This document shows positions 1 through 64,000 of a stretch of 64,000 nt of DNA, one piece after another. The notes below the pieces were generated by a model. The model was not told the origin of the DNA. It did no database searches and saw only the letters and a list, made by a program, of their open reading frames with translations. The stretch is taken from positions 620,001 to 684,000 of the forward strand of contig CP075895.1 in the NCBI GenBank assembly GCA_018604165.1. The letters run 5' to 3'. Numbering within the stretch: the first letter of the stretch is position 1; every line of letters starts with the position of its first letter. Position numbers and translations under genes: made by a program. Source of the DNA: Chitinophagaceae bacterium LGM1. Its GTDB lineage: Bacteria > Bacteroidota > Bacteroidia > Chitinophagales > Chitinophagaceae.

Positions 1-2
1 CT

Positions 3-482
3 AGCGCAACAGGTATCTCTTACCTGCGTAATGGTAACATGTACTACTTCAGCCCAAGTGGCGATAAGAATGCTACAACTTACCAATGGTTATTCGGTGA
101 CGGTACTACCAGCAACTACAAAACTGTTAACAAAGCTATTGATGGCAGCATGACAGTAAGGTTGGTACTTGGTAACCCTTGCGGTAACGATACTATAACT
201 ATGGCACATTGGGCTACTGGTATCAATAACACAGTTAACGAAACACTTGAAGCAGATGTATATCCAAACCCTGCTAAAGAGAAAGTAACGTTGAGTGTGA
301 AAGGTGCTACACTGAAAGATGTAACTATACTGAATGTACTGGGTGAAGTGGTTTACCGTACCGAACTGGATGGTAAAGAAGCTGAACACAGCATTAATGT
401 AGGTGCACTGGCAGCAGGCCGATACATCATCCGTGCTAATACTACGGAAGGTACTATCAACAAGCCTTTCAATGTACAATAA
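3..482 (+). CDS. T9SS-sorted secreted protein, C-terminal fragment
   Basis: The reading frame is already open at the left edge, so only the last 159 codons of a larger secreted protein are visible. The visible part has a PKD-like segment with the hallmark WLFGDG, then a linker, then a roughly 75-residue type A sorting domain beginning VYPNPAKEKV and ending KPFNVQ. In this phylum such a domain directs export through the type IX secretion system and is removed at the cell surface. Nothing visible tells what the missing N-terminal part does. A strong terminator follows 30 bases after the stop, so it ends its transcription unit. Confidence 0.85.
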   Translation, partial: SATGISYLRNGNMYYFSPSGDKNATTYQWLFGDGTTSNYKTVNKAIDGSMTVRLVLGNPCGNDTITMAHWATGINNTVNETLEADVYPNPAKEKVTLSVKGATLKDVTILNVLGEVVYRTELDGKEAEHSINVGALAAGRYIIRANTTEGTINKPFNVQ

Positions 483-512
483 TACAAGGGGGTAATACCT
501 CGCTATAACAGA

Positions 513-547
513 AATAATGCCACCGATTTCGGTGGCATTATTTTTTG
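513..547 (+). terminator. Rho-independent terminator after the T9SS cargo gene
   Basis: A perfect 13-bp stem (arms 513-525 and 530-542, left arm AATAATGCCACCG, loop ATTT) runs into a T-rich tract. It sits 30 bases past the stop at 482. Confidence 0.9.
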
Positions 548-587
548 GTAGTCGCTTTTACAGAGAGTTGGTCAATACAATATGTTG

Positions 588-630
588 AACAAAGAAGCCA
601 ATGCACACTGCATTGGCTTCTTTGTTATTT
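588..630 (-). terminator. Terminator hairpin after zapA, possibly bidirectional
   Basis: An 18-bp perfect stem (588-605 with 609-626) closes a 3-base loop. T-rich flanks lie on both strands. It is 19 bases past the zapA stop on the minus strand and could also act as a second barrier for plus-strand transcription. Confidence 0.75.
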
Positions 631-645
631 CGGTAAGCAATAAGT

Positions 646-936
646 TTATTCGTTTATGATGGCATCTATTTTGCCGATAATATCTGTAAGTTCTTTTTTA
701 AATACAGGGTTGTGGGCATTGCCTTCTATAGCAGCATCTGCAGCGTATGTAAGCAGGCACATGGCAAGAAAATCCTGGTCATCTTTGCCTGCATATTGGT
801 TGCGCAACTCTGTAATCTTATCATCGGCTACTTTTACAGATTTACGTACTGCTTCTTCTTCCTCGGGCTTGATGCGTATGCGGTAACTGCGACCTGCGAG
901 CCATACGTTGATAGATAAAAGATTGCTTTCTTCCAT
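646..936 (-). CDS. zapA: Cell division protein ZapA
   Basis: A 96-residue protein with the ZapA pattern: an N-terminal beta segment with a glycine-arginine turn (WLAGRSYRIRI), an acidic PEEEE stretch, then a long helix (KVADDKITELRNQY onward) that forms the coiled coil. ZapA dimers bundle FtsZ filaments at the division ring in the cytoplasm. Length matches the family. The ATG at 936 follows an open upstream region, and lspA is upstream on the same strand with a 15-base gap, so the two are probably co-transcribed. Family assignment is from sequence pattern; the link with lspA is inferred from spacing. Confidence 0.8.
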   Translation of the reverse strand: MEESNLLSINVWLAGRSYRIRIKPEEEEAVRKSVKVADDKITELRNQYAGKDDQDFLAMCLLTYAADAAIEGNAHNPVFKKELTDIIGKIDAIINE

Positions 937-951
937 AATGCTTTTCAGTCG

Positions 952-1590
952 TTAAGATGTTGTAGTAGTGGTTGTGTTTTCTTCCTGCTTTTTGTGTATC
1001 AGCTTTTTTTGAAAGAAAACCAATACCAAAACACCTGTAGATATAGCCGCATCGGCAATATTGAATACAGGCTCAAAAAATACAAAGTTTTTGCCACCCA
1101 TTAAAGGAACCCATGTAGGTAGGGTGGTATCTACCAAAGGGAAGTAGAGCATATCTACCACCCGCCCATGAAATAGCTTGCCATAGCCTTGCCCCCATGG
1201 CACTAATTTGGCTACATGAAAACTGCTTTCGGTAAATATCATACCATAAAAGATACTGTCTATCAGGTTGCCTAAAGCACCTGCCAGTATCAATGCACCG
1301 CATATAATAGCGCCCTTACTGTATTGTTTATTAACCAAACGCTTTAGCAGGAAGAAGCCAAAAACCACTGCTACTAAACGAAAGAGTGTCAATATGAGTT
1401 TACCAGTGGGGGCTTCGTTCAGCTTCATACCGAAAGCCATACCCTCATTTTCTATAAAATGCAGCTTAAACCATGTGCCGAGTACATTTACTTCCTCGCC
1501 ATAATAGAAGTGTGTTTTGATATAAAACTTCACCCATTGGTCTATAATGATGATGAAAAGAATAATAAATATAGCGTTACGATATTTCAC
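952..1590 (-). CDS. lspA: Lipoprotein signal peptidase LspA
   Basis: Signal peptidase II cleaves the signal peptide of prolipoproteins before the lipidated cysteine, in the inner membrane. At 212 residues it is somewhat longer than the roughly 165 of proteobacterial LspA, mainly because of an insertion (about residues 112-170) between the last two catalytic regions. Four hydrophobic helices are visible. The two catalytic aspartates fit Asp111 in GNLIDS and Asp180 in FNIADAAI, and ENEGMAFG matches the conserved NxGxAF region. The start is GTG at 1590; no ATG lies before the first helix. It has several lipoprotein clients in this window (Omp28-like protein, carbonic anhydrase, BamD). Confidence 0.95.
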   Translation of the reverse strand: MKYRNAIFIILFIIIIDQWVKFYIKTHFYYGEEVNVLGTWFKLHFIENEGMAFGMKLNEAPTGKLILTLFRLVAVVFGFFLLKRLVNKQYSKGAIICGALILAGALGNLIDSIFYGMIFTESSFHVAKLVPWGQGYGKLFHGRVVDMLYFPLVDTTLPTWVPLMGGKNFVFFEPVFNIADAAISTGVLVLVFFQKKLIHKKQEENTTTTTTS

Positions 1591-1672
1591 CTGCTTTGGT
1601 TAATTATTTGAATGGATAAAGATACATCGTAGCCTGTTAGTTATTCTTTAAAAAATAGCGCATATCTAAAGG

Positions 1673-2593
1673 TTACTTTACACATATGCCTTTCTGTTTT
1701 AATTTGATGATGAGCGTATTGTACAATACCAGATAGTCTTCTGCCTCTATTGCATTGCCTTTCATAAAATGGTAGTCATAACCTGTTTTGTAGAAAGCCA
1801 ACTCATCAGTATGCGTTACCCCTACCTCGGTTAGTAGCTTTTTGTTTTCTGTAAGCAAGCTGTTTGTCAATGTATCATTATGTGTTTTTACAACTAAGCC
1901 CAATATCGTGTTATTGATATTAAATACCCTGCTCTTTATACGCTGCGACAACCAATAGCTTTTGGCAATATGCAGGTAGTGTAGCGCACTGTCGTATTGT
2001 TTAGCATACGCATATATCCTGCCTAAGTTGTTGTATGAAACCATCATGCCCGAACTGTCTGCTTTGTAACCATACAACAGCAATGCAGAGTCTATCTCTT
2101 TTTTGGCTTCGGTGTATGCACCTTTCATGCCAAACAACAAGCCTTTGTATTTATGCATATTAGCTGCTTGTGCAGTGTCTTTGATTGTATTGCACATTTG
2201 GATGGACTGATTGCTGTAGTATACAGCACTATCTATGTTGCCTTTCTTTTCCTCGTATATAAAGGCTAGGTTGCTGAGTGTAATGGCTGCCAGCTTGTAT
2301 TGCTTTGCATTTGATAGGTGGGTGTATGCCTGTTTACAAATATTGATAGCCATTGCAGTATCTCGCACGTAGTAATATGCAACCATATTATACATCACAA
2401 TGCCGCTGTCATGGGTGTTTTGCGATGCTGCCATTGCCTGATTCAGGAATATTATTTGTTGTTCTTTGCCAAAGTGCCGTCTACCACTATCTATGAGTGT
2501 TTTTACATTAGCAGATAACATTACTTGACCATAACTACGAGGAGATAAAAAGAACAAGACAAGGGCAATAATCGTGATGCGAAATAGCTGCAT
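1673..2593 (-). CDS. Secreted TPR-repeat protein of unknown role
   Basis: A 306-residue protein with a signal peptide (hydrophobic residues 5-22, ending SYGQ) followed by helical tetratricopeptide-like repeats covering about residues 60-290, seen in alternating A/Y/L spacing such as AAITLSNLAFIYEEKKGN and VSYNNLGRIYAYAKQYDSA. This resembles the periplasmic sensor half of TPR-type Bacteroidota histidine kinases such as the one at 16348-17997. However, it ends with no transmembrane helix or kinase domain, so it is either a stand-alone scaffold or the remnant of a longer protein. TPR calling is sound; function unknown. Confidence 0.7.
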   Translation of the reverse strand: MQLFRITIIALVLFFLSPRSYGQVMLSANVKTLIDSGRRHFGKEQQIIFLNQAMAASQNTHDSGIVMYNMVAYYYVRDTAMAINICKQAYTHLSNAKQYKLAAITLSNLAFIYEEKKGNIDSAVYYSNQSIQMCNTIKDTAQAANMHKYKGLLFGMKGAYTEAKKEIDSALLLYGYKADSSGMMVSYNNLGRIYAYAKQYDSALHYLHIAKSYWLSQRIKSRVFNINNTILGLVVKTHNDTLTNSLLTENKKLLTEVGVTHTDELAFYKTGYDYHFMKGNAIEAEDYLVLYNTLIIKLKQKGICVK

Positions 2594-2606
2594 ATATAAA
2601 TATACA

Positions 2607-2640
2607 AAACAGCCATCGCAAAGGATGGCTGTTTGAATAA
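2607..2640 (-). terminator. Terminator after the TonB-dependent receptor gene
   Basis: A perfect 11-bp stem (2607-2617 with 2624-2634, AAACAGCCATC arm) with a 6-base loop. On the minus strand it is followed by TTTTGT. It lies just past the receptor stop at 2657. Confidence 0.8.
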
Positions 2641-2656
2641 TAACAATCAGGTACTA

Positions 2657-4861
2657 TTACAAATTGCCCCGCACAGTAATAACAAAATTGCGCCCCGGTG
2701 CGCTGATGCCCGATGCAAACTGCCTGTAATGGCTATCCATTATGTTTTCAAGAGCTACTTGTACGCCCATGTATTGATTTATCTGGTAGCCTGTACGCAC
2801 ATTCAGCGTGTACCATGCAGGCATACCATTGGGCGTGGCATACACTAAGTTGTCTTCGCCCGATGGGCTGTAGTCTTTCAGGCGTTTCCATGCATTGTAC
2901 AATGCGAACACTTCTCCGCTAAAGCGTTTTTGCCTGTACATAATGCTTGTTTTGCCGAAAGTAGGTGGTATATGGTCGAGTGGTACTATGATACCTGCAT
3001 TATTGATATATCTGCCATACGTATGAGATACAGAACTATAGAGGCTCACATAACGGTTAAGCTTTGCGGTGATGGCGGCATGAAAGCCGTATAGGTATGC
3101 TTCTGCTTTGTTTTGGTTTGCCAGCACGGCTGTTAGCTTACCATTGTACACTACACTGTCTTGCCCGTTGAGGGTAAACTTATCGGCAATGATGGCATTT
3201 CTGAACCATGTGTAGAAGCCTGTTGCTTCTACTTTTACCTTATCGTTGGCGTAGGTTATACCAAGGTCGGTATTGTAAGTGTACTCTGGTTGCAGGTTGG
3301 GGTTGGGTACAAACAATGCAGCACCTGCTGCCGATTCAAACACCTTCGCCATATCATCCACATTCGGTGCGCGGAAGCCCGTAGAGCCATTTACTGCAAA
3401 ACGCCAGTGTGTAGCAGGCATATATACAACGCCCAAGTTGCCACTCAAAGCAGTATTGAGTTGCTGTGCCGTGTTGAAGGGGAAAGGGTAGAAGGTAGTA
3501 TCATCAAAGCGGCTGTTGAGTGATACATAATTCAGCCTGATGCCATCGTTCAGTATCAGCTTGTCGGTTACAATCTTGTAGATGTGTTGTGCATACACTG
3601 CCCCGTAATACATATTGCTGCCACCATTGGGGTAGCGGGTATCGAGTGGTTTGCTTTGTTTTGTAACAATATTGATGTTGGTAGCTTTGGATTGCACATT
3701 GTTGTACTGCCCGTCTGTACCGATGGTTATTTCATGTTGCCCCAACTTTTTGCGCATATCAACGAAATAGCCAACAACATCTACATCTTCAAAACGCTGT
3801 TGTAGCTCATTGCTACCACGTGTACGTTGATGCCTGCTTTCCTGTATATACTGATAGTTGACACCCGCTCGTATTTCATCAGCAAAGCCTGTCAGGTTTT
3901 TAGCATCCAACTGATAGGCTGCCATGCTACGGCGTTGTGGGCCGTAATACCACTCTGCAAAACGTAGCTTGCCGTTGCGTATATCCGTCAGTCTGTCATA
4001 GCGGGGTATATCGTTACTGTTGCTTAGTTGCAGGTTCAGCGTATGGTTTACTTTGCTGTTTTGCTGAAAGCGTATTTTTTGCAGGATGTCGTACTGCATG
4101 TAGCCACTCTCTTTTTGTATAAAGGGATTGGTGTTTTTTACGATGCTATCTTTGTCGTTGATGCGGGCAACATATTCATTGCGCAAACCAAAGCCATTGT
4201 AAAACGGATTGTTAACCGTACCCATACGCAAGTCGCCAAACTGGCTGTAGGTAACAGATGTAAGAAATGCCAGCTTACGCAAACCAATGTTGAAGTGCAG
4301 ATGCCCAGTACCCTCATTGTTAGCAGAGCTATAGCGTGTCATAAAGTTGGCATTGAACTTTGCCTGCCTGCCGCCAGATAGTTGTGGCGCTTTGGTAGTA
4401 AATAACATGACACCACCCAATGCATCGCTGCCATAGAGGGTAGATGCAGGGCCAAACATTACCTCGGCACGCTCCAGTATATTATTGTCGAGTGTAATGA
4501 TGTTTTGTAAATGACCACTTCTATAGATGGCATTGTTCATACGCACACCATCCACCACCATCAGTACACGGTTGGCTTCAAAGCCACGTAATACAGGGCT
4601 GCCACCGCCCGACTGGCTACGCTGTACAAATACATTGCCTGTCTGTTCCAGCAAGGTAGCCGTTGTTTGCGGCATAGCCCATTCCATTTCTTTTGATGAA
4701 ATAGTGAGTATTTGCTGTGCTACATTTTTCTTATTCTCTTTGAATTTGGAAGATGAAAGAACCACCTCATTCAGCCCCAAAGCGTGCAGGCTGTCTTGTT
4801 GTGCATTAGCTTGGCACCATATAGCCGTGCAAACCAATGCAGTAAGTATATGCTTGTGCAT
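2657..4861 (-). CDS. TonB-dependent outer-membrane receptor, haem/haemoglobin type
   Basis: A 734-residue outer-membrane receptor. Residues 1-20 are a signal peptide ending ANAQ. A plug domain spans about 35-155 with the characteristic runs SPVLRGFEANRV, DGVRMNN and LYGSDALGGV, and an approximately 540-residue beta-barrel follows, ending in the hydrophobic strand NFVITVRGNL. The plug wording is that of the TonB-dependent haem/haemoglobin receptor family (HmuR-like), so haem or a haem protein is the likeliest ligand; this is inference, and other iron or vitamin ligands are possible. It lacks the N-terminal carboxypeptidase-like domain common in SusC receptors, and no SusD gene is adjacent. A membrane-anchored protein gene lies 56 bases upstream on the same strand. 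Confidence 0.88.
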   Translation of the reverse strand: MHKHILTALVCTAIWCQANAQQDSLHALGLNEVVLSSSKFKENKKNVAQQILTISSKEMEWAMPQTTATLLEQTGNVFVQRSQSGGGSPVLRGFEANRVLMVVDGVRMNNAIYRSGHLQNIITLDNNILERAEVMFGPASTLYGSDALGGVMLFTTKAPQLSGGRQAKFNANFMTRYSSANNEGTGHLHFNIGLRKLAFLTSVTYSQFGDLRMGTVNNPFYNGFGLRNEYVARINDKDSIVKNTNPFIQKESGYMQYDILQKIRFQQNSKVNHTLNLQLSNSNDIPRYDRLTDIRNGKLRFAEWYYGPQRRSMAAYQLDAKNLTGFADEIRAGVNYQYIQESRHQRTRGSNELQQRFEDVDVVGYFVDMRKKLGQHEITIGTDGQYNNVQSKATNINIVTKQSKPLDTRYPNGGSNMYYGAVYAQHIYKIVTDKLILNDGIRLNYVSLNSRFDDTTFYPFPFNTAQQLNTALSGNLGVVYMPATHWRFAVNGSTGFRAPNVDDMAKVFESAAGAALFVPNPNLQPEYTYNTDLGITYANDKVKVEATGFYTWFRNAIIADKFTLNGQDSVVYNGKLTAVLANQNKAEAYLYGFHAAITAKLNRYVSLYSSVSHTYGRYINNAGIIVPLDHIPPTFGKTSIMYRQKRFSGEVFALYNAWKRLKDYSPSGEDNLVYATPNGMPAWYTLNVRTGYQINQYMGVQVALENIMDSHYRQFASGISAPGRNFVITVRGNL

Positions 4862-4917
4862 AGTTGTTGTTTTAATGAAAGAAAATATCGTAAAACTTTA
4901 CGAAGTGTGAATGTATG

Positions 4918-5448
4918 TTAAACACATGCATCGGGCGGGCTGTATAGCAATGCAGTATAGCTCGTGAGTTGCTTTGTGGTGGGTAATGCAAACTGTAACA
5001 TTACAGCGCCTGTAAACTGGTTGGTTAATGCAGCCAGTGCAGGTATAACCGCATCAAAATGCCAGAGTGTATTGTGGGTTTGTTTATCATCATCATTGCT
5101 GCCATCCAGCATTTTACACAATACTTTGAAAAGTTTATTTTCAAACCTGTCGTAGTGGCCTATCAGTACAATGTAATCGCCCTGTGTATGTTGTTGTTTG
5201 ATGTCAAACATTTCACCACCATACGCTATCTCATCATCTTTGTGCCATACTACTGCTTTGCCATCATGAAAAACCGATGCAGGTATTGTCAATGTGTCGC
5301 GCATAGCAATGGATTGCCTGTGTTGCCGTACATATTGATAGCTACCCATACGCACTGACTGCCACAGTACAAAGCCTGCCATATTGCAGCTTATCAGCAG
5401 TATCAGTACTACCGACAGTATGCGCGTGCTATGTTTTTTGCCAAACAA
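4918..5448 (-). CDS. Membrane-anchored protein of unknown function, upstream of the TonB receptor
   Basis: A 176-residue protein with a positively charged N-terminus, one transmembrane helix at about residues 9-29, and a soluble, presumably periplasmic remainder with no motif I recognise. The start appears to be TTG at 5448; the first ATG (residue 23) would cut into the membrane helix. The start sits directly on the T-tract of the terminator of the preceding Omp28-like gene. It is followed after 56 bases by the haem-type receptor, so a part in the same uptake function is plausible but unproven. Confidence 0.6.
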   Translation of the reverse strand: MFGKKHSTRILSVVLILLISCNMAGFVLWQSVRMGSYQYVRQHRQSIAMRDTLTIPASVFHDGKAVVWHKDDEIAYGGEMFDIKQQHTQGDYIVLIGHYDRFENKLFKVLCKMLDGSNDDDKQTHNTLWHFDAVIPALAALTNQFTGAVMLQFALPTTKQLTSYTALLYSPPDACV

Positions 5449-5475
5449 AAAAATGCCCTGTATTAACAGGGCAAA
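5449..5475 (-). terminator. Terminator after the Omp28-like gene
   Basis: A 7-bp perfect stem (GCCCTGT 5455-5461 with 5466-5472, loop ATTA) runs into seven T residues on the minus strand. The T-tract abuts the TTG start of the next gene. Confidence 0.8.
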
Positions 5476-5499
5476 TAAAATAAACTTATTTGGTATTTT

Positions 5500-6390
5500 T
5501 TACGGTGCTTTCACATCGGCTTCTTCTGCTTGCAGCACTTCTTTTTCTTCGCCGAGGTTATTGTGCAGGAATACAACTACCTGACAGTTTTCAGGTTTCC
5601 ATGCAGCTTCTATTTTGTATTTAAAGTTGCCCTCAAATACACGCCCTGCTTCTTTAGTAGGTATAGTTGCCAATATCTCTGCGCCACTTGCAGGTGTTAC
5701 CAATTTGCGTAGCACGTGCTTGAAGTTGTAGAACGTATCTATGTAAGTAGGATAATCTTGCGCATCAACAATATTATTCTCTATGATAGCGAGGCTGATG
5801 TACTGCTTGCCTGTAATGGCTTTTGTATAAGCTACTTTCACACGCACAGTACCCTCACCTTTTGCGGCATCGTACGTGTTTGTCAGTTTCAGGTTGGCAG
5901 TACTTACCACTTTCAGGCGTTCGTCAATAAAACCCGACCAGTCTGTACGCTCTATCTGGCGAGAGCCTTTGAACGGCACTCTGTCTATACCTGCTATGGG
6001 TATGCCAGATGTAAAGCCACCGCCATAAAAAGTATTGAGGATGTCTGATACAGATTGATTTCTGAAATCGTATTTGCCGAGGTTTTTTACAGGGCCGCCA
6101 AGGGGATGTTCGCTGGGGTGCAGCTCCAGTTTTATCAGCCTGTCGGGGTATTTTACATCAATGCCTTTCAATACATCGCGTGCAGCAGGGCAGTTAGAAC
6201 ATTTTGCACCTGTAAACTCTTCAATCAGTAGTTTTTTAGGTTGCGCGGTTTCTAACGCTGCTGTATAGGTGGTATCGCCAGACGAGGTACTGCCACCAAA
6301 ATTGATGATAGGCCCTTTTTCTTTACAGCCCTCACAAGAACTCAACATCACAACGGCAGACGCGGCTACCCAAAAGATTGATTTTTTCAT
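5500..6390 (-). CDS. Omp28-like outer-membrane lipoprotein
   Basis: A 296-residue lipoprotein. The signal peptide ends in the lipobox LSSC with Cys near residue 19. A thioredoxin-like segment begins with KLLIEEFTGAKCSNCPAA, whose CxxC and EFTG signature are typical of the Omp28-related family of Porphyromonas and relatives. A beta-rich C-terminal half follows. The family is surface or outer-membrane associated; its biochemical role is not established, though the CxxC suggests redox chemistry or structural disulphide formation. I chose ATG at 6390; an in-frame GTG two codons upstream is less likely. It stands as its own transcription unit, with a terminator directly downstream. Confidence 0.82.
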   Translation of the reverse strand: MKKSIFWVAASAVVMLSSCEGCKEKGPIINFGGSTSSGDTTYTAALETAQPKKLLIEEFTGAKCSNCPAARDVLKGIDVKYPDRLIKLELHPSEHPLGGPVKNLGKYDFRNQSVSDILNTFYGGGFTSGIPIAGIDRVPFKGSRQIERTDWSGFIDERLKVVSTANLKLTNTYDAAKGEGTVRVKVAYTKAITGKQYISLAIIENNIVDAQDYPTYIDTFYNFKHVLRKLVTPASGAEILATIPTKEAGRVFEGNFKYKIEAAWKPENCQVVVFLHNNLGEEKEVLQAEEADVKAP

Positions 6391-6492
6391 GAACACATTC
6401 AGTATTTTAAGCCTACTAATTTACGCAATCTCCCCGAATTAGGGCGCATAAAACACCAATTAGGTTAACTTTACACCACAAAATGACAGAAA

Positions 6493-6885
6493 ATGGAAGA
6501 AAGTAAGCGGCAGAAGCAGATAGGGCAGTTGGTAATGGAAGAATTGAGCGACATCTTCAGGCGAGAGGGTTTTAGTATGGTGCAGGGTGGTATGGTGTCT
6601 ATATCCAAAGTGATGGTAACAGCCGATTTGCTGGAAGCAAGGATATACCTGTCGCTGTTTCAGATAGAAGATACGGATGCAGTAATGCAAAGTGTAAAAG
6701 AAAAAACATCGGATTTTCGTAAGCAGTTGGGTATGCGTGTGCGTAACCAACTACGCCGTGTACCCGAATTGGTTTTTTATCTGGATGATACGCTGGACTA
6801 TGTGTTTAAAATGGAAGAAATATTTAAGCAGATAGAAGATGAACGCAAAGCCACCGGCAAACCCCAAAACGGCGATAGCGAATAG
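6493..6885 (+). CDS. rbfA: Ribosome-binding factor A
   Basis: RbfA binds the 30S subunit near helix 1 of 16S rRNA and helps its cold-sensitive maturation. The 130-residue protein has the expected KH-like fold pattern: N-terminal R-QKQIGQLVMEELSDI, the central VSISKVMVTADLLEARIYLS, and the C-terminal RVPELVFYLDDTLDYV, the last being highly diagnostic. It ends in a charged tail. The stop is immediately followed by the ATG of the LolC/E-like permease (TAGATG), so the two genes form an operon, a common arrangement in Bacteroidota. Confidence 0.95.
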   Translation: MEESKRQKQIGQLVMEELSDIFRREGFSMVQGGMVSISKVMVTADLLEARIYLSLFQIEDTDAVMQSVKEKTSDFRKQLGMRVRNQLRRVPELVFYLDDTLDYVFKMEEIFKQIEDERKATGKPQNGDSE

Positions 6886-8118
6886 ATGAACAGCGTATTG
6901 GTATGGCAGATAGCTATCAGGTACTTGCGTGGTAAACGTAGTGCCAATGCTGTACCCATCCTGTCGCGCATCAGCATGGTAGCCATAGCGGTGGGCAGTT
7001 GTGCCATGATAATACTGCTATCGGTTTTTAATGGGTTTGAATTGCTGATAAACGACCTGTACAAAGCTTTTTACCCCGAAATAAAAATAACGGCTGCAAG
7101 AGGAAAGTTTTTTGAAGAAACACCTGCCCTATACAATACAGTAAAAGCTACTAAGGGCATTGCAACGACTACTCGTGTAATAGAAGACAATGTACTCATC
7201 AACAGCGAGGATGGACAGTTTATAGCCACACTGAAAGGGATAGATGCACAGTACGACAAAGTAAATAACTACAAACAGTATGTAATAGAGGGTAGGGATA
7301 CGGTAACTGCATTGCCAGAACCTACGACTGTAATGGGCATACAACTAATGGGGCAACTACGGCTGGACCCTGATAATGTATTCAGCAATGTGGTATTGTA
7401 TTACCCGGATGCGGCGGTGAATGCAGCATTGAACCCCGAGAGTGCTTTCCGTTCGCAAAAGCTACGGGCAGATGGCGCGTTTCAGGCACAGGATGATTTT
7501 GATAGTAAATACATGCTGGCTGCATTGCCCGTAGTGCAGCAATTATTCAATGCTGAAAACAAATACTCATCAATAGAGTTGAAGCTGGATGATAATGCAG
7601 ATGCGGAAGATGTAAAACAAGCCTTGCAAGCCAAGCTGGGCAGTACCTACAGGGTAGAAACACAGTTTGAGCAGAACAAAACCATGTATCTCGTTATGCG
7701 CTCTGAAAAGTGGGCGATATACGGTATACTGTTATTGGTGTTGCTGATTGCCTCGTTCAACATGGTGGGTGCACTATCGCTATTGGTAATGGAAAAACAA
7801 AAAGACATGGCTATATTGAAAGCCATGGGCGCACAGCGCATTACCATCCGCAATATATTTATGGCAGAGGGTGTGTTGTGGGCTATGCTGGGTGGTATCA
7901 TCGGGTTGGTAACGGGCTTACTTATCTGTATCGGGCAGTTGAAGTTCAACTGGATTTCCTTACCAGGCTCTTACATCATAGATGCTTTCCCTGTACATAT
8001 ACAATTGATGGATGTACTACTTATCATAGGCACTATCATACTCATTGGCCTGATAGCATCATGGTATCCCGCCATGCGCAGCACAAGGATAGAAGCCCCG
8101 AGTTTAAGGAGTAATTAG
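6886..8118 (+). CDS. LolC/LolE-like ABC transporter permease
   Basis: A 410-residue FtsX-family permease. It has an N-terminal transmembrane helix (about residues 25-48), a roughly 220-residue periplasmic domain, and three more helices in the last 140 residues. Segments such as AIRYLRGKRSANAVPILSRI at the N-terminus and EKQKDMAILKAMGAQ before the last helices are typical of lipoprotein-releasing LolC/E. With a LolD ATPase the complex moves outer-membrane lipoproteins from the inner membrane to a carrier; no lolD gene is visible nearby. It is directly abutted to rbfA. Substrate is inferred from family resemblance. Confidence 0.85.
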   Translation: MNSVLVWQIAIRYLRGKRSANAVPILSRISMVAIAVGSCAMIILLSVFNGFELLINDLYKAFYPEIKITAARGKFFEETPALYNTVKATKGIATTTRVIEDNVLINSEDGQFIATLKGIDAQYDKVNNYKQYVIEGRDTVTALPEPTTVMGIQLMGQLRLDPDNVFSNVVLYYPDAAVNAALNPESAFRSQKLRADGAFQAQDDFDSKYMLAALPVVQQLFNAENKYSSIELKLDDNADAEDVKQALQAKLGSTYRVETQFEQNKTMYLVMRSEKWAIYGILLLVLLIASFNMVGALSLLVMEKQKDMAILKAMGAQRITIRNIFMAEGVLWAMLGGIIGLVTGLLICIGQLKFNWISLPGSYIIDAFPVHIQLMDVLLIIGTIILIGLIASWYPAMRSTRIEAPSLRSN

Positions 8119-8154
8119 CTTTAGCCCAGTTCCCCCTTTAGGAGGCGCAGGGGG

Positions 8155-9960
8155 TTACATCTTCTCAGGCAATGCAATACCCAATAGCTTCAAGGCATGG
8201 CGCATGGTTTGTGCGGTCATTATAATCAGCATCAGGCGCAGTTGTTTTTTCTCTTCGTTCTCGGCTTTGCTAATGCTGTGCTCGTCGTAGAAAGAGTTGA
8301 ATTGTTGCGCCAACGCAAAGCAGTAATTACACAGCAGCGATGGGTTGTATTCCGTAGCAGCATTTTCCAACACGGCAGGGTATTGCTCCAGCGATACTGC
8401 CAGTTTCTTTTCGGCAGGGGCTATAGCTTGTGTCAGTGCGAATGAGGCAAACGTGTTACCATCGGGCAAGAGCGATAAGCCCTCTTTGCGCAGTATAGAG
8501 CAGATACGCGCGTGGGCGTATTGTATAAATGTAGCAGTAAACCCATGCAGGTCTATAGACTCCTTAGGGTCAAAAATCATTTTCTTTTTAGGGTCAACAC
8601 GCAACAGGTAAAATTTCAACGCACCCATACCGATGGTATAGTACAGCCTGTCTAATTCTTCCTGTGTAAAGCCGTCTGTTTTGCCTGCTTCTTCTGTTTG
8701 CTGGCGAGACATGCTAATCATCTCGTCCATCATATCATCGGCATCTACTACTGTACCCTCACGGCTCTTCATACGTCCGCTGGGTAGCTCTACCATGCCG
8801 TAAGACAAGTGATAGATACCATCCGCACAAGGTTCGCCGAGTTTTTGCAGTATCAGCTTCAGCACCTGCATGTGGTAGTTCTGCTCATCGGCTATTACAT
8901 ATATAGACTGGTGCAGCCCATTGTGGTCGTTATACTTCAGTTGTGCCGTGCCGAGGTCTTGCGTCATGTACACAGACGTACCATCGCTACGCAGCAGCAG
9001 TTTCTGGTCGAGTCCGTCAGCCGTCAGGTCTATCCACACACTACCATCTTCTTTTTTAAACAGTACGCCTTTGCCCAAACCCTCTTCAACCAATGTTTTA
9101 CCCAGCAGGTAGGTACTGCTCTCGTAGTACATCTTGTCAAAATCTACCCCAAGGCGTTTATAGCTTTCACTGAAGCCATCATACACCCAGCCATTCATGG
9201 TTTCCCAAAGGCTGTACACTTCCTTATCGCCTGCTTCCCATTTGCGCAACAGGTCTTGCGCTTCTTTCATGATGGGGGCTTCTTTTTCGGCAGTAGCTTC
9301 TGCCATACCACCCTCTACCAGTTGTTTTATCTCTGCTTTGTAGATGTCGTTAAACTTCACATAATAATCACCTACCAGATGGTCGCCCTTGATGCCTGTG
9401 CTTTGCGGTGTAGCTCCGTTGGCATAGCGCATCCATGCTATCATAGACTTGCAAATGTGTATGCCACGGTCGTTTATCAGGTTGGCTTTTATCACATCAT
9501 AGCCATTGGCTTTCAGTACATCGGCCATAGCATAGCCGAGGAATATATTGCGCAGATGCCCGAAGTGAAGTGGTTTATTGGTATTAGGCGATGAGTATTC
9601 TACCATCACTTTTTTGCCATTCTTTGGTTTTTCGCCAAAGCTGGTGTTATTATATTCTTTGGTAAGGAAAGATGCCCAATAGCTATCCTGCACCGTCAGG
9701 TTGAGGAAACCACTAACGATGGCATAAGACGTAAACAAATCGCCATGATTTGCAACGAGGTAATCGCCCAGTTGTTTACCCAATTCATCAGGTTTTTGTC
9801 GCAGCAGCTTTACAAACGGAAATAACACAACCGTATAATCACCCGTAAATTCAGGTTTTGTCTGGTTGACGGTTATCATAGAAGCCTGTATATCAGCTTC
9901 AGGGAATATGTTCTTGAGTGCCTTAAAGGCAATATCTTTTATTTGTGCTGCTATCGTCAT
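8155..9960 (-). CDS. argS: Arginyl-tRNA synthetase
   Basis: ArgRS, 601 residues, charges tRNA-Arg with arginine in the cytoplasm. An N-terminal additional domain (about 1-110) precedes the class I catalytic core. The HIGH-like signature is SSPNTNKPLHFGHLRN at about residue 125, and the KMSKS-equivalent loop is GRMKSREGTVVDADDMM. The C-terminal anticodon-binding DALR-like domain (about 470-601) contains the expected QYAHARICSIL. The ATG at 9960 is preceded by a TAGCTTTG -7-like element (9987-9994). The gene is divergent from rpsO. Confidence 0.97.
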   Translation of the reverse strand: MTIAAQIKDIAFKALKNIFPEADIQASMITVNQTKPEFTGDYTVVLFPFVKLLRQKPDELGKQLGDYLVANHGDLFTSYAIVSGFLNLTVQDSYWASFLTKEYNNTSFGEKPKNGKKVMVEYSSPNTNKPLHFGHLRNIFLGYAMADVLKANGYDVIKANLINDRGIHICKSMIAWMRYANGATPQSTGIKGDHLVGDYYVKFNDIYKAEIKQLVEGGMAEATAEKEAPIMKEAQDLLRKWEAGDKEVYSLWETMNGWVYDGFSESYKRLGVDFDKMYYESSTYLLGKTLVEEGLGKGVLFKKEDGSVWIDLTADGLDQKLLLRSDGTSVYMTQDLGTAQLKYNDHNGLHQSIYVIADEQNYHMQVLKLILQKLGEPCADGIYHLSYGMVELPSGRMKSREGTVVDADDMMDEMISMSRQQTEEAGKTDGFTQEELDRLYYTIGMGALKFYLLRVDPKKKMIFDPKESIDLHGFTATFIQYAHARICSILRKEGLSLLPDGNTFASFALTQAIAPAEKKLAVSLEQYPAVLENAATEYNPSLLCNYCFALAQQFNSFYDEHSISKAENEEKKQLRLMLIIMTAQTMRHALKLLGIALPEKM

Positions 9961-9986
9961 TGGTAAGTGCTGTAGAAATAAGGCTG

Positions 9987-9994
9987 CAAAGCTA
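9987..9994 (-). promoter_or_regulatory. Bacteroidota-type -7 element for argS
   Basis: Read on the minus strand this is TAGCTTTG, an exact TAnnTTTG match 27-34 bases upstream of the argS ATG. No clear -33 TTTG is found at the usual distance, so the call rests on the -7 box only. Confidence 0.45.
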
Positions 9995-10091
9995 AGATTT
10001 GGTAGGATTATTACTGTAAAATCAATATTGATTATGATAATTTAAATATTAATTCATCTTTTACAAATCGCCAATCATAAATAAAAATTAC

Positions 10092-10099
10092 TATCTTTG
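10092..10099 (+). promoter_or_regulatory. Bacteroidota-type -7 element for rpsO
   Basis: TATCTTTG matches TAnnTTTG exactly and lies 42 bases before the chosen rpsO start, leaving a leader of about 35 bases. The -33 region is weak. Confidence 0.6.
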
Positions 10100-10140
10100 C
10101 CGTCCGAAAAAGTGTCGTTATATATAAAATTTTGATGCAA

Positions 10141-10413
10141 ATGTCTCATTTAAGCGCTGAAAAAAAGGCAAACATTTTTAAAACATTTGGTGGAAGCGAA
10201 AAGAACACAGGTTCTATCGAGGCTCAGGTAGCTACGCTGACAGAGCGTATTAACCATATTTCTACTCACCTGAAGACTAACAAAAAAGATTTCTCAAGCC
10301 AGCGTGGTTTGATGGTAATGGTAGGTCAGCGCAAGCGCCTGCTCCAATACATGAGCCGCACTAATCTTACAGGTTACCGTGCTTTGATTGAAAAGCTGGG
10401 TCTCCGCAAGTAA
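10141..10413 (+). CDS. rpsO: 30S ribosomal protein S15
   Basis: S15 binds the central domain of 16S rRNA early in 30S assembly. The sequence carries the family's GSIEAQVATLTERINHIS and the C-terminal QRKRLLQYMSR plus YRALIEKLGLRK. I chose the ATG at 10141 (MSHLSAEKK, 90 residues) because it gives the usual length of about 89 and aligns with the typical bacterial start; in-frame ATG (10135) and TTG (10132) just upstream are possible. A hairpin with a T-tract separates it from pnp, mirroring the rpsO-pnp order of many bacteria. Confidence 0.96.
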   Translation: MSHLSAEKKANIFKTFGGSEKNTGSIEAQVATLTERINHISTHLKTNKKDFSSQRGLMVMVGQRKRLLQYMSRTNLTGYRALIEKLGLRK

Positions 10414-10425
10414 TATCTCTTTATG

Positions 10426-10459
10426 CTATTCCCGACCCGGTGGTTGGGAATAGTTTTTT
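10426..10459 (+). terminator. Hairpin terminator/attenuator between rpsO and pnp
   Basis: CTATTCCC (10426-10433) pairs with GGGAATAG (10446-10453). Four further pairs, one G-U, close a 4-base loop, and six T residues follow. As pnp starts only 24 bases later, the hairpin may end rpsO transcripts, attenuate read-through into pnp, or serve as a processing site. Confidence 0.75.
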
Positions 10460-10482
10460 ATGTACACATCTAATTTTTCTTT

Positions 10483-12876
10483 ATGATTCCAAAGCCCATT
10501 TCCGTGTCCTTTAAGTTGGACGACGGTCGTGAGATAAGCATAGAAACAGGTAAAATGGCTCGTCAGGCCGATGGTTCGGTTGTAGTACGCATGGGTAATG
10601 CCATGCTGTTGGCTACTGTTGTAGCTGCACAAAAGCCCAAGCCCGGTCAATCTTTTTTCCCGTTAACTGTTGACTACCAGGAAAAGTTTGCATCTGCAGG
10701 CCGCATACCGGGTTCTTTCTTCAAACGCGAAGGCCGCCTGAGCGATTATGAAATATTGATTTCTCGTTTGATAGACCGCGCGTTGCGCCCCTTGTTTCCA
10801 GACGATTATCTGTGCGAAGTGCAGGTACTGGTAACACTCATATCGAGCGACCCTGAAGTAATGCCTGATTCTTTGGCATGTTTGGCTGCATCTGCCGCAA
10901 TAGCGGTATCTGATGTGCCTATACAGGAAGTAATATCTGAAGTACGTGTTGCCCGCATCAATGGCGAATACGTTATCAACCCATATCGTAGCCAGTTAGC
11001 TAACGCTGATATGGACTTCATCATCGCCGCTACCGAAAAGAACATCATGATGGTAGAGGGCGAATCGAAAGAATGTCAGGAAGCCGATGTAGTAAAAGCT
11101 ATTGAACTGGGACACGCTGCCATCCGTGCGCAAATAAAAGCACAGGAGCAACTACGCGACCTGAAAGGCGTAACAGGCAAACGTGCATACGATAAGCCAT
11201 ATACTAACCCTGAATTGGCTGCACATATAGCTACACAGGTATCGGCAGATATACTGAAAGTAGCCAAGAGTGCACTGGGCAAGCACGAGCGTAGCGATGC
11301 TTTCAAAGCCATCCGCGAGGCTTTTGATGCTACACTGGTAGTCAACGAAGATGGTACGACTACAGTACCCGGCTTTGCAACACCGGTAAAGGCAGAAGAC
11401 CTTGCACTGCTGGGTGATATCTTCCACGATTTGGAAAAAGAAATCATCCGCAATATGATGCTCGACGAGCGTACGCGCCTCGATGGCCGTAAGCTGGACG
11501 AAGTACGTGTGCTGACACTGGAAACAGATTTGCTGCCATCACCACACGGCTCTGCACTCTTTACCCGTGGCGAAACACAATCATTAACCACCGTAACATT
11601 AGGTACTAAAGAAGATGAACTGCTGATAGAAAGCGCAGCAACATCAGACTATACCAAATTCATACTGCACTACAACTTCCCGCCGTTTTCTACAGGTGAA
11701 ACAAAACCTATGCGCGGCCCCGGCCGTCGTGAGGTAGGACACGGTAACCTTGCAAAACGCTCACTGGCACAGATGATGCCCGCAGGCGAAGCATGGCCTT
11801 ATACAACACGTGTAGTGTCAGACATTCTGGAGTCGAACGGTTCATCGTCTATGGCTACAGTATGTGCAGGCTCTATGGCACTGATGGATGCGGGTGTACC
11901 TATACCAAAACACGTAAGTGGTGTGGCTATGGGCCTTATATCGGGTACAAACAGCAGGTTTGCTATCCTTACAGATATATTGGGCGACGAAGACCATCTG
12001 GGTGATATGGACTTTAAAGTAACAGGTACGCGCGATGGTATCTGCGGCATACAGATGGATATTAAAGTGGATGGCCTGAGCATGGATATTATGATGCAGG
12101 CACTGGAGCAGGCACGCCGCGGGCGTTTGCACATACTGGATGCCATGTATGAATGTATCCCTGCTGCACGTGCAGAGTTGAAACCACATGCACCACGCAT
12201 AGAGCAGATAAACATAGACCGCGAGTTTATAGGTGCGGTGATAGGCCCGGGTGGTAAAATCATCCAAGAGATACAACGTGAAACGGGTACTACCATATCT
12301 ATAGAAGAAATAAACGACCGTGGAGAGGTAAAAATATTCTCTGCCAATAAAGAGGGTATTGACAAAGCACTTAGCTGGATAAAAGGCATCGTAGCGATAC
12401 CCGAAGTAGGCGAAACCTACGAGGGTGTAGTGAAAGGCATACAGACGTTTGGTGCGTTTGTAGAGTTTATGCCGGGCAAGCAAGGTTTGCTGCATATATC
12501 TGAAGTAAGCTGGAGCCGCCTTGATAGCCTTGAGGGTGTAATGAAAGAAGGCGATAAAGTGAAGATAAAGCTGATAGGTACTGACCCTAAAACGGGCAAA
12601 CTGCGCCTGAGCCGCAAAGCACTGATGCCTAAGCCAGAGGGGTATGTTGAACCCGAAAAGCGTGAGCGTAGCGACCGTGGTGATAGGAACGACCGTGGTG
12701 GCGACCGTGGCCCGCGCCGTGACGACCGCCGTGGTGGTGGCGACCGCCGCAACGAAAACCGTGGCCCACGCGAAGACCGCCCGCGCCGCGAACACAGCAA
12801 CGGTGGCGAGCAACCTGCACAACCACAACAAGAACCACAACAGCCTGCTGCCGACGATGCAGACCTTGCACTGTAA
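10483..12876 (+). CDS. pnp: Polyribonucleotide nucleotidyltransferase (PNPase) with Arg/Gly-rich tail
   Basis: PNPase degrades RNA 3'-to-5' phosphorolytically. Order in the 797-residue chain: first RNase PH-like domain (about 10-150), helical linker, catalytic second RNase PH domain (about 325-550, with GSALFTRGETQ and DILGDEDHLGDMDFKVTG), KH domain (REFIGAVIGPGGKIIQEI) and S1 domain (YEGVVKGIQTFGAFVEF to RLSRKAL). After S1, residues from about 720 form a low-complexity tail of repeated RGD/DRG/RRDD units, then a Gln/Pro stretch and an acidic end (DDADLAL). The core is about 715 residues, so the tail adds roughly 75. It probably adds RNA affinity or partner binding; that is inference. Confidence 0.97.
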   Translation: MIPKPISVSFKLDDGREISIETGKMARQADGSVVVRMGNAMLLATVVAAQKPKPGQSFFPLTVDYQEKFASAGRIPGSFFKREGRLSDYEILISRLIDRALRPLFPDDYLCEVQVLVTLISSDPEVMPDSLACLAASAAIAVSDVPIQEVISEVRVARINGEYVINPYRSQLANADMDFIIAATEKNIMMVEGESKECQEADVVKAIELGHAAIRAQIKAQEQLRDLKGVTGKRAYDKPYTNPELAAHIATQVSADILKVAKSALGKHERSDAFKAIREAFDATLVVNEDGTTTVPGFATPVKAEDLALLGDIFHDLEKEIIRNMMLDERTRLDGRKLDEVRVLTLETDLLPSPHGSALFTRGETQSLTTVTLGTKEDELLIESAATSDYTKFILHYNFPPFSTGETKPMRGPGRREVGHGNLAKRSLAQMMPAGEAWPYTTRVVSDILESNGSSSMATVCAGSMALMDAGVPIPKHVSGVAMGLISGTNSRFAILTDILGDEDHLGDMDFKVTGTRDGICGIQMDIKVDGLSMDIMMQALEQARRGRLHILDAMYECIPAARAELKPHAPRIEQINIDREFIGAVIGPGGKIIQEIQRETGTTISIEEINDRGEVKIFSANKEGIDKALSWIKGIVAIPEVGETYEGVVKGIQTFGAFVEFMPGKQGLLHISEVSWSRLDSLEGVMKEGDKVKIKLIGTDPKTGKLRLSRKALMPKPEGYVEPEKRERSDRGDRNDRGGDRGPRRDDRRGGGDRRNENRGPREDRPRREHSNGGEQPAQPQQEPQQPAADDADLAL

Positions 12877-12901
12877 GCACACACAGGTATGTATGATAAT
12901 G

Positions 12902-12936
12902 AAAAGCCCCACGTATTGCGTGGGGCTTTTTTGTTT
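12902..12936 (+). terminator. Terminator after pnp
   Basis: A perfect 12-bp stem (12902-12913 with 12919-12930, arm AAAAGCCCCACG) with a TATTG loop and continuing T-rich sequence. It is A-rich on the 5' side, so it could also serve the convergent gene ending at 12941. Confidence 0.92.
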
Positions 12937-12940
12937 TGTA

Positions 12941-13594
12941 TTATGCTATTTTCTTTTTACTTCGCAATTCAAGAGTTGTAATAGCATCTGATTGAAAAAC
13001 TTTTGCAATGCCTTTTAAACTACCAATTTGAAATACAATAGGCTCAATAGTTTTGTTTTCAACATAAAACCTAAATTCCTGCTGATACTGAAACTCTTTT
13101 GGTTTTTGAAATAGTGTGACTTTACCATTATATGTTTGTCTATCGTAGTATTCAACGAAATCATGACGAAATCTTAAATTTAATGATTTAAGTTTCTTTT
13201 CAATTAAATTCAAAAAAGCTTTATTGTCTTTTATCATAAGACAATGAGAACCAAATCTTAGATTTCTCTCGTCAAATTTATAATCTAAAGGATTAGGAAA
13301 CCCAAATGATGAAATACAATACAAGCTATAGATGTTTCCTACAACCTCTTTATATGATTCACGAAGTTCAAGGTGAACGAAATTGGCTTTAATATTTAGT
13401 TCTTTATTTTCAATTACTCCACCAGGTATATTCGTAATTTTTGAAATTCCCTCATATTTATCTCCTCGAAGTTCGTTGTCTTCTAATATTCTGAAGTATT
13501 GTATTGGGTTAATATAAATTGTACCATTTTTATATAAATCCATAATATGCTCTTCTTGACCAAATTTTAAGAACATTTGAATGTAATGTGTCAT
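12941..13594 (-). CDS. AT-rich orphan gene of unknown function
   Basis: A 217-residue cytoplasmic-looking protein, no signal peptide or membrane helix. The N-terminus reads FLKFGQEEHIMDLYKNGTIYINPIQYFR and then GDKYEGI; the C-terminal third has KEFQYQQEFRFYVENK. This N-terminal 'small, basic, Y-F-R ... R-G-D-x-Y-E-G' layout with a later QxEFRF element loosely recalls DUF2971-like proteins, but I cannot assign it. The gene is visibly richer in A/T and in AAA/TTT codons than its neighbours, and it sits beside the RAYT/REP repeats, so recent horizontal gain is likely. A toxin or defence role is possible but unsupported. Confidence 0.65.
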   Translation of the reverse strand: MTHYIQMFLKFGQEEHIMDLYKNGTIYINPIQYFRILEDNELRGDKYEGISKITNIPGGVIENKELNIKANFVHLELRESYKEVVGNIYSLYCISSFGFPNPLDYKFDERNLRFGSHCLMIKDNKAFLNLIEKKLKSLNLRFRHDFVEYYDRQTYNGKVTLFQKPKEFQYQQEFRFYVENKTIEPIVFQIGSLKGIAKVFQSDAITTLELRSKKKIA

Positions 13595-13650
13595 GTTTTT
13601 TGTTTATATAAAAATACGAAATAAATTAATCTGATTGAGTACTCCTCTGG

Positions 13651-13670
13651 TTCAAGCGTCCTTGCTTGAG
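13651..13670 (+). repeat. REP palindrome, copy A (imperfect)
   Basis: TCAAGC (13652-13657) and GCTTGA (13664-13669) form the stem around GTCCTT. It is preceded by CTCCTCTGG, an element shared with copy B. It matches copy B except for one loop-side base and the stem end. Confidence 0.75.
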
Positions 13671-13708
13671 CTCGTTTCTAACGAGGACATAACCACTCAT
13701 TTCGCGAG

Positions 13709-13739
13709 GTTGCTTCGCTATCACTCGCAAAGACGGTGT
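13709..13739 (+). repeat. 31-bp direct repeat, left copy
   Basis: This copy and the one at 14679-14709 agree at 30 of 31 positions; the core is GCTATCACTCGCAAAGACGG. They are in direct orientation, 970 bases apart, and enclose the RAYT gene with copies B-E of the REP set. The core resembles widely scattered intergenic repeats of Bacteroidota. Confidence 0.8.
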
Positions 13740-13795
13740 GGAGTAGAATTGTTTAGATTGGCAGCACAGTAGTAATGAGGTTTAATCAGCAGGCA

Positions 13796-13824
13796 CCAGC
13801 GACCTTTCTGTCATTGGTCGGTGG
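13796..13824. repeat. Imperfect hairpin downstream of the RAYT gene
   Basis: CCAGCGACC (13796-13804) faces GGTCGGTGG (13816-13824) with one mismatch in nine pairs and an 11-base loop. No T-tract follows on either strand, so it is not an ordinary terminator. Confidence 0.5.
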
Positions 13825-13854
13825 CGGCTTTCTTTGTTTTACTTTCTCCTCTGT

Positions 13855-13874
13855 TTCAAGCGTCCTCGCTTGAA
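13855..13874 (+). repeat. REP palindrome, copy B (perfect 8-bp stem)
   Basis: TTCAAGCG, loop TCCT, CGCTTGAA. It is preceded by CTCCTCTGT as in copy A. On the minus strand it contains the last codons and the TGA stop of the RAYT gene. Confidence 0.85.
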
Positions 13875-14413
13875 CCCATAACACCGCCACGCAACACATA
13901 CGGGTTCTGTAAATGAGCACTGCTGTATAAATACATTCCCGGTTCAGGAACCAAGCCTGCCCTCACTGGGTTCAAATGTATATACGCTGTTTTTTGTTGT
14001 ATGATATCAGTATAGTGCATAGGCAAGCACGTAGGATGGCTGCCGTTTTGCCATATTTGGAAGTCTTTATTCAGTTCATTGTTTTCACCATGTGCATTAA
14101 ATATTTGCAGCATCCAATCCCTTCTGCTTTCACGTTCATTTTCAGCTATCAGTTTGTACAGTCCTTTGCTTGTATAGGATTTAAAATCTCTTAACCAATC
14201 ACTCATACTCATGCCTTTTTTTCTTCTCGCCAATAAATGGATGTGATTGGACATGATAACATATTCAAACACTTCGAGGCCTTTGTTTTTATTACAATAC
14301 ACAAGGTTGTCAATAATATATTCTTTGTATTCGGGTCTTGTAAAAATATCTACCCAGCCTACAATTGTCAGTGTCAGAAAGTATAATTCATCAGATGTTG
14401 CAGTGCGGCGCAT
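13856..14413 (-). CDS. REP-associated tyrosine transposase (RAYT, IS200/Y1 superfamily)
   Basis: A 185-residue HUH single-strand transposase-like protein. The HUH pair is His57/His59 in SNHIHLL, and the likely nucleophile is Tyr144 in AYIHLNPVRAGLV, a segment diagnostic of RAYTs. RAYTs differ from mobile IS200/IS605 enzymes in being single-copy domesticated genes that cleave REP hairpins and flank themselves with them. Both ends here are bordered by REP palindromes in inverted orientation. The start is ATG at 14413, 22 bases from REP copy C; the last codons (SSEDA-stop) fall inside REP copy B. The frame is intact, so the protein may be active. Confidence 0.88.
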   Translation of the reverse strand: MRRTATSDELYFLTLTIVGWVDIFTRPEYKEYIIDNLVYCNKNKGLEVFEYVIMSNHIHLLARRKKGMSMSDWLRDFKSYTSKGLYKLIAENERESRRDWMLQIFNAHGENNELNKDFQIWQNGSHPTCLPMHYTDIIQQKTAYIHLNPVRAGLVPEPGMYLYSSAHLQNPYVLRGGVMGSSEDA

Positions 14414-14434
14414 AGGTTAAAGATAATAATTAGC

Positions 14435-14456
14435 GTTCAAGCGAGGACGCTTGAAC
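14435..14456 (-). repeat. REP palindrome, copy C (perfect 9-bp stem)
   Basis: GTTCAAGCG, loop AGGA, CGCTTGAAC. The loop is the reverse complement of that in copies A and B, so this copy is inverted relative to them. It lies in the promoter region of the RAYT gene. Confidence 0.85.
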
Positions 14457-14460
14457 AAGA

Positions 14461-14477
14461 TTGCGAGGATGCTCGAA
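14461..14477 (-). repeat. Degenerate REP, copy D
   Basis: TTGCGAGGATGCTCGAA agrees with the REP core at 13 of 17 positions and lies between copies C and E. It is probably a decayed copy. Confidence 0.5.
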
Positions 14478-14485
14478 TAGTGGTT

Positions 14486-14505
14486 TTCAAGCGAGGACGC
14501 TTGAA
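14486..14505 (-). repeat. REP palindrome, copy E (perfect 8-bp stem)
   Basis: TTCAAGCG, loop AGGA, CGCTTGAA, followed by ACAGGAG, the reverse complement of the CTCCT flank of copies A and B. Same orientation as copy C. Confidence 0.85.
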
Positions 14506-14623
14506 CAGGAGTGAAAGAAAGGAAGCGCAGGCAGGGAGTGTGGCAAAAGGCTCGTGGTGGGTAATTCACAGCACGAGTAGAACATACCCCTGTCACCACT
14601 ACGCTACTCTTCGTGGCGACATC

Positions 14624-14640
14624 CCCTTTCAAAAGGGGAA
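14624..14640. repeat. Short palindromic remnant in the RAYT upstream gap
   Basis: CCCCTTT, then CA, then AAAGGGG forms a small hairpin in the 324-base gap between the RAYT gene and the glycosylase. Similar CCCCTTT/AAGGGG scraps occur after the LolC/E-like gene (about 8130-8150). Apart from REP copies C-E, this scrap and the 31-bp repeat, I see no gene in the gap. Confidence 0.4.
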
Positions 14641-14678
14641 TTAATAGAATCGCTCTCTCAATGGTGGAAATACACATT

Positions 14679-14709
14679 GTTGCTTTGCTATCACTCGCAA
14701 AGACGGTGT
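14679..14709 (+). repeat. 31-bp direct repeat, right copy
   Basis: Differs from the copy at 13709-13739 at a single position (GCTTT against GCTTC). See that entry. Confidence 0.8.
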
Positions 14710-14737
14710 AAAACACAAGTTTGCATATTTAACACTA

Positions 14738-15307
14738 TTACCGAAGCAAACCGTGTACTATTGTTTGTAGTTTCGGCACAACTGTTTCTTCAAACCACGG
14801 GTTCTTTTTTTGCCAGATGTTGTTTCGGGGAGATGGATGCACAAGGGGCAAATACTTGGGTAAAAACCGCTCGAAATCGGCTACATTTTTTGTTACACTA
14901 TCTGCCCCATCATTCAAATAGTATTGTTGTGCATACAGCCCTATCAATATGGTTAGTTGGATGTGTTGCATTTCGTTCAGCAATTTTTCGTGCCACAGTG
15001 GGGCGCATTCTTTTCTGGGTGGCAGGTCGCCAGATGTGCCTTTGCCCGGGTAGCAAAACCCCATAGGTACCAGCGCAAATAGCTCATCGTTATAAAACTG
15101 TTCTTTACTAACCCCCAGCCAACGCCTCAATTCATCACCGCTTTTATCGTCCCATGGTGTGCCTGTTTGCTGTACTTTAAGCCCCGGTGCCTGTCCTATA
15201 ATCATGATGGTAGACTTCGGGCTTGCCTGCAATATGGGTTTGGGGGCATTGGGCAAATATGCGCTGCATACTGTGCATGTCCGTATTTCTTTCAGCAAGT
15301 GGTGCAT
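14738..15307 (-). CDS. Uracil-DNA glycosylase family protein, probable Fe-S type
   Basis: A 189-residue base-excision repair glycosylase-like protein. The catalytic motif A is IIGQAPG and the C-terminal motif is HPSPRN, both typical of the uracil-DNA glycosylase superfamily. Four cysteines follow the family 4/5 pattern: CxxC near the N-terminus (CTVC) and a later C-x15-C pair (in FCYPG and KECAPLW), suggesting a 4Fe-4S cluster. I chose the ATG at 15307 (MHHLLKEIRTC); the frame is open 23 codons further upstream but that part looks non-coding. It is expected to remove uracil or deaminated bases from DNA; substrate range is inferred. Confidence 0.82.
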   Translation of the reverse strand: MHHLLKEIRTCTVCSAYLPNAPKPILQASPKSTIMIIGQAPGLKVQQTGTPWDDKSGDELRRWLGVSKEQFYNDELFALVPMGFCYPGKGTSGDLPPRKECAPLWHEKLLNEMQHIQLTILIGLYAQQYYLNDGADSVTKNVADFERFLPKYLPLVHPSPRNNIWQKKNPWFEETVVPKLQTIVHGLLR

Positions 15308-15502
15308 AACGCTATAAAGTACGGCAACGGTTTTGAAAAATAATGTCGTATAGGCGATAATTATGTTAGCACACATTCTCCCCCAAAATCCGTTAAAACC
15401 AAATATTTATATAAGCTATCGTTGAACATATATTTCGTTTTTTTGTTCTTAATCTTTACAAAAAATTGCCAAACCATTATTTATTCTTAAAACAATCTCA
15501 CA

Positions 15503-16246
15503 ATGCGAAAGAAACAAATTTTACTGCTGGCACTTTCGGTAGGCTTACTGTCGTGCAATCAAAACAATGCAGAAAAAGAAACCGAACAGGCAAAGCCTGC
15601 TGAAGAACTGCCTGTCATCAGCCATGTGATGACGAAAGACGAGCAGCAAAAACTGACACCCGAGCAGGTACTACAGGAGTTTAAAGATGGCAATGCCCGC
15701 TTCAAACAAGGTAATATTACCCGTAGAGATCACAGCGAACAAGTGCGTAAAACGGCTACTGGTGGACAGTTTCCCAAAGCAGTGGTATTAAGCTGCCTTG
15801 ATAGCCGCGTACCTGTTGAGGATGTCTTCGACCAGGGTATAGGCGATATATTTGTGGGGCGTGTGGCGGGTAATTTTGTGAATGTAGATTTGCTGGGCAG
15901 TATGGAGTTTGCCTGCAAGGTGGCAGGTGCAAGGTTGGTATTGGTTATGGGGCATCAGCATTGCGGTGCGGTAAAGGGGGCAATAGATGATGTGAAGCTG
16001 GGTAACATTACAGCCATGCTCGAAAAAATAAAACCTGCCGTAGCCATGAGTCAAAACTTTGAGGGTGAGAAAACGACTAAAAACGAGGCGTTTGTAAAGT
16101 ACGTTGCCGAAAATAATGTGCGCAACACCCTCAAGCAGATACGTGAAAAAAGCCCGATACTGAAAGAGATGGAAGACAAAGGAGAGATAAAAATAGTAGG
16201 GGCATTCTACAGGCTGTCTGACGGTACGCTTGAGTTTGTGGAGTAA
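15503..16246 (+). CDS. Beta-class carbonic anhydrase, lipoprotein
   Basis: Interconverts CO2 and bicarbonate. The 247-residue protein starts with a lipoprotein signal peptide (LLSC, Cys18) and an acidic linker, so unlike cytoplasmic beta-CAs it should be anchored in the periplasm or outer membrane. The zinc ligands fit Cys98 and the HxxC pair His151/Cys154 (VLSCLDSR and GHQHCGA), with the Asp100-Arg102 dyad preserved. A terminator follows. A role in CO2/bicarbonate supply or pH control in the envelope is inferred from location. Confidence 0.93.
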   Translation: MRKKQILLLALSVGLLSCNQNNAEKETEQAKPAEELPVISHVMTKDEQQKLTPEQVLQEFKDGNARFKQGNITRRDHSEQVRKTATGGQFPKAVVLSCLDSRVPVEDVFDQGIGDIFVGRVAGNFVNVDLLGSMEFACKVAGARLVLVMGHQHCGAVKGAIDDVKLGNITAMLEKIKPAVAMSQNFEGEKTTKNEAFVKYVAENNVRNTLKQIREKSPILKEMEDKGEIKIVGAFYRLSDGTLEFVE

Positions 16247-16268
16247 AGATTGTTGATATGAATTGTTT

Positions 16269-16306
16269 AATCCGTTTGGGTGTAGCTGCCTGAACGGATT
16301 TTTTTA
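16269..16306 (+). terminator. Terminator after the carbonic anhydrase gene
   Basis: AATCCGTT (16269-16276) pairs with AACGGATT (16293-16300), followed by a T-tract. Confidence 0.8.
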
Positions 16307-16347
16307 TTGCAGTATAATTTAACAGCTTAGTAAACCCAGTACATTCC

Positions 16348-17997
16348 CTACTTAGCAAACTCAATATTCACCAATGTACCCCTGCCGGGTTGAGATTGTA
16401 TCTGCACATCGCCGTTCATCATATATACACGAGAAAAAATATTGCGCCAGCCAATGCCGCTACTGGTTTCTATATTGGCGGTATCAAAACCTACACCATT
16501 GTCTTTTATAGATAGATACACTTTCTCTGCATTATAGTCCAGCATCACCTCTACACGGTTGGCTTTGCTGTGTTTTATCATATTGTTCACCACCTCTTGC
16601 ACTATACGGTATATGGCTATTTCTACAGAGCTGTCAAGGCGTTCATCTCCTGCACTTACCAGCAAGTCTATATGCAGCAGTCCTGTATCATTAATCTTAG
16701 CAGCCAGTTCGTTTAGTGCAGGTTCTATGCCTTTCTGCATCAGGCTGGTAGGCATCAGGTTGTGAGATATGGTACGCACTTCTTTTACCGAATCGTCAAT
16801 CAGTTTCTTCGCATTATCTACCAGTTTGGCTTCGTCATCGTGGTAAGAGTCCATAGCAGATATATTCATCTTTGCTGCTGATAACATTTGCCCCAGGCTG
16901 TCGTGTAGTTCTCGCGCTATGCGCACCCTTTCTTTTTCTTCTGCTTCCATCACTGCTTTGAAGCGCAGCTTCTGTTGCAGGGCTATGCGCTCATCCATCT
17001 CTGCTTTTTTCTTCACCTTATAGCGGGTATATATCACCCAAAATGCAGCAATAAGTATCACTAAGCTTGCTATGGATGATACGAGTAGTACCTGTGTTTT
17101 ACGTTTTTCTTCTACATTCTTTTTTTGCAGCAGCAGGTTTTCCCGTTCTTTCTTTTCGGTTTCGTAGAGGGTTCGGTATTCGGCTGTTTTAACGGCGGTT
17201 TCGCTTCTGAAGATAGAGTCGTGCATGGTTTTCAAGCCCAGCATGGTTTCGTACGATAGCTTTGCCTCGCCACATTCGCTATATGCCCATGCCAGCATGT
17301 GTGTGGCATACATCAACCCCTCTGGCAGGTTTACCGCCTTGTACAACGATACAGCAGTTTGGTAATACCCGATAGCACGCCTGCAATCTCCCTCGCTGTT
17401 GTAATAGCTACCTAATTTTACATTGGCAAAAGCCATCTTGATGGTGTCGTTGGCTTTGACGGCATAGTCCAGTGCCATATCAAAACACTTCTTACCATTA
17501 ATCGTATCTTTAAAATGACGGTACCTCAACTCGCCCAATATGGCGTACAGGTAAGAACGCTCTGCATAATGGCTATCTGTTTTGTTCAGTAGTTGTTCTG
17601 CCTCTTTCAGGTAAAACAGTGATGAGTCGTCTTTAGATTTTTCAAAATAGATAGCCCCCATCTGCCTGTCGGCAATCCATACCAGTGAGTCAACACCACA
17701 ACCGATGGCTGTTTTTCTTGCCGATTGCATCCATTGCAGGCTGGTGTTTTTGTCTTGCAGAAAGTAATGTGCGCTTGCCATTTTCAGTTGTGCACGGCCC
17801 AGCATGTTGCAGTTATTGCTGCGCTCGGCATATTGCAGTGCTTCTGTTGCTGTCTTCAGGTAGGCTGCATAGTCGCCTTTTCTGAAAACGATATCCAATT
17901 GTTGTATATAGGCTTCGTACCTGTCTTGCGCATACAAGGCTACGTTACTGCCAAAGCAGAAAAGGATGGTAATGATATATACATACAGTTTGCGCAA
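16348..17997 (-). CDS. TPR-containing sensor histidine kinase (HisKA_3/NarL-type partner class)
   Basis: A 549-residue membrane kinase. Order: signal peptide (to about 23), periplasmic TPR array (about 25-275), coiled coil, one transmembrane helix (about 300-320), then a dimerisation/phosphoacceptor domain with RIARELHDSLGQ (His about 365) and an HATPase domain with EVVNNMIKHSKA, DNGVGFD and the G-box. The LHDSLGQ wording is that of kinases paired with LuxR/NarL-type regulators. No response regulator gene is adjacent, so it is an orphan here. The start seems to be TTG at 17997, since no ATG precedes the signal peptide. The input signal is unknown. Confidence 0.85.
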   Translation of the reverse strand: MRKLYVYIITILFCFGSNVALYAQDRYEAYIQQLDIVFRKGDYAAYLKTATEALQYAERSNNCNMLGRAQLKMASAHYFLQDKNTSLQWMQSARKTAIGCGVDSLVWIADRQMGAIYFEKSKDDSSLFYLKEAEQLLNKTDSHYAERSYLYAILGELRYRHFKDTINGKKCFDMALDYAVKANDTIKMAFANVKLGSYYNSEGDCRRAIGYYQTAVSLYKAVNLPEGLMYATHMLAWAYSECGEAKLSYETMLGLKTMHDSIFRSETAVKTAEYRTLYETEKKERENLLLQKKNVEEKRKTQVLLVSSIASLVILIAAFWVIYTRYKVKKKAEMDERIALQQKLRFKAVMEAEEKERVRIARELHDSLGQMLSAAKMNISAMDSYHDDEAKLVDNAKKLIDDSVKEVRTISHNLMPTSLMQKGIEPALNELAAKINDTGLLHIDLLVSAGDERLDSSVEIAIYRIVQEVVNNMIKHSKANRVEVMLDYNAEKVYLSIKDNGVGFDTANIETSSGIGWRNIFSRVYMMNGDVQIQSQPGRGTLVNIEFAK

Positions 17998-18060
17998 ATG
18001 CCCGAATTATCAGGCAATTTACCAAACTGTATGCGCTTACCAATACCGTGAAATGGGTAT

Positions 18061-18444
18061 TTATGCAAAAGCAGGTGTTGCACTTGCCTTAACCAGTTGC
18101 AACCTGCTCCTGAAATAATAAGAAACAGCCAGAAGTAGCAAAAAGAATAAGGGAGCTATAAATGGTGTATTAGTAGCAATATGCGCCCATACGGCTCCTA
18201 TTAGTGTAAAGGCAAAACCTGCATACGCCCACTCTTTCAGTTTGTTCCACCAAGGGTTGACCAATGCTAATGCACCTAATAGTTTTGATACACCTAGTAT
18301 ACTTACCATAAAAGCTGGCAGTCCTAATTGTGTCAGTCCTTTCATCAGTTCGGGGTTTTGTGTCAGGTACATAAAGCTGCTCATCAGAAAGCCAGCACTC
18401 AGCAAGCCAGTTGTTGCCCAATAAATAATTTTGTCGCGTTTCAT
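18061..18444 (-). CDS. DoxX-like membrane protein
   Basis: A 127-residue protein from the ATG at 18444, with four hydrophobic helices (about 7-25, 40-60, 70-92, 95-113) and the DoxX-type SKLLGALALV after helix two. DoxX-like proteins are small inner-membrane proteins, in some organisms tied to thiol or quinone stress. It is divergent from an HxlR-type regulator, an arrangement in which the regulator usually controls the membrane protein gene. An upstream in-frame ATG at 18468 is possible but adds a poorly conserved stretch. Confidence 0.75.
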   Translation of the reverse strand: MKRDKIIYWATTGLLSAGFLMSSFMYLTQNPELMKGLTQLGLPAFMVSILGVSKLLGALALVNPWWNKLKEWAYAGFAFTLIGAVWAHIATNTPFIAPLFFLLLLAVSYYFRSRLQLVKASATPAFA

Positions 18445-18475
18445 CAGTTGTTCGATTTTGTAATGCAAACTTCCG

Positions 18476-18525
18476 TATATTTGCTATACTTTATATACTA
18501 CTATACTATTGTATATCAGTATACT
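18476..18525. promoter_or_regulatory. Divergent promoter/operator with repeated TATACT
   Basis: Between the DoxX-like and HxlR genes lie four TATACT copies (18485, 18494, 18502, 18520), the last as the palindrome AGTATACT (18518-18525). A TATATTTG box (18476-18483) fits a TAnnTTTG -7 element. This is a credible binding region for the adjacent HxlR protein; the regulatory link is inferred. Confidence 0.5.
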
Positions 18526-18543
18526 ACAGGAAAGCAGGTATAT

Positions 18544-18924
18544 ATGGCAGCAAGTAAACAGAAAGACGATACATGCCCTACAGAGGGTAATCATACAGAG
18601 TGCGGTAAACGCATCATGGCCGTGCGCGATGCGTTGGATATCATCAGTGGTAAATGGAAACTACCCATCATACTGGCACTTACATTTGGCGACAAACGCT
18701 TTAAAGAAATGGAGCGAGATATACATGGCATCACCGCCAAGATGCTGTCTAAAGAACTGAAAGACCTGGAACTGAACGATTTGGTGAAGCGCACTGTGTA
18801 CGATACCATGCCCGTAACCGTAGAGTATTCGCTGACAGACTATGGCAGAACATTGAAGAAACTCATCATAGAACTGCATACATGGGGCGAGCAGCATCGC
18901 AAACGCATACTGGGCAGGAAGTAA
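18544..18924 (+). CDS. HxlR-family winged-helix transcriptional regulator
   Basis: A 126-residue regulator from the ATG at 18544; the frame is open further upstream, but that part lies in the promoter. The winged helix has the family hallmarks ISGKWKLPIILAL, RFKEMERDIHGITAKMLSKELKDLE and the wing VEYSLTDYG. Two N-terminal cysteines (TCPTEG and TECGKR) resemble the redox-sensing cysteine of HxlR members such as HypR/YodB. Expected to dimerise on the AT-rich repeats just upstream and control itself and the divergent DoxX-like gene, probably in response to electrophiles or oxidants (inference). Confidence 0.85.
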   Translation: MAASKQKDDTCPTEGNHTECGKRIMAVRDALDIISGKWKLPIILALTFGDKRFKEMERDIHGITAKMLSKELKDLELNDLVKRTVYDTMPVTVEYSLTDYGRTLKKLIIELHTWGEQHRKRILGRK

Positions 18925-18964
18925 TCGTTTTATTTTACCTCAATTATTTGCTATCTTTCAAGCT

Positions 18965-19618
18965 ATGCAATCCTCTTATGGCTGCCTGCTGATACATGGT
19001 TTGGGTGGTGGTGTACATGAAGTAGAACCATTGGTGCAGCCTTTGGAAGCAAAAGGCTATATAGTTGCTGCAACCAAACTAAAGGGGCATAGTGGTGATG
19101 TGAAAGACCTAAAGTCGAGCGACTATAAGCAATGGATTTTTTCTGCAGAAACAGCTTTGCTGAAATTGGTGCAGCAGTGCAAAAAAATTTTCATAGTAGG
19201 ACAAGGCATGGGTGGGCTGATAGCTATTGAGTTGGCTTCTCGTTATAGTATTGCAGCATTGGTTTGCATCAACACACCTGCATATAGCAGGTTTATCATC
19301 AGCAAAGTGCTTACAGGTGGTGGCAAACTACCCTGGGCTACTGTCAAAAACCTGCGCGCATTACAAGCAAAAGTAAAGCCACTGATGCCACGTATAAAAA
19401 TACCTGTAAAAATTGCCCAGTCGGAAGACGACAACACATCTCGCAAGGCGAGTGCGGTTTACTTAATGAAGCATATACATTCAGTGGTAAAGCAGCCATC
19501 TTATTATACAGGTGCGGGACATTCCATCATGCTCAGCAATCAGCAAGAGGCATTGGTGCAGGATGTAATTGGATTCTTCGATATGCTGGAGAAAGTAAAG
19601 ATGCCCACAGATTCTTAA
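18965..19618 (+). CDS. Alpha/beta-hydrolase fold protein lacking the nucleophile serine
   Basis: A 217-residue protein of the monoacylglycerol lipase/carboxylesterase (Est30-like) group: LLIHGLGGG forms the oxyanion loop, then LKGHSGD, the nucleophile-elbow strand KKIFIVGQGMGG, the acid region around Asp155/Asp156 (AQSEDDN) and the histidine His186 (GAGHSIML). In the elbow the expected serine is glycine (Gly81, codon GGC at 19205-19207): G-Q-G-M-G instead of G-x-S-x-G. A single A-to-G change from AGC would explain it. The rest is intact, so this is either a non-catalytic member, a recent inactivation, or a sequencing error. Confidence 0.8.
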   Translation: MQSSYGCLLIHGLGGGVHEVEPLVQPLEAKGYIVAATKLKGHSGDVKDLKSSDYKQWIFSAETALLKLVQQCKKIFIVGQGMGGLIAIELASRYSIAALVCINTPAYSRFIISKVLTGGGKLPWATVKNLRALQAKVKPLMPRIKIPVKIAQSEDDNTSRKASAVYLMKHIHSVVKQPSYYTGAGHSIMLSNQQEALVQDVIGFFDMLEKVKMPTDS

Positions 19619-19712
19619 AAAAACTTAAAAGCTATACAATTTAATAGTCCTTTCACATTGCATTAATGTGAATAACCTAAGTTTACAACCTCACTAAAAA
19701 ACAAGTACTATT

Positions 19713-20090
19713 ATGGACAACACAAATGCACTCAACTGGTTTGAGATACCCGCAACAGACATCAACCGCGCTAAGGATTTTTATGCCAAATCATTTGGTG
19801 TAGATATGGGCGAAACCATCGAAATGATGGGTATGCAAATGGCTTTCTTCCCTAGTGCAGAAGGTAAAGTATCGGGCGGACTGGTACAGAGCGATATGCA
19901 CAAACCATCTATGGATGGTTGTGTGGTGTACCTGAATGCCAATCCGTCTATGGAAACGGTTATTACCAACATTACGGCAGCAGGCGGCAATGTTATTATG
20001 CCTAAAACACACATCAGCGAAGATATAGGCTACATGGCTTTCTTTATAGACAGCGAGGGCAATAAAATGGCGCTACATTCTAATAGCTAA
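19713..20090 (+). CDS. VOC-family (glyoxalase/bleomycin resistance fold) protein
   Basis: A 125-residue protein with two beta-alpha-beta-beta-beta modules: WFEIPATDINRAKDFYAKSFG at the start and VVYLNANPSMETVITNITAAGG in the second half, ending AFFIDSEGNKMALHS. That is the YKR-type small VOC family often annotated as a glyoxalase-like enzyme. Metal-binding positions are only partly evident (the Glu in WFEIP and the late D-S-E-G-N). The substrate is unknown. It is separate from the preceding hydrolase gene by 94 bases and has no obvious operon partner. Confidence 0.85.
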   Translation: MDNTNALNWFEIPATDINRAKDFYAKSFGVDMGETIEMMGMQMAFFPSAEGKVSGGLVQSDMHKPSMDGCVVYLNANPSMETVITNITAAGGNVIMPKTHISEDIGYMAFFIDSEGNKMALHSNS

Positions 20091-20250
20091 TACCCCAACC
20101 CCTGAAGGGTTAAAGTAATGGGATACCTGTATAGGTGTCCTATTTTTTTGTATAAACTATTAGTTACATGCTACCTTTTAACTTGTCATTTGTCTATAAA
20201 AACCCTCAACCTGTGTATATTTACCTTTTGCTGTAATAAGGATATTGTAC

Positions 20251-20787
20251 ATGAAAAGAATAGTAACGCTCGTAAGTATTGTATTGGTAGTAAATGCCGC
20301 ATACGCTCAGGCAGATATACAAAAGCTACGCCCAACAGTAAAGGCTGCTGCTAAAAAAATGAACGATGCATTGGTAAAGAAAAACCTGCAAGAGTTTGTA
20401 AAAACAACACACCCACGTGTGTTGGCAAGCACACCGGGTGGAGCAGAAAAAATCATTAAAGACTTAGAATCACAATTGGCCGCTATTGAAAATGATGGCG
20501 CTAATATTGTTTCTGCATGGACGGGTGAAGCATCGCCCATTATAGATACGGCAGGCGAATACCAATGCACCATACCGCAATACATGAAGCGCAACCTAAA
20601 AGACCCTAAAGGTGTGCTGACGACACAAACAACACTGATTGCAACATCGCCCGACAAAGGAAAGACATGGTATTTTGTAGATGCTACAGACAAAACACTA
20701 ACGCAATGGAAAACAGTTTTTCCAACACTAAGCAGCAAATTGGTTATCAAGCCATCGCCTGAACCTAAGTTTGAAGCAAAGAAATAA
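20251..20787 (+). CDS. Secreted protein of unknown function
   Basis: 178 residues from the ATG at 20251, with a clean signal peptide (about 1-19, ending AYAQA). The mature part is about 160 residues of mixed alpha/beta character with ALVKKNLQEFVKTTHPRVL near the N-terminus and a later DKGKTWYFVDAT, a layout reminiscent of the NTF2-like cystatin-fold proteins that form small domains (inference). No catalytic motif seen. It converges on the oxidoreductase gene ending at 20789, one base beyond its stop. Confidence 0.65.
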   Translation: MKRIVTLVSIVLVVNAAYAQADIQKLRPTVKAAAKKMNDALVKKNLQEFVKTTHPRVLASTPGGAEKIIKDLESQLAAIENDGANIVSAWTGEASPIIDTAGEYQCTIPQYMKRNLKDPKGVLTTQTTLIATSPDKGKTWYFVDATDKTLTQWKTVFPTLSSKLVIKPSPEPKFEAKK

Positions 20788-20788
20788 T

Positions 20789-22498
20789 TTACATCGCAGT
20801 ACTGTTGGCTGATTTTTTTTGTGCAGGTGTAGGTGCTTGTTGCCAATTATTGGGGTAGGGTATAAACACTGTAGTGTTTTGCAATACTTCTAATGATATT
20901 TTATCATCCATATACCCTGCCAGTAGCTTAAATGCTTCAGGCTTTTCTTTTTGCAGTATGAGGAGCGATGCATTCGTGCCAGCTTTTACAGCTATGGGTA
21001 CACCACCACCAAGCTCTGCCCAATGCCCACCCAGTAGCAGGTTTTTTACTGGTGTTTGGTAGTGGGCTATCTTGTTTTGCATATTCTTCTTGCCTGGTTT
21101 CGCACCCATCATTGTGCCACCCCTATTGCCGGTGTATCGCCAGTGTGTAACTGGAGTGGCTACGTCATAAAACAATATGTGAGAGCGCAGCCCCGGTGCT
21201 ACCATATCTTCTACCCGCTGAATGATAATGTCTGCAATACCTGCTTTCAGGTTTTTGTATTCATCGCCGCGTGTGTAGTTGCCTTTATCGTCTTTACCCG
21301 TTTGCCACTCGTTACTGTAGTCCATAAATGCAGGCATAAAAAGCGTTAGCGTACCACATCCCGCTGGTGCCAATGATGCATCTCTGAGCGATGGTGCCAA
21401 TATGCTTATCTCGCTGGTATGCGGGTTGCCATCACACTGCTCACCGGTAGCGGCTGTTTCTGTAACAATATGTACCAACTCTTCATTAAAGCCCAGTTGA
21501 GATGGCGGACAGTCTAACGCGATGGATATAGTAACGGACGAACTGTATATATCCGCATCTTTCAGTTTGCCTTTCAACTTGGCAGGTATAGCATTGGCAG
21601 GTAGCATTTTTTCGTACAGCGTTTCTATATCGCAAGCCGCTACTACGTACTTGCTTTTTACGGTGTATTCGGTATTGAGGTGTGTAAACCGCACACCCGT
21701 TGCTACGCCGTTCTCAAGCAGTATGTCTTTTACTGGTGCTTTGTAAAAAATATCATTTTTATAATACTGTACTACATGCTCCAGCCATTCAGGTATCACC
21801 TGCCCACCACCTTTGGGCGGACTTTGAAAATCTCCATAGTATGCCCAACCAATGGGTACGAGACAGGATAGCAGTTCTGTTTCGCCCGTAAATATCTTGT
21901 GTATCTTTTCGTCTTTGAAAAATTTATTAAGTCCTTTCTTCAAACCTTTTTCACCAGTATAAGATATAAAGGGTATAAACGGCATGGCAAACTTCAGCAG
22001 CGGCAGTTTATTTTTCATCCGCTCTATCGCCGTCATGCTTTCTTCGGTACGAAATATTTTACTGAACTCGTTGAAAGATTTACCAAGCCTCTTGGCTGCT
22101 TTAAAAAAGCGTATCAGCCCATCCCGCTCATGTGGAAATTCGCTAATGAGTTGGTCGCGCAATTCATCGGGGTTATTGGTGAGCAGGTAATCAAAGCTCT
22201 CCCCTTTGTATCGCCTGATGCGGCGTTGTGGTACTGCATTGGGGTGGTCTGTACCTATCAGGTCGAATATCTTAGCAGCCATACCACCAGGCATACATTG
22301 GTTGAGCCAATGTATGGCCGTATCAAAACGAAAATCTTTTCTTCTGAAACCAGCCAGATAGCCCCCTGCATGTGGTTCTTTTTCCAGCACACATACACTA
22401 AAGCCTGCCTTGCTGAGTAAGGCAGCAGTAGTAAGCCCGCCAACACCCGCGCCTATCACTGCTACGTCGTAGTATGGTTTTATATCCGGCTTTTGCAT
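20789..22498 (-). CDS. FAD-dependent oxidoreductase, CrtI/retinol saturase-like
   Basis: A 569-residue flavoprotein. The N-terminal dinucleotide-binding fold is VAVIGAGVGGLTTAALLSKAG followed by an acidic LEKEPHAGGYLAGF, and the C-terminal FAD-contacting piece is LLLGGHWAELGGGVPIAVKAG. It resembles phytoene desaturase and all-trans-retinol 13,14-reductase-like enzymes that act on polyenes. No other carotenoid genes are in the window, so the substrate (carotenoid, retinoid or another lipid) is open. It is followed by a 70-base gap to ribE on the same strand; they could share a transcript. Confidence 0.82.
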   Translation of the reverse strand: MQKPDIKPYYDVAVIGAGVGGLTTAALLSKAGFSVCVLEKEPHAGGYLAGFRRKDFRFDTAIHWLNQCMPGGMAAKIFDLIGTDHPNAVPQRRIRRYKGESFDYLLTNNPDELRDQLISEFPHERDGLIRFFKAAKRLGKSFNEFSKIFRTEESMTAIERMKNKLPLLKFAMPFIPFISYTGEKGLKKGLNKFFKDEKIHKIFTGETELLSCLVPIGWAYYGDFQSPPKGGGQVIPEWLEHVVQYYKNDIFYKAPVKDILLENGVATGVRFTHLNTEYTVKSKYVVAACDIETLYEKMLPANAIPAKLKGKLKDADIYSSSVTISIALDCPPSQLGFNEELVHIVTETAATGEQCDGNPHTSEISILAPSLRDASLAPAGCGTLTLFMPAFMDYSNEWQTGKDDKGNYTRGDEYKNLKAGIADIIIQRVEDMVAPGLRSHILFYDVATPVTHWRYTGNRGGTMMGAKPGKKNMQNKIAHYQTPVKNLLLGGHWAELGGGVPIAVKAGTNASLLILQKEKPEAFKLLAGYMDDKISLEVLQNTTVFIPYPNNWQQAPTPAQKKSANSTAM

Positions 22499-22568
22499 GT
22501 AAGGGGTAAACGACTTTTATTTAGAAGCTTTTTAAAGATAATGCAAACGGACGAGTGTGAAAAAAACG

Positions 22569-23159
22569 CTACTTGTTTACTTCCTGCATACGCAACATGT
22601 ATTTGCCCAATACATCAAACTCTATATTGATAACAGTACCTGCTTCTATTTGTTGAAAATTGGTGTGGTTGTAAGTATAGGGTATGATGGTAACGGTCAG
22701 TTCATCTTTGCCGATATTAAAAGCAGTAAGGCTCACTCCATTCAGGCATACAGAGCCTTTCTCAATTACCAATGCTGCATATTTTTCAGGAAAGCGAAAG
22801 CGGTATAACCAACTACCTTCCAGCGTTTGTTTTTCTACACAGGTAGCTATGGCATCTACATGGCCTTGTACAAAATGTCCATCGAGCCTGTCGCCTGCTT
22901 TCATAGCACGTTCCAGGTTCAGCATAGTGCCTGCTTGCCATGTGCCGAGGTTTGTTTTACGCAGGGTTTCATCAACGGCTGTTACTTTATATTGGTTGCC
23001 ATCTATAGCTACTACCGTCAGGCATACACCATTGTGTGCTACAGACTGGTCTATTTTCAATTCGTGTGTTATGGGGCTATCTACCCATACATCTATATTA
23101 CTGCCCGATGGTGTGATGGAAACAACCTTACCAACTGCCTCAATAATACCTGTAAACAT
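22569..23159 (-). CDS. ribE: Riboflavin synthase, alpha subunit
   Basis: Dismutates two molecules of 6,7-dimethyl-8-ribityllumazine to riboflavin and a pyrimidinedione. The 196-residue chain consists of two similar lumazine-binding barrels: MFTGIIEAVGKV with SVAHNGVCLTVV in the first, and GHFVQGHVDAIATC with GSVCLNGVSLTAFNI in the second. A C-terminal trimerisation helix follows. Length is slightly below the usual 205-215. No FMN riboswitch is visible upstream. A lipoprotein gene lies 10 bases upstream on the same strand. Confidence 0.95.
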   Translation of the reverse strand: MFTGIIEAVGKVVSITPSGSNIDVWVDSPITHELKIDQSVAHNGVCLTVVAIDGNQYKVTAVDETLRKTNLGTWQAGTMLNLERAMKAGDRLDGHFVQGHVDAIATCVEKQTLEGSWLYRFRFPEKYAALVIEKGSVCLNGVSLTAFNIGKDELTVTIIPYTYNHTNFQQIEAGTVINIEFDVLGKYMLRMQEVNK

Positions 23160-23169
23160 GGGTGTAAAA

Positions 23170-23745
23170 CTACTTTTTTATAGCCACACCTTTGTGGTAG
23201 CTCAAGCCAGTATCGCTGGCTACGGTAAAGAAGATGCTGAGTTTGGTGTTGTCTGTTTGGCTCTTTTCTACATAACCGCTTACGGTATCTTTTTGCCTGC
23301 ACAGGTACTGCCCGCCTATTTTATTATCAAAGCCATTGAAACTGACAGTAGCAGAATCGAGGAATGCTTTGTAAAATCTGTCGGCACTCAGGCGCAGGGT
23401 TTCTGCACTGCAAAAACCTGTCATACCCAGTTTCACTTTCGAGCCATTGATAGAAAATACCTGTATCGGAAATACAAGTACGGTATCTTTTTTAAAGTCG
23501 GCATCCAGTATGCTATCTGTAAATACGTAGCTGCCACCCATTACATCTATGGGATAAAAGCATTTTGAATTATCGGGCTTGCCGGGGAAGTCCCAATTAT
23601 AATTAATAGCCTCAGGGTCATTACAATAAGGGCGGTTCAGCCTTTCGTCATCTACGTTAGCAACCGTATCTGGTTTTGTACATGATGCTATATAGGCTGT
23701 TATTGCAAACAGGGCTAAAAAACTATATATATAATACTTTCTCAA
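23170..23745 (-). CDS. Putative lipoprotein of unknown function
   Basis: A 191-residue lipoprotein: hydrophobic leader FLALFAITAYIASC with Cys at about residue 22, then an acidic, loop-rich mature region with NRPYCNDPEAINYNWDFPG and CFYPIDVMGGSY, which recalls short extracellular Bacteroidota lipoproteins with a disulphide. No enzymatic motif. The start is TTG at 23745; no ATG precedes the leader. It is 10 bases from ribE and probably co-transcribed with it, though no functional link is evident. Confidence 0.6.
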   Translation of the reverse strand: MRKYYIYSFLALFAITAYIASCTKPDTVANVDDERLNRPYCNDPEAINYNWDFPGKPDNSKCFYPIDVMGGSYVFTDSILDADFKKDTVLVFPIQVFSINGSKVKLGMTGFCSAETLRLSADRFYKAFLDSATVSFNGFDNKIGGQYLCRQKDTVSGYVEKSQTDNTKLSIFFTVASDTGLSYHKGVAIKK

Positions 23746-23814
23746 AATCTATATTCAAGTATAACGCTCTAAACAACCTAAAATTATCCGATTTGGGGCA
23801 AACTGCCTAAAAAC

Positions 23815-23845
23815 TTTGCTCAAATGTCAAAAAATACTACCTTTG
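23815..23845 (+). promoter_or_regulatory. Consensus Bacteroidota promoter for rpsU
   Basis: TTTG (23815-23818) and TACCTTTG (23838-23845) are separated by 19 bases, a textbook fit to the -33/-7 consensus (TTTG, 19-21 bases, TAnnTTTG). The transcript would start near 23850, about 28 bases before the rpsU ATG. Confidence 0.8.
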
Positions 23846-23877
23846 CCATCCCAAATGCTAAAAGGGGGTATAATTAT

Positions 23878-24072
23878 ATGTTGATAATAGACTCAAAAGA
23901 TTGCGAAAACATTGACAAAGCGCTGAAAAAGTACAAAAAGAAGTACGAAAAATCTCGTACTCTTAACCAACTGCGCGAGCGTCAGTCTTTCACAAAACCA
24001 TCGGTAAAACGCCGTACACAGGTTTTGAAAGCAATCTACCGCCAGCAAATGGCAGCAGGCAAACTGGACTAA
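23878..24072 (+). CDS. rpsU: 30S ribosomal protein S21
   Basis: A 64-residue basic ribosomal protein of the small subunit near the anti-Shine-Dalgarno region. It reads MLIIDSKDCENIDKALKKYKK and then RERQSFTKPSVKRR, the Bacteroidota S21 layout. I chose the ATG at 23878; the frame is open 18 codons upstream, but that part lies in the promoter/leader. It has its own strong promoter and a 15-bp-stem terminator. In Bacteroidota bS21 occupies the position that sequesters the 16S tail, linked to the rarity of Shine-Dalgarno sequences (established knowledge). Confidence 0.95.
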   Translation: MLIIDSKDCENIDKALKKYKKKYEKSRTLNQLRERQSFTKPSVKRRTQVLKAIYRQQMAAGKLD

Positions 24073-24112
24073 GCCATAACTTTTAACAAAGTTATCTGAC
24101 AATAGTATTGCA

Positions 24113-24153
24113 CCCGGTACTGTAAATGATTATATTTACAGTACCGGGTTTTT
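24113..24153 (+). terminator. Terminator after rpsU
   Basis: A perfect 15-bp stem (24113-24127 with 24134-24148, arm starting CCCGGTACTG) with a 6-base loop, followed by TTTTT. It ends three bases before the xer start. Confidence 0.95.
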
Positions 24154-24155
24154 CT

Positions 24156-25046
24156 ATGATAGAGCATCGGATAACAGATTACCTACAATATCTCAGATTC
24201 GAGAAACGATACGCACAGCATACACTAAGCGCATACGAAAAAGATTTATCACAATTTTCTGAATATATCAACGCCCAATTCGGGCTTGACGATGAGCGTA
24301 TAATAACGCACTTCCACATACGTAGCTGGCTGGCTACACACAAGGAGCAGGGCTTGGAAGCTACATCCATCAACCGTAAGCTATCTGTCATCAATACTTT
24401 TTACAAATACCTGCTGAAACAACAAGCGGTAAAGAAAAACCCTGCCAGACAACTACATGCTATACGCAAAGCAGAACGCCTGCCTACTTATCTGAAAGAG
24501 CCTGAAACAGATAGGCTACTGGAAGAACTGCAATTTGACGAAGGCTTCAAAGGCTTTACAGACCGTATGATATGCGAGCTGCTGTACCAAACAGGTATGC
24601 GCCGAAGCGAGCTGGTAAACCTGAAAGAAAACGATGTAGAAAAAAGCCTGAAACAAATACGCATACTGGGCAAGGGCAATAAAGAACGCTTAGTACCTGT
24701 AAGCCCTATGCTGCTGGAAACACTGGCTGAGTACACCGCGGAAAAACAAAAGCTGCCTGTACATGACGAAAGTCATTTGCTGGTATTGGAAAGCGGACAA
24801 CCTTTGTATGCAGGTTATATATATCGCATAGTGAAAAAATATCTTTCAACAACTACAACACTCAAAAAGAAAAGCCCGCACGTATTGCGCCACACATTTG
24901 CTACGCATTTGCTGAACAATGGTGCCAATATACAAGCCATCAAAGATTTGCTGGGGCACAGCAGCCTGGCTGCAACACAGGTATACACACACAACAATAT
25001 TGACAAGCTAAAAGAAATACACAAGAATAACCACCCGCGAGGGTAA
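24156..25046 (+). CDS. Tyrosine recombinase XerC/XerD
   Basis: A 296-residue site-specific recombinase that resolves chromosome dimers at dif with FtsK. The N-terminal SAM-like core-binding domain is about 5-95. The catalytic domain carries the R-K-H-R-H-Y set: Arg in TGMRRSEL, Lys in GKGNKERLVP, His/Arg in HVLRHTFATH, His in LGHSSL and Tyr in TQVYTH. I chose the ATG at 24156 (MIEHRITDYLQ); an earlier in-frame ATG lies inside the rpsU terminator. There is no attachment site or mobile element near it, so it is the housekeeping recombinase rather than an integrase. XerC versus XerD cannot be decided here. Confidence 0.9.
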   Translation: MIEHRITDYLQYLRFEKRYAQHTLSAYEKDLSQFSEYINAQFGLDDERIITHFHIRSWLATHKEQGLEATSINRKLSVINTFYKYLLKQQAVKKNPARQLHAIRKAERLPTYLKEPETDRLLEELQFDEGFKGFTDRMICELLYQTGMRRSELVNLKENDVEKSLKQIRILGKGNKERLVPVSPMLLETLAEYTAEKQKLPVHDESHLLVLESGQPLYAGYIYRIVKKYLSTTTTLKKKSPHVLRHTFATHLLNNGANIQAIKDLLGHSSLAATQVYTHNNIDKLKEIHKNNHPRG

Positions 25047-25082
25047 CAAATATTATATTTTCTAACAATAAAACGTTGTATT

Positions 25083-25382
25083 ATGAACGTACAAATCAGA
25101 AGCGTGCATTTTGATGCAGACACTAAGCTGCTGGAACATGTGAACAAGAAACTGGAAAAGCTGCGCACCTTTCACGACCGTATCGTCGGCGTAGAAGTTT
25201 ACCTTGTATTGGATAATGTGGTACACAACATCAAAGACAAGGTAGCGGAAATAAAAGTGCATATACCCAAACACACATTCTTTGTAAAACACCAGTCAAA
25301 AGCATTTGAGGAGTCTTTCGACCATGCTTTCGACTCGATGGTAAACCGCATCAAACGGCAGAAAGAAAAAGCTTTGGCTTAA
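25083..25382 (+). CDS. hpf: Ribosome hibernation-promoting factor, short HPF/RaiA type
   Basis: A 99-residue beta-alpha-beta-beta-beta-alpha protein: MNVQIRSVHFDADTKLLEHVNKKLEKL, then VEVYLVLDN and a C-terminal basic helix (FDSMVNRIKRQKEKA). Such proteins bind the 30S decoding centre in stationary phase and stabilise idle ribosomes. The short form lacks the C-terminal domain that drives 100S formation in long HPF. It follows the recombinase by 36 bases and ends at a terminator, so both genes probably share a transcript. Confidence 0.9.
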   Translation: MNVQIRSVHFDADTKLLEHVNKKLEKLRTFHDRIVGVEVYLVLDNVVHNIKDKVAEIKVHIPKHTFFVKHQSKAFEESFDHAFDSMVNRIKRQKEKALA

Positions 25383-25403
25383 ACTTCTAACGAATATGAC
25401 ATA

Positions 25404-25442
25404 AAATCCGTCTTTTATTATAAAAAAGGGCGGATTTCTTTA
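25404..25442 (+). terminator. Terminator after hpf
   Basis: AAATCCG (25404-25410) pairs with CGGATTT (25431-25437), with further imperfect pairing inside, followed by T-rich sequence. Confidence 0.7.
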
Positions 25443-25509
25443 TATTACTATTGCAATAAAAGCCAAAATCGCCTATTTTGCATTACTAATAATATCAATT
25501 TTCAGAATC

Positions 25510-26679
25510 ATGCTGCAACGTTGGATGAAGTCTTTGGCTGTAGTAGCTACAATAGGTATACTCTTTACAAATTGTAAAAAGAATACCTACAGCCCCGACG
25601 AGCCACTGGCTAATACATATACACCTTCTGTTTTCATAAGCAGTCAGAATAAAATACTATACGCATTAGACCCTGCATCGGGGGCTTATAAATGGCAGTT
25701 GAACGTATCCAGCAACGTGGTTGCTACACCTGTAGTAGCTGGCGATTTTCTGTACTTACCAACAGTAGATACATTGATGAAAATCAATGTGAAAACAGGT
25801 AAAATTGTCAGCCGCTTGCAGGTACTGAAGCCCGCTACCTCTGACCCAAACATAAAAGTGAACATACTTACCAGTATAATTTCATCGCCATACACTGATG
25901 GAAAAACAGTATGGGTGGCTACTTGCCTTGGGCAGGTTTTTGCATTTGATGTAAATACAGACAATCTGAAATGGGAGTATGATGCAACAGACTCTGTTAT
26001 GTCTTCTCTTATGGTATACACAGGCAATATCATAGCCGTTACAACAAAAGGAGCAGTACATGCCATCAACATGAACAGTGGTATACGCAGTTGGCTAAAC
26101 AGCTCAGCAATAGTTGGTGTTAACGCTTTGCGCTCTTCGCCTGTAGGTAGCGGAACTAATATTTATGTAGGTTCTCCGGATGGTAGGATATATGCCTTTA
26201 ATGGTAGCAATGGTACTTCTATATGGCAATACAATATAGGTTCTGTAATAGATGGTTCTCCTATTGTATATGGTGGCAACATCATAGTAGGTAGCGCAGA
26301 TAACTATGTGTACTGTATAGACAGTGCTGCAAAAGCAGAACGCTGGAAGTTTAAAACACAAGACCGTGTGTTGGCAAGCGCAGGTGCTACAGGGCAAATA
26401 GTATTTATTGGCGGGTATGACTCTTACATCTACGCACTTAATATCCTTGATGGTTCGTTGAAATGGAAATATAAAACAGGTGCTCTTATTGAATCTGCAT
26501 CATTGGTAGTAGGCGGTTCGGTATATGTTGCAGGCTTTGACAAGCATTTGTATAAATTCGACACATCAGGTACACTTAAATGGAAGTATAATGTATCAGG
26601 ACCGATAGAGACATCGCCGATACTGTACGACATCAGCAGAACATACTATCCGTCCATTACTGGTTTGGGACAATACTAA
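25510..26679 (+). CDS. PQQ-like beta-propeller lipoprotein
   Basis: A 389-residue lipoprotein (leader ending ILFTNC, Cys about 22). The mature protein is a run of about seven beta-propeller blades with repeated ALDPASGAYKWQ, AFDVNTDNLKWEYD, AINMNSGIRSW, AFNGSNGTSIWQY, CIDSAAKAERWKF, ALNILDGSLKWKY and KFDTSGTLKWKY motifs, the tryptophan-docking type also found in BamB. It is probably outer-membrane tethered. Its role could be envelope protein assembly or a scaffold; it lacks residues that would prove PQQ binding. It is monocistronic, with a terminator downstream. Confidence 0.85.
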   Translation: MLQRWMKSLAVVATIGILFTNCKKNTYSPDEPLANTYTPSVFISSQNKILYALDPASGAYKWQLNVSSNVVATPVVAGDFLYLPTVDTLMKINVKTGKIVSRLQVLKPATSDPNIKVNILTSIISSPYTDGKTVWVATCLGQVFAFDVNTDNLKWEYDATDSVMSSLMVYTGNIIAVTTKGAVHAINMNSGIRSWLNSSAIVGVNALRSSPVGSGTNIYVGSPDGRIYAFNGSNGTSIWQYNIGSVIDGSPIVYGGNIIVGSADNYVYCIDSAAKAERWKFKTQDRVLASAGATGQIVFIGGYDSYIYALNILDGSLKWKYKTGALIESASLVVGGSVYVAGFDKHLYKFDTSGTLKWKYNVSGPIETSPILYDISRTYYPSITGLGQY

Positions 26680-26710
26680 GCAAGCGTACTCTACACTTCA
26701 ATAATATATC

Positions 26711-26746
26711 AACAGGGGCATTTATCAAATGCCCCTGTTCTTTTTT
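26711..26746 (+). terminator. Terminator between the beta-propeller and ferritin genes
   Basis: A perfect 13-bp stem (26711-26723 with 26727-26739, arm AACAGGGGCATTT) with a 3-base loop and TTTTTT soon after. It can serve both convergent genes. Confidence 0.88.
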
Positions 26747-26760
26747 GTATCATATGTATA

Positions 26761-27264
26761 TTATTGTGCTTTAGGTCTGAAGAGCATGATATCCCTGTCG
26801 AACAGATAGATGCCGCTTTTGTCATCACCCACTAGTTCCAGTTTATCATTCAGCGTACGTGCCAGCCTTTCTTCTTCTATTTGTTCAGACACATACCATT
26901 GCAGGAAGTTGTGTGTCGCAAAGTCTTTCTCTTGCAAAGAAAGCCCTACCAATTCATTAATACTTTCAGATACTGCCAGTTCGTGTTTCAGAAACTCTTC
27001 AAACACACGTTGCAGCGATTGGTATGTTATTATAGGCTGCTCTAATGCAGGTACTACGCCAAAACCACCCCGCTCGTTGATGTAGCGTATCAGTTTCAGC
27101 ATGTGCGTACGCTCTTCGTTGGCTTGTTGGTAGAAAAATTCTGTAACACCATCCAGCCCAGGCTGTATTTCTGCCCAAGATGCCATAGCAAGGTATGCTT
27201 GCGAAGACTCTGCTTCCATGGCTACTTGTTTGTTGAGTGCCTCTTGTATGGTTTTAGATAACAT
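26761..27264 (-). CDS. ftnA: Ferritin (bacterial non-haem type)
   Basis: A 167-residue ferritin that oxidises ferrous iron and stores it in a 24-subunit shell. Ferroxidase ligands are recognisable: the Glu in VAMEAESSQAYLAM, the ExxH set in QQANEERTHMLKL, and the later Glu residues in FLKHELAVSESINELV and QWYVSEQIEEE. The C-terminal part is SGIYLFDRDIM. Length and sequence fit bacterial FtnA-like ferritins. It is a single-gene unit. Together with the haem-type receptor at 2657-4861 and the IsdG/HmoB-like enzyme at 60927-61256 it forms part of the cell's iron handling, though the genes are far apart. Confidence 0.95.
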   Translation of the reverse strand: MLSKTIQEALNKQVAMEAESSQAYLAMASWAEIQPGLDGVTEFFYQQANEERTHMLKLIRYINERGGFGVVPALEQPIITYQSLQRVFEEFLKHELAVSESINELVGLSLQEKDFATHNFLQWYVSEQIEEERLARTLNDKLELVGDDKSGIYLFDRDIMLFRPKAQ

Positions 27265-27298
27265 GACTATAGTGTTTTAGTACCATTACAAGATACGA

Positions 27299-27331
27299 AA
27301 AAAGCCCCCGCTTTGTGGCAGGGGCTATCTG
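27299..27331 (-). terminator. Terminator after the TlpA-like gene
   Basis: On the minus strand AGCCCCtGCC pairs with GGggGCT-type sequence around a CAAAG loop and continues into six T residues. It is 22 bases past the stop at 27353. Confidence 0.8.
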
Positions 27332-27352
27332 AAATATTACGTTAAAACTCGT

Positions 27353-27841
27353 TTACTTGCTTAGTTCTTTTACCCTGTTCCACACGTCTTCCTCACCACC
27401 CTCTTCATATCCTGCATGAGAATAAGCTACTTTGCCATTCTTATCTATAATGATGGTATATGGCACTGTTTGGAAGTTAAGCGAACGTTTGAGGTCTGAG
27501 TTAGCATCAATATAATAAGGGAAATCCCAACCCTGTGCCTTGGCATAGCTACGCACCAAACCCTCTGCACGAGATTCGTCTATTGATATGGTAACGTAGT
27601 TGAAATCTACTTCTTTCTTCCAGTTAGGCATTTTTTCGCGTACGTTTTTTATCTCTTTCTTGCAGGGTACGCACCATGTAGCCCAAAAACTCACTACGGT
27701 AACCTTGTTTTTCTCTATTGCCTGGTTAAAAGCAATCTTTTTGCTGGTGTTCACATCTTTTATCTGTGTATCGGGCAATTCCTGTGCAAAGGCATTCATC
27801 GAAAATGTGAGCGCGAATACACCTGCAATCAATTTTTTCAT
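27353..27841 (-). CDS. TlpA-family thiol-disulphide oxidoreductase
   Basis: A 162-residue periplasmic thioredoxin-like protein. Signal peptide about 1-19 (SMNAFAQ), thioredoxin core with active site WATWCVPCKKE, the cis-Pro loop NFQTVPYTIIIDKNGKV and C-terminal GGEEDVWNRV. TlpA/ResA-type proteins reduce disulphides in cytochrome c maturation or other exported proteins. It is divergent from the DUF6029-like gene; the 99-base intergenic region holds the inverted repeat TTTAGT/ACTAAA (27890-27907), a possible shared control site. In Bacteroidota these two genes often sit side by side. Confidence 0.9.
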   Translation of the reverse strand: MKKLIAGVFALTFSMNAFAQELPDTQIKDVNTSKKIAFNQAIEKNKVTVVSFWATWCVPCKKEIKNVREKMPNWKKEVDFNYVTISIDESRAEGLVRSYAKAQGWDFPYYIDANSDLKRSLNFQTVPYTIIIDKNGKVAYSHAGYEEGGEEDVWNRVKELSK

Positions 27842-27940
27842 AATCTGTGTTTCAATGTTTGTAAATAATAATCTAAAACCTTGCCAAAGTTTAGTAAAGA
27901 AACTAAATTCGTCAGATTTTCCAAATTTAACGGACTTTTA

Positions 27941-29521
27941 ATGAAATATTTCTTGAAAATTTTTACTGTGCTTTTACTCTCCCAAAGTGCAGTAATGGCA
28001 CAAGGCACGCTATCGGGCGACCTGATGCTGAATGCGAATTTCTTTATGAGAGATTCTGCAATCAATGCTGCCAACAATCCTTTATATGACAACTACCTGA
28101 GTGGTGGCGAATCGTGGCTGGGGTTACGCTACAACTACAAAGGCTTTACCGCTACGCTACGTGCCGATGCCTTTCACAACTCCAACCTCTTCAACCCCAC
28201 GCAGGCTCTCAACGGCTTTGGTATTGGTGCATGGAGCGTAGGCAAAGATTTTGAAAACCTGAGCATCACGGTTGGTTATATCTACGACCAGATAGGCAGT
28301 GGCGTTATGTTTCGTGCATACGAAGACCGTGGCTTGTTGATTGATAACTCGCTGATAGGTGTACGCTTGAAGTACCAGCTTACCGATAATGTATTCATCA
28401 AAGCATTTACAGGGCAGCAGAAATTCAATCTCGGCAAATACAACCCCGTTATAAAAGGCGCGAATGTAGAGGGCGACTATAGCGTGGGCAAAGCACACCT
28501 GATACCGGGTATCGGCGCACTGAACCGTACACTCGACCAAGGCTCTATGGACCTCGTAGTTTCCAGCATCAATAGTCAGGATACCAACAAGCGTTTTGTA
28601 CCTAAGTACAATATGTATGCTTTTACGGCTTACAATACATTGACGCTTGGTGGCTTTTCTTGGTATGTTGAAGGCTCATATAAAACATATGAAGCAATAT
28701 TACGCGACAACTTTCTGCAATACAAAGATGGCAATGTAGTATTTACTACACTGGGCTATGCTACCAAAGGTGTGGCGGTCAATTTTACAGGTAAGCGCAC
28801 ACAGAACTACATCATGCGTACATCTCCCAACGAGATACTGAACCGTGGTATGATAAACTGGCAGCCCATCGTTGCCCGTTTGCGCCCGCAACGCCTCATG
28901 GCACGATACACACCCGCATCGCAGGATATATCTGAAATAGCAGGTGGATTAGATGTGCTGCTGACGCCAATGGAAACGCTTGATATAACGCTGAACGGTA
29001 CATACATCAATACGCTGGAAGGTGTAACACTATACCGTGAGGGCTATATGGAAACAGAATACCGTGGCTGGAAAGACTGGATAGTACACGTGGGCTTTCA
29101 GTACATGGAATACAATCAGGAACTGTATCAGGTAAAACCGTTGGTGCCTATTGTAAGGTCTATGATACCTTTCTTTGAAGTAACAAAACGCCTGAGCAAG
29201 AAAACATCTATCCGTACCGAGTGGGAGTATCAGGATACCAAACAAGATTTCGGTTCGTGGATATTCGGCTTGTTGGAACTGACGATTGCCCCAAAGTGGT
29301 CGTTTGCAGTGTCTGATATGTACAACATCGTAAAAGGCCCTGTATCGCCCCCCGGCAACAGTAAGCACTTCTACCAATTCTTTACAGCCTATACCAATGG
29401 GCCACACCGCTTTACACTGGCGTATGTAAAACAGGTAGAGGGTATCAACTGTACAGGTGGTGTATGCCGCTACGAGCCTGCCTTTAGTGGGGTACGTTTC
29501 GGTTGCACTTCACAATTCTAA
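27941..29521 (+). CDS. Outer-membrane beta-barrel protein, DUF6029-like
   Basis: 526 residues from the ATG at 27941, with signal peptide about 1-20 (SAVMAQG). The body alternates aromatic/polar short strands throughout, such as LGLRYNYKGFTATLRAD, LGGFSWYVEGSYKTY and FQYMEYNQELYQV, ending in RYEPAFSGVRFGCTSQF with a terminal aromatic. I take it for a 20-plus-strand outer-membrane barrel of the DUF6029 type. Function unknown. An upstream in-frame ATG is 60 bases away, but the signal peptide fixes this start. It is followed by its own terminator. Confidence 0.75.
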   Translation: MKYFLKIFTVLLLSQSAVMAQGTLSGDLMLNANFFMRDSAINAANNPLYDNYLSGGESWLGLRYNYKGFTATLRADAFHNSNLFNPTQALNGFGIGAWSVGKDFENLSITVGYIYDQIGSGVMFRAYEDRGLLIDNSLIGVRLKYQLTDNVFIKAFTGQQKFNLGKYNPVIKGANVEGDYSVGKAHLIPGIGALNRTLDQGSMDLVVSSINSQDTNKRFVPKYNMYAFTAYNTLTLGGFSWYVEGSYKTYEAILRDNFLQYKDGNVVFTTLGYATKGVAVNFTGKRTQNYIMRTSPNEILNRGMINWQPIVARLRPQRLMARYTPASQDISEIAGGLDVLLTPMETLDITLNGTYINTLEGVTLYREGYMETEYRGWKDWIVHVGFQYMEYNQELYQVKPLVPIVRSMIPFFEVTKRLSKKTSIRTEWEYQDTKQDFGSWIFGLLELTIAPKWSFAVSDMYNIVKGPVSPPGNSKHFYQFFTAYTNGPHRFTLAYVKQVEGINCTGGVCRYEPAFSGVRFGCTSQF

Positions 29522-29547
29522 ACTCCGTATATAACACCTAACTTTGT

Positions 29548-29580
29548 AAACGGCTTCTGTAACATACGGAAGCCGTTTTT
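29548..29580 (+). terminator. Terminator between the barrel gene and nadB
   Basis: AAACGGCTTC (29548-29557) pairs with GAAGCCGTTT (29569-29578), followed by T residues, 15 bases before the nadB ATG. Confidence 0.85.
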
Positions 29581-29594
29581 CATATCATATCAAT

Positions 29595-31193
29595 ATGCTG
29601 AAGACAGATTTTTTAGTGATAGGCTCGGGTATAGCAGGGCTTACGTTTGCCGTAAAAACAGCGCGCCGTTTCCCCGATAAAACCATCACCATACTCACCA
29701 AAGCCAATACCGATGAAACCAATACCAAATATGCACAGGGCGGCATAGCCGTAGTGAATGATTTGGAGAAAGACAGCTTTGAAAAACACATAGAAGATAC
29801 GTTGGTAGCGGGCGATGGCTTGTGCAACAGAGAGATAGTAGAGATAGTAGTGAAAGAAGGGCCGGAACGTGTGAATGAGATAATAGACTGGGGCGCAAGG
29901 TTTGATAAAGATGCCGAGGGCGACTATATGCGTGGCAAAGAAGGCGGGCATTCTGCCTTTCGCATACTGCACCACAAAGACATAACAGGCTTTGAGATAG
30001 AGCGCGCGCTGGTAGAAGAAGCCAAGCGTCACAGCAATATACAAATACACAATCACTGGTTTGTGTTAGACCTCATCACCCAGCACCACATGGGTATGCT
30101 GGTTACAAAATCTACCCCGGATATAGAATGTTATGGTGTGTATGCTTTGAATACACAAAGCCATAAAATAGAAAAGATACTATCCAAAATAACGGTACTG
30201 GCAGCAGGTGGTGTAGGGCAAGTATACCGCACTACTACCAACCCCAAAATAGCTACGGGCGATGGCATAGCGATGGCATACCGTGCCAAGGCAAGGATAG
30301 AAAATATGGAGTTCATCCAGTTTCACCCTACAGCATTGTACGAGGCGGGCGTTAGTCCATCTTTTTTGATAACAGAAGCTGTGCGTGGAGATGGCGGCAT
30401 ACTGCGCAACAAGCAAGGCGATGCTTTTATGGCAAGTTATGATAAACGCGCAGACCTTGCCCCGCGCGATGTGGTAGCGCGTGCCATAGATAATGAAATG
30501 AAACGCACTGGTACAGAGCATGTGTACCTTGACTGCAGGCACATGGATGCGGAAAAATTCAAAGCACACTTCCCCAATATATACGCCAAGTGCAAAAGCA
30601 TAGGTATTGATGTGATGGAACAGATGATACCCGTAGCACCCGCAGCGCACTACTGCTGTGGTGGCATTAAAACAAATGAGCAGGGGCGCACTTCTATACA
30701 ACACCTGTATGCCTGTGGAGAGTGTGCCAGTACAGGGCTGCACGGAGCTAACAGGCTTGCATCCAACTCGCTGCTCGAAGCTTTGGTATTTGCACACCGT
30801 TGTGTAGAAGATGTAGCCACCCGTATTGATGCGCTGCAACATAACGATGCTATACCCGACTGGAATGCAGGCGGCACTACCGACCCGCAAGAGATGATAT
30901 TGATAACACAAAGCCTGAAAGAAGTGCAACAGGTGATGAGCGACTATGTGGGCATTGTACGCAACGATGTGCGCCTGCAACGCGCCATGAGCCGCATGGA
31001 CTTACTGCACAGCGAAACCGAAGACCTGTATAAAACAGCTACTGTATCGCCACAACTATGCGAGGTACGCAACCTGATAACCACAGGCTACCTGATAGTA
31101 AAAAGTGCTCAGTTTCGTAGAGAAAGCCGTGGGCTGCATTACAATACCGACTATCCCGACAAAAGCGACTTACTACAAAACATTGTATTATAA
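29595..31193 (+). CDS. nadB: L-aspartate oxidase
   Basis: NadB oxidises L-aspartate to iminoaspartate, the first step of de novo NAD synthesis, using FAD. The 532-residue chain has the FAD site DFLVIGSGIAGLTFAVKTA, the flavoprotein signature around GGHSAFRILHH, substrate-loop residues in FHPTALYEAG and TEAVRGDGGILRN, RADLAPRDVVARAID, and the C-terminal GANRLASNSLLEALVFAHR. A three-helix C-terminal domain (about 420-532) follows. nadA and nadC are not adjacent. The ATG at 29595 is preceded directly by a terminator, so a promoter must lie in the short gap or transcription reads through. Confidence 0.96.
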   Translation: MLKTDFLVIGSGIAGLTFAVKTARRFPDKTITILTKANTDETNTKYAQGGIAVVNDLEKDSFEKHIEDTLVAGDGLCNREIVEIVVKEGPERVNEIIDWGARFDKDAEGDYMRGKEGGHSAFRILHHKDITGFEIERALVEEAKRHSNIQIHNHWFVLDLITQHHMGMLVTKSTPDIECYGVYALNTQSHKIEKILSKITVLAAGGVGQVYRTTTNPKIATGDGIAMAYRAKARIENMEFIQFHPTALYEAGVSPSFLITEAVRGDGGILRNKQGDAFMASYDKRADLAPRDVVARAIDNEMKRTGTEHVYLDCRHMDAEKFKAHFPNIYAKCKSIGIDVMEQMIPVAPAAHYCCGGIKTNEQGRTSIQHLYACGECASTGLHGANRLASNSLLEALVFAHRCVEDVATRIDALQHNDAIPDWNAGGTTDPQEMILITQSLKEVQQVMSDYVGIVRNDVRLQRAMSRMDLLHSETEDLYKTATVSPQLCEVRNLITTGYLIVKSAQFRRESRGLHYNTDYPDKSDLLQNIVL

Positions 31194-31197
31194 AACA

Positions 31198-31228
31198 AAA
31201 AGCGCAACCCTAACAGTTGCGCTTTATT
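31198..31228 (+). terminator. Terminator after nadB
   Basis: A 10-bp stem, AAGCGCAAC arm at 31199-31207 against GTTGCGCTT at 31216-31224, with A-rich and T-rich flanks. It may also end transcription of the convergent protease gene. Confidence 0.8.
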
Positions 31229-31252
31229 GTATATAGTGAGTTGTTAATTTCT

Positions 31253-33160
31253 CTATTCTACTATCAGCTTCACATTATCATATCGTTGTGTGGCAGATTG
31301 TAATGTGATAAAGTACATACCCTTTGCCCAACCTGCAATGTTTATCAGCACATCATTCTCGCCACTGCGTGTAGCTGCCTGTTGTGTATAAGCCGTTTTG
31401 CCTACCATATCCGTAACCTTGATGCTTATGTTGCCTGTGGTATTGGCAAAGAACTTGATGCCAACTTGGCTATGCGCAGGGTTAGGGTATACGCTAATGT
31501 AGTTTGTTACAGGTTCAATATTGCCAACAGATGCCGGCCAACATTCGGGGCCTACACCATTAGCAAGTGTAACGCTGAAAGAGTTGGAACACCCGTTAGA
31601 GTCTGTAATCTGTACGTTGTAGTTGCCAGCCTGAGAAAGATTGGTAAGGTTTTGTGTTGTTGCCCCGTTCGACCATTGGTAACTGAAGGGTGCTGTGCCG
31701 AAGTTGCTAGTACCTATCAATGTGCTGTCATAACTGAGGGTAATAGCACCATCTGCTTTACAAACAGGTTTAGTAGTAAGTGTAGCACTGATAATAGATT
31801 TGAGGCAAGATGCGCCTGCAATGTCTGCACGTATTCTATCTCCTGGCTGTGGGCCAAAGCCATTGGCAAGGCTTACGCCACGAGCTACCAAATGGCAATA
31901 GCTCATAATCGTACCTTTCCATGCGCTTGGTGCATCTGCATTGCTGAATGTTTCAAAAGAACAACTGCTGCAACCGGTGCTGCCTTCTTTAGTAGTGCAG
32001 TCATCAATAGAGCCGCAAGTACCCGCAAGGCCTGTCATCCAACCACACCAGTGTGTATGGCGGCTGCCTATGTTATGGCCTATTTCGTGCGTTACCATAG
32101 ATACATCCCAAGAGTAGGTAGGTACTGCCATATAGCTGCCGTTGACATCGCCATAGGCATAAGATGTGCCACGGTTGCAGAGTATATCCAGATAAGCAAT
32201 GCCACCTTGCCCGCCATTATCAATAGCTATCAGCATGGCTACATCACCGTCAAAATTATTGCTCTTTGCATTCCATCTGCTGCGGAAGCTGTTGAGTGAT
32301 GCGCTGGAACTTGTACTGTCGTACGCATCATTCGTTGTCCATACGTCAACAGATTTTAATTCTATCGCTATCTGCTCATTCCGGTACAATGCCTGCACAT
32401 TATTAAACAAGCCTGTCAGGTAGTTCTGTACGATGGTAATGCTCCTATTTTTTGAAGTGTACAATTCATAGTCAGCTTCCCAATACACACGCAGTTTCTT
32501 ACACTCGTATGCAGCAGTGGTTTTATTGCCGGTATTTGTTTCTTCGCCTTTATCGTACACGGCATAGTCATCTACACCGCATTGGTTTTGAGGCTTAACG
32601 GTAAAGTCGGCATCGTTATACAACACATACCTGCCGCTATTGTCTTCCAGCTTGCCCAATACATAGTTACCGTCTGCATTGGCAAACAACACCATTACAT
32701 CGCCATTGGCAAATACACTTACTGCTGCTACCGATTTGTCTGTACCACGCACTGCACCCTGATAGTGTGCAGCTTTTTCGTGTGTTGCCTGATGGCGGCC
32801 ATTGGCATCTATATAACCCATATTGGGGGTAGCCGCCAGCGGGCTGCTTTGCAGCATATCCAGTACAAATGTTGCACCATCATCTGTTTTGAAAATCAGC
32901 GATACTGCTTTGGGGTAGGTTTTGTGCAGCCTGCTTATTTCAGCAGTGTTGGGCAGCAGCAGGGTTTCCTGTTTCAGTGCAGCATGTTTATCGCCTGTTA
33001 TGGGGGTAAACAGATTGAAAGCCTGAAACTCAACTCCCTTGGCCTTCGCATCTTTTACTTCGCCCGATAGTACATAGCCCGGTTCCCATTTTGCCTGTAC
33101 TTGTGTGTGGATGCAGCACATCAATGTCAACAGTGCTGTAAGCTTTGCATACAATTTCAC
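31253..33160 (-). CDS. Secreted reprolysin-type metalloprotease with T9SS sorting domain
   Basis: A 635-residue secreted protease. Order: signal peptide (about 1-23), propeptide-like region, and a metalloprotease domain (about 220-460) with the zinc site HEIGHNIGSRHTHW. This is an extended HExxHxxGxxH motif like M12B/reprolysin adamalysins, followed by a downstream Met turn (IMSYCHL). A cysteine-rich stretch (CGSIDDCTTKEGSTGCSSCS) lies between. A SprB-like repeat domain (about 470-545) and a type A sorting domain (SVYPNPAHSQVGI to LIVE) complete it. It is exported by T9SS and probably degrades extracellular protein. The start is GTG at 33160. Confidence 0.88.
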   Translation of the reverse strand: MKLYAKLTALLTLMCCIHTQVQAKWEPGYVLSGEVKDAKAKGVEFQAFNLFTPITGDKHAALKQETLLLPNTAEISRLHKTYPKAVSLIFKTDDGATFVLDMLQSSPLAATPNMGYIDANGRHQATHEKAAHYQGAVRGTDKSVAAVSVFANGDVMVLFANADGNYVLGKLEDNSGRYVLYNDADFTVKPQNQCGVDDYAVYDKGEETNTGNKTTAAYECKKLRVYWEADYELYTSKNRSITIVQNYLTGLFNNVQALYRNEQIAIELKSVDVWTTNDAYDSTSSSASLNSFRSRWNAKSNNFDGDVAMLIAIDNGGQGGIAYLDILCNRGTSYAYGDVNGSYMAVPTYSWDVSMVTHEIGHNIGSRHTHWCGWMTGLAGTCGSIDDCTTKEGSTGCSSCSFETFSNADAPSAWKGTIMSYCHLVARGVSLANGFGPQPGDRIRADIAGASCLKSIISATLTTKPVCKADGAITLSYDSTLIGTSNFGTAPFSYQWSNGATTQNLTNLSQAGNYNVQITDSNGCSNSFSVTLANGVGPECWPASVGNIEPVTNYISVYPNPAHSQVGIKFFANTTGNISIKVTDMVGKTAYTQQAATRSGENDVLINIAGWAKGMYFITLQSATQRYDNVKLIVE

Positions 33161-33326
33161 TTGCTTTTAAGTTTTTAAAATGCTCAATTAATAAAATCTG
33201 TATAGTGCGTTGGGGGGAGTGCTACGCAAGATACATAAAACAACGTTTTAATCCGTTTGTTCAATTGTCATATTATCGTCAATGGGGATAAATGACCGAT
33301 GAAGCGGGTGAAATAAGTGATAAGCA

Positions 33327-33440
33327 CTAAACTCTAATGCCGAAATCCTAAAAGCAAATTCTAATTTCTAAATACTACGTTCTGATATGCTTGTACTTTT
33401 TAGTGATTCTCTTGTTTAGGATTTAGGTATTAGAGTTTAG
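33327..33440. repeat. Large inverted repeat in the 303-base intergenic region
   Basis: The 26-base arms 33327-33352 and 33415-33440 are reverse complements at 24 of 26 positions (right arm begins TTTAGGATTTAGGTATTAG). More TTTAGGATTTAG-like units follow at 33450-33470, and related scraps lie at 35850-35885 and 36815-36890. No gene is visible between 33161 and 33463. Confidence 0.75.
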
Positions 33441-33463
33441 AAATTCTTTTTAGGATTTAGATA

Positions 33464-35239
33464 TTAGTATTTCCCTATCGGCATGGGGCTTTTTCTTTCT
33501 CCTATCTGCTGCCGCCACATAGCATAGTACAGCCCTTTCTCGTCGAGCAGGTGTTGGTGGTTGCCTGTTTCTACAATCTGCCCGCGCTCCAGTACGAATA
33601 TCCTGTCGGCGTGCATGATGGTGCTGAGGCGGTGGGCTATCATGATGGTAATATGTTCTCGCTGTTGGGTAATGTCTTTGATGGTGGTAGAAATTTCGTC
33701 TTCCGTCAGCGAGTCGAGGGCAGAGGTAGCCTCGTCAAATATCATCAACCTCGGCTGGCGCAGCAATGCACGGGCTATGCTCAGGCGTTGGCGTTCACCA
33801 CCACTCAGTTTCAGCCCGCCCTCACCTATCATGGTATCTATACCATGCTCTGCACGTGCCAGTAAATTCTGACAAGCAGCTTTTTGCAGCACATCATTTA
33901 TGTCCGCATCGGTAGCACTTGGGTTTACAAACAGCAGGTTTTCTTTGATGGTACCGCTAAACAGTTGGGTGTCTTGTGTTACAAAACCTATCTGGTGGCG
34001 CAGTTCGTCAAAGTCTATATCGCTGCCATTGATGTTGTTGTAGTATATATGCCCCTGCTTGGGTTTGTAGAGGCCAACAAGTAGTTTTACCAACGTAGTT
34101 TTACCACTGCCGCTTGGGCCAACAAAAGCTACTGTTTCGCCCAATTTTACATCAAAACCAATATTTTCCAACGCAGCTTTGGTGGCGGTATTGTGTTGAA
34201 AGCTGACAGCCTCAAAACGCAGACTTTCTATCTTATTGATAGTGGTAGGCTTGGCAGGTTTTTCTTCTACAGGTTTGTTAAACAATGTTTTCAGGTTGTT
34301 GAGCGATGCCTCAGCCTCTCGCCATGCCAGTATCACATTGCCTATCTCTTGCAGCGGACCAAAGATGAAGAATGTGTAGAACTGCATCATCACCATTTGC
34401 CCCAGCGTTAGCTTGCCATGAAATATGAAGTACAACAACGCGAACATGATACACTGCCGTAGAAAGTTGACAAACGTACCCTGCACAAAGCTGATGCTGC
34501 GGATGCTGCGTACCTTCTTCAGCTCCAGCCCCAGTATTTTGATGGTAGTGGCATTGAGGCGGCGTATCTCTTGCTGCGTAAGCCCAAGGCTCTTTACCAG
34601 TTCTATATTGCGCAGGCTCTCTGTAGTGCTACCCGCCAGTGCGGTGGTTTCTTTTACAATGTTCTTTTGTATGCCCTTTATCTTTTTGCTAAGGATGTTG
34701 GTGAGCCAACCCAGCACCAACGCACCTGCAAGGTATATGAGCATCAGGCTGCTGCCGGTTTCCAACCGCAGCGCTACGATGACTACGAACACTATACCTA
34801 CCAGCGTGGTGAACAGTATATTGACGAATGCGTTGATAAACTTCTCACAATCTTGCCGCACTTTTTGCAGTACACTCAGGGTTTCGCCGCTGCGCTGGTC
34901 TTCAAAATCACTAAATGGCAGGCGCAGGGCATGGCGCAGCCCGTCTGTATAGAGCCTTGCGCCAAACTTCTGTATCACTACATTGACGGTATAGTCTTGA
35001 AACGCCTTGGCTATACGGCTGACCATGGCGGTACCCACCAGCAGCAGCAGCCCAGTGATGATGCCGTTGATGAACTGCCCCTCGCTCCACCTCTGTGGCT
35101 CTTTGGCGTAGGGGTCTATAATGTATTTACCGAAAATGTACGGGTCGAGCAGGGAAAAGACCTGATTGACGGCAGCCAGCAACAGTGCCAGTGCTATCAG
35201 CCCCTTGTGGCGGCTAAGATATTGGAGCAAGAGTTTCAT
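33464..35239 (-). CDS. ABC transporter, fused membrane and ATPase domains (exporter type)
   Basis: 591 residues from the ATG at 35239. The frame is open 45 codons upstream, but that stretch has no transporter similarity. Six transmembrane helices (about 15-310) of the type I exporter fold are followed by a nucleotide-binding domain with Walker A GPSGSGKTT, Q-loop, signature LSGGERQRLSIA, Walker B RLMIFDEATSALD and H-loop MIAHRLST. Such MsbA/MDR-like proteins act as homodimers or heterodimers. The substrate is unknown (lipid, peptide or drug); no second half-transporter is adjacent. Confidence 0.9.
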   Translation of the reverse strand: MKLLLQYLSRHKGLIALALLLAAVNQVFSLLDPYIFGKYIIDPYAKEPQRWSEGQFINGIITGLLLLVGTAMVSRIAKAFQDYTVNVVIQKFGARLYTDGLRHALRLPFSDFEDQRSGETLSVLQKVRQDCEKFINAFVNILFTTLVGIVFVVIVALRLETGSSLMLIYLAGALVLGWLTNILSKKIKGIQKNIVKETTALAGSTTESLRNIELVKSLGLTQQEIRRLNATTIKILGLELKKVRSIRSISFVQGTFVNFLRQCIMFALLYFIFHGKLTLGQMVMMQFYTFFIFGPLQEIGNVILAWREAEASLNNLKTLFNKPVEEKPAKPTTINKIESLRFEAVSFQHNTATKAALENIGFDVKLGETVAFVGPSGSGKTTLVKLLVGLYKPKQGHIYYNNINGSDIDFDELRHQIGFVTQDTQLFSGTIKENLLFVNPSATDADINDVLQKAACQNLLARAEHGIDTMIGEGGLKLSGGERQRLSIARALLRQPRLMIFDEATSALDSLTEDEISTTIKDITQQREHITIMIAHRLSTIMHADRIFVLERGQIVETGNHQHLLDEKGLYYAMWRQQIGERKSPMPIGKY

Positions 35240-35387
35240 AATACGTTGGCAAAGGTAATGGCTATTGCCGAACCCATGTATATACAGCAGTAAGGGAATT
35301 CTATAATTTAATTGGCAGCCACCACATGTGCTGCTATGCAGCTGCCGTTGCGTCGCACCTTTGTACGCCATCAATACTATTCACAAA

Positions 35388-35542
35388 CCCGTCATGGCGA
35401 ACGAGTGCAGCGAGTGTGGTCATCTCACGGAATGAGGGATTGTGTATCATGAGATTATTCCGCTTCGCTATATGAGAAAAGTTGCTTCGTTCCTCGCCAT
35501 GACTCGGGTAGGAATGATGACGCGAGTAGAGACAATGACGGG
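35388..35542. repeat. Composite palindromic intergenic repeat
   Basis: In the 326-base gap before DUF721: the outer inverted repeat CCCGTCA (35388-35394) / TGACGGG (35536-35542) encloses inner arms GTCATGGCGA (35391-35400) and TCGCCATGAC (35494-35503). Interior segments CCGCTTCGCTAT and GTTGCTTCGTTCCTCGC recall the 31-bp repeat beside the RAYT. It resembles widely spread MITE-like repeats of Bacteroidota; no ORF inside. Confidence 0.65.
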
Positions 35543-35565
35543 AAAGAATACTTAACTTTACCCCT

Positions 35566-35847
35566 ATGGGACAGTACAGCATTGGCGAGGCACTGAACCT
35601 GCTGATGGAAAAAAGCGGGTGGAAGCCTAAGGCGCACGAACTACGCCTGCGCAACGAGTGGGAACAGATAGCAGGCAAAACGATTGCTAAGTACACACGC
35701 AACCTGTACCTCAGCGGCCATACCCTTACTATCTATACAGATGTTGCCGCCCTGAAGCAGGAACTGCTGCTGGCAAAACCCCAACTTGCCGCCACCATCA
35801 ACGAGTATTTTGGCGAAGAAGTGGTGAGGGAAATAAATATCAAGTAG
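35566..35847 (+). CDS. DUF721-family protein
   Basis: A 93-residue protein with the DUF721 layout: SIGEALNLLMEKSG, then LRNEWEQIAGKTIAKYTRNLYLSGHTLTIYTDVAALKQEL and a C-terminal NEYFGEEVVREINI. The family is related to the N-terminal domains of DciA-like helicase loaders (zinc-ribbon lacking); in many bacteria DciA-like proteins help load DnaB, which makes a replication role conceivable here but unproven. The TAACTTTA (35553-35560) just upstream is a degenerate -7 box, giving a nearly leaderless transcript. Confidence 0.8.
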   Translation: MGQYSIGEALNLLMEKSGWKPKAHELRLRNEWEQIAGKTIAKYTRNLYLSGHTLTIYTDVAALKQELLLAKPQLAATINEYFGEEVVREINIK

Positions 35848-35888
35848 TTAGTATAAAGTCTTGAGTAGAGAGTAGAAAGTTTTTAGCA

Positions 35889-36128
35889 ATGAAGCTGCCA
35901 TATTTCATCATATTATTAATAGCTTTTGCACTCAATATTGCGGTGTTTGTACATGAGCAACTGTACGATACGCCCCAATTTCCCTATACTGCAGCAGATT
36001 ATATTATGGAGTTCGTGTTAGGCAGCATACTTTTTACAACAATTTTCTGGGCAATACTTTCAGCTATGTATATGGCTTTGCGTTGGGTAGCTACGCAGGT
36101 GCGCAATAGGGTTAAAATATATCTTTAA
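35889..36128 (+). CDS. Small two-helix membrane protein, unknown
   Basis: A 79-residue protein with two hydrophobic helices (about 3-21 and 43-65) and a basic C-terminus (RVKIYL). The predicted hairpin topology has no recognisable motif. It lies 41 bases after DUF721 on the same strand and overlaps the convergent HAD gene by 17 bases at its 3' end. The ATG at 35889 has no good Shine-Dalgarno, as usual here. Its coding status is likely but not certain. Confidence 0.55.
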   Translation: MKLPYFIILLIAFALNIAVFVHEQLYDTPQFPYTAADYIMEFVLGSILFTTIFWAILSAMYMALRWVATQVRNRVKIYL

Positions 36129-36807
36129 GCTCTGCAAGGCTCGCTACTTCGTAGGTGGGTTTGTGGCGGTGGGGGGTGCGTGCGGGGTTGTAGTAGGCTT
36201 GGTCCCACCCGGCATATAGCGCGCCCAGTATGTCTATCTCCAGCGCATCACCAATCATAATGCTTTCATCGGCAGTGGCGCCTGTGGCTTGCAGGGCGTA
36301 GTTGAAGATGGCTGCCTGCGGCTTCATGCTATTGCTTTTCTCACTCGTTATCAGCTCTGTAAAGTAGGGGGCTATACCGCTGAATTGCAACTTCTGCCGT
36401 TGGGTACTTTCAAACCCGTTGGTGATGAGGTGCATGGTGTAGCCGCGTTGCCTGCAATGCTCCAGCACATCGGTAGCGTGGGGTACAAGGCGGCGTTGGT
36501 GGGGCAGTATCTCTAAGTAGGCACTGCTCATTTCGTGGGCAAGGTTGGCATCGTTTATTTTAAAGTCAACCAGTGTCAGCCAGAAGCGTTTCCAGCGTAG
36601 CTCATCGCGCTTTATAAATCCGTTGCGGAAGCGTGCCCAGAGCTTTTCGTTATGTACATGGTAGGCTGCGGCAAAGGCATCGAAGTCGGTAATGCCATAG
36701 CCCGCCAGTTGGCACTCTTCATATACCTGCAGCAGGGTATGAGCCGAGTTGGCTTCAAAATCCCACAGTGTGTGGTCGAGGTCGAAGAAGAGGTGTTTGT
36801 ATTTCAT
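36112..36807 (-). CDS. YjjG-type noncanonical pyrimidine nucleotidase (HAD family)
   Basis: A 231-residue HAD phosphatase. Motif I is FFDLDHTLWDFE, motif II is LITNGFES, motif III Lys falls in SEKSNSMKPQ, and motif IV is IMIGDALEIDILGA. A helical cap (about 17-110) follows motif I. The YjjG group dephosphorylates nonstandard pyrimidine nucleoside monophosphates (a house-cleaning role). The assignment to YjjG rather than another HAD subgroup rests on the DHTLWDFEANS wording. The 3' end overlaps the membrane protein gene by 17 bases in convergent orientation. Confidence 0.8.
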   Translation of the reverse strand: MKYKHLFFDLDHTLWDFEANSAHTLLQVYEECQLAGYGITDFDAFAAAYHVHNEKLWARFRNGFIKRDELRWKRFWLTLVDFKINDANLAHEMSSAYLEILPHQRRLVPHATDVLEHCRQRGYTMHLITNGFESTQRQKLQFSGIAPYFTELITSEKSNSMKPQAAIFNYALQATGATADESIMIGDALEIDILGALYAGWDQAYYNPARTPHRHKPTYEVASLAELKDIF

Positions 36808-36893
36808 TTTAGTCGTAAGTAGAAAGTAGTGAGCGGGTATTTGGGATTTGTGTTTTCAGTGTCAGGATTTAGAAATCAGTATTGAGTGTTTAA

Positions 36894-36926
36894 ACAAAAA
36901 GCCACCCTTTTCAGGATAGCTCTTTG
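36894..36926 (-). terminator. Terminator after rpoZ
   Basis: On the minus strand AGCTATCC pairs with GGGTGGCT (two G-U pairs) around a TGAAAA loop, and a T-tract follows. It is 26 bases past the rpoZ stop. Confidence 0.65.
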
Positions 36927-36951
36927 TAGTAATATCAGCAAATGGCAGTGA

Positions 36952-37278
36952 TTATTGCCCTTTTTTGCGGTAGTATATTTTATCATCAAAAAACTCGTTG
37001 ATACTTTGCAGGGCAGGGTTTGCCATGCGCTCATACATACGCGATATTTCGATTTGCTCTTTGTTTTCGTGTATCTCTTCCAGGTTGTCTGCATGGCTGC
37101 TGAATTCGTCCAGCTTGCGGTGCAGTTCTTCCTTCATGGTAACAGATATTTGGTTGGCACGGCGGCTCATTACCACCAGTGATTCGTACAAATTGCCTGT
37201 TTTTTCTTTGATGGCCAGCACGTCGCGGGTTTCAACCAGCGGGTTCACAGCAGCCAGCGCTTTTCTATTTAAGCTCAT
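36952..37278 (-). CDS. rpoZ: RNA polymerase omega subunit
   Basis: A 108-residue Bacteroidota-type omega. After NPLVETRDVLAIKEKTGNLYESLVVMSRRANQISV the protein has the conserved arginine/alanine/asparagine helix that binds beta-prime, and a charged C-terminal tail (EEIHENKEQIEISRMYERM). It differs from proteobacterial omega (about 90 aa, MARVT start), which is usual for the phylum. It overlaps bamD by 14 bases in the same direction, so it is co-translated with it. A strong terminator follows. Confidence 0.85.
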   Translation of the reverse strand: MSLNRKALAAVNPLVETRDVLAIKEKTGNLYESLVVMSRRANQISVTMKEELHRKLDEFSSHADNLEEIHENKEQIEISRMYERMANPALQSINEFFDDKIYYRKKGQ

Positions 37279-38080
37279 TGCGTAATTTTTTTACAATGTT
37301 ATCGGCCTTGGTATAATATTCCTCAGCGTCGCGAAGATACTGAGATTTCGGATAACCGTCAACTAATTCTCTGTAAGCATTAATGGCGGTGGCGTAGCGT
37401 TCTTCCTGCTTTTCCTTAATACTCTCGCCTGCATACTTGTACCATGCCTTTACGGTCATGTATTGGTAGTAGTCGCTCTGGGCAGATTCGGGGAAGTTCC
37501 TCATCACCTGTTTAAAGGCTATACCGGCGGCTTTGTATTGCCCTATATTGTAGTACAGCTTGGCTGCAGCAGCCTCTTTTTCTTCCAGTTTCAGGCGGCC
37601 TTCGTCTATGTATTTGCTGGCTTCTGCTACGTGTTTGCTCTCGGGGTGTCCGTTGATGAACACTTGCAGGGCATCCATTGCACGCTCGGTGTTTGACTGG
37701 TCGAGCGATGGTTTGTTTGACATCTTATGCAGGCAATAGCCATAAAGAAACTCCAGTTCTTCCGACTCTTTGCTTGTAGGGAAGGCTTCTACATAGTTTT
37801 TGAAGTGGTACGATGCCGACAGCCAGTCCTTCATATTGTAGAAGGTGTAGGCATAGCGGTAGTACATAGGCTCGTAGTTGCGGGTATTCTTCAGCACGGG
37901 TATCAGGCTCTCGTACAGGCCATTGGCTTGCTGCCACTTCTTACGGTCGTAAAACTCGTTGGCACGTTTCAGCTTATAATTGACGTCTTTACTTTTCAGG
38001 GCGCGCTCGTAGCCACTGCAGCCGTATAGCAGGCTTACAGTCAGCATCAGCAACACCAAATGACGTATGCGTAGATACAT
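37265..38080 (-). CDS. bamD: Outer-membrane assembly lipoprotein BamD
   Basis: A 271-residue lipoprotein (leader SLLYGC, Cys about 21) that helps BamA insert barrel proteins into the outer membrane. It consists of TPR-like repeats, with KWQQANGLYESLIPVLKN and YRYAYTFYNMKDWLSASYHFKNYVEAFPTS near the N-terminus and SQYLRDAEEYYTKADNI near the end. The Bacteroidota form is longer than the E. coli protein (245). The ATG at 38080 sits close to a TATTTTTG -7-like element (minus strand, 38089-38096). Divergent from the dcw operon. It shares a transcript with rpoZ. Confidence 0.9.
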   Translation of the reverse strand: MYLRIRHLVLLMLTVSLLYGCSGYERALKSKDVNYKLKRANEFYDRKKWQQANGLYESLIPVLKNTRNYEPMYYRYAYTFYNMKDWLSASYHFKNYVEAFPTSKESEELEFLYGYCLHKMSNKPSLDQSNTERAMDALQVFINGHPESKHVAEASKYIDEGRLKLEEKEAAAAKLYYNIGQYKAAGIAFKQVMRNFPESAQSDYYQYMTVKAWYKYAGESIKEKQEERYATAINAYRELVDGYPKSQYLRDAEEYYTKADNIVKKLRNELK

Positions 38081-38162
38081 AAGGGTGGCAAAAATAGCAT
38101 ATCTGTCTTTGTTTGCCTAACGACGGGTATAAAACTCTGTTAAATAAGGGGTTTTACAGTCA

Positions 38163-38225
38163 TTTCACAGGTTATCCACAACTATCCACACGATATGCAC
38201 ACAGATTTATGAACATACTGTGAAA
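38163..38225 (+). promoter_or_regulatory. DnaA-box-like cluster upstream of the dcw operon
   Basis: TTATCCACA (38172-38180, perfect match to TTATnCACA), CTATCCACA (38182-38190) and ATATGCACA (38193-38201) follow one another at 10-11 base intervals, about one helical turn. The cluster lies between inverted arms TTTCACAG (38163-38170) and CTGTGAAA (38218-38225). It could bind DnaA; origin or regulatory function is inferred. Confidence 0.5.
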
Positions 38226-38274
38226 AATAGGCTGAAACGTAAACCCACATTGATGTTTAGCCACTTACTGTTTT

Positions 38275-38340
38275 GTGGAAAAATACAGTCAGGCATAATA
38301 GTGCAAATCCGTGGTAAAAAGTGTTATTTTGTGGTAAATA
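38275..38340 (+). promoter_or_regulatory. Probable MraZ operator (phased GTGG/GTGT repeats) and dcw promoter region
   Basis: GTGGTAAAAA (38311), GTGTTATTTT (38321) and GTGGTAAATA (38331) are three consecutive 10-base units starting with GTG, ending 26 bases before mraZ; a further GTGGAAAAAT lies at 38275. MraZ proteins bind such short tandem G-rich repeats upstream of their own gene to repress the operon (established for E. coli and Mycoplasma). The exact site here is inferred. Confidence 0.6.
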
Positions 38341-38365
38341 AGGTAAAATCACGTTCAAATCGTCC

Positions 38366-38836
38366 ATGCCAAACCTTCTCGGAGAATATGAAGTAGCTGT
38401 AGATGCCAAGGGTCGCTTTTTGCTGCCTGCAGGCTTCCGCAAGCAGTTGCCCGAAGAGGCGGCTGCGCGCTTCGTTATTAACCGTGGGTTTGAAAATTGC
38501 CTTACCATGTTTACGGTAGAAAGCTGGAATGTACTGGCTGAAAAAGTAAACAAGCTCAACGACTTCAATCCGAAAGTGCGCGAGTTTAAACGCCTGTTTA
38601 TGAATGGCGCCAACTTCGTAGATGTAGACAGTGCAGGTCGCATATTGTTGCCCAAGCCGTTGCAGGAGTATGCATCCATCACCAAAGAGATGATATTCTC
38701 TGCACAAGGCAATAAAGTAGAGCTATGGGATAAAGATACGTATTACGCATATATACGCCAGCATGCTACAGGTTTCAGCGACCTGGCAGCAGAGGTGGCA
38801 GGCAGTGGTTTTGTGAACCCCTTTGAAAACCTGTAA
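38366..38836 (+). CDS. mraZ: Transcriptional regulator MraZ
   Basis: A 156-residue double SpoVT/AbrB-fold protein that forms a ring and represses the dcw operon it heads. It reads LLGEYEVAVDAKGRFLLPAGFRKQL in the first half and RLFMNGANFVDVDSAGRILLPKPLQEYA in the second, the two DxxGR-LP repeats being diagnostic. The C-terminus is slightly longer than in E. coli (152). It is the first gene of the cluster; the rsmH ATG follows after 5 bases. Promoter and operator lie in the 285-base gap to bamD. Confidence 0.95.
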   Translation: MPNLLGEYEVAVDAKGRFLLPAGFRKQLPEEAAARFVINRGFENCLTMFTVESWNVLAEKVNKLNDFNPKVREFKRLFMNGANFVDVDSAGRILLPKPLQEYASITKEMIFSAQGNKVELWDKDTYYAYIRQHATGFSDLAAEVAGSGFVNPFENL

Positions 38837-38841
38837 CGGGC

Positions 38842-39756
38842 ATGAAAGAGGCGGCATTTTACCACACAGCAGTTCTTTTAAAAGAAACAGTTGACGGGCT
38901 GAATATAAAAAGCGACGGGGTGTATGTAGATGCCACATTTGGTGGCGGCGGGCATAGCAGAGAGATACTGAGCCGCCTGGGTGAGAAAGGGAAACTGATA
39001 GCTTTTGACCATGATGCCGATGCGTGGCGTAACAAGCCCGATGATGACAGGCTGATACCTGTTACCGAAAACTTTCGCTACATGAGCCGCTTCTTACGAT
39101 TGCATGGCTATGGCAAGGTAGATGGCATACTGGCAGATTTGGGTGTAAGTTCTTTTCAGTTTGATACAGCAGAACGGGGTTTCTCTATTCGCTTTGACGG
39201 TCCGTTGGATATGCGGATGGATAAAAGGATAGAGCTTACGGCAGCAGATGTGTTGAATACGTTTGGTGAGCAGCAGTTGCACAAGCTCTTTGAGCAATAC
39301 GGAGAGGTGCGCAACGCAAAGCAACTGGCAAAGCACATAGTAACGCACAGAGGTAGTGTGGCACTGAATAGCATAGACGCGCTGAAAGCCATGATAGCCC
39401 CTGTGATGAAAGGTAACCCTAACCGCTACCTGGCGCAACTCTTTCAGGCATTGCGTATAGAGGTGAATGATGAGATGGGAGCGTTGAAAGATTTGCTGAT
39501 GCAGTCGGCACAATGCTTGGGCGAGGGTGGCAGGTTGAGCATCATCACTTTCCACTCGCTCGAGGACAGGTTGGTGAAGCAATACATGAAGCGTGGTACG
39601 TGGGAAGAAGAAGAGAAAGATGTGTTTGGCAGAAGCATGCACACACCGCCTTTCAAACTGATAAACAACAAACCGATAGAACCATCGGAAGAAGAAATTA
39701 AAAACAACTCAAGGGCCAGAAGTGCCCAGTTAAGGATAGCAGAAAAACTACAATGA
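38842..39756 (+). CDS. rsmH: 16S rRNA m4C1402 N4-methyltransferase RsmH
   Basis: Methylates N4 of C1402 in the 30S P-site region. The 304-residue class I methyltransferase has the SAM motif VDATFGGGGHSREIL, the VDGILADLGVSSFQ region and GFSIRFDGPLDMRMD, plus a C-terminal HSLEDRLVKQ. The position between mraZ and ftsL is the classic dcw arrangement (formerly mraW). It overlaps the FtsL-like gene by 4 bases (ATGA). Confidence 0.97.
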   Translation: MKEAAFYHTAVLLKETVDGLNIKSDGVYVDATFGGGGHSREILSRLGEKGKLIAFDHDADAWRNKPDDDRLIPVTENFRYMSRFLRLHGYGKVDGILADLGVSSFQFDTAERGFSIRFDGPLDMRMDKRIELTAADVLNTFGEQQLHKLFEQYGEVRNAKQLAKHIVTHRGSVALNSIDALKAMIAPVMKGNPNRYLAQLFQALRIEVNDEMGALKDLLMQSAQCLGEGGRLSIITFHSLEDRLVKQYMKRGTWEEEEKDVFGRSMHTPPFKLINNKPIEPSEEEIKNNSRARSAQLRIAEKLQ

Positions 39757-40127
39757 GCACCAAAAACACACACAAAGTACCCGAGCAGGAACAACCTGCA
39801 CAACGTGTGAGAAGCGACTGGAAAACGCTGGTGGATAAACTGTCTTACAAAGCTATCGTCAACAACATCCCTTTTCTTGCATTTGTGGTATTGCTGGCAG
39901 TACTGTACATCGGCAACTCGCAACGTGCGGTAGATATGCAGCGCGAACTGAACAGGGAAAACAAAACACTGAAAGAACTACGCTGGAAGTATATGGACGT
40001 GAGCAGCAAGCTGATGTACGTAAAGATGGAAAGCGAAGTGATAAAGCGCGCATCGGCATTGGGTATGCAGCCCATGGCACTGCCTGCGTACAACATAACG
40101 ATAGACAGCAGCTTATATAAACAATAA
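39753..40127 (+). CDS. ftsL: FtsL-like division protein
   Basis: A 124-residue bitopic membrane protein: cytoplasmic N-terminus of about 30 polar residues, one transmembrane helix (about 33-52, IPFLAFVVLLAVLYIG), then a coiled coil (about 53-90) and a short tail. FtsL proteins diverge strongly, so naming rests on position between rsmH and ftsI, length and topology. It couples FtsQ/FtsB and FtsW-FtsI at the division site. The start overlaps rsmH by 4 bases, and the ftsI GTG follows 6 bases after its stop. Confidence 0.8.
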   Translation: MSTKNTHKVPEQEQPAQRVRSDWKTLVDKLSYKAIVNNIPFLAFVVLLAVLYIGNSQRAVDMQRELNRENKTLKELRWKYMDVSSKLMYVKMESEVIKRASALGMQPMALPAYNITIDSSLYKQ

Positions 40128-40133
40128 CAAGGG

Positions 40134-42221
40134 GTGACGGTAAAACAAGACATACGGTTCAGAGTGTACGTGGCTTTCACGTGCATTTGTCTGTTGGGGC
40201 TTGCCATCATACTGAAGGTAGCCTACATACAGGTGAACGAAGGCCCCGAATTGCGCAAGCTGGCAAAGAGTATGCACACACGCACAACCTTGCTGCCTGC
40301 CGAGCGTGGTAATATATATACTGAACAAGGAGCGTTGCTTTGCTCTACCATACCACAATTTGATGTACATATAGACTTCTCCGTTATCAAGCCTGATACT
40401 TTTAATAAACACGTAGATGCGCTGGCAGCGGGTATGGCTATGCTCTTCAAAGACAAGTCTGCCGATAAATACAAAGCCATGCTGACGGATGGTTTCAAAA
40501 AACAATCGCGCTACTACCTGCTGAAGAAGAACCTGCCTTATTACGATTATCAGGCATTGCGTAGCCTGCCCATCTTCAACAAAGGCAAAAGGCGCGGTGG
40601 TTTTATAGAAGACCCCAAGATAAAACGCATCAACCCGTATGGAATGCTGGCGTACCGCACTATAGGTTTATGGAGAGAAAACAGCCAGACGGTGGGTATG
40701 GAGCGCACCTACGACAGTGTGCTGCGTGGCGATGACGGTACGCGCATAGAGCGTAAAGAAACGGGTGGTGTATGGATGCCGATAGAGGGCAGCGAGGTAG
40801 AACCGCAAAACGGACAAGACCTTGTTACCACATTGGATATAGGTGTGCAGGAAGTGGCGGAACACGCTATGAAAAGCGTACTGGAGCAGTATGAATGTGC
40901 CTATGGTACTTGTATAGTAATGGAAGTGCAAACGGGTAAGATACGTGCGTTGGTAAACCTCGGCAGGCAGCAGGATGGTACGTATTGGGAAGACCTGAAT
41001 TATGCCATGATGCCTACAGAGCCGGGGTCTACCTTTAAGTTGATGACGCTGTTTGCATTGCTGAAAGACAAGTATGTAACAGTTGATAGTAAAGTTAATT
41101 GTCAGGGTGGGATAGCGCACTTTGGCAACCTGACGGTGAAAGACTCTCACTTAGGTTTGAAGTTATTAAGCATCAAAGATGCATTCGCGCAATCATCCAA
41201 TGTAGCGATGGCTACACTGGGATATAAACATTATCAGTCGAACCCGAAGAAATATTTAAACCACCTGCATACGCTGCACCTTGATGGTAAAACAGGTGTA
41301 GACCTGACGGGTGAACGCCCGCCACGTGTAAAGAAGCCCGGGCAAAGCGACTGGAGTGCTACCACAATGCCATGGATGGCGTATGGTTATGAAATACAGA
41401 TAACACCCCTGCATACCTGCATGGTATACAACGCTGTGGCAAATAACGGTAAGCTGATGCGCCCGTACCTGATAAGCGAAGTGCGTGAATATGGTAAGAC
41501 CATTAAGAAATTTGAACCTAAGGCTTTGGAAGAATCCATAGGCGATACAGCCACAATACGCCAGCTACAAGAATGTATGAAAGAAGTAGCACTGACGGGT
41601 ACGGCTAAACATATACGCAGCCCCTTCTATAGTATAGCGGGCAAAACAGGTACTGCACAGGTAGCGGATAAAGGGATAAAGTACAGCGATGGTGTTTATC
41701 AGGGTTCGTTTGTAGGGTACTTCCCTGCCGACAAGCCCAAGTACACCATTGCTGTTGTTATCCGTACCAAACCACGCTCGGGCGCATACTATGGGGGTAC
41801 TATTGCAGCACCCGTGTTCAGGATGATAGCGGATAAAGTATTTGCCGCCAGTAAAGGATGGACTGGGCCTTTAGACAGCATCGCCCAAAAAAGCGATAAG
41901 CAAATAGTAGCCAACTATGCGCCTGCTGCCAGCTACGATGTATTGCTGCGCAAGATGGGCGGTAAAGCACCTGAAACAACTAATAACTATGTGATAAAAG
42001 TTGCTACGGACAGTAACAAAAAAACAATTGTTCAGCAAGCGAAGATATATGCGGGTATGGTACCCGATGTTAGCGGATTGGGGTTGAAAGACGCAGTGTA
42101 CCTGCTGGAAAAACAAGGTATGAAAGTAGTAGTGCGTGGCAGGGGCAAAGTATATACACAGTCTGTACCTGCAGGCACAAAAATAAATAAAGGACAAAAC
42201 ATAGTGTTGCAACTAAGCTGA
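40134..42221 (+). CDS. ftsI: Division penicillin-binding protein FtsI with PASTA domain
   Basis: The septal transpeptidase that crosslinks peptidoglycan with FtsW. The 695-residue protein has a transmembrane helix (about 10-32), a pedestal domain (about 50-225) and a transpeptidase domain (about 250-590) with Ser299 in SxxK (STFK), SSN at 354-356, and KTG in AGKTGTAQ near residue 505. A C-terminal PASTA domain (about 635-695, VPDVSGLGLKDAVYLLEKQG) is absent in proteobacterial FtsI but usual in Bacteroidota. The start is GTG at 40134; no ATG lies before the helix. The stop overlaps the murE ATG by one base. Confidence 0.95.
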   Translation: MTVKQDIRFRVYVAFTCICLLGLAIILKVAYIQVNEGPELRKLAKSMHTRTTLLPAERGNIYTEQGALLCSTIPQFDVHIDFSVIKPDTFNKHVDALAAGMAMLFKDKSADKYKAMLTDGFKKQSRYYLLKKNLPYYDYQALRSLPIFNKGKRRGGFIEDPKIKRINPYGMLAYRTIGLWRENSQTVGMERTYDSVLRGDDGTRIERKETGGVWMPIEGSEVEPQNGQDLVTTLDIGVQEVAEHAMKSVLEQYECAYGTCIVMEVQTGKIRALVNLGRQQDGTYWEDLNYAMMPTEPGSTFKLMTLFALLKDKYVTVDSKVNCQGGIAHFGNLTVKDSHLGLKLLSIKDAFAQSSNVAMATLGYKHYQSNPKKYLNHLHTLHLDGKTGVDLTGERPPRVKKPGQSDWSATTMPWMAYGYEIQITPLHTCMVYNAVANNGKLMRPYLISEVREYGKTIKKFEPKALEESIGDTATIRQLQECMKEVALTGTAKHIRSPFYSIAGKTGTAQVADKGIKYSDGVYQGSFVGYFPADKPKYTIAVVIRTKPRSGAYYGGTIAAPVFRMIADKVFAASKGWTGPLDSIAQKSDKQIVANYAPAASYDVLLRKMGGKAPETTNNYVIKVATDSNKKTIVQQAKIYAGMVPDVSGLGLKDAVYLLEKQGMKVVVRGRGKVYTQSVPAGTKINKGQNIVLQLS

Positions 42222-43687
42222 TGATACTGCTGAAAGACATATTGACGGGACTGGAAACTGTACGCATAACAGGCGATACGGCAACAGAAGTGCTTGCGTT
42301 GAGCATAGACTCTCGCATTGTGCAGGCAGATACAGTATTCATAGCCATCACAGGCACAACGGTTGACGGGCATACATATATAGACACCGCTATTGCCAAT
42401 GGTGCTACAGTGATTGTGTGCGAGAAATTACCTGCCACTACAAAAGAAAATGTTGTATATGTACAAGTGAAAGACTGCGCGTATGCGGCAGGTATGATGG
42501 CAGATGCTTTTTACGGCAACCCATCTGCAAGAATGAAAGTAGTAGGTGTAACGGGTACGAATGGTAAAACCACCACAACCACACTGCTCTACCAACTCTT
42601 TAAAGCATTAGGATATAAATGCGGCTTGATTTCTACCGTACAAAATCATATAGATGAAGTAGTAGAAGTAGCGACACATACCACACCCGATGCTATTTCT
42701 GTGCAACGCTTATTAGGGCGTATGGCAGATGCGGGATGCGAGTATGTGTTTATGGAAGTAAGCTCTCATGCCATACACCAGCAGCGTATAGCAGGCTTGC
42801 GTTTTGCAGGGGCAGCTTTTACCAACATCACACACGACCATCTGGACTACCACAAAACATTCGACGAGTATATACGTGTTAAAAAACAACTGTTTGACAA
42901 CTTGCCATCTACGGCATTTGCACTCACCAATGCAGATGATAAGCGAGGTATGGTGATGCTGCAAAACACACAGGCAGACAAACACGCTTATAGCCTGAAA
43001 GCACCCGTGAGCTTTAAAGGCAAAGTGCTGGAAAACAACCTGACAGGATTGGTGATGATGGTAGATAATACCGAAGCGCACTTCAGGATGATAGGCACTT
43101 TCAATGCTTACAATCTGTTGGCAGTATATGGTATCGCAGTGTTGTTGGGCGAAGATAAAATGCAGGTGCTGTCTGTACTTAGCAATCTGCACGGTGCAGC
43201 AGGCAGGTTTGAAACACTGCAATCAGACAAAGATGGCATACTGGGTATAGTGGACTATGCGCACACACCCGATGCATTGATAAACGTATTGGCAACCATC
43301 AACCAGCTACGCACCAAAGGGCAACAACTGATAACGGTAGTAGGCTGTGGCGGCGACAGGGATAGTGCCAAACGCCCTGTGATGGCAGAGGTAGCTTGCG
43401 AACACAGCGACAGGGCGATATTGACATCAGACAATCCGCGTAGCGAAGACCCTGAGGTGATACTAAACGAAATGGAAGCAGGCTTGTCGGCAGCGCAAAA
43501 AAGAAAAGCATTAAGAATAACAGACAGGAAAGAAGCCATCAAGACAGCGTGTGCGCTTGCACAACCTGAAGACATTATACTGGTAGCAGGCAAAGGACAC
43601 GAAACGTATCAGGAAATAAAAGGTGTGAAGCACCCATTTGACGACAGGCAAGTATTAACGGAAGCATTTAAAACACTGCATAAATAA
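42221..43687 (+). CDS. murE: UDP-MurNAc-tripeptide synthetase MurE, meso-DAP type
   Basis: Adds the third peptide residue to UDP-MurNAc-L-Ala-D-Glu with ATP. In the 488-residue chain the N-terminal domain binds the UDP precursor (about 1-100), the ATP site is GVTGTNGKTTTT (about 109-120), the carbamylated-lysine region follows, and the C-terminal domain has TSDNPRSEDP. The DNPR motif is the one found in meso-diaminopimelate-adding MurE enzymes, against DNPA in lysine-adding ones, so the peptidoglycan is expected to contain DAP. It starts inside the ftsI stop (TGATG). Confidence 0.95.
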   Translation: MILLKDILTGLETVRITGDTATEVLALSIDSRIVQADTVFIAITGTTVDGHTYIDTAIANGATVIVCEKLPATTKENVVYVQVKDCAYAAGMMADAFYGNPSARMKVVGVTGTNGKTTTTTLLYQLFKALGYKCGLISTVQNHIDEVVEVATHTTPDAISVQRLLGRMADAGCEYVFMEVSSHAIHQQRIAGLRFAGAAFTNITHDHLDYHKTFDEYIRVKKQLFDNLPSTAFALTNADDKRGMVMLQNTQADKHAYSLKAPVSFKGKVLENNLTGLVMMVDNTEAHFRMIGTFNAYNLLAVYGIAVLLGEDKMQVLSVLSNLHGAAGRFETLQSDKDGILGIVDYAHTPDALINVLATINQLRTKGQQLITVVGCGGDRDSAKRPVMAEVACEHSDRAILTSDNPRSEDPEVILNEMEAGLSAAQKRKALRITDRKEAIKTACALAQPEDIILVAGKGHETYQEIKGVKHPFDDRQVLTEAFKTLHK

Positions 43688-43706
43688 CCATACTAACTGA
43701 TAGCTG

Positions 43707-44978
43707 ATGCTGTACTATTTGTTCACATATCTGCGAGAAAACTTCGGCATGTTCGGGGCGGGGATGTTTTATTACATCACTTTCCGCGCGGCGATGGCTA
43801 TCATACTGTCGTTGGTAATAACCACTGTGTTAGGCAAAAACCTCATCAACTACCTGAGGCGCAAACAGATTGGCGAAACAGTACGCGATTTAGGATTGGC
43901 AGGCGAAACACAAAAGAAAGGTACGCCTACCATGGGTGGCATCATCATCATTGCAGCTATACTGATACCTACACTGTTGTTTGCCCGTATAGAAAATGTG
44001 TACATCCTGCTGATGATAATGAGTACCGTGTGGCTGGGCTTGGTTGGTTTTATAGATGATTACATCAAAGTATTCAAGAAAAATAAAGAGGGGCTTGCAG
44101 GTAGGTTCAAGATAATGGGGCAGATAGGTTTGGGTGCCATCATAGGGCTGAGCCTGTACTATAACGACCACGTAGTAGTAACCCGCGAGGTAAAAGAAAA
44201 CAGTGCCGTAGTGTACAACGCCAGCGAGCAGCAGGTAGGCAACACCTACACCCGCAAAGACCAGAATGGTACTGAGCACCACTACGCAACAGTAAAAAGT
44301 GTAACGACTACGATACCGTTTGTAAAGAGCCACGAGTTTAACTATGCTGCCATTGCACAATGGTTTGGCAAAGGCGCGGTGGAAACAGGCACACCTATTA
44401 TATATGTACTGTTCGTCATCTTCATCATCACTGCAGTATCAAACGGTGCGAACATTACGGATGGTATAGACGGATTAGCAACTGGTGTATCTGCCATCAT
44501 CGGTATATGCCTCGGTGTATTTGCCTATGTATCTGGCAACTATGTATTTGCTGGTTACCTCAACATCATGCATATACCAAATCTTGGTGAACTTTCCATA
44601 TTCATAGGTGCATTTGTAGGCGCGTGTGTGGGCTTCTTGTGGTACAATGCCTATCCCGCACAGGTTTTCATGGGCGATACAGGCAGCCTTGCATTGGGTG
44701 GCATCATCGCATCGCTGGCCATTATTGTAAGAAAGGAGTTGTTGATACCTATTATATGCGGCATCTTCTTAGTAGAAAACTTATCGGTAATGATACAGGT
44801 GGCATACTTCAAACACACCAAAAGAAAGTATGGAGAGGGGCGCAGGATATTCCTGATGTCGCCACTGCACCACCACTACCAGAAGAAAGGGTATCATGAA
44901 AGTAAGATTGTAACAAGGTTTTGGATTATAGGCATTATGCTGGCGGTATTGAGCATTGCAACATTAAAAATGAGATAG
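43707..44978 (+). CDS. mraY: Phospho-MurNAc-pentapeptide transferase MraY
   Basis: Transfers phospho-MurNAc-pentapeptide to undecaprenyl phosphate, forming lipid I in the inner membrane. Ten transmembrane segments are expected in the 423 residues. The catalytic aspartate region is [18 protein letters not shown], and [13 protein letters not shown] and the late [12 protein letters not shown] bind the substrate. A periplasmic insertion of about 65 residues (about 152-217) with polar, His-rich sequence (GTEHHYATV) follows helix four; such an insertion is normal in Bacteroidota MraY. The TAG stop shares its G with the murD GTG start. Confidence 0.96.
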
Positions 44979-46336
44979 TGAGTAACGGACAACAAAAACG
45001 ATTGGTGATACTGGGCGCTGCCGAAAGCGGCGTAGGTGCGGCTTTGCTGGGCAAACAGCAGGGCTGGGATGTTTTTGTTACCGATGGTGGTGCATTGAAA
45101 GACACGTATAAAACAGCACTCAGCGAAGCGGGTATAGTATATGAAGAAGGTACACACAGTATGGATAAAATACTGAACGCCGACTGTGTAGTGAAAAGCC
45201 CCGGCATACCTGACAAAGCACCTGTGGTGAAAGCCATACGCGGTGCAGGTATAGAAGTGTGCAGTGAAATAGAGTTTGGCTACCGTTACAAAGGTGACAG
45301 TAAGATAATAGCTATCACAGGCAGCAACGGTAAGAGTACTACTACTAAACTGACACACCACCTGCTGAAAGATGCAGGCTACGATGCGGCATTGGTAGGC
45401 AATATCGGCTACAGCTTCGCAAGGCAGATAGCAGAAAGTCCTGCTGCATGGTATGTGATAGAAGTAAGCAGCTTTCAATTGGATGATATACACAAGTTTC
45501 GTCCGGATGTGGCAGTGCTGCTCAATATTACCCCTGACCACCTTGACAGATATGAATACAAATTCGACAACTACATACATTCAAAATTCCGCATCACCGA
45601 AAACCAAAGGGATACTGACTATTTTATTACTAACCTGGATGACAAGGTTATTACCGAGCATCTTGCCAACCATTCCATTCATTCACACACAATCTATTTT
45701 ACGATGAGCGAACTACAACAACCGAACGAGGGAGGCTTTATTCAGAACGAACAAATGAACATCCGTTACGACGGTGAAGAACTGAACATGTCTATTCATG
45801 ATCTTTCTTTAAAAGGCAGGCACAATCAATACAACAGCATGGCAGCAGGTATATCAGCGCGCATAGCGGGCATTCGTAAAGAAAAAATACGGGAGAGCTT
45901 CGCTTCATTTGAAGGATTGGAACACAGGCTTGAGTTTGTAGCTACAGTACGTGGTGTGGACTACATCAACGACAGCAAAGCTACCAATGTAAACTCTGTA
46001 TGGTTTGCATTAGAAAGCATGAAGCAGCCCACGATACTTATACTGGGTGGACAAGATAAAGGCAATGATTACAACGAGATAATGGACCTCGTAAAAGAAA
46101 AAGTAAAAGCCATTGTGTGCATGGGTATAGACAATAAGCCGATACACGATGCTTTTGATGGTGTGGTGGAAAATATAGCAGATACACAAAGCGCGAAGGA
46201 TGCGGTAAAAGCAGCATACGCTTTGGCAGATAAAGGAGATGCGGTATTGTTATCGCCCGCGTGTGCCAGCTTTGATTTGTTTAAGAACTACGAAGACCGT
46301 GGCCGCCAGTTTAAAGAAGCTGTTCGTGAATTGTAA
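44978..46336 (+). CDS. murD: UDP-MurNAc-L-alanine:D-glutamate ligase MurD
   Basis: 452 residues from the GTG at 44978, which shares its first base with the mraY TAG. The frame is open upstream inside mraY, but the N-terminal fold begins KRLVILGAAESGVGAA just after this GTG. The ATP site is ITGSNGKSTTTKL (about 112-124), the catalytic Lys/Asp region is RVDYINDSKATNVNS-like with DSKATN, and the C-terminal domain carries LGGQDKGNDY. It adds D-glutamate to UDP-MurNAc-L-alanine in the cytoplasm. Translational coupling to mraY is expected from the overlap. Confidence 0.95.
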   Translation: MSNGQQKRLVILGAAESGVGAALLGKQQGWDVFVTDGGALKDTYKTALSEAGIVYEEGTHSMDKILNADCVVKSPGIPDKAPVVKAIRGAGIEVCSEIEFGYRYKGDSKIIAITGSNGKSTTTKLTHHLLKDAGYDAALVGNIGYSFARQIAESPAAWYVIEVSSFQLDDIHKFRPDVAVLLNITPDHLDRYEYKFDNYIHSKFRITENQRDTDYFITNLDDKVITEHLANHSIHSHTIYFTMSELQQPNEGGFIQNEQMNIRYDGEELNMSIHDLSLKGRHNQYNSMAAGISARIAGIRKEKIRESFASFEGLEHRLEFVATVRGVDYINDSKATNVNSVWFALESMKQPTILILGGQDKGNDYNEIMDLVKEKVKAIVCMGIDNKPIHDAFDGVVENIADTQSAKDAVKAAYALADKGDAVLLSPACASFDLFKNYEDRGRQFKEAVREL

Positions 46337-46362
46337 TTGATAAAAAGAGCAAAAAAAACGCA

Positions 46363-47562
46363 ATGAACAAATTGTTGAATCGTACCAAAGGCGACAAAGT
46401 AATATGGGGGGTAGTGCTTGTGCTATCTTTCATAAGCCTGCTTGCCGTGTACAGTTCAACAGGTACATTGGCGTTTAACAAGTCGAAAGATTCCAGCTAC
46501 TACCTCATGAAACACCTGATGGTACTGGCTTTGGGCTTGTTGATAATATATGGTGTACACAAAGTAAACTATACAAAATTTGTACGCATAGCTATTGTGT
46601 TATACCTGCTTAGTTTGCCATTGCTGATATACACACTCTTCTTTGGTGCTACACTCAATGAGGGTTCTCGTTGGATAAAACTACCCGTTATCAATGTTAC
46701 ATTCCAGACATCAGACCTTGCCAAGCTGGCATTGTTCATGTTCCTCGCACGCATACTTAGTATGAAGCAGAATGTTATTAAAGATTTCAAAAAAGGTTTT
46801 ATCCCCGTGTTGCTGCCAGTATTGGTTACCTGTGCATTGATTGCACCTGCCAACCTTTCTACGGCGTTGATGCTTGGGTTTACGTGTTGCATACTGTTCT
46901 TCATAGGCAGGGTGCAGGTAAAACATATTCTGCTGTTGGCATTCGCAGGTATTATTGGTGTTACAGGTTTGTTCCTTATATCAAAAGCTACAGGCTTCGG
47001 CCGTGCAGCAACATGGGAGCAGCGTATTAAAGATTTTGCAGGCAGCGATGAGGGTAAAGACGGCAAGAAAAAAGAAGATGTTTTTCAGGTGCAGCAAGCC
47101 AAGATAGCCATTGCCAACGGTGGGCTTACAGGCCGTGGACCGGGACAAAGTTTGCAGCGCAATTTTCTGCCACACCCTTATTCAGATTTCATATACTCTA
47201 TAATAGTAGAAGAATACGGATTGGTAGGTGGTGCATTGGTAGTGATACTGTACCTGCTGTTTTTGTGGCGTAGCATACAGATATTCAGGCGGTGTCCGTA
47301 TGCGTTTGGTGCATTCCTTGCAGTGGGGTTAAGTATCACGCTGGTATTTCAGGCGATGTTGAATATGGCAGTGAACGTGCACCTTGTACCTGTAACGGGT
47401 TTGACGCTGCCCTTAGTGAGTATGGGCGGTTCATCTATATGGTTTACAAGTATAGCCATAGGCGTAGTGTTGAGCGTCAGCAAGTATGTGGACGAAAACG
47501 AAGGCAAGAAAAAAATAAATGAAGAAACAAAAATGAAAACACCTAAACCCGCATTGGCATAG
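46363..47562 (+). CDS. ftsW: Peptidoglycan glycosyltransferase FtsW
   Basis: A SEDS-family polymerase, 399 residues with about ten transmembrane helices. Signatures include FGATLNEGSRWIKLP, QTSDLAKLALFMFLARIL, the long loop with GRGPGQSLQRNFLPHPYSDFIYS (key Asp in the loop) and the C-terminal PVTGLTLPLVSMGGSS. It polymerises septal glycan together with FtsI. The cytoplasmic tail is short and basic (NEETKMKTPKPALA). The murG ATG follows the TAG with no gap. Confidence 0.95.
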   Translation: MNKLLNRTKGDKVIWGVVLVLSFISLLAVYSSTGTLAFNKSKDSSYYLMKHLMVLALGLLIIYGVHKVNYTKFVRIAIVLYLLSLPLLIYTLFFGATLNEGSRWIKLPVINVTFQTSDLAKLALFMFLARILSMKQNVIKDFKKGFIPVLLPVLVTCALIAPANLSTALMLGFTCCILFFIGRVQVKHILLLAFAGIIGVTGLFLISKATGFGRAATWEQRIKDFAGSDEGKDGKKKEDVFQVQQAKIAIANGGLTGRGPGQSLQRNFLPHPYSDFIYSIIVEEYGLVGGALVVILYLLFLWRSIQIFRRCPYAFGAFLAVGLSITLVFQAMLNMAVNVHLVPVTGLTLPLVSMGGSSIWFTSIAIGVVLSVSKYVDENEGKKKINEETKMKTPKPALA

Positions 47563-48660
47563 ATGAACAATAAACGCATCATAATAGCAGGTGGTGGTAC
47601 AGGCGGGCATATCTTCCCCGCTGTAGCCATAGGCCATGCGTTGCAGCAACTGCAACCTGGTACAGAACTGCTGTTTGTAGGTGCGAAAGGAAAAATGGAA
47701 ATGGAGAAAGTGCCGCAAGAGGGTTTCAGGATAGTGGGGTTGGATATTGCAGGCTTTAACAGGAGCAATATGTTGAAAAACCTGTTGCTGCCGTATAAAA
47801 TATTGAAGAGTGCTATGCAGGCACGTAGCATTATAAAAGGGTTTAAACCCAATGCAGTAGTAGGTGTGGGTGGATACGCCAGCTTCCCTGTGCTGAATGC
47901 AGCGCAAGGTATGGGCATACCTACTTTGATACAGGAACAAAACTCTTATGCAGGTAAGAGTAACAAAATATTGAGCAGGAAAGCGAAAGCAGTATGTGTG
48001 GCATACGATAAGATGGATAAGTTTTTCCCTGCAGATAGATTGATATTGACGGGCAACCCTGTGCGTAGTAAAATATCACAGTCAACATTGGGCAGGGCAG
48101 AAGGGCAGGCATGGTTGGGTATGAACAACTTCAGGAAGACGATACTGGTAATGGGTGGCAGCCTCGGTGCAAAATCCATCAACGAAGCCATAGATGCGAG
48201 TCTTGAAGATATACTACAACAGGATGTGCAGATAGTATGGCAAACGGGTAAGCCCTACTACGAGCAAGCAAAGCAAAGAGCAACTGCATTTGGCGATAAA
48301 GTAAAAGTGTTCGACTTCATCCGCGAGATGGATTATGCCTATGCTGCAGCCGATGTAGTAGTGTCAAGGGCGGGGGCGTTAGCAATTGCTGAGCTGTGCA
48401 TCGTAGCGAAGCCGGTAATATTCGTTCCTTATCCGTTCGCTGCGGAAGACCACCAGACAAGCAATGCATTGGCATTGGTAGAGCACAACGCTGCCATGAT
48501 GGTAAAAGATAGTGATGCGAAAACAGAACTGGTAAAGAAATTAAAAATGCTGCTGCAAGATGCATCTATGCAGGAGATAATGGTGAAAGCCCTCAAGGCA
48601 TTAGCCATCAAAGATGCAGATAAAAGAATAGCTGAAAAAGTATTAGCAATAGCGCAATGA
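47563..48660 (+). CDS. murG: UDP-GlcNAc transferase MurG (lipid II synthesis)
   Basis: Transfers GlcNAc from UDP-GlcNAc to lipid I at the cytoplasmic membrane face, making lipid II. The 365-residue GT-B enzyme begins with the loop IIAGGGTGGHIFPAVAIG, contains VVGVGGYASFPVL and LIQEQNSYAGKSN in the acceptor-binding half, and GGSLGAKSINEA, VVSRAGALAIAEL and PYPFAAEDHQTSNA in the donor half. It abuts ftsW upstream, and overlaps murC by 4 bases (ATGA). Confidence 0.97.
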   Translation: MNNKRIIIAGGGTGGHIFPAVAIGHALQQLQPGTELLFVGAKGKMEMEKVPQEGFRIVGLDIAGFNRSNMLKNLLLPYKILKSAMQARSIIKGFKPNAVVGVGGYASFPVLNAAQGMGIPTLIQEQNSYAGKSNKILSRKAKAVCVAYDKMDKFFPADRLILTGNPVRSKISQSTLGRAEGQAWLGMNNFRKTILVMGGSLGAKSINEAIDASLEDILQQDVQIVWQTGKPYYEQAKQRATAFGDKVKVFDFIREMDYAYAAADVVVSRAGALAIAELCIVAKPVIFVPYPFAAEDHQTSNALALVEHNAAMMVKDSDAKTELVKKLKMLLQDASMQEIMVKALKALAIKDADKRIAEKVLAIAQ

Positions 48661-50015
48661 ATGTAAGGGCATTGAAACGGGTTTATTTTGTAGGTATCGG
48701 TGGTATCGGTATGAGCGCGCTTGCACGCTTCTTCCGCAACCAGGGCGCAGTGGTAAGTGGCTACGACCGTACAGAAACACCCCTTACAAAGCAATTGGTA
48801 GCAGAGGGTATGAGCGTGCATTATACAGATGACATTGCCCTGATAGACAAAGAAGCAGAACTGATTGTGTACACACCTGCCATACCAAAAGACCATGCAG
48901 AGCTGAACTGGCTGAAAGATAATGGCTACCCTGTGTACAAGCGTAGTGATGTATTGCAATGGATAACGGAAGCGTTGTTCTCTGTAACAGTAGCAGGTAC
49001 ACACGGTAAAACAACTATCTCTACCATGATAGCCTATTTGCTACGCGAAACGGGTTATGGATGTAACGCATTCCTCGGTGGCATATCTGTAAACTACGGT
49101 AGTAATTACTGGAGTAGCGATAATGCAACAGCAGTGATAGAAGCGGATGAGTATGACAGGAGTTTTCTAAAATTGTTCCCAGACATAGCGGTACTGACGG
49201 CAATGGATGCAGACCACCTGGATATATACGGTACAGCAGCAGAGGTGGAAGCGGCTTTTATACAATACACTAAAAACATAAAAGCAGGCGGTACGTTGGT
49301 AGCCAAGCACGGACTGCACAGAGCTAAAGATTTGCAAGCATCCAATATCATCGCTTACAGCCTGCAAAACGATGCGGCAGATGTGTATGGTGCTAACATA
49401 GTGCAGAAAGATGGTGGTTATGTGTTTGACGTAATAGCGAAAGACTGGGTGATAAATGATGTGCGGCTGCCGATTGGTGGTATGCATAATGCGGAAAATG
49501 CAATTGCAGCCATAGGTGTAACACAACTGTTGCAGATAGAAGCGGAGAAAGTAAAAGAAGCATTAGCGGGTTTCAAAGGCATCAAGCGCAGGTTTGAGTA
49601 TGTGGTGAAGAATGAGAACATTGTGTTTATTGACGACTATGCACACCACCCCGAAGAACTGGCTGCTTTGATACAGAGTGCCAAGCGATTATTTGCAGGG
49701 CGTAAATGTGTAGTGGCATTTCAACCTCACCTCTTTACTCGCACACGCGATTTTGCAGATGGTTTTGCAACAAGCCTCAGCATGGCAGATGAAGTTATAT
49801 TGCTGGACATATATCCTGCACGAGAATTGCCGATTGATGGTGTTACATCGCAAATGATAGCAGACAGGATGGGCAACCCCAACCATACCGTATTGACTAA
49901 AGAAGGATTGCTGAATTATGTAAAAGCTGCACCGCTCGACTTGTTTATAACAGCAGGCGCGGGCGATATAGATAAACTGGTAAACCCTATAAAAGAAATA
50001 CTGGAAAATAAATAA
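48657..50015 (+). CDS. murC: UDP-MurNAc-L-alanine ligase MurC
   Basis: Adds L-alanine to UDP-MurNAc, the first peptide step. The 452-residue Mur ligase begins VYFVGIGGIGMSALARF, has the ATP site VAGTHGKTTIST (about 112-123), AVIEADEYDRSF, FIDDYAHHPEELAAL, and FQPHLFTRTRDF in the C-terminal domain. All four are MurC hallmarks. It starts within the murG stop codon (ATGA) and its own TAA overlaps the ftsQ ATG by one base. Confidence 0.97.
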   Translation: MNVRALKRVYFVGIGGIGMSALARFFRNQGAVVSGYDRTETPLTKQLVAEGMSVHYTDDIALIDKEAELIVYTPAIPKDHAELNWLKDNGYPVYKRSDVLQWITEALFSVTVAGTHGKTTISTMIAYLLRETGYGCNAFLGGISVNYGSNYWSSDNATAVIEADEYDRSFLKLFPDIAVLTAMDADHLDIYGTAAEVEAAFIQYTKNIKAGGTLVAKHGLHRAKDLQASNIIAYSLQNDAADVYGANIVQKDGGYVFDVIAKDWVINDVRLPIGGMHNAENAIAAIGVTQLLQIEAEKVKEALAGFKGIKRRFEYVVKNENIVFIDDYAHHPEELAALIQSAKRLFAGRKCVVAFQPHLFTRTRDFADGFATSLSMADEVILLDIYPARELPIDGVTSQMIADRMGNPNHTVLTKEGLLNYVKAAPLDLFITAGAGDIDKLVNPIKEILENK

Positions 50016-51151
50016 TGAGCGAAAAGCGCAAAATATCGGCACGTAAAATAATGCAGGCAATGGTTACCATACTGGTAACGGGCGCGTGTATTACGGCTAT
50101 GCTCAGCGCGGCACGCAAACAGGATGCACAGCATATAAAAGATTTCAGTATCAACATAAAGAACGAACAGTACGGCTTTATAGATAAAGCAGAAGTGAAA
50201 CAACGATTACTGAATAATAAGGATATAGATGTACAAAAGATTTCATTGGGCAGGTTGAATATCGGTAAGATGGAAGAGATAGTTGCAACTAACCCTTGGG
50301 TGGCAGATGCGCAGGTATTTGTTGACAACAGAAAAGTAGTACACGTAAACCTGACACAACGTGTGCCCGTAGCAAGGCTCTTCGACCAAGCAGGTAACAG
50401 CTATTATTTAGATAATACGCTCGCTGCCATGCCACTTAGCGACAGGTATATACATTATACCACCGTTGTTACTAATGTGCCTGTATTGAAAGAAGATAGC
50501 ACGGGCGATGCATTGAAAGCGCAGATAGTAAAATTGGTAAGGCATATAGAGCGCGATAGTTTCTGGAGTGCACAGGTATCGCAAATAATATTAAATGACG
50601 ACAAAGCATTTGAAATAGTACCTGTATTGGGCAACCATAAGATACTAATAGGCGATACATCGAACCTCGATGAGAAATTTGAAAACCTGTATGCTTTTTA
50701 CAAAAAAGTAATGGTGCGCATAGGGTGGGATAAATATGAAGTGTTGGATGTTAGATACAAAGGCCAAGTAGTGGCATCACCCGCACTGCCGTGGAAACCC
50801 CCAACAGACAAAGCGATGAGCAATATGAACTGGGTAAAGAGCATCATTGGTAACGATACCAATAAAGTGATAGCACCATTGCCAAAGCCTGTTGCTATAC
50901 AGCCGCAAGCTAATGCCACAACTGCAGCAAAGCCGGTAAGCACCACAAGTACAACACCAACGCCACCGAAACCACAAGTGTCACAACCTGCAAAACCTAC
51001 AACACCAGCGGCACCAAAGAAACCTGAACCAAAAGCAACTATAAAAAAAGAAGATAAAAAGCCAGAACCGAAGAAGCCCGATAACAAAGAGAAACAAAAA
51101 GAGAAAACGCAAAACAAAGAAGAACAAAAACCAAAGTATTTGTATCAGTAA
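50015..51151 (+). CDS. ftsQ: FtsQ/DivIB-like division protein with Lys/Pro-rich tail
   Basis: A 378-residue bitopic protein. The N-terminus is cytoplasmic and basic, followed by one transmembrane helix (about 11-30), a POTRA-like domain (about 44-115) with FIDKAEVKQRLLNNKDIDVQ, then the beta domain (about 120-265). FtsQ nucleates the FtsQLB complex at the septum. The last 90 residues or so (about 288-378) are low complexity, rich in Pro, Thr and Lys (KPEPKATIKKEDKKPEPKK), ending KPKYLYQ. This extension is unusual; typical FtsQ ends soon after the beta domain. If periplasmic it may touch peptidoglycan (inference). Confidence 0.85.
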   Translation: MSEKRKISARKIMQAMVTILVTGACITAMLSAARKQDAQHIKDFSINIKNEQYGFIDKAEVKQRLLNNKDIDVQKISLGRLNIGKMEEIVATNPWVADAQVFVDNRKVVHVNLTQRVPVARLFDQAGNSYYLDNTLAAMPLSDRYIHYTTVVTNVPVLKEDSTGDALKAQIVKLVRHIERDSFWSAQVSQIILNDDKAFEIVPVLGNHKILIGDTSNLDEKFENLYAFYKKVMVRIGWDKYEVLDVRYKGQVVASPALPWKPPTDKAMSNMNWVKSIIGNDTNKVIAPLPKPVAIQPQANATTAAKPVSTTSTTPTPPKPQVSQPAKPTTPAAPKKPEPKATIKKEDKKPEPKKPDNKEKQKEKTQNKEEQKPKYLYQ

Positions 51152-51187
51152 AACGTAGAAACATTAACAGCTTAAACGCGACGCAAT

Positions 51188-52588
51188 ATGAGTAAAAAAG
51201 AACAACCCATCATTGTCGGCCTCGACATAGGAACTACGAAAGTAGTCGCCATCGCTGGTCGCAAAAACGAGTATGGCAAACTGGAAATACTCGGTTTTGG
51301 TAAATCGGAATCGCAAGGTGTGAGCCACGGTGTGGTAATGAACATCGAGCAGTGTATCCGGTCTATCGAGCAGGCCATTGAAAAATGCTTGTTGTCAAAC
51401 CCCAATCTCGAAATCAAAGAAGTGTATGTGGGCATTGCAGGGCAGCACATCAAGAGTCTGCAAACGCGCGGTGACCGTGTACGCACACGCACCGATGAAG
51501 AGATTACCAAAGAAGATATAGACCTGCTGGTGCGCGACCAGTATAAAACATACATACCCGCGGGCGACCAGATAATAGACATCGTGCCACAGGAGTTTAT
51601 GGTGGATAGCACACCCAATGTAATAGACCCTGTAGGTATGAGTGGCGTAAAGATTGGAGCCAATTTCCACATCGTTACAGGCGACCGCAATGCCATACGT
51701 AACATCAAGCGTTGTGTGGACAAAGCCAACCTGAATACGAGAGATTTGGTATTGCAACCATTAGCATCTGCCGCAGCCGTAATGAATGATGAAGACCTGG
51801 AAGCAGGTGTAGCCATTGTAGATATAGGTGGTGGTACTACTGATATGGCTGTGTTCTTTGACGGTGTGCTGAAACACACTGCTGTGATACCTTATGCTGG
51901 TGTCAACATCACCAACGATATACGCAACGGATTGGGTGTGTTGCGTGCACAGGCAGAGCAGATGAAAGTACAGTTTGGTACTGCATTGGCAGACGAAGCC
52001 AACGCGAATGCCTACATCACTATACCGGGTTTGCGTGGTTTGCCGCCGAAAGAAATATCGGTAAAGAACCTTGCCAACATCATACAGGCACGTATGCAGG
52101 AGATACTGGACTATGTTGTGTATCACCTGAAACAAATAGGGCTTGATAAAAAACTGTATGGCGGTGTGATACTGACAGGTGGCGGCGCGCAACTGAAACA
52201 CATCATACAACTGACGGAGTATGTAACAGGTTTGGGCGCACGTATAGGCTATCCTAACGAACACCTTTCAGGCAACGACAGCGAGGCGATGATGAACCCA
52301 ATGTATTCTACCTGTATAGGTTTGATACTGCGCGGTTATCACGACTACGAGAATGGCAGGTTGCGCTTTGTAGGCGAGGGTGGCAATATCATGCACATCA
52401 GTGCCGAGGAAATGAAAGTGATAGCCGACAACCTGAAAACGGTTGAAGACAGCGTTGCGGATGAAAGCGAAGAAGGCAAAGAAAACAGACAGGCGAAACG
52501 TAGCGAAAACTTCAAAAAACTGTTTGACGGTTTCAAAGGCAAATTCATGAAGCTGTTTGAAGAAGTGGACGACCAGGAAATGGAATAA
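51188..52588 (+). CDS. ftsA: Cell division protein FtsA
   Basis: An actin-like ATPase that anchors FtsZ filaments to the membrane. The 466-residue chain has the phosphate-1 loop GLDIGTTKVVAIAG, the 1C domain (about 85-165), phosphate-2 VDIGGGTTDMAVF, the adenosine motif TGGGAQLKHI, and a C-terminal charged linker of about 60 residues ending in the amphipathic KKLFDGFKGKFMKLFEE, a likely membrane-targeting sequence. It lies 36 bases after ftsQ and 66 bases before ftsZ. Confidence 0.97.
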   Translation: MSKKEQPIIVGLDIGTTKVVAIAGRKNEYGKLEILGFGKSESQGVSHGVVMNIEQCIRSIEQAIEKCLLSNPNLEIKEVYVGIAGQHIKSLQTRGDRVRTRTDEEITKEDIDLLVRDQYKTYIPAGDQIIDIVPQEFMVDSTPNVIDPVGMSGVKIGANFHIVTGDRNAIRNIKRCVDKANLNTRDLVLQPLASAAAVMNDEDLEAGVAIVDIGGGTTDMAVFFDGVLKHTAVIPYAGVNITNDIRNGLGVLRAQAEQMKVQFGTALADEANANAYITIPGLRGLPPKEISVKNLANIIQARMQEILDYVVYHLKQIGLDKKLYGGVILTGGGAQLKHIIQLTEYVTGLGARIGYPNEHLSGNDSEAMMNPMYSTCIGLILRGYHDYENGRLRFVGEGGNIMHISAEEMKVIADNLKTVEDSVADESEEGKENRQAKRSENFKKLFDGFKGKFMKLFEEVDDQEME

Positions 52589-52654
52589 CAACTCAAAAAA
52601 AATTCACAACTATTCATAACACATTGTATTACTAACCCACAAAAAACAAATCGT

Positions 52655-54355
52655 ATGATACATTTCGAAATCCCCAAAAATCAATCATCTATCCTGAAAG
52701 TGATAGGTGTTGGCGGTGGCGGCAGCAATGCTGTCAACTACATGCACAGCCTTGGTATTGAAGGCGTTGATTTTGTCATCTGCAACACCGATTCGCAAGC
52801 GTTGGCGTTGAGCCCCGTTGCTAATAAAATACAACTCGGCCCACACCTTACACAAGGTTTGGGTGCAGGTGCCAACCCCGAAATCGGCAAGCAGGCCAGC
52901 GAAGAAAGCAATGAGGACATATCGAAAATATTGAAAGTAAACACCCGCATGGCGTTCATAACGGCAGGTATGGGTGGTGGTACAGGTACGGGTGGTGCAC
53001 CCGTTGTGGCAAAAATCTGTCGCGACCTCGGCATACTGACGGTAGGTATCGTTACCACGCCATTTACCTACGAGGGGCGCAAACGCCTGAAGCAAGCACA
53101 AGACGGTATAGACCGTATGCGCGAGCATGTAGATACCATCCTCATCATATCAAACGACAAACTACGCCAGCAATGCGGCAATCTACCATTCACACAGGCA
53201 TTTGCAAAAGCAGATGATGTGTTGGCTACGGCTGCTAAATGTATTACAGATGTTATCACCTCTACAGGGCAGATAAATGTTGACTTTGCAGACGTTTGTA
53301 CAGTTATGAAAAATGGCGGTGTGGCAATATTGGGTAGCGCACAAGTAGGTGGAGAAAACCGTGCACTACATGCAGTAGAGCAGGCACTGAACTCGCCTTT
53401 GCTGAATGACAGCGATATACGTGGTGCTAAATGGATATTGCTCAACATCACATCGAGCGCGGGAGAGCATGAGCATACCATGGACGAAGCAGAAGCTATA
53501 CAGGCTTTTGTACAAGAGCAGGCAGGCGATAATTGCGATGTGATACTGGGTATGGGCCACGACCCGAATCTGGGTGATAAAATCGCGGTTACCATTATCG
53601 CAACAGGTTTCCATCACAAAGAGCTGAACATGGAAATACCTGAAAAATCGAACCAGCCTGAAAAGATTGTCGTAGCGCTTGGAGATACTAATGCCAACAT
53701 CGCTGCTATTACGCCTGTTGCGGAAATGCCGAAAGCTACCTTGCACACAATGACACCAACATTGGTAGAGATGCCTGTTACTGAACATAAAGCAGTAGTA
53801 ATAGATGCTAAGCCTGCATTTCCTGTTGCAGAAGTAAAAGAAATCTTTACGCTGGATGTAACACCATCTGCTACCCCTGTTGCAGAAACACCCGTTGCAG
53901 TAGTAACAGAAACGCCTGTTAATACAGTAGCTGAAATAACACCTGCACCCGTTGCAGAAGTGCAACCCGAGGAAACCATTCAATTGATAATTAAGAATGA
54001 AATAACAGCCCCTGTTCAGCCTGTTGAAGAAACGCCTGTAATGAAAGTAGGAGAGCGTGTGCTGACGGCAGCCGAGATAGAAGAAAAACAACGTTTTGAA
54101 GACCAAAAGCGCGCGTTGGAAGAAAGGGCAGAACGTCTGCGCCGCATGAGCTTTAATATAAAAACAAATGAAAGCAGCGATGATGTGGAAAGCGTACCGG
54201 CCTATGTGCGCCGCAACGTACAGGTAGATAATGGTGTTGCATCTTCTGATACTTTTTATAGTGGTTATACCGTAGGTGTAAACGACCAGCAGAATAATAA
54301 TCAGGCAAGCATACAAACCATCAACACTTTCCTTGATGGCAAGAAGCCTGACTAA
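52655..54355 (+). CDS. ftsZ: Cell division protein FtsZ
   Basis: The tubulin-like GTPase that forms the Z ring. The 566-residue chain has a GTPase core (about 10-320) with the T1 region IGVGGGGSNAVNYM, tubulin signature AGMGGGTGTGG (about 104-114) and the T7 loop residues in the helix around NVDFADVCTVMKN. A disordered linker of about 190 residues follows, rich in Val/Ala/Glu/Thr/Pro with repeated PVAE units. The conserved peptide VPAYVRRNV (about 514-522), which binds FtsA and other partners, is followed by a further 45-residue tail, as is normal in Bacteroidota. It ends the dcw operon. Confidence 0.97.
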   Translation: MIHFEIPKNQSSILKVIGVGGGGSNAVNYMHSLGIEGVDFVICNTDSQALALSPVANKIQLGPHLTQGLGAGANPEIGKQASEESNEDISKILKVNTRMAFITAGMGGGTGTGGAPVVAKICRDLGILTVGIVTTPFTYEGRKRLKQAQDGIDRMREHVDTILIISNDKLRQQCGNLPFTQAFAKADDVLATAAKCITDVITSTGQINVDFADVCTVMKNGGVAILGSAQVGGENRALHAVEQALNSPLLNDSDIRGAKWILLNITSSAGEHEHTMDEAEAIQAFVQEQAGDNCDVILGMGHDPNLGDKIAVTIIATGFHHKELNMEIPEKSNQPEKIVVALGDTNANIAAITPVAEMPKATLHTMTPTLVEMPVTEHKAVVIDAKPAFPVAEVKEIFTLDVTPSATPVAETPVAVVTETPVNTVAEITPAPVAEVQPEETIQLIIKNEITAPVQPVEETPVMKVGERVLTAAEIEEKQRFEDQKRALEERAERLRRMSFNIKTNESSDDVESVPAYVRRNVQVDNGVASSDTFYSGYTVGVNDQQNNNQASIQTINTFLDGKKPD

Positions 54356-54392
54356 TCAACCGTCTCTTTTGTTATATTTCATATTGCGTAAC

Positions 54393-54420
54393 GCTCCCCT
54401 TTTCTAAGGGGAGCTTTTTG
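54393..54420 (+). terminator. Terminator of the dcw operon
   Basis: GCTCCCCTT (54393-54401) pairs perfectly with AAGGGGAGC (54406-54414) around a TTCT loop, followed by TTTTT. It lies 38 bases past the ftsZ stop. Confidence 0.92.
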
Positions 54421-54548
54421 TTGCATGATGAAATTGTTAAGGGATTATGAACGTTGTGTTTCCGCAATTATAAATCTGTATGAAGTTTGGTGTGCACAAC
54501 ATATAATAGCCATTGGCTTACATTTCTTTGCAGCCAAATGAAAATAGT

Positions 54549-57239
54549 ATGAAGAAATTGTTACTCGCTGTCGGTGTTTTGCTGGCTTGCCAACAAGCAG
54601 GCGCACAGGTTATTGCACATCAGGGTTTTGATGCTGCACAAACCAATACATGGAACTATACGGTATCTCCTGCAAAGTACAACCTGCCTGCATCGGCAGA
54701 CGTTTGGGCAGATACAACCGTGCTTGGTAACTCACTAAGTGGCAACGTAGGCATTAATGCTGCACCACAAGGAACACATTTCTGGGGAATGCACGATTTG
54801 GAAAACCCATCTACCTTAGGTCTGGGTGCGCCTTTTTATCATGCTATGGAATTCAGCCCTGTAGCGTTAAACCCCGCTACGGCTTACACAATCAAGTTCA
54901 GATTTTTTACACATTTGATTGGCGGTACAACGGATACTGTTTGGTACAACGTAGAATACAACAACGGTACTACGTGGAATAACAGTAATGATATTGCTGT
55001 ATCGTCACAGAGCAAATTTTGGGATTCTGTAACTATAGTAGTACCTGCCAATAGCACTTTCGCAAGGCTTAGGATAAGGACACGTATTAACGGCGGTGAT
55101 GATTGGGCAGGGCTTGATGCTTTTCAGATAGTTGCAGGCGCAACGATATTACCAACTACAGTTCAACTAAGGCAAAATCTTTTCATCTTCGACGAAGCAT
55201 CAGATACGGCAAGGATTGGTGTTGTTATATCTAACAAAAACAATGCAGTAACTACTACGGTAAACGTAAACTACCTGCACAATTTCACAACAGTAGATGG
55301 TGGCGATATTCAGGTGTTGGATAATGTTATAGGTTTCGGTCCGCTATTGTCAGATACACAATATGTCAGGGTGATTATCAAGAATGATAATGTAAAAGAA
55401 GCAACTGAATACTTTGGCTTCGAGCTGTCAAACCCTGTAAATGCTACGCTGGGTGCTACACGAAAAGCCTTCGTTTATATTAAAGACAATGACTACACTG
55501 CACCCGTAGCACGTAAGAATATAGAAATGCAACACTTAGGTAGCTACCCAATCAATATCGCAGGTTCATCTGCGGAGATAGTAGCTTTTGACAGTGCTGC
55601 AAACAAACTGTATGTAGTCAACTCACTGAAAAACAGGTTGCATATTCTCGACTTCAACAACCCTGCCGCCCTTACACAAACTACTAGTATTGATATGAGT
55701 ACTTATGGCGGTGGTATCAACTCGGTAGCCGTACGTAAGGGTATTGTAGCCGTCGCGGTAGAGGCAAATCCTAAAACAGATAGCGGTAAAGTAGTGTTTC
55801 TGGATGCAGCAGGTACTTTTCTGAAAGAAGTAAAGACAGGTGCATTACCCGATATGATAACTTTCTCGCCCGATGGCAGGTATGTACTCACCGCTAATGA
55901 AGGTGAGCCTGATAATACATATACAATAGACCCGGAAGGCAGCGTAACCATGGTTGACCTGCAAAATGGTGTAACCAACGCAACGGCGTTTACGGTAAGG
56001 TTTACCAACTTCAATGGTTCAGAGCCTGCATTGCGCAATCTGGGCATACGTATCTATGGTGCAGGTGCTAATGCCGCCAGAGATTTTGAACCAGAATACA
56101 TCACCATATCTAAAAACAGCGATAAAGCATGGATAACGCTGCAAGAGAATAACGCTATTGCAGTGCTCGACTTTGCAACAAAAACCATAACAGGTTTATT
56201 CGCATTGCGTACATCAGACCATAGCAAGCCCGGCTTTGCCTTAGATGCAAGTGATAATAACGGACAAGTACTGATAGCTAACTGGCCTGTAAGAGGTATG
56301 CATCTGCCCGATGCGATAGCCAACTTCAGCATAGGTAACAATACATACTTGGTAACAGCCAACGAGGGCGATGCGCGTGAATACAGTGCATTGACGGAAG
56401 AGTCGCGCATAGGTTCAAGCACCTATGTGTTAGACCCTGTAAAATTCCCTCATGCCGACCTTATGAAAGCCAACCACAACCTTGGCAGGCTGAATGCAGT
56501 ACGTACAGCAGGTGATATGGATGGCGATGGCGACTTTGATGAAATACACGTATTGGGTAGCCGTAGCTTCAGCATCTGGAATGCAGAGAGCGGAGTAAGG
56601 GTATATGATAGTGGAGAAGATATAGAGCAGATAACATTGGCAGACCCTAAATATGGTAAACTCTTTAACGCCAGCAACGATGGCAACACATCTAAAAACC
56701 GTAGTGATAACAAAGGCCCCGAACCCGAAGGCATAGCAATGGGTGTTATCAACGATACTACCTACGCCTTTGTAGCATTAGAGCGTATTGGTGGTGTGAT
56801 GGCATATAACGTACAAAACCCTGCAAAACCCGTATTTGTGCAATACATCAACACGAGAGATACGGGTACGTATGGTGGCGATAATGGTTGTGAGGGTATC
56901 ATCTTCCTGCACGAAAAAGAAAACAAGCATGGTAAACATTATGTAATTACTGCCAATGAAATAAGCGGTACGATAGCTGTGTTTGAAGTAAAAGCTACGA
57001 AACCCGTAACAGGTAATGTGATGAATGCAGAACTGCCCGGCTTTAATGCATACCCAAATCCGGTTAATAACGGTGTGCTGTACTTCAGCCAAACCATTAG
57101 CGGTAGTGTGTACGATATGGCAGGGCATAAAGTAGCCGGCTTTGAAAATGCCAACAACATCAATACGGCAAGCTTTGCCAAGGGTGTATATACCATACAG
57201 GCAAAAGGCTTTGCCACACAAAAAATAGTAATACAATAA
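54549..57239 (+). CDS. Choice-of-anchor I family secreted protein with T9SS sorting domain
   Basis: 896 residues from the ATG at 54549, with signal peptide about 1-20 (ACQQAGAQ). Then a lectin/jelly-roll-like domain (about 20-200), a Calx-beta-like domain (about 215-320, with the end KAFVYIKDND), and a large choice-of-anchor I beta-propeller-like domain (about 335-800) with ANEGEPDNTYTIDPEGSVTM, TANEGDAREYS and GPEPEGIAMG. A type A sorting domain (YPNPVNNGVLYFSQ to KIVIQ) ends it. The domain is related to esterase-like/phytase-like propellers; catalytic function unknown. Exported by T9SS, presumably to the surface. An upstream in-frame ATG 36 bases earlier lies before the signal peptide. Confidence 0.85.
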   Translation: MKKLLLAVGVLLACQQAGAQVIAHQGFDAAQTNTWNYTVSPAKYNLPASADVWADTTVLGNSLSGNVGINAAPQGTHFWGMHDLENPSTLGLGAPFYHAMEFSPVALNPATAYTIKFRFFTHLIGGTTDTVWYNVEYNNGTTWNNSNDIAVSSQSKFWDSVTIVVPANSTFARLRIRTRINGGDDWAGLDAFQIVAGATILPTTVQLRQNLFIFDEASDTARIGVVISNKNNAVTTTVNVNYLHNFTTVDGGDIQVLDNVIGFGPLLSDTQYVRVIIKNDNVKEATEYFGFELSNPVNATLGATRKAFVYIKDNDYTAPVARKNIEMQHLGSYPINIAGSSAEIVAFDSAANKLYVVNSLKNRLHILDFNNPAALTQTTSIDMSTYGGGINSVAVRKGIVAVAVEANPKTDSGKVVFLDAAGTFLKEVKTGALPDMITFSPDGRYVLTANEGEPDNTYTIDPEGSVTMVDLQNGVTNATAFTVRFTNFNGSEPALRNLGIRIYGAGANAARDFEPEYITISKNSDKAWITLQENNAIAVLDFATKTITGLFALRTSDHSKPGFALDASDNNGQVLIANWPVRGMHLPDAIANFSIGNNTYLVTANEGDAREYSALTEESRIGSSTYVLDPVKFPHADLMKANHNLGRLNAVRTAGDMDGDGDFDEIHVLGSRSFSIWNAESGVRVYDSGEDIEQITLADPKYGKLFNASNDGNTSKNRSDNKGPEPEGIAMGVINDTTYAFVALERIGGVMAYNVQNPAKPVFVQYINTRDTGTYGGDNGCEGIIFLHEKENKHGKHYVITANEISGTIAVFEVKATKPVTGNVMNAELPGFNAYPNPVNNGVLYFSQTISGSVYDMAGHKVAGFENANNINTASFAKGVYTIQAKGFATQKIVIQ

Positions 57240-57259
57240 AACCCAAAGATTGAATAGTT

Positions 57260-57290
57260 AAGAGCCTTGCTTTTGCAGGGCTCTTTTTTA
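57260..57290 (+). terminator. Terminator after the choice-of-anchor I gene
   Basis: AAGAGCCTTGC (57260-57270) pairs with GCAGGGCTCTT (57275-57285) with one G-U pair, followed by T residues. The rest of the 352-base gap up to the sigma factor gene holds a TATATTTA box near 57369 that may be its promoter, which would give a long leader; otherwise I see nothing in it. Confidence 0.85.
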
Positions 57291-57591
57291 TGCTGTTTGT
57301 CATAATAGTTTCATATTCAATAAGATGACAAAGTGTTTGTGCCAACGTTTTTTTAAAAGAAAACGTCTATATTTACAATCCCGCCGCAAAAAATGCGCAA
57401 CGAAGCAAGAGCAGGAATATTGTTTTTGATATTTGGCTCGGTATTTGATTTAACATTTTTTGAGGGATTGGGCAATAGAAATCAAAAACTTACGTTAATA
57501 ACTTTTAAAGCTATCTGCATATAAGGCAACTTCTACATTAAAATTACCACATGGCCTGAACTATACGTTCAAAAAATTAGGTAGAAGTATT

Positions 57592-58176
57592 ATGCAGTTA
57601 ATCCAACAATGTTCTGACGCTGAACTGGTACACGCCTTCATACAAGGTGAAGAAAAGGCATTGGAAACCCTTGTGTACAGGTACAAAGACAAGATTTATA
57701 CATCCATATACATGCTTGTGAAAGACAAGTATATGGCAGAAGATATTTTTCAGGATGCTTTTCTGAAAATGATACGCACTATGCGCGACGGTCGGTATTC
57801 CGAACAAGGCAAATTCCTGCCCTGGGCTATGCGTGTGGCGCACAACCTGTGTATGGACCACTTCCGTAAAGTGAAGCAAAACGTGCAGATAACCCTGCCC
57901 GATGGTAAAGATATATCTGAACTGCTGGGGGCAGACAGTCAGGGAGCATCTGACAGGATAGAAACCATGCAGGTAAATCAAAGCATACGCAGGCTGATAG
58001 AAGAACTGCCCGAAGAGCAACGGGAAGTCATCGTATTGCGTATGTATGGCGACTTGAGCTTTAAAGAAATTGCCGATATGACATCTGTAAGCATCAATAC
58101 AGCATTGGGCAGAATGCGCTACGGACTCATAAATCTTCGCAAAATGATACAAGACAGCAAGATGGTATTGAGGTGA
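57592..58176 (+). CDS. ECF-like RNA polymerase sigma factor
   Basis: A 194-residue sigma-70 family factor. Region 2 (about 8-85) contains LVYRYKDKIYTSIYMLVKDKYMAEDIFQDAFLKM and the -10-binding helix PWAMRVAHNLCMDHFRK; region 4 (about 120-190) contains LPEEQREVIVLRMYGDLSFKEIADMTSVSINTALGRMRYG. The linker holds an insertion rich in Asp/Gln. No anti-sigma gene follows, so control must be elsewhere. The sequence belongs to a widely conserved Bacteroidota type; a relation to SigP, the T9SS-linked sigma factor of Porphyromonas, is conceivable given PorT nearby but untested. Confidence 0.88.
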   Translation: MQLIQQCSDAELVHAFIQGEEKALETLVYRYKDKIYTSIYMLVKDKYMAEDIFQDAFLKMIRTMRDGRYSEQGKFLPWAMRVAHNLCMDHFRKVKQNVQITLPDGKDISELLGADSQGASDRIETMQVNQSIRRLIEELPEEQREVIVLRMYGDLSFKEIADMTSVSINTALGRMRYGLINLRKMIQDSKMVLR

Positions 58177-58205
58177 TGCGGAATTTTTTTGATTAATTTG
58201 CCTCA

Positions 58206-58934
58206 ATGGCATCGCTCCCGCTTTTTTATCACAATCACCCGCTGCAGGTACACGATACCGTGCAGATGGATGAAGATACAGCAAGGCACATAGTGCAGGT
58301 ATTGCGTATGCAGGTAGGCGAGTTGCTACAACTTACAAATGGCAACGGTGATGTTGCGGATGCTATTATTTCGGATGCTGCAAAGAAAAAATGCGCGGTA
58401 ACCATCAGCAAAGTAACACACCATGCACCCGCCAAACATAAACTGCATCTCGCAGTGGCATTTACTAAAAATACATCGCGCAACGAGTGGCTGCTTGAAA
58501 AAGCAACAGAACTGGGCGTTGCCAGCATTATACCGCTAATAGTAACACGTTCAGAAAAAGAAAAGATACGCGAAGACAGGTGGACTGGTATCTTGATTGC
58601 TGCTATGATGCAATCGCAACAATATTATTTGCCAATACTTACCGCTCCTCAAAAACTGACATCGGTGATTGATAGTTACAAAGACGTACCTCAAAAACTG
58701 ATAGGGCATTGTATAGATACATTACCACGTATAATGTTGACCAAAGCAATGCTTGCTGCACAAGAAACGATTGTACTGATAGGGCCAGAGGGTGATTTTA
58801 CACAAGAAGAGGTGGAGCAATGTGTGCTGCAAGGTTATACAGGGATTACAATGGCAAGCCAACGCTTGCGTACAGAAACAGCCGCTATGAATGTGTGCGC
58901 ATATTTTAATACAATCAACAATGAATATAGGTAG
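58206..58934 (+). CDS. rsmE: 16S rRNA m3U1498 methyltransferase RsmE
   Basis: A 242-residue SPOUT methyltransferase acting on U1498 of 16S rRNA in the 30S subunit. An N-terminal PUA-like domain (about 1-70, with HIVQVLRMQVGELLQLTNGNG) precedes the SPOUT domain with LLEKATELGVASIIPLIVTRSEK, IGPEGDFTQEEVE and LRTETAAMN, the knotted SAM-binding region. The ATG is at 58206. It overlaps the DUF4159 gene by 14 bases at its end, so the two are coupled. Confidence 0.95.
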   Translation: MASLPLFYHNHPLQVHDTVQMDEDTARHIVQVLRMQVGELLQLTNGNGDVADAIISDAAKKKCAVTISKVTHHAPAKHKLHLAVAFTKNTSRNEWLLEKATELGVASIIPLIVTRSEKEKIREDRWTGILIAAMMQSQQYYLPILTAPQKLTSVIDSYKDVPQKLIGHCIDTLPRIMLTKAMLAAQETIVLIGPEGDFTQEEVEQCVLQGYTGITMASQRLRTETAAMNVCAYFNTINNEYR

Positions 58935-59586
58935 ATATATATTAACCATCATACTGGCTGTAATGATGATGCAAGTGCAAGCACAGCAAATGAAGTTGGC
59001 ATTGCTCGTGTACGGTGGTGGTGGCGATTGGTATGCTAACCCAACAGCATTAAAAAACTTAGCATCTTATTGCAATCAACAATTAAAAACAAAACTGGCA
59101 ACACAAGAAGCACAAGTAGAGGTTGGAAGTCCTGATTTGTTTAACTACCCATTCGTACACATGACAGGTCATGGGCGGTGGACACTAAATGATGCGGAAG
59201 CACAAAACCTACGCAAGTATCTGGAAGCAGGTGGCTTTCTACATATTGATGATAATTATGGTCTTGATCCTTATGTACGCCCTGCACTAAAGAAAGTATT
59301 CCCTGAACTGAGCTTGGTAGAGATTCCTTTTTCGCATCCCATTTATCATACCGCGTTCGATTTTAATAACGGGTTGCCTAAAATACACGAACACGATAAG
59401 AAGCCACCCAAAGGCTATGGCTTAATATACAAAGGTAAGTTAGTGTGTTTTTATAGCAATGAAACCGACTTGGGCGATGGTTGGGAAGACCCGGAAGTAC
59501 ACCGTGAAAGTCCGCAAAAACACATTGAGGCATTACAGATGGGGGCAAACCTTGTACAATATGCATTCAATGGAGTTACACCTTAG
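58921..59586 (+). CDS. DUF4159-family secreted protein
   Basis: A 221-residue protein with a signal peptide (about 1-21, MMMQVQAQ). The core is the DUF4159 fold, a flavodoxin/glutamine-amidotransferase-like arrangement, here with ALLVYGGGGDWYANPTALKNLA, YPFVHMTGHGRWTLND, the GGFLHIDDNYGLDPYVRPALKKVFPE segment, and FYSNETDLGDGWEDPE. Function unknown; the family is often found near Bacteroidota metabolic or envelope genes. It overlaps rsmE at the start by 14 bases and the convergent glycosyltransferase gene at the end by 11. Confidence 0.85.
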   Translation: MNIGRYILTIILAVMMMQVQAQQMKLALLVYGGGGDWYANPTALKNLASYCNQQLKTKLATQEAQVEVGSPDLFNYPFVHMTGHGRWTLNDAEAQNLRKYLEAGGFLHIDDNYGLDPYVRPALKKVFPELSLVEIPFSHPIYHTAFDFNNGLPKIHEHDKKPPKGYGLIYKGKLVCFYSNETDLGDGWEDPEVHRESPQKHIEALQMGANLVQYAFNGVTP

Positions 59587-60703
59587 TAGCCTGCATAATA
59601 GCTAAAACCTTAGCTGCAATTTTATCCCAATTATATGTATCGTAAAATGCTTGGGGGATGATAGTTTGTTTATTGGCAACTGCTATTATTCTGTCTGCAA
59701 AAGCATCCCAATCATAGTTGGGTGTAATGTGTAAGTTATCTCCACAAACTTCTGGTAGTAATCCTGCAGCACCTATCTGACTGCTCACTACTATTTTGTT
59801 ATACCCTAATGCTTCTACTGCTTTGGTCTTAATGCCACCACCCGTCATAACAGGGTTCAGCATAATGTCGCAAGCACCTATAAAGTTGTCTAAATCAGAA
59901 ACAAACCCCAAGTAGTGTACTTGCTCGGCAGCATTGATACGTTTTGCCAAATCATCATTCAATCCCTTCCCTGCAATCAATAATCGGTAACGGAAACCTT
60001 TTGCATCAAGCCGCGGCAATATGTCATTCAGCATATACTCTACAGCCTGCCGGTTAGGTTCATAATCCAATGCTCCTAAAAAGTAGAGCCAGGGAACGTC
60101 AGTAGGAATATCGTTTTCTTCTGCTATGTGTGTTTTGCTATTTGTATTTGTTGCAGGAATGCTTGTAAGATGTGTGCCATGTGGTATAAAATGGCATTTT
60201 TCAGCTTGAATGCCGTAGTGCTGTTTAGCCCAGTCCGCATCTTCTTGTGTGATGAAGAAAATACCATTAGCCTTGCGCATTATATACTTTTCAAACAACC
60301 GCATAAGAGGCCACCATATTTTACCGATAGACCTGAATCGTTCCGCCTCAATATTATGACTACGGATAAACCAAGGTACACCAACCTTGCGTGCTAAAGC
60401 CATAGCTGTAAAGCCCATGTAATGATGTTCGCTATGAATAAAGCGTACATTTCTTTCAATACATATTTTATAAAGCTTCTTTAAACCTGTGTAAGGCAGG
60501 TAGCGAAGTTTTGAAGGGGAAAATACTTTTTGTAAAATAAAACGGTAAGCAGTATTGTCTTCATTATCTGCAGTGCTTACAACATTATCTGTACAGATTT
60601 TACCGATGTGGTGGTGCAGCTCTCTCATGGTTATCTTGCCACCGCTTTTTGCAGGCAGTATGCTGTATGGTGCTATGCTGAGTATGTTTATGTTGTCAAG
60701 CAT
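59576..60703 (-). CDS. Glycosyltransferase, GT-B family 4-like
   Basis: 375 residues from the ATG at 60703 (eight codons after an earlier in-frame ATG). The N-terminal Rossmann domain begins INILSIAPYSILPAKSGGK, whose glycine-rich loop is typical, and contains IHSEHHYMGF. The C-terminal half has YLGFVSDLDNFIGACDIMLNPVMTGGGIKTKAVEALGYNKIVVSSQ, a layout of family 1/4 retaining GT-B enzymes with the nucleotide-sugar-binding E in KAVEAL. It probably adds a sugar to a surface polysaccharide or lipid; no other polysaccharide genes are close. The 3' end overlaps the DUF4159 gene by 11 bases. Confidence 0.85.
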   Translation of the reverse strand: MLDNINILSIAPYSILPAKSGGKITMRELHHHIGKICTDNVVSTADNEDNTAYRFILQKVFSPSKLRYLPYTGLKKLYKICIERNVRFIHSEHHYMGFTAMALARKVGVPWFIRSHNIEAERFRSIGKIWWPLMRLFEKYIMRKANGIFFITQEDADWAKQHYGIQAEKCHFIPHGTHLTSIPATNTNSKTHIAEENDIPTDVPWLYFLGALDYEPNRQAVEYMLNDILPRLDAKGFRYRLLIAGKGLNDDLAKRINAAEQVHYLGFVSDLDNFIGACDIMLNPVMTGGGIKTKAVEALGYNKIVVSSQIGAAGLLPEVCGDNLHITPNYDWDAFADRIIAVANKQTIIPQAFYDTYNWDKIAAKVLAIMQATKV

Positions 60704-60737
60704 CGAAGCGTAAATATACACATTCACGTATTGCTAA

Positions 60738-60771
60738 AAATAAAAGGAGCTTTTTTAAGCTCCTTTTATTT
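60738..60771 (-). terminator. Terminator after the monooxygenase/small protein operon
   Basis: A perfect 15-bp stem (60738-60752 with 60757-60771, TTTT loop); on the minus strand it is followed by T-rich sequence. It lies 31 bases past the stop at 60802. Confidence 0.85.
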
Positions 60772-60801
60772 GTCTGTTAACCATCTGTGTCCATTACTTA
60801 G

Positions 60802-60927
60802 TTACTTGAATACAAAGTACCCTAACACAAGCCATATCAATCCCTTTGCAAGGAAGAACATAAAGCCCCAAAAACCTATTCTTCGCAGCCATTTGATGGC
60901 TTTGTTTTGTGTCATGGTTGTTTCCAT
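60802..60927 (-). CDS. Small conserved membrane protein, 41 residues
   Basis: A short gene translating METTMTQNKAIKWLRRIGFW, then GFMFFLAKGLIWLVLGYFVF and a final Lys before the stop. It is a basic N-terminus followed by one or two hydrophobic helices. Similar short membrane proteins occur in Bacteroidota, often unannotated or mislabelled. Its ATG at 60927 overlaps the TGA of the upstream monooxygenase gene by one base (TGATG), so it is translationally coupled. An alternative ATG four codons in is possible. Function unknown. Confidence 0.7.
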   Translation of the reverse strand: METTMTQNKAIKWLRRIGFWGFMFFLAKGLIWLVLGYFVFK

Positions 60928-61256
60928 CAGTTAGCTATTATTTGATAGGTTTTGAAATCGCTGCTCATGGGGACAGGCTTACCTTCTGCTTTTGCTTTTA
61001 CAAGGTCTTCAAACCCGCGCTTATGCCCTTCAATAAAAGCCTCAGAGCGTGTCCATGTTTTAAAAGCGTCTTCTGTTTCCCAATAGCTTACTATCAGGTA
61101 GTTGTCGCCATCTTTTTCGGGGCGCAATACGTGCATTTCTATAAAGCCGGGCATGGCATCTATAGCTTTTGCACGAGAACCGAAAAGGAATTCAAAACGT
61201 TCTTTGTATTCAGGGCTGCAATTAATATAGTTGACAGCTACAAATTTTTTATCCAT
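60927..61256 (-). CDS. IsdG/HmoB-like antibiotic-biosynthesis monooxygenase-fold protein
   Basis: A 109-residue ABM-fold dimeric protein. FIEMHVLRPEKDGDNYLIVSYWETEDAFKTW and RSEAFIEGHKRGF match the haem-degrading IsdG/HmoB group: Asn9, Trp68 and His78 stand at the spacing of the IsdG triad Asn7, Trp67 and His77. If active it opens haem to release iron in the cytoplasm. The C-terminal segment (VPMSSDFKTYQII) is typical of this subgroup. It is the first gene of a two-gene operon with the 41-residue membrane protein. Haem activity is inferred from residue spacing. Confidence 0.75.
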   Translation of the reverse strand: MDKKFVAVNYINCSPEYKERFEFLFGSRAKAIDAMPGFIEMHVLRPEKDGDNYLIVSYWETEDAFKTWTRSEAFIEGHKRGFEDLVKAKAEGKPVPMSSDFKTYQIIAN

Positions 61257-61344
61257 TGTAATGCTTGATTATGACACAAAACTATACGTGTCATAATACA
61301 GTCATTTCCTAAATGAGGAAAAGCATTTGCAAAAAAAGGAAAAC

Positions 61345-62052
61345 CTATCCCTGTATATGGATAGAGATAACAATAGTGCGTGTAGTAATCTGGTCTATAG
61401 CGTTGCCGAGCGGTATTTTCTTATCGTCAAACTTGGCATTCATAAGCCCCTGGCTGAGTTTTATCTCTGGTGCAAAGATGAAGTTGGGGTAATAAAATTC
61501 AAAGCCTACACCTATTTCATAACCAAGGTCAAAAGGTTTTACTTTAATAAACTCATCCGTTCTTCTGGAGCGTGCATTGGCTGCAAGGTCAATATCAAAT
61601 TTACCACCCCCCAACGCATAGAAGCGAAAATTATTAACGCGCTCGCTCTTAAATTTCAATTGTAATGGCAGATGCATATAAATAGACTCTACCGAACGGT
61701 TGCTACTACTATCTGAACCCACACTGCTGCGCATCAGTAAAGATGTAGGCTTGTCTGCAAATGACAACGATGGAATAAAGCGCAAATCAACAAACTTATT
61801 CAGGCGCAGATTACCCATCAAGCCAAGATTGAACCCCGGACCGAAGCGGCTTTGTATAGTCTTGAAAGTATCAGTATCTGTAAAAGACTGGCTGTACCTG
61901 AAACGGAACGTACTGAAATTGACACCGAATGTAATGCCGAAGTAATATGCCTTATCGTCGTGTTCAGGCATATTTTGAATAACACGTTGCGCATCTGCTG
62001 GTATGGCAGACAAACTAAGCAATATGATAAGTATGATATAGCGTAAACGCAT
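61345..62052 (-). CDS. porT: PorT-like outer-membrane component of type IX secretion
   Basis: A 235-residue outer-membrane barrel protein with signal peptide about 1-21 (IPADAQ). It has the PorT layout: AYYFGITFGVNFSTFRFRYS, a long loop, then LDLRFIPSLSF-like, LPLQLKFKSERVNNFRFYALGGGKFDIDL and FYYPNFIFAPEIKLSQG. PorT is required for T9SS-dependent secretion in Porphyromonas and Flavobacterium. At least three T9SS cargo genes are in this window. The ATG at 62052 has no strong upstream element. Naming as PorT rather than another OmpW/PorT-fold barrel is probable, not certain. Confidence 0.7.
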   Translation of the reverse strand: MRLRYIILIILLSLSAIPADAQRVIQNMPEHDDKAYYFGITFGVNFSTFRFRYSQSFTDTDTFKTIQSRFGPGFNLGLMGNLRLNKFVDLRFIPSLSFADKPTSLLMRSSVGSDSSSNRSVESIYMHLPLQLKFKSERVNNFRFYALGGGKFDIDLAANARSRRTDEFIKVKPFDLGYEIGVGFEFYYPNFIFAPEIKLSQGLMNAKFDDKKIPLGNAIDQITTRTIVISIHIQG

Positions 62053-62166
62053 GATAATGGACTAAGATAACGCTTTAGCACGAAGATACAGTATGTATTG
62101 ACTTGCACAAATCTGTTATATATGGTTCTATTGAAAAAGATTAACATCTTCTTTATTATGGATGCA

Positions 62167-62174
62167 TAGATTTG
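62167..62174 (+). promoter_or_regulatory. Bacteroidota-type -7 element for the peroxiredoxin gene
   Basis: TAGATTTG matches TAnnTTTG exactly, 25 bases before the peroxiredoxin ATG. The -33 element is not clear. Confidence 0.45.
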
Positions 62175-62198
62175 CTATTCACCTTAAAAACAAAATAT

Positions 62199-62840
62199 AT
62201 GAGTCTAAGATTAGGAGATGCCGCACCGAACTTTGATGCACAAAGCACCATTGGTGCTATTAATTTCTACGATTACCTTGGCGATAGCTGGGGTGTATTG
62301 TTTTCTCACCCCGCAGACTATACGCCTGTGTGTACTACGGAACTGGGAAAGACAGCATTGCTGAATGATGAATTTGCAAAACGCAATGTAAAGGTATTGG
62401 CTGTGAGCGTAGATTCGGTTGATAAACACCATGGTTGGATTAACGATATCAATGAAACACAACAGACTACGGTCAACTTCCCGATAATTGCAGACGAAGA
62501 CCGCAAGGTTGCCTCGCTCTATGATATGATACACCCCAATGCATCTGCTACGTTCACAGTCAGGTCGTTATTTGTTGTTGGCCCCGATAAGCTGGTAAAA
62601 CTTATCATTACATATCCTGCATCAACTGGCAGAAATTTTATGGAAGTATTACGTGTTATTGATTCATTGCAACTAACAGCCAACTACAGTGTAGCAACAC
62701 CTGCCGAGTGGCAAAGAGGAGAAGATGTAATTGTAGTACCTGCAGTATCTACAGAAGATGCTGAAAAGAAATTCCCGAAGGGGCTAAAAATCGTCAAGCC
62801 TTATTTGCGCTACACGCCACAGCCCGATTGGCAGTCATAA
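62199..62840 (+). CDS. 1-Cys peroxiredoxin (Prx6 type)
   Basis: 213 residues from the ATG at 62199. The peroxidatic Cys45 is in HPADYTPVCTTELG, with the Prx6-type extended C-terminal domain (about 150-213, including YSVATPAEWQRGEDVIVVPAVS) and the conserved Arg in TVRSLFVV. It reduces peroxides using an external thiol and lacks a resolving cysteine near the C-terminus, so it is of the 1-Cys class. A terminator follows at once. Cytoplasmic. The gene has its own -7-like box. Confidence 0.93.
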   Translation: MSLRLGDAAPNFDAQSTIGAINFYDYLGDSWGVLFSHPADYTPVCTTELGKTALLNDEFAKRNVKVLAVSVDSVDKHHGWINDINETQQTTVNFPIIADEDRKVASLYDMIHPNASATFTVRSLFVVGPDKLVKLIITYPASTGRNFMEVLRVIDSLQLTANYSVATPAEWQRGEDVIVVPAVSTEDAEKKFPKGLKIVKPYLRYTPQPDWQS

Positions 62841-62850
62841 AGTACATTAC

Positions 62851-62885
62851 ATAACAAACCCCGCTATGGCGGGGTTTGTTATTAT
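62851..62885. terminator. Bidirectional terminator between the peroxiredoxin and MGMT-like genes
   Basis: A perfect 14-bp stem (62851-62864 with 62869-62882, arm ATAACAAACCCCGC, loop TATG). It serves the convergent genes that end at 62840 and 62882. Confidence 0.85.
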
Positions 62886-63301
62886 ACAGGCAGTTTTTCT
62901 TTTTGTCTTTGCTCCAGTACAAAGTCGGCACCGAAAGTCAGCTTTTTCAATGCAGGACTTTTCTTATCCATCATTCGCCAAAAGGGAGCAATTTTAGTAA
63001 GGGGTTTACCTTGTTGATATGCCTCGTAGGCGTTTTCTGCTACTATGCGCAGAAAGATACCCGATGTTACGGGGCAGGTAAACTCAGCATTGTATTCGGC
63101 TGCCAAATCTTTACGCATTTGTTGCAGGCTGGTATGGGTGCCTTTGGGTATGTGTTTTACATATTCATCTACAATGGTTGGCGTAGCAATAAGCATGGTA
63201 GCACCCGCAGGGATGTCTGCAAAATCTTTGTCGGTCTTTTTTACCTGTGGTTCGGCATCGGGGTTCATTTTTTCAGCCCATGTCTTTTTTTTGTTAGCCA
63301 T
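62882..63301 (-). CDS. MGMT/alkyltransferase-like family protein without the active-site PCHR
   Basis: A 139-residue protein. MANKKKTWAEKM is followed by a segment with ATMLIATPTIVDEYVKHIPKGTHTSLQQMRKDLA, then AEFTCPVTSGIFLRIVAENAYEAYQQGKPLTKIAPFWRMM. The helix-turn-helix-like CPVTSGIF region corresponds to the DNA-binding domain of O6-methylguanine methyltransferase-like proteins, but the catalytic PCHR is replaced by CPVT, so alkyl transfer as in MGMT is unlikely. It may bind alkylated DNA as ATL proteins do, or be unrelated in function. Naming is by resemblance only. Confidence 0.5.
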   Translation of the reverse strand: MANKKKTWAEKMNPDAEPQVKKTDKDFADIPAGATMLIATPTIVDEYVKHIPKGTHTSLQQMRKDLAAEYNAEFTCPVTSGIFLRIVAENAYEAYQQGKPLTKIAPFWRMMDKKSPALKKLTFGADFVLEQRQKEKLPV

Positions 63302-63338
63302 AGCTTGCGTTTCTTTTATGCAAAAATAAAGACTGTTG

Positions 63339-64000
63339 TTAAAACAGCCTTTTCAGTACATTATATACTACCATTGGTTTCCCCAGTGTGTAGAAGTGCA
63401 GCACAGGTGCGTTGTTGGCAAGCAGGTCTTTACATTGGTTGTACAGCCATTCTTCGCCAATCTTGTCGCCTGCATCTGCCGATTTCGATTTCATCATTTC
63501 GTTCACCAAATCTACCGGTACTTCTACATTAAAGATGCTTGGTATAGTAGTCAGTTGTTTTTGGTTGGTAAGTGGTTTCAGTCCGGGTACTACGGGTACA
63601 CTGATGCCATTGTCAGCACAGCGTTTCAAGAAGTTGTAATAGTGTGTATTGTTAAAGAACATTTGCGTAACGATATAGTCAGCACCCAAATCTACCTTGC
63701 GTTTCAGGTAGTACATATCCGTATCAGCATTGGGAGATTCAAAGTGCTTTTCAGGATAACCCGCTACACCAATACAGAAATCTGTTTTTACGCCGTCTAT
63801 AATATCGTCTTCCAGGTATTTACCATTATTCAACTCTACCACTTGTTTTACTAAATCTTCCGCAAAGCGGTGTCCTTTTGGGTTGGCAGTGAAGAATTTT
63901 TCATTGGCAGCAGCATCGCCACGCAATGCCAATACATTCTTTACACCTAGAAAGTTGAGGTCTATTAATGCATTTTCCGTTTCTTCTTTTGTAAAGCCAC
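63339..64000 (-). CDS. metF: Methylenetetrahydrofolate reductase, C-terminal two thirds (partial)
   Basis: The frame stays open to the right edge, so the start lies beyond 64000; about 220 codons are visible of an expected 310-320. The segment begins GFTKEETENALIDLNFLGVKNVLALRGD and continues with the FAD-binding TIM-barrel pieces GVAGYPEKHFESPNADTD, GADYIVTQMFFNN and VVPGLKPLTNQKQL. MetF reduces 5,10-methylene-THF to 5-methyl-THF for methionine synthesis in the cytoplasm. The N-terminal part and promoter are not visible. Confidence 0.93.
   Translation of the reverse strand, partial: GFTKEETENALIDLNFLGVKNVLALRGDAAANEKFFTANPKGHRFAEDLVKQVVELNNGKYLEDDIIDGVKTDFCIGVAGYPEKHFESPNADTDMYYLKRKVDLGADYIVTQMFFNNTHYYNFLKRCADNGISVPVVPGLKPLTNQKQLTTIPSIFNVEVPVDLVNEMMKSKSADAGDKIGEEWLYNQCKDLLANNAPVLHFYTLGKPMVVYNVLKRLF

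Follow-up and report, generated by a model that had tools for sequence, protein, structure and literature searches.

A RAYT gene enclosed by inverted REP palindromes in Chitinophagaceae bacterium LGM1: a probable REPtron and candidate recognition rules for the hairpins of Bacteroidota RAYTs

The window analyzed in this work, a stretch of 64 kb from the chromosome of Chitinophagaceae bacterium LGM1, contains a gene for a RAYT (TnpA-REP) protein which is located between hairpins of the form TTCAAGCG-TCCT-CGCTTGAA, inverted with respect to each other across the gene. The features of this locus, numbered from the first position of the window, are as follows:

13642..13649, plus strand: tag CTCCTCTG 5' of REP A
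13651..13670, plus strand: REP A, outer downstream hairpin, with an imperfect stem and the loop TCCT
13846..13853, plus strand: tag CTCCTCTG 5' of REP B
13855..13874, plus strand: REP B, downstream hairpin, with a stem of 8 bp; the TGA stop of the RAYT reading frame is supplied by it
13856..14413, minus strand: RAYT (TnpA-REP) gene for an HUH/Y1 nuclease of 185 aa, with the motifs NHIH, WQ, and YIHLNP
14435..14456, minus strand: REP C, inner upstream hairpin, with a stem of 9 bp, the loop TCCT on the minus strand and a weak tag (ATCTTG)
14461..14477, minus strand: hairpin D, read by eye, a decayed copy that keeps the 25-nt register of its neighbors C and E
14486..14505, minus strand: REP E, outer upstream hairpin, with a stem of 8 bp and the loop TCCT on the minus strand
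14506..14511, minus strand: tag CTCCTG 5' of REP E

A sequence-only reading of this DNA had described the gene as enclosed by inverted hairpins, one of them decayed and three with perfect stems of 8–9 bp, and these features were all recovered in our analysis (B, 8 bp; C, 9 bp; E, 8 bp). On the plus strand A and B have the loop TCCT and the other two, C and E, have AGGA, which indicates that A/B are inverted relative to C/E, and the starts of C, D, and E are spaced by about 25 nt. Folding of the DNA as single strands ranked B, C, and E above 200 out of 200 shuffled sequences on both strands; A folds less well, as 2 and 20 of 200 shuffles, for the two strands respectively, were equal to it. The flank CTCCT, noted earlier as common to A, B, and E, is indeed present on the same side of the hairpin in all three, and C is without a clear tag. 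Palindrome B overlaps the 3' end of the RAYT gene, with the last codons as well as the TGA stop falling inside it. This overlap is not peculiar to the LGM1 locus, since a hairpin lies over the RAYT stop codon at 9 of 95 loci from the survey described below, compared to 57 of 1397 control positions. In agreement with the earlier reading, a search of the window with up to two mismatches found only the four copies at this locus.

The protein encoded by the gene was assigned to the RAYT family by the NCBIfam model REP_Tyr_transpos (NF047646), with a score of 92.8 bits (cut-off 80), and it was also matched by the Pfam model Y1_Tnp (31.6 bits, cut-off 23); its score with the NCBIfam IS200 model (24) is below the cut-off of 55. 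The earlier description of this minus-strand reading frame of 185 aa as an HUH transposase-like gene is therefore upheld. The frame is intact with its HUH and Y motifs in place, and in an alignment of 16 sequences H57, H59, and Y144, which correspond to the HUH motif and the catalytic tyrosine (Y..NP), are invariant. An AlphaFold2 model of the protein (pLDDT 82.7) matched in its fold ISDra2, IS608, and the E. coli TnpA-REP protein bound to a REP hairpin (4er8). The last of these is only distantly related to the LGM1 RAYT (E 7.9e-6, TM 0.57 by query length and 17% identity in the fold comparison; E 2e-8 in the profile comparison). Two regions of the model deserve mention. A helix comprising residues 98–110 follows the motif ESRR, which is found at 86 of 96 RAYT loci including that of LGM1, and in our reading this predicted helix corresponds to the insertion before the WQ strand that is published for TnpA-Y1 subclass 2.6. 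The C-terminus, which ends within REP B, is atypical and of low model confidence, with a mean pLDDT of 42–69 in the last blocks (residues 151–185).

The gene at 13856–14413 had been called single-copy, and it is itself present only once in the LGM1 genome; however, the genome also contains a second, distant RAYT gene (711820–712281) and a third gene of the Y1_Tnp type (1331679). The second RAYT shows 34% identity to the first, it is without the ESRR stretch, and it is flanked by an inverted palindrome of its own, GTTGGTG-TTCTT-CACCAAC, which differs from the TTCAAGCG type. With up to two mismatches this palindrome occurs at 10 places in LGM1, and it is present in nine of 15 genomes of the genus. 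According to the accessible part of an earlier study every RAYT is paired with a REP of its own (Quentin et al., 2018; PMC6006769), and the occurrence of two RAYTs with two different hairpins in LGM1 fits this rule. A short RAYT fragment in another genome of the genus (G006, locus L027) also has the GTTGGTG-type palindrome on both of its sides.

Some other elements were observed in the vicinity of the RAYT gene. Downstream of it, an ORF of 217 aa on the minus strand (12941–13594) was matched by neither Pfam nor NCBIfam at E ≤ 0.001. A gene of the UDG superfamily lies beside the RAYT (14738–15376, minus strand), and a search of 14 other genomes of the genus gave no copy of it. A search of positions 12800–15500 against Rfam gave no match. 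Further, a repeat similar to the CGTC-tagged REPs (CCGTCTTTGCGAG...; Di Nocera et al., 2013; PMC3733652) is present on both sides of the RAYT, at 13709–13739 and 14679–14709 (reverse complement CCGTCTTTGCGAGTGATAGCGAAGCAAC). It forms a direct rather than an inverted pair and is separate from the REPs with the TCCT loop. One other copy with up to three mismatches is found in LGM1 (2385231), and at locus L014 a similar element precedes the RAYT by about 150 nt. This repeat was considered as a partner of the RAYT and dropped, as there were three matches in 112,696 nt near RAYTs (at two loci) versus four in 366,068 nt elsewhere; the accessible part of PMC3733652 states that RAYT genes are never flanked by CGTC units.

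On the LGM1 chromosome (3.32 Mb) the exact stem occurs at six places, viz. three at the RAYT locus, one at 189328 and a pair at 2128635/2128705, and the REP family is thus dispersed, with three exact-stem copies outside the window, in low copy number. When up to two mismatches were allowed, seven places were found (copy A included) as against none for a control read backwards, and judged by this comparison the copies are not due to chance. With up to three mismatches the numbers were 15 and six, and matches with three mismatches are therefore mostly background. In the related species, the exact stem was found at three places in G003, which has five more with two mismatches, and at one place each in G007 and G010; a single-mismatch copy is present in G001. 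Summed over the 14 sister genomes, 18 places with up to two mismatches compare with nine for the control, so that lone weak matches there may be due to chance. It had been pointed out earlier that the association of palindrome and RAYT would be accidental if the palindrome occurred only at this locus. This is not the case, as three exact-stem copies lie elsewhere in LGM1 and the copies from sister species have a similar loop and tag.

The sequences surrounding these copies were compared after orienting them by their pyrimidine-rich loop, the 5' tag playing no part in this step. Eighteen oriented copies were compiled, with a two-mismatch match at 130448 of G003 left out, and 16 of them were scored after dropping the uvrA copy (L007) and L112. 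The T-first loop seen in all 16 is partly built in by this manner of orientation; the loop is TCCT in 13 of them. On their 5' side the copies have a consensus of approximately T-T-C-C-T-C-C-T-G, and the bases G at −1 and C at +1 (12 of 16 each) tend to extend the stem. The pyrimidine content of positions −10 to −2 exceeds that of the far flank in 15 copies and equals it in one, with no copy showing the reverse; relative to the 3' side it is higher in 14 copies, lower in one and equal in one. As the tagged copies are located at different genomic sites, the tag forms part of the repeat itself, and the earlier suggestion that the CTCCT flank serves as a tag of the hairpin gains support for the LGM1 REP family from the pyrimidine-richer 5' side of 15 of 16 copies at unrelated sites. 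The canonical GT[AG]G is not found at the 5' foot of the LGM1 hairpins, where a CTCC-like tag is present instead; by eye, two of the 16 scored copies have GT[AG]G on the other strand, at a distance of two bases from the stem. The start of the uvrA gene (822669–822688) holds TGCAAGCGTCCTTGCTTGCA, a REP-like palindrome with three mismatches, in frame, and the LGM1 UvrA is two residues longer at this palindrome than in the five closest sisters compared, all of which are without it.

Concerning the position of the REPs relative to the 3' ends of genes, which the sequence-only reading had proposed to examine, the 2128635/2128705 pair is located between convergent gene ends, and the 189328 copy lies upstream of a gene. 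The former pair is part of a segment of about 94 nt with two inverted REPs (2128635–2128724), and the same two gene ends are found without these ~94 nt in the sister genomes G004, G005, G007, and G008. The tags of this pair point inward, opposite to those of the RAYT flanks. A difference between genomes was seen at one site, for a REP pair and not for the RAYT together with its REPs, which makes the "self-contained unit" of the earlier description a putative one. No empty site for the RAYT was found via the neighboring UDG gene, which among the 15 genomes of the genus is present only in LGM1. The 189328 REP precedes an ammonia-lyase-like gene (189563), and both REP families of LGM1 are present there; inspection by eye indicated a palindrome of the second family at this site in G003, and several further sisters have the end of the preceding gene just ahead of it. 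Although G003 contains the REP family, its genome gave no match to the LGM1 RAYT protein at E ≤ 0.001, which indicates that REPs can outlast, or come without, their gene, and the REPs of G003 are possibly orphans.

To place the LGM1 locus among its relatives, 96 RAYT loci were surveyed, consisting of 80 named loci (the best 80 of 265 confirmed ones) and 16 loci from the genus, with the RAYT fragment L027 excluded. Judged by their record titles, the 80 named loci are all from Bacteroidota, the genus Acetofilamentum included. Full flanks of 300 nt were available for 189 of the 192 sides; four loci with broken frames (L046, L078, L085, and L096) and one with a downstream flank of 24 nt (L089) contributed to the flank counts, and the Mantel test was carried out without these five, on 91 loci. 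The upstream flank and the inverted downstream flank aligned with a score of at least 14 at 83 of the 96 loci, compared to none of 72 displaced controls; at the other 13 loci inverted flanks were absent. At 30 of the 96 loci, including that of LGM1 (28.5 versus 19), a direct repeat scored higher than the inverted one, and we read these direct repeats as REP arrays or other repeats. Long direct repeats between the flanks, exceeding the inverted ones (local alignment scores of 93–144), were observed at L043, L054, L060, L077, and L107. At six loci (L012, L013, L015, L018, L022, and L025) the outer and inner hairpins of a side differ from each other and the whole block is inverted across the gene. 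Hairpins with a stem of at least 7 were enriched near the genes, with 205 in the 192 flanks versus 47 in 361 control windows.

The polarity of the loops was determined on outermost hairpins with an inner stem common to both sides, a set of 118 hairpins from 59 of the 96 loci, to which the LGM1 locus does not belong because of the overlap of its hairpin B with the gene and the imperfect stem of A. When the loops were read from the outside toward the gene, T was the first base in 99 of the 118 and A the last in 30, and by locus 40 were T-first, four reversed and 15 undecided. Control hairpins had no such bias (T-first in 45 and A-last in 54 of 129). Among 69 hairpins in which one mismatch is followed by at least two further pairs, the mismatch was G.T in 41, its mirror image A.C in 12 and another in 16, compared to four G.T and five A.C among 17 hairpins of the same class in control windows. 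This G.T mismatch, common in the relatives, is not general in the LGM1 REP family (by eye). A universal C-rich tag across the families was considered and rejected, as the sign tests by locus, whose p-values are rough owing to the relatedness of the survey loci, gave C 31 versus 21 with seven ties (p 0.11) and pyrimidine 33 versus 21 (p 0.07). Individual motifs do favor one side (CCCC no more than 16 nt from the foot, 17 of 104 versus one of 104; CCCCGC, 22 of 192 flanks versus one in reverse); with the sign tests not significant, a tag is claimed here for the LGM1 REP family only.

The similarity of the REPs was correlated with the identity of the RAYTs (Mantel r 0.42, 0 of 999 permutations; Spearman 0.17). 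For RAYTs with more than 75% identity the flanks were similar in 10 of 10 pairs (controls 2 of 6), and for those with 60–75% identity in 19 of 52 pairs (controls 1 of 43). The LGM1 RAYT itself adds little to this co-variation, as it has no close relative: the closest protein among the best 80 of 265 shows 51% identity over its best segment and 49% over the alignment, and the closest one from the genus shows 47%. The association of REP and RAYT proposed earlier is supported by the presence of the family in the genome and in the genus, by the inverted flanks at 83 of 96 loci and by the tendency of related RAYTs to have related palindromes.

Of the described groups, the best fit for the LGM1 RAYT is subclass 2.6 of TnpA-Y1. 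According to the accessible part of its description, where it is listed as Bertels group 5, this subclass contains mostly RAYTs from Bacteroidetes, and its hairpins are "atypical" in being without GT[AG]G (Quentin et al., 2018; PMC6006769). Its proteins are described there, like that of LGM1, as having about 180 aa and the motifs NH[LIV]H and WQ, with further copies of the hairpins in the genome, and also an insertion before the WQ strand, to which the LGM1 helix would correspond. The Y motif of LGM1 (YIHLNP) differs by one residue from the published YIH[QN]NP, and membership in the subclass is therefore considered likely. Over the 96 loci, NH[LIV]H was present in 91, WQ in 59, the strict YIH[QN]NP in 40 and Y[IL]HxNP in 91. 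As subclass 2.6 has been published as being without GT[AG]G, the absence of this motif excludes only the canonical subclasses. No recognition rule for the hairpins of subclass 2.6 was found in the openly accessible literature, including the accessible part of PMC6006769; in comparison to the description given there, the CTCC(TG) tag, the loop polarity and the inversion are set out here for LGM1 and its relatives. The REPtrons of E. coli, Stenotrophomonas, and Marinomonas (groups 2 and 3) resemble the LGM1 locus, as far as the accessible parts of their descriptions go, in that inverted REPs flank the RAYT gene, a tetranucleotide is located at the hairpin's 5' foot or close to it, and each RAYT has its own REP (PMC8266576; PMC2817692). 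They differ in having the tag GT[AG]G in contrast to the CTCC-like tag of LGM1 (PMC8266576; PMC2817692), and in REP number, which in the accessible part of PMC8266576 is about six hundred for E. coli K12 and thousands for some Pseudomonas, compared to about seven in LGM1. The element of LGM1 is an ordinary representative of a kind that has been described and little studied; what may be new are the candidate rules of recognition.

Based upon these observations, the locus is very probably a REPtron, i.e., a domesticated gene for an IS200-type single-tyrosine HUH nuclease, present in one copy between its inverted cognate REPs and acting in the following manner. By analogy with TnpA-REP of E. coli and Stenotrophomonas, as presented in the accessible part of PMC8266576, the nuclease most likely acts on the hairpin in its single-stranded state, reading one strand only; the hairpins of IS200/IS605 elements are also reported there to be recognized in single-stranded form with contact to a T of the loop. 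The strand read would be that with the TCCT loop and the pyrimidine tag CTCC(TG) at its 5' foot, the conserved tyrosine would nick beside the hairpin, and REP copies or pairs would occasionally spread to other sites. The part of this reading that is based upon sequence comprises the protein family, the inversion, the copies elsewhere, the tag and loop, the lineage-specific REP pair and the co-variation of REPs and RAYTs. From the analogy with the characterized proteins we infer single-strand binding, strand choice and cleavage on the side of the tag, and it was presumably the LGM1 RAYT itself, rather than a lost relative, that moved these REP copies. The loop polarity suggests that the recognized strand is the coding strand upstream of the gene and the template strand downstream, which means that the tags of both recognized hairpins face outward, and the copies at the LGM1 locus agree with this.

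The very low copy number (seven with up to two mismatches) counts against classical REP behavior, and together with the decayed copies (D decayed, A imperfect) and the odd C-terminus ending in REP B it suggests that the unit may be inactive now. The locus could accordingly be read as a relic, in which a formerly active RAYT no longer moves REPs and the hairpins are decaying or have been co-opted; the persistence of REPs in G003 without a match to the LGM1 RAYT points the same way. We take this reading, which is compatible with the identity of the locus as a REPtron, seriously while somewhat doubting it, in view of the open reading frame with its HUH and Y motifs retained, the three perfect stems, and the REP pair at 2128635–2128724 that is absent from four sister genomes. 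It is improbable that the hairpins are mere transcription terminators or mRNA stabilizers on which the RAYT does not act. Five terminator-like sites were predicted in 13500–14800 compared to a mean of 1.0 for shuffled sequences, one of them being hairpin C (14457–14434, minus strand), and the 2128635/2128705 pair between convergent gene ends would also suit such a role; however, terminators have no need for inversion across the gene, for tracking of the RAYT lineage or for a common 5' tag at unrelated sites, and the 189328 copy is upstream of a gene. Lastly, the locus is most unlikely to be an IS200/IS605-type insertion sequence which transposes as a whole since, despite a common HUH/Y1 fold and the presence of ISDra2 and IS608 among the nearest solved folds, the gene is in single copy with no multicopy near-identical element in the LGM1 genome, its family scores favor REP_Tyr_transpos over IS200, and the hairpins are inverted on both of its sides.

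In addition to the REPtron reading of the LGM1 locus, the survey raises the question of whether the RAYTs of Bacteroidota (subclass 2.6) share a code of their own unlike GT[AG]G, a proposal that we consider about evenly balanced. In such a code the loop of the recognized strand would begin with T, a single G.T mismatch would often be present 6–8 bp from the loop, and some families would have a C- or pyrimidine-rich 5' tag; it would be mainly the stem that varies by lineage, leading to co-divergence of stem and RAYT and to several pairs per genome which do not cross-react. The "atypical" hairpins of subclass 2.6 would thereby gain rules that can be tested, relating to the loop T, the tag, the stem mismatch and the strand, and the many RAYT/stem pairs within one genus would provide a natural set for swaps addressing the co-evolution of the nuclease and its hairpin.
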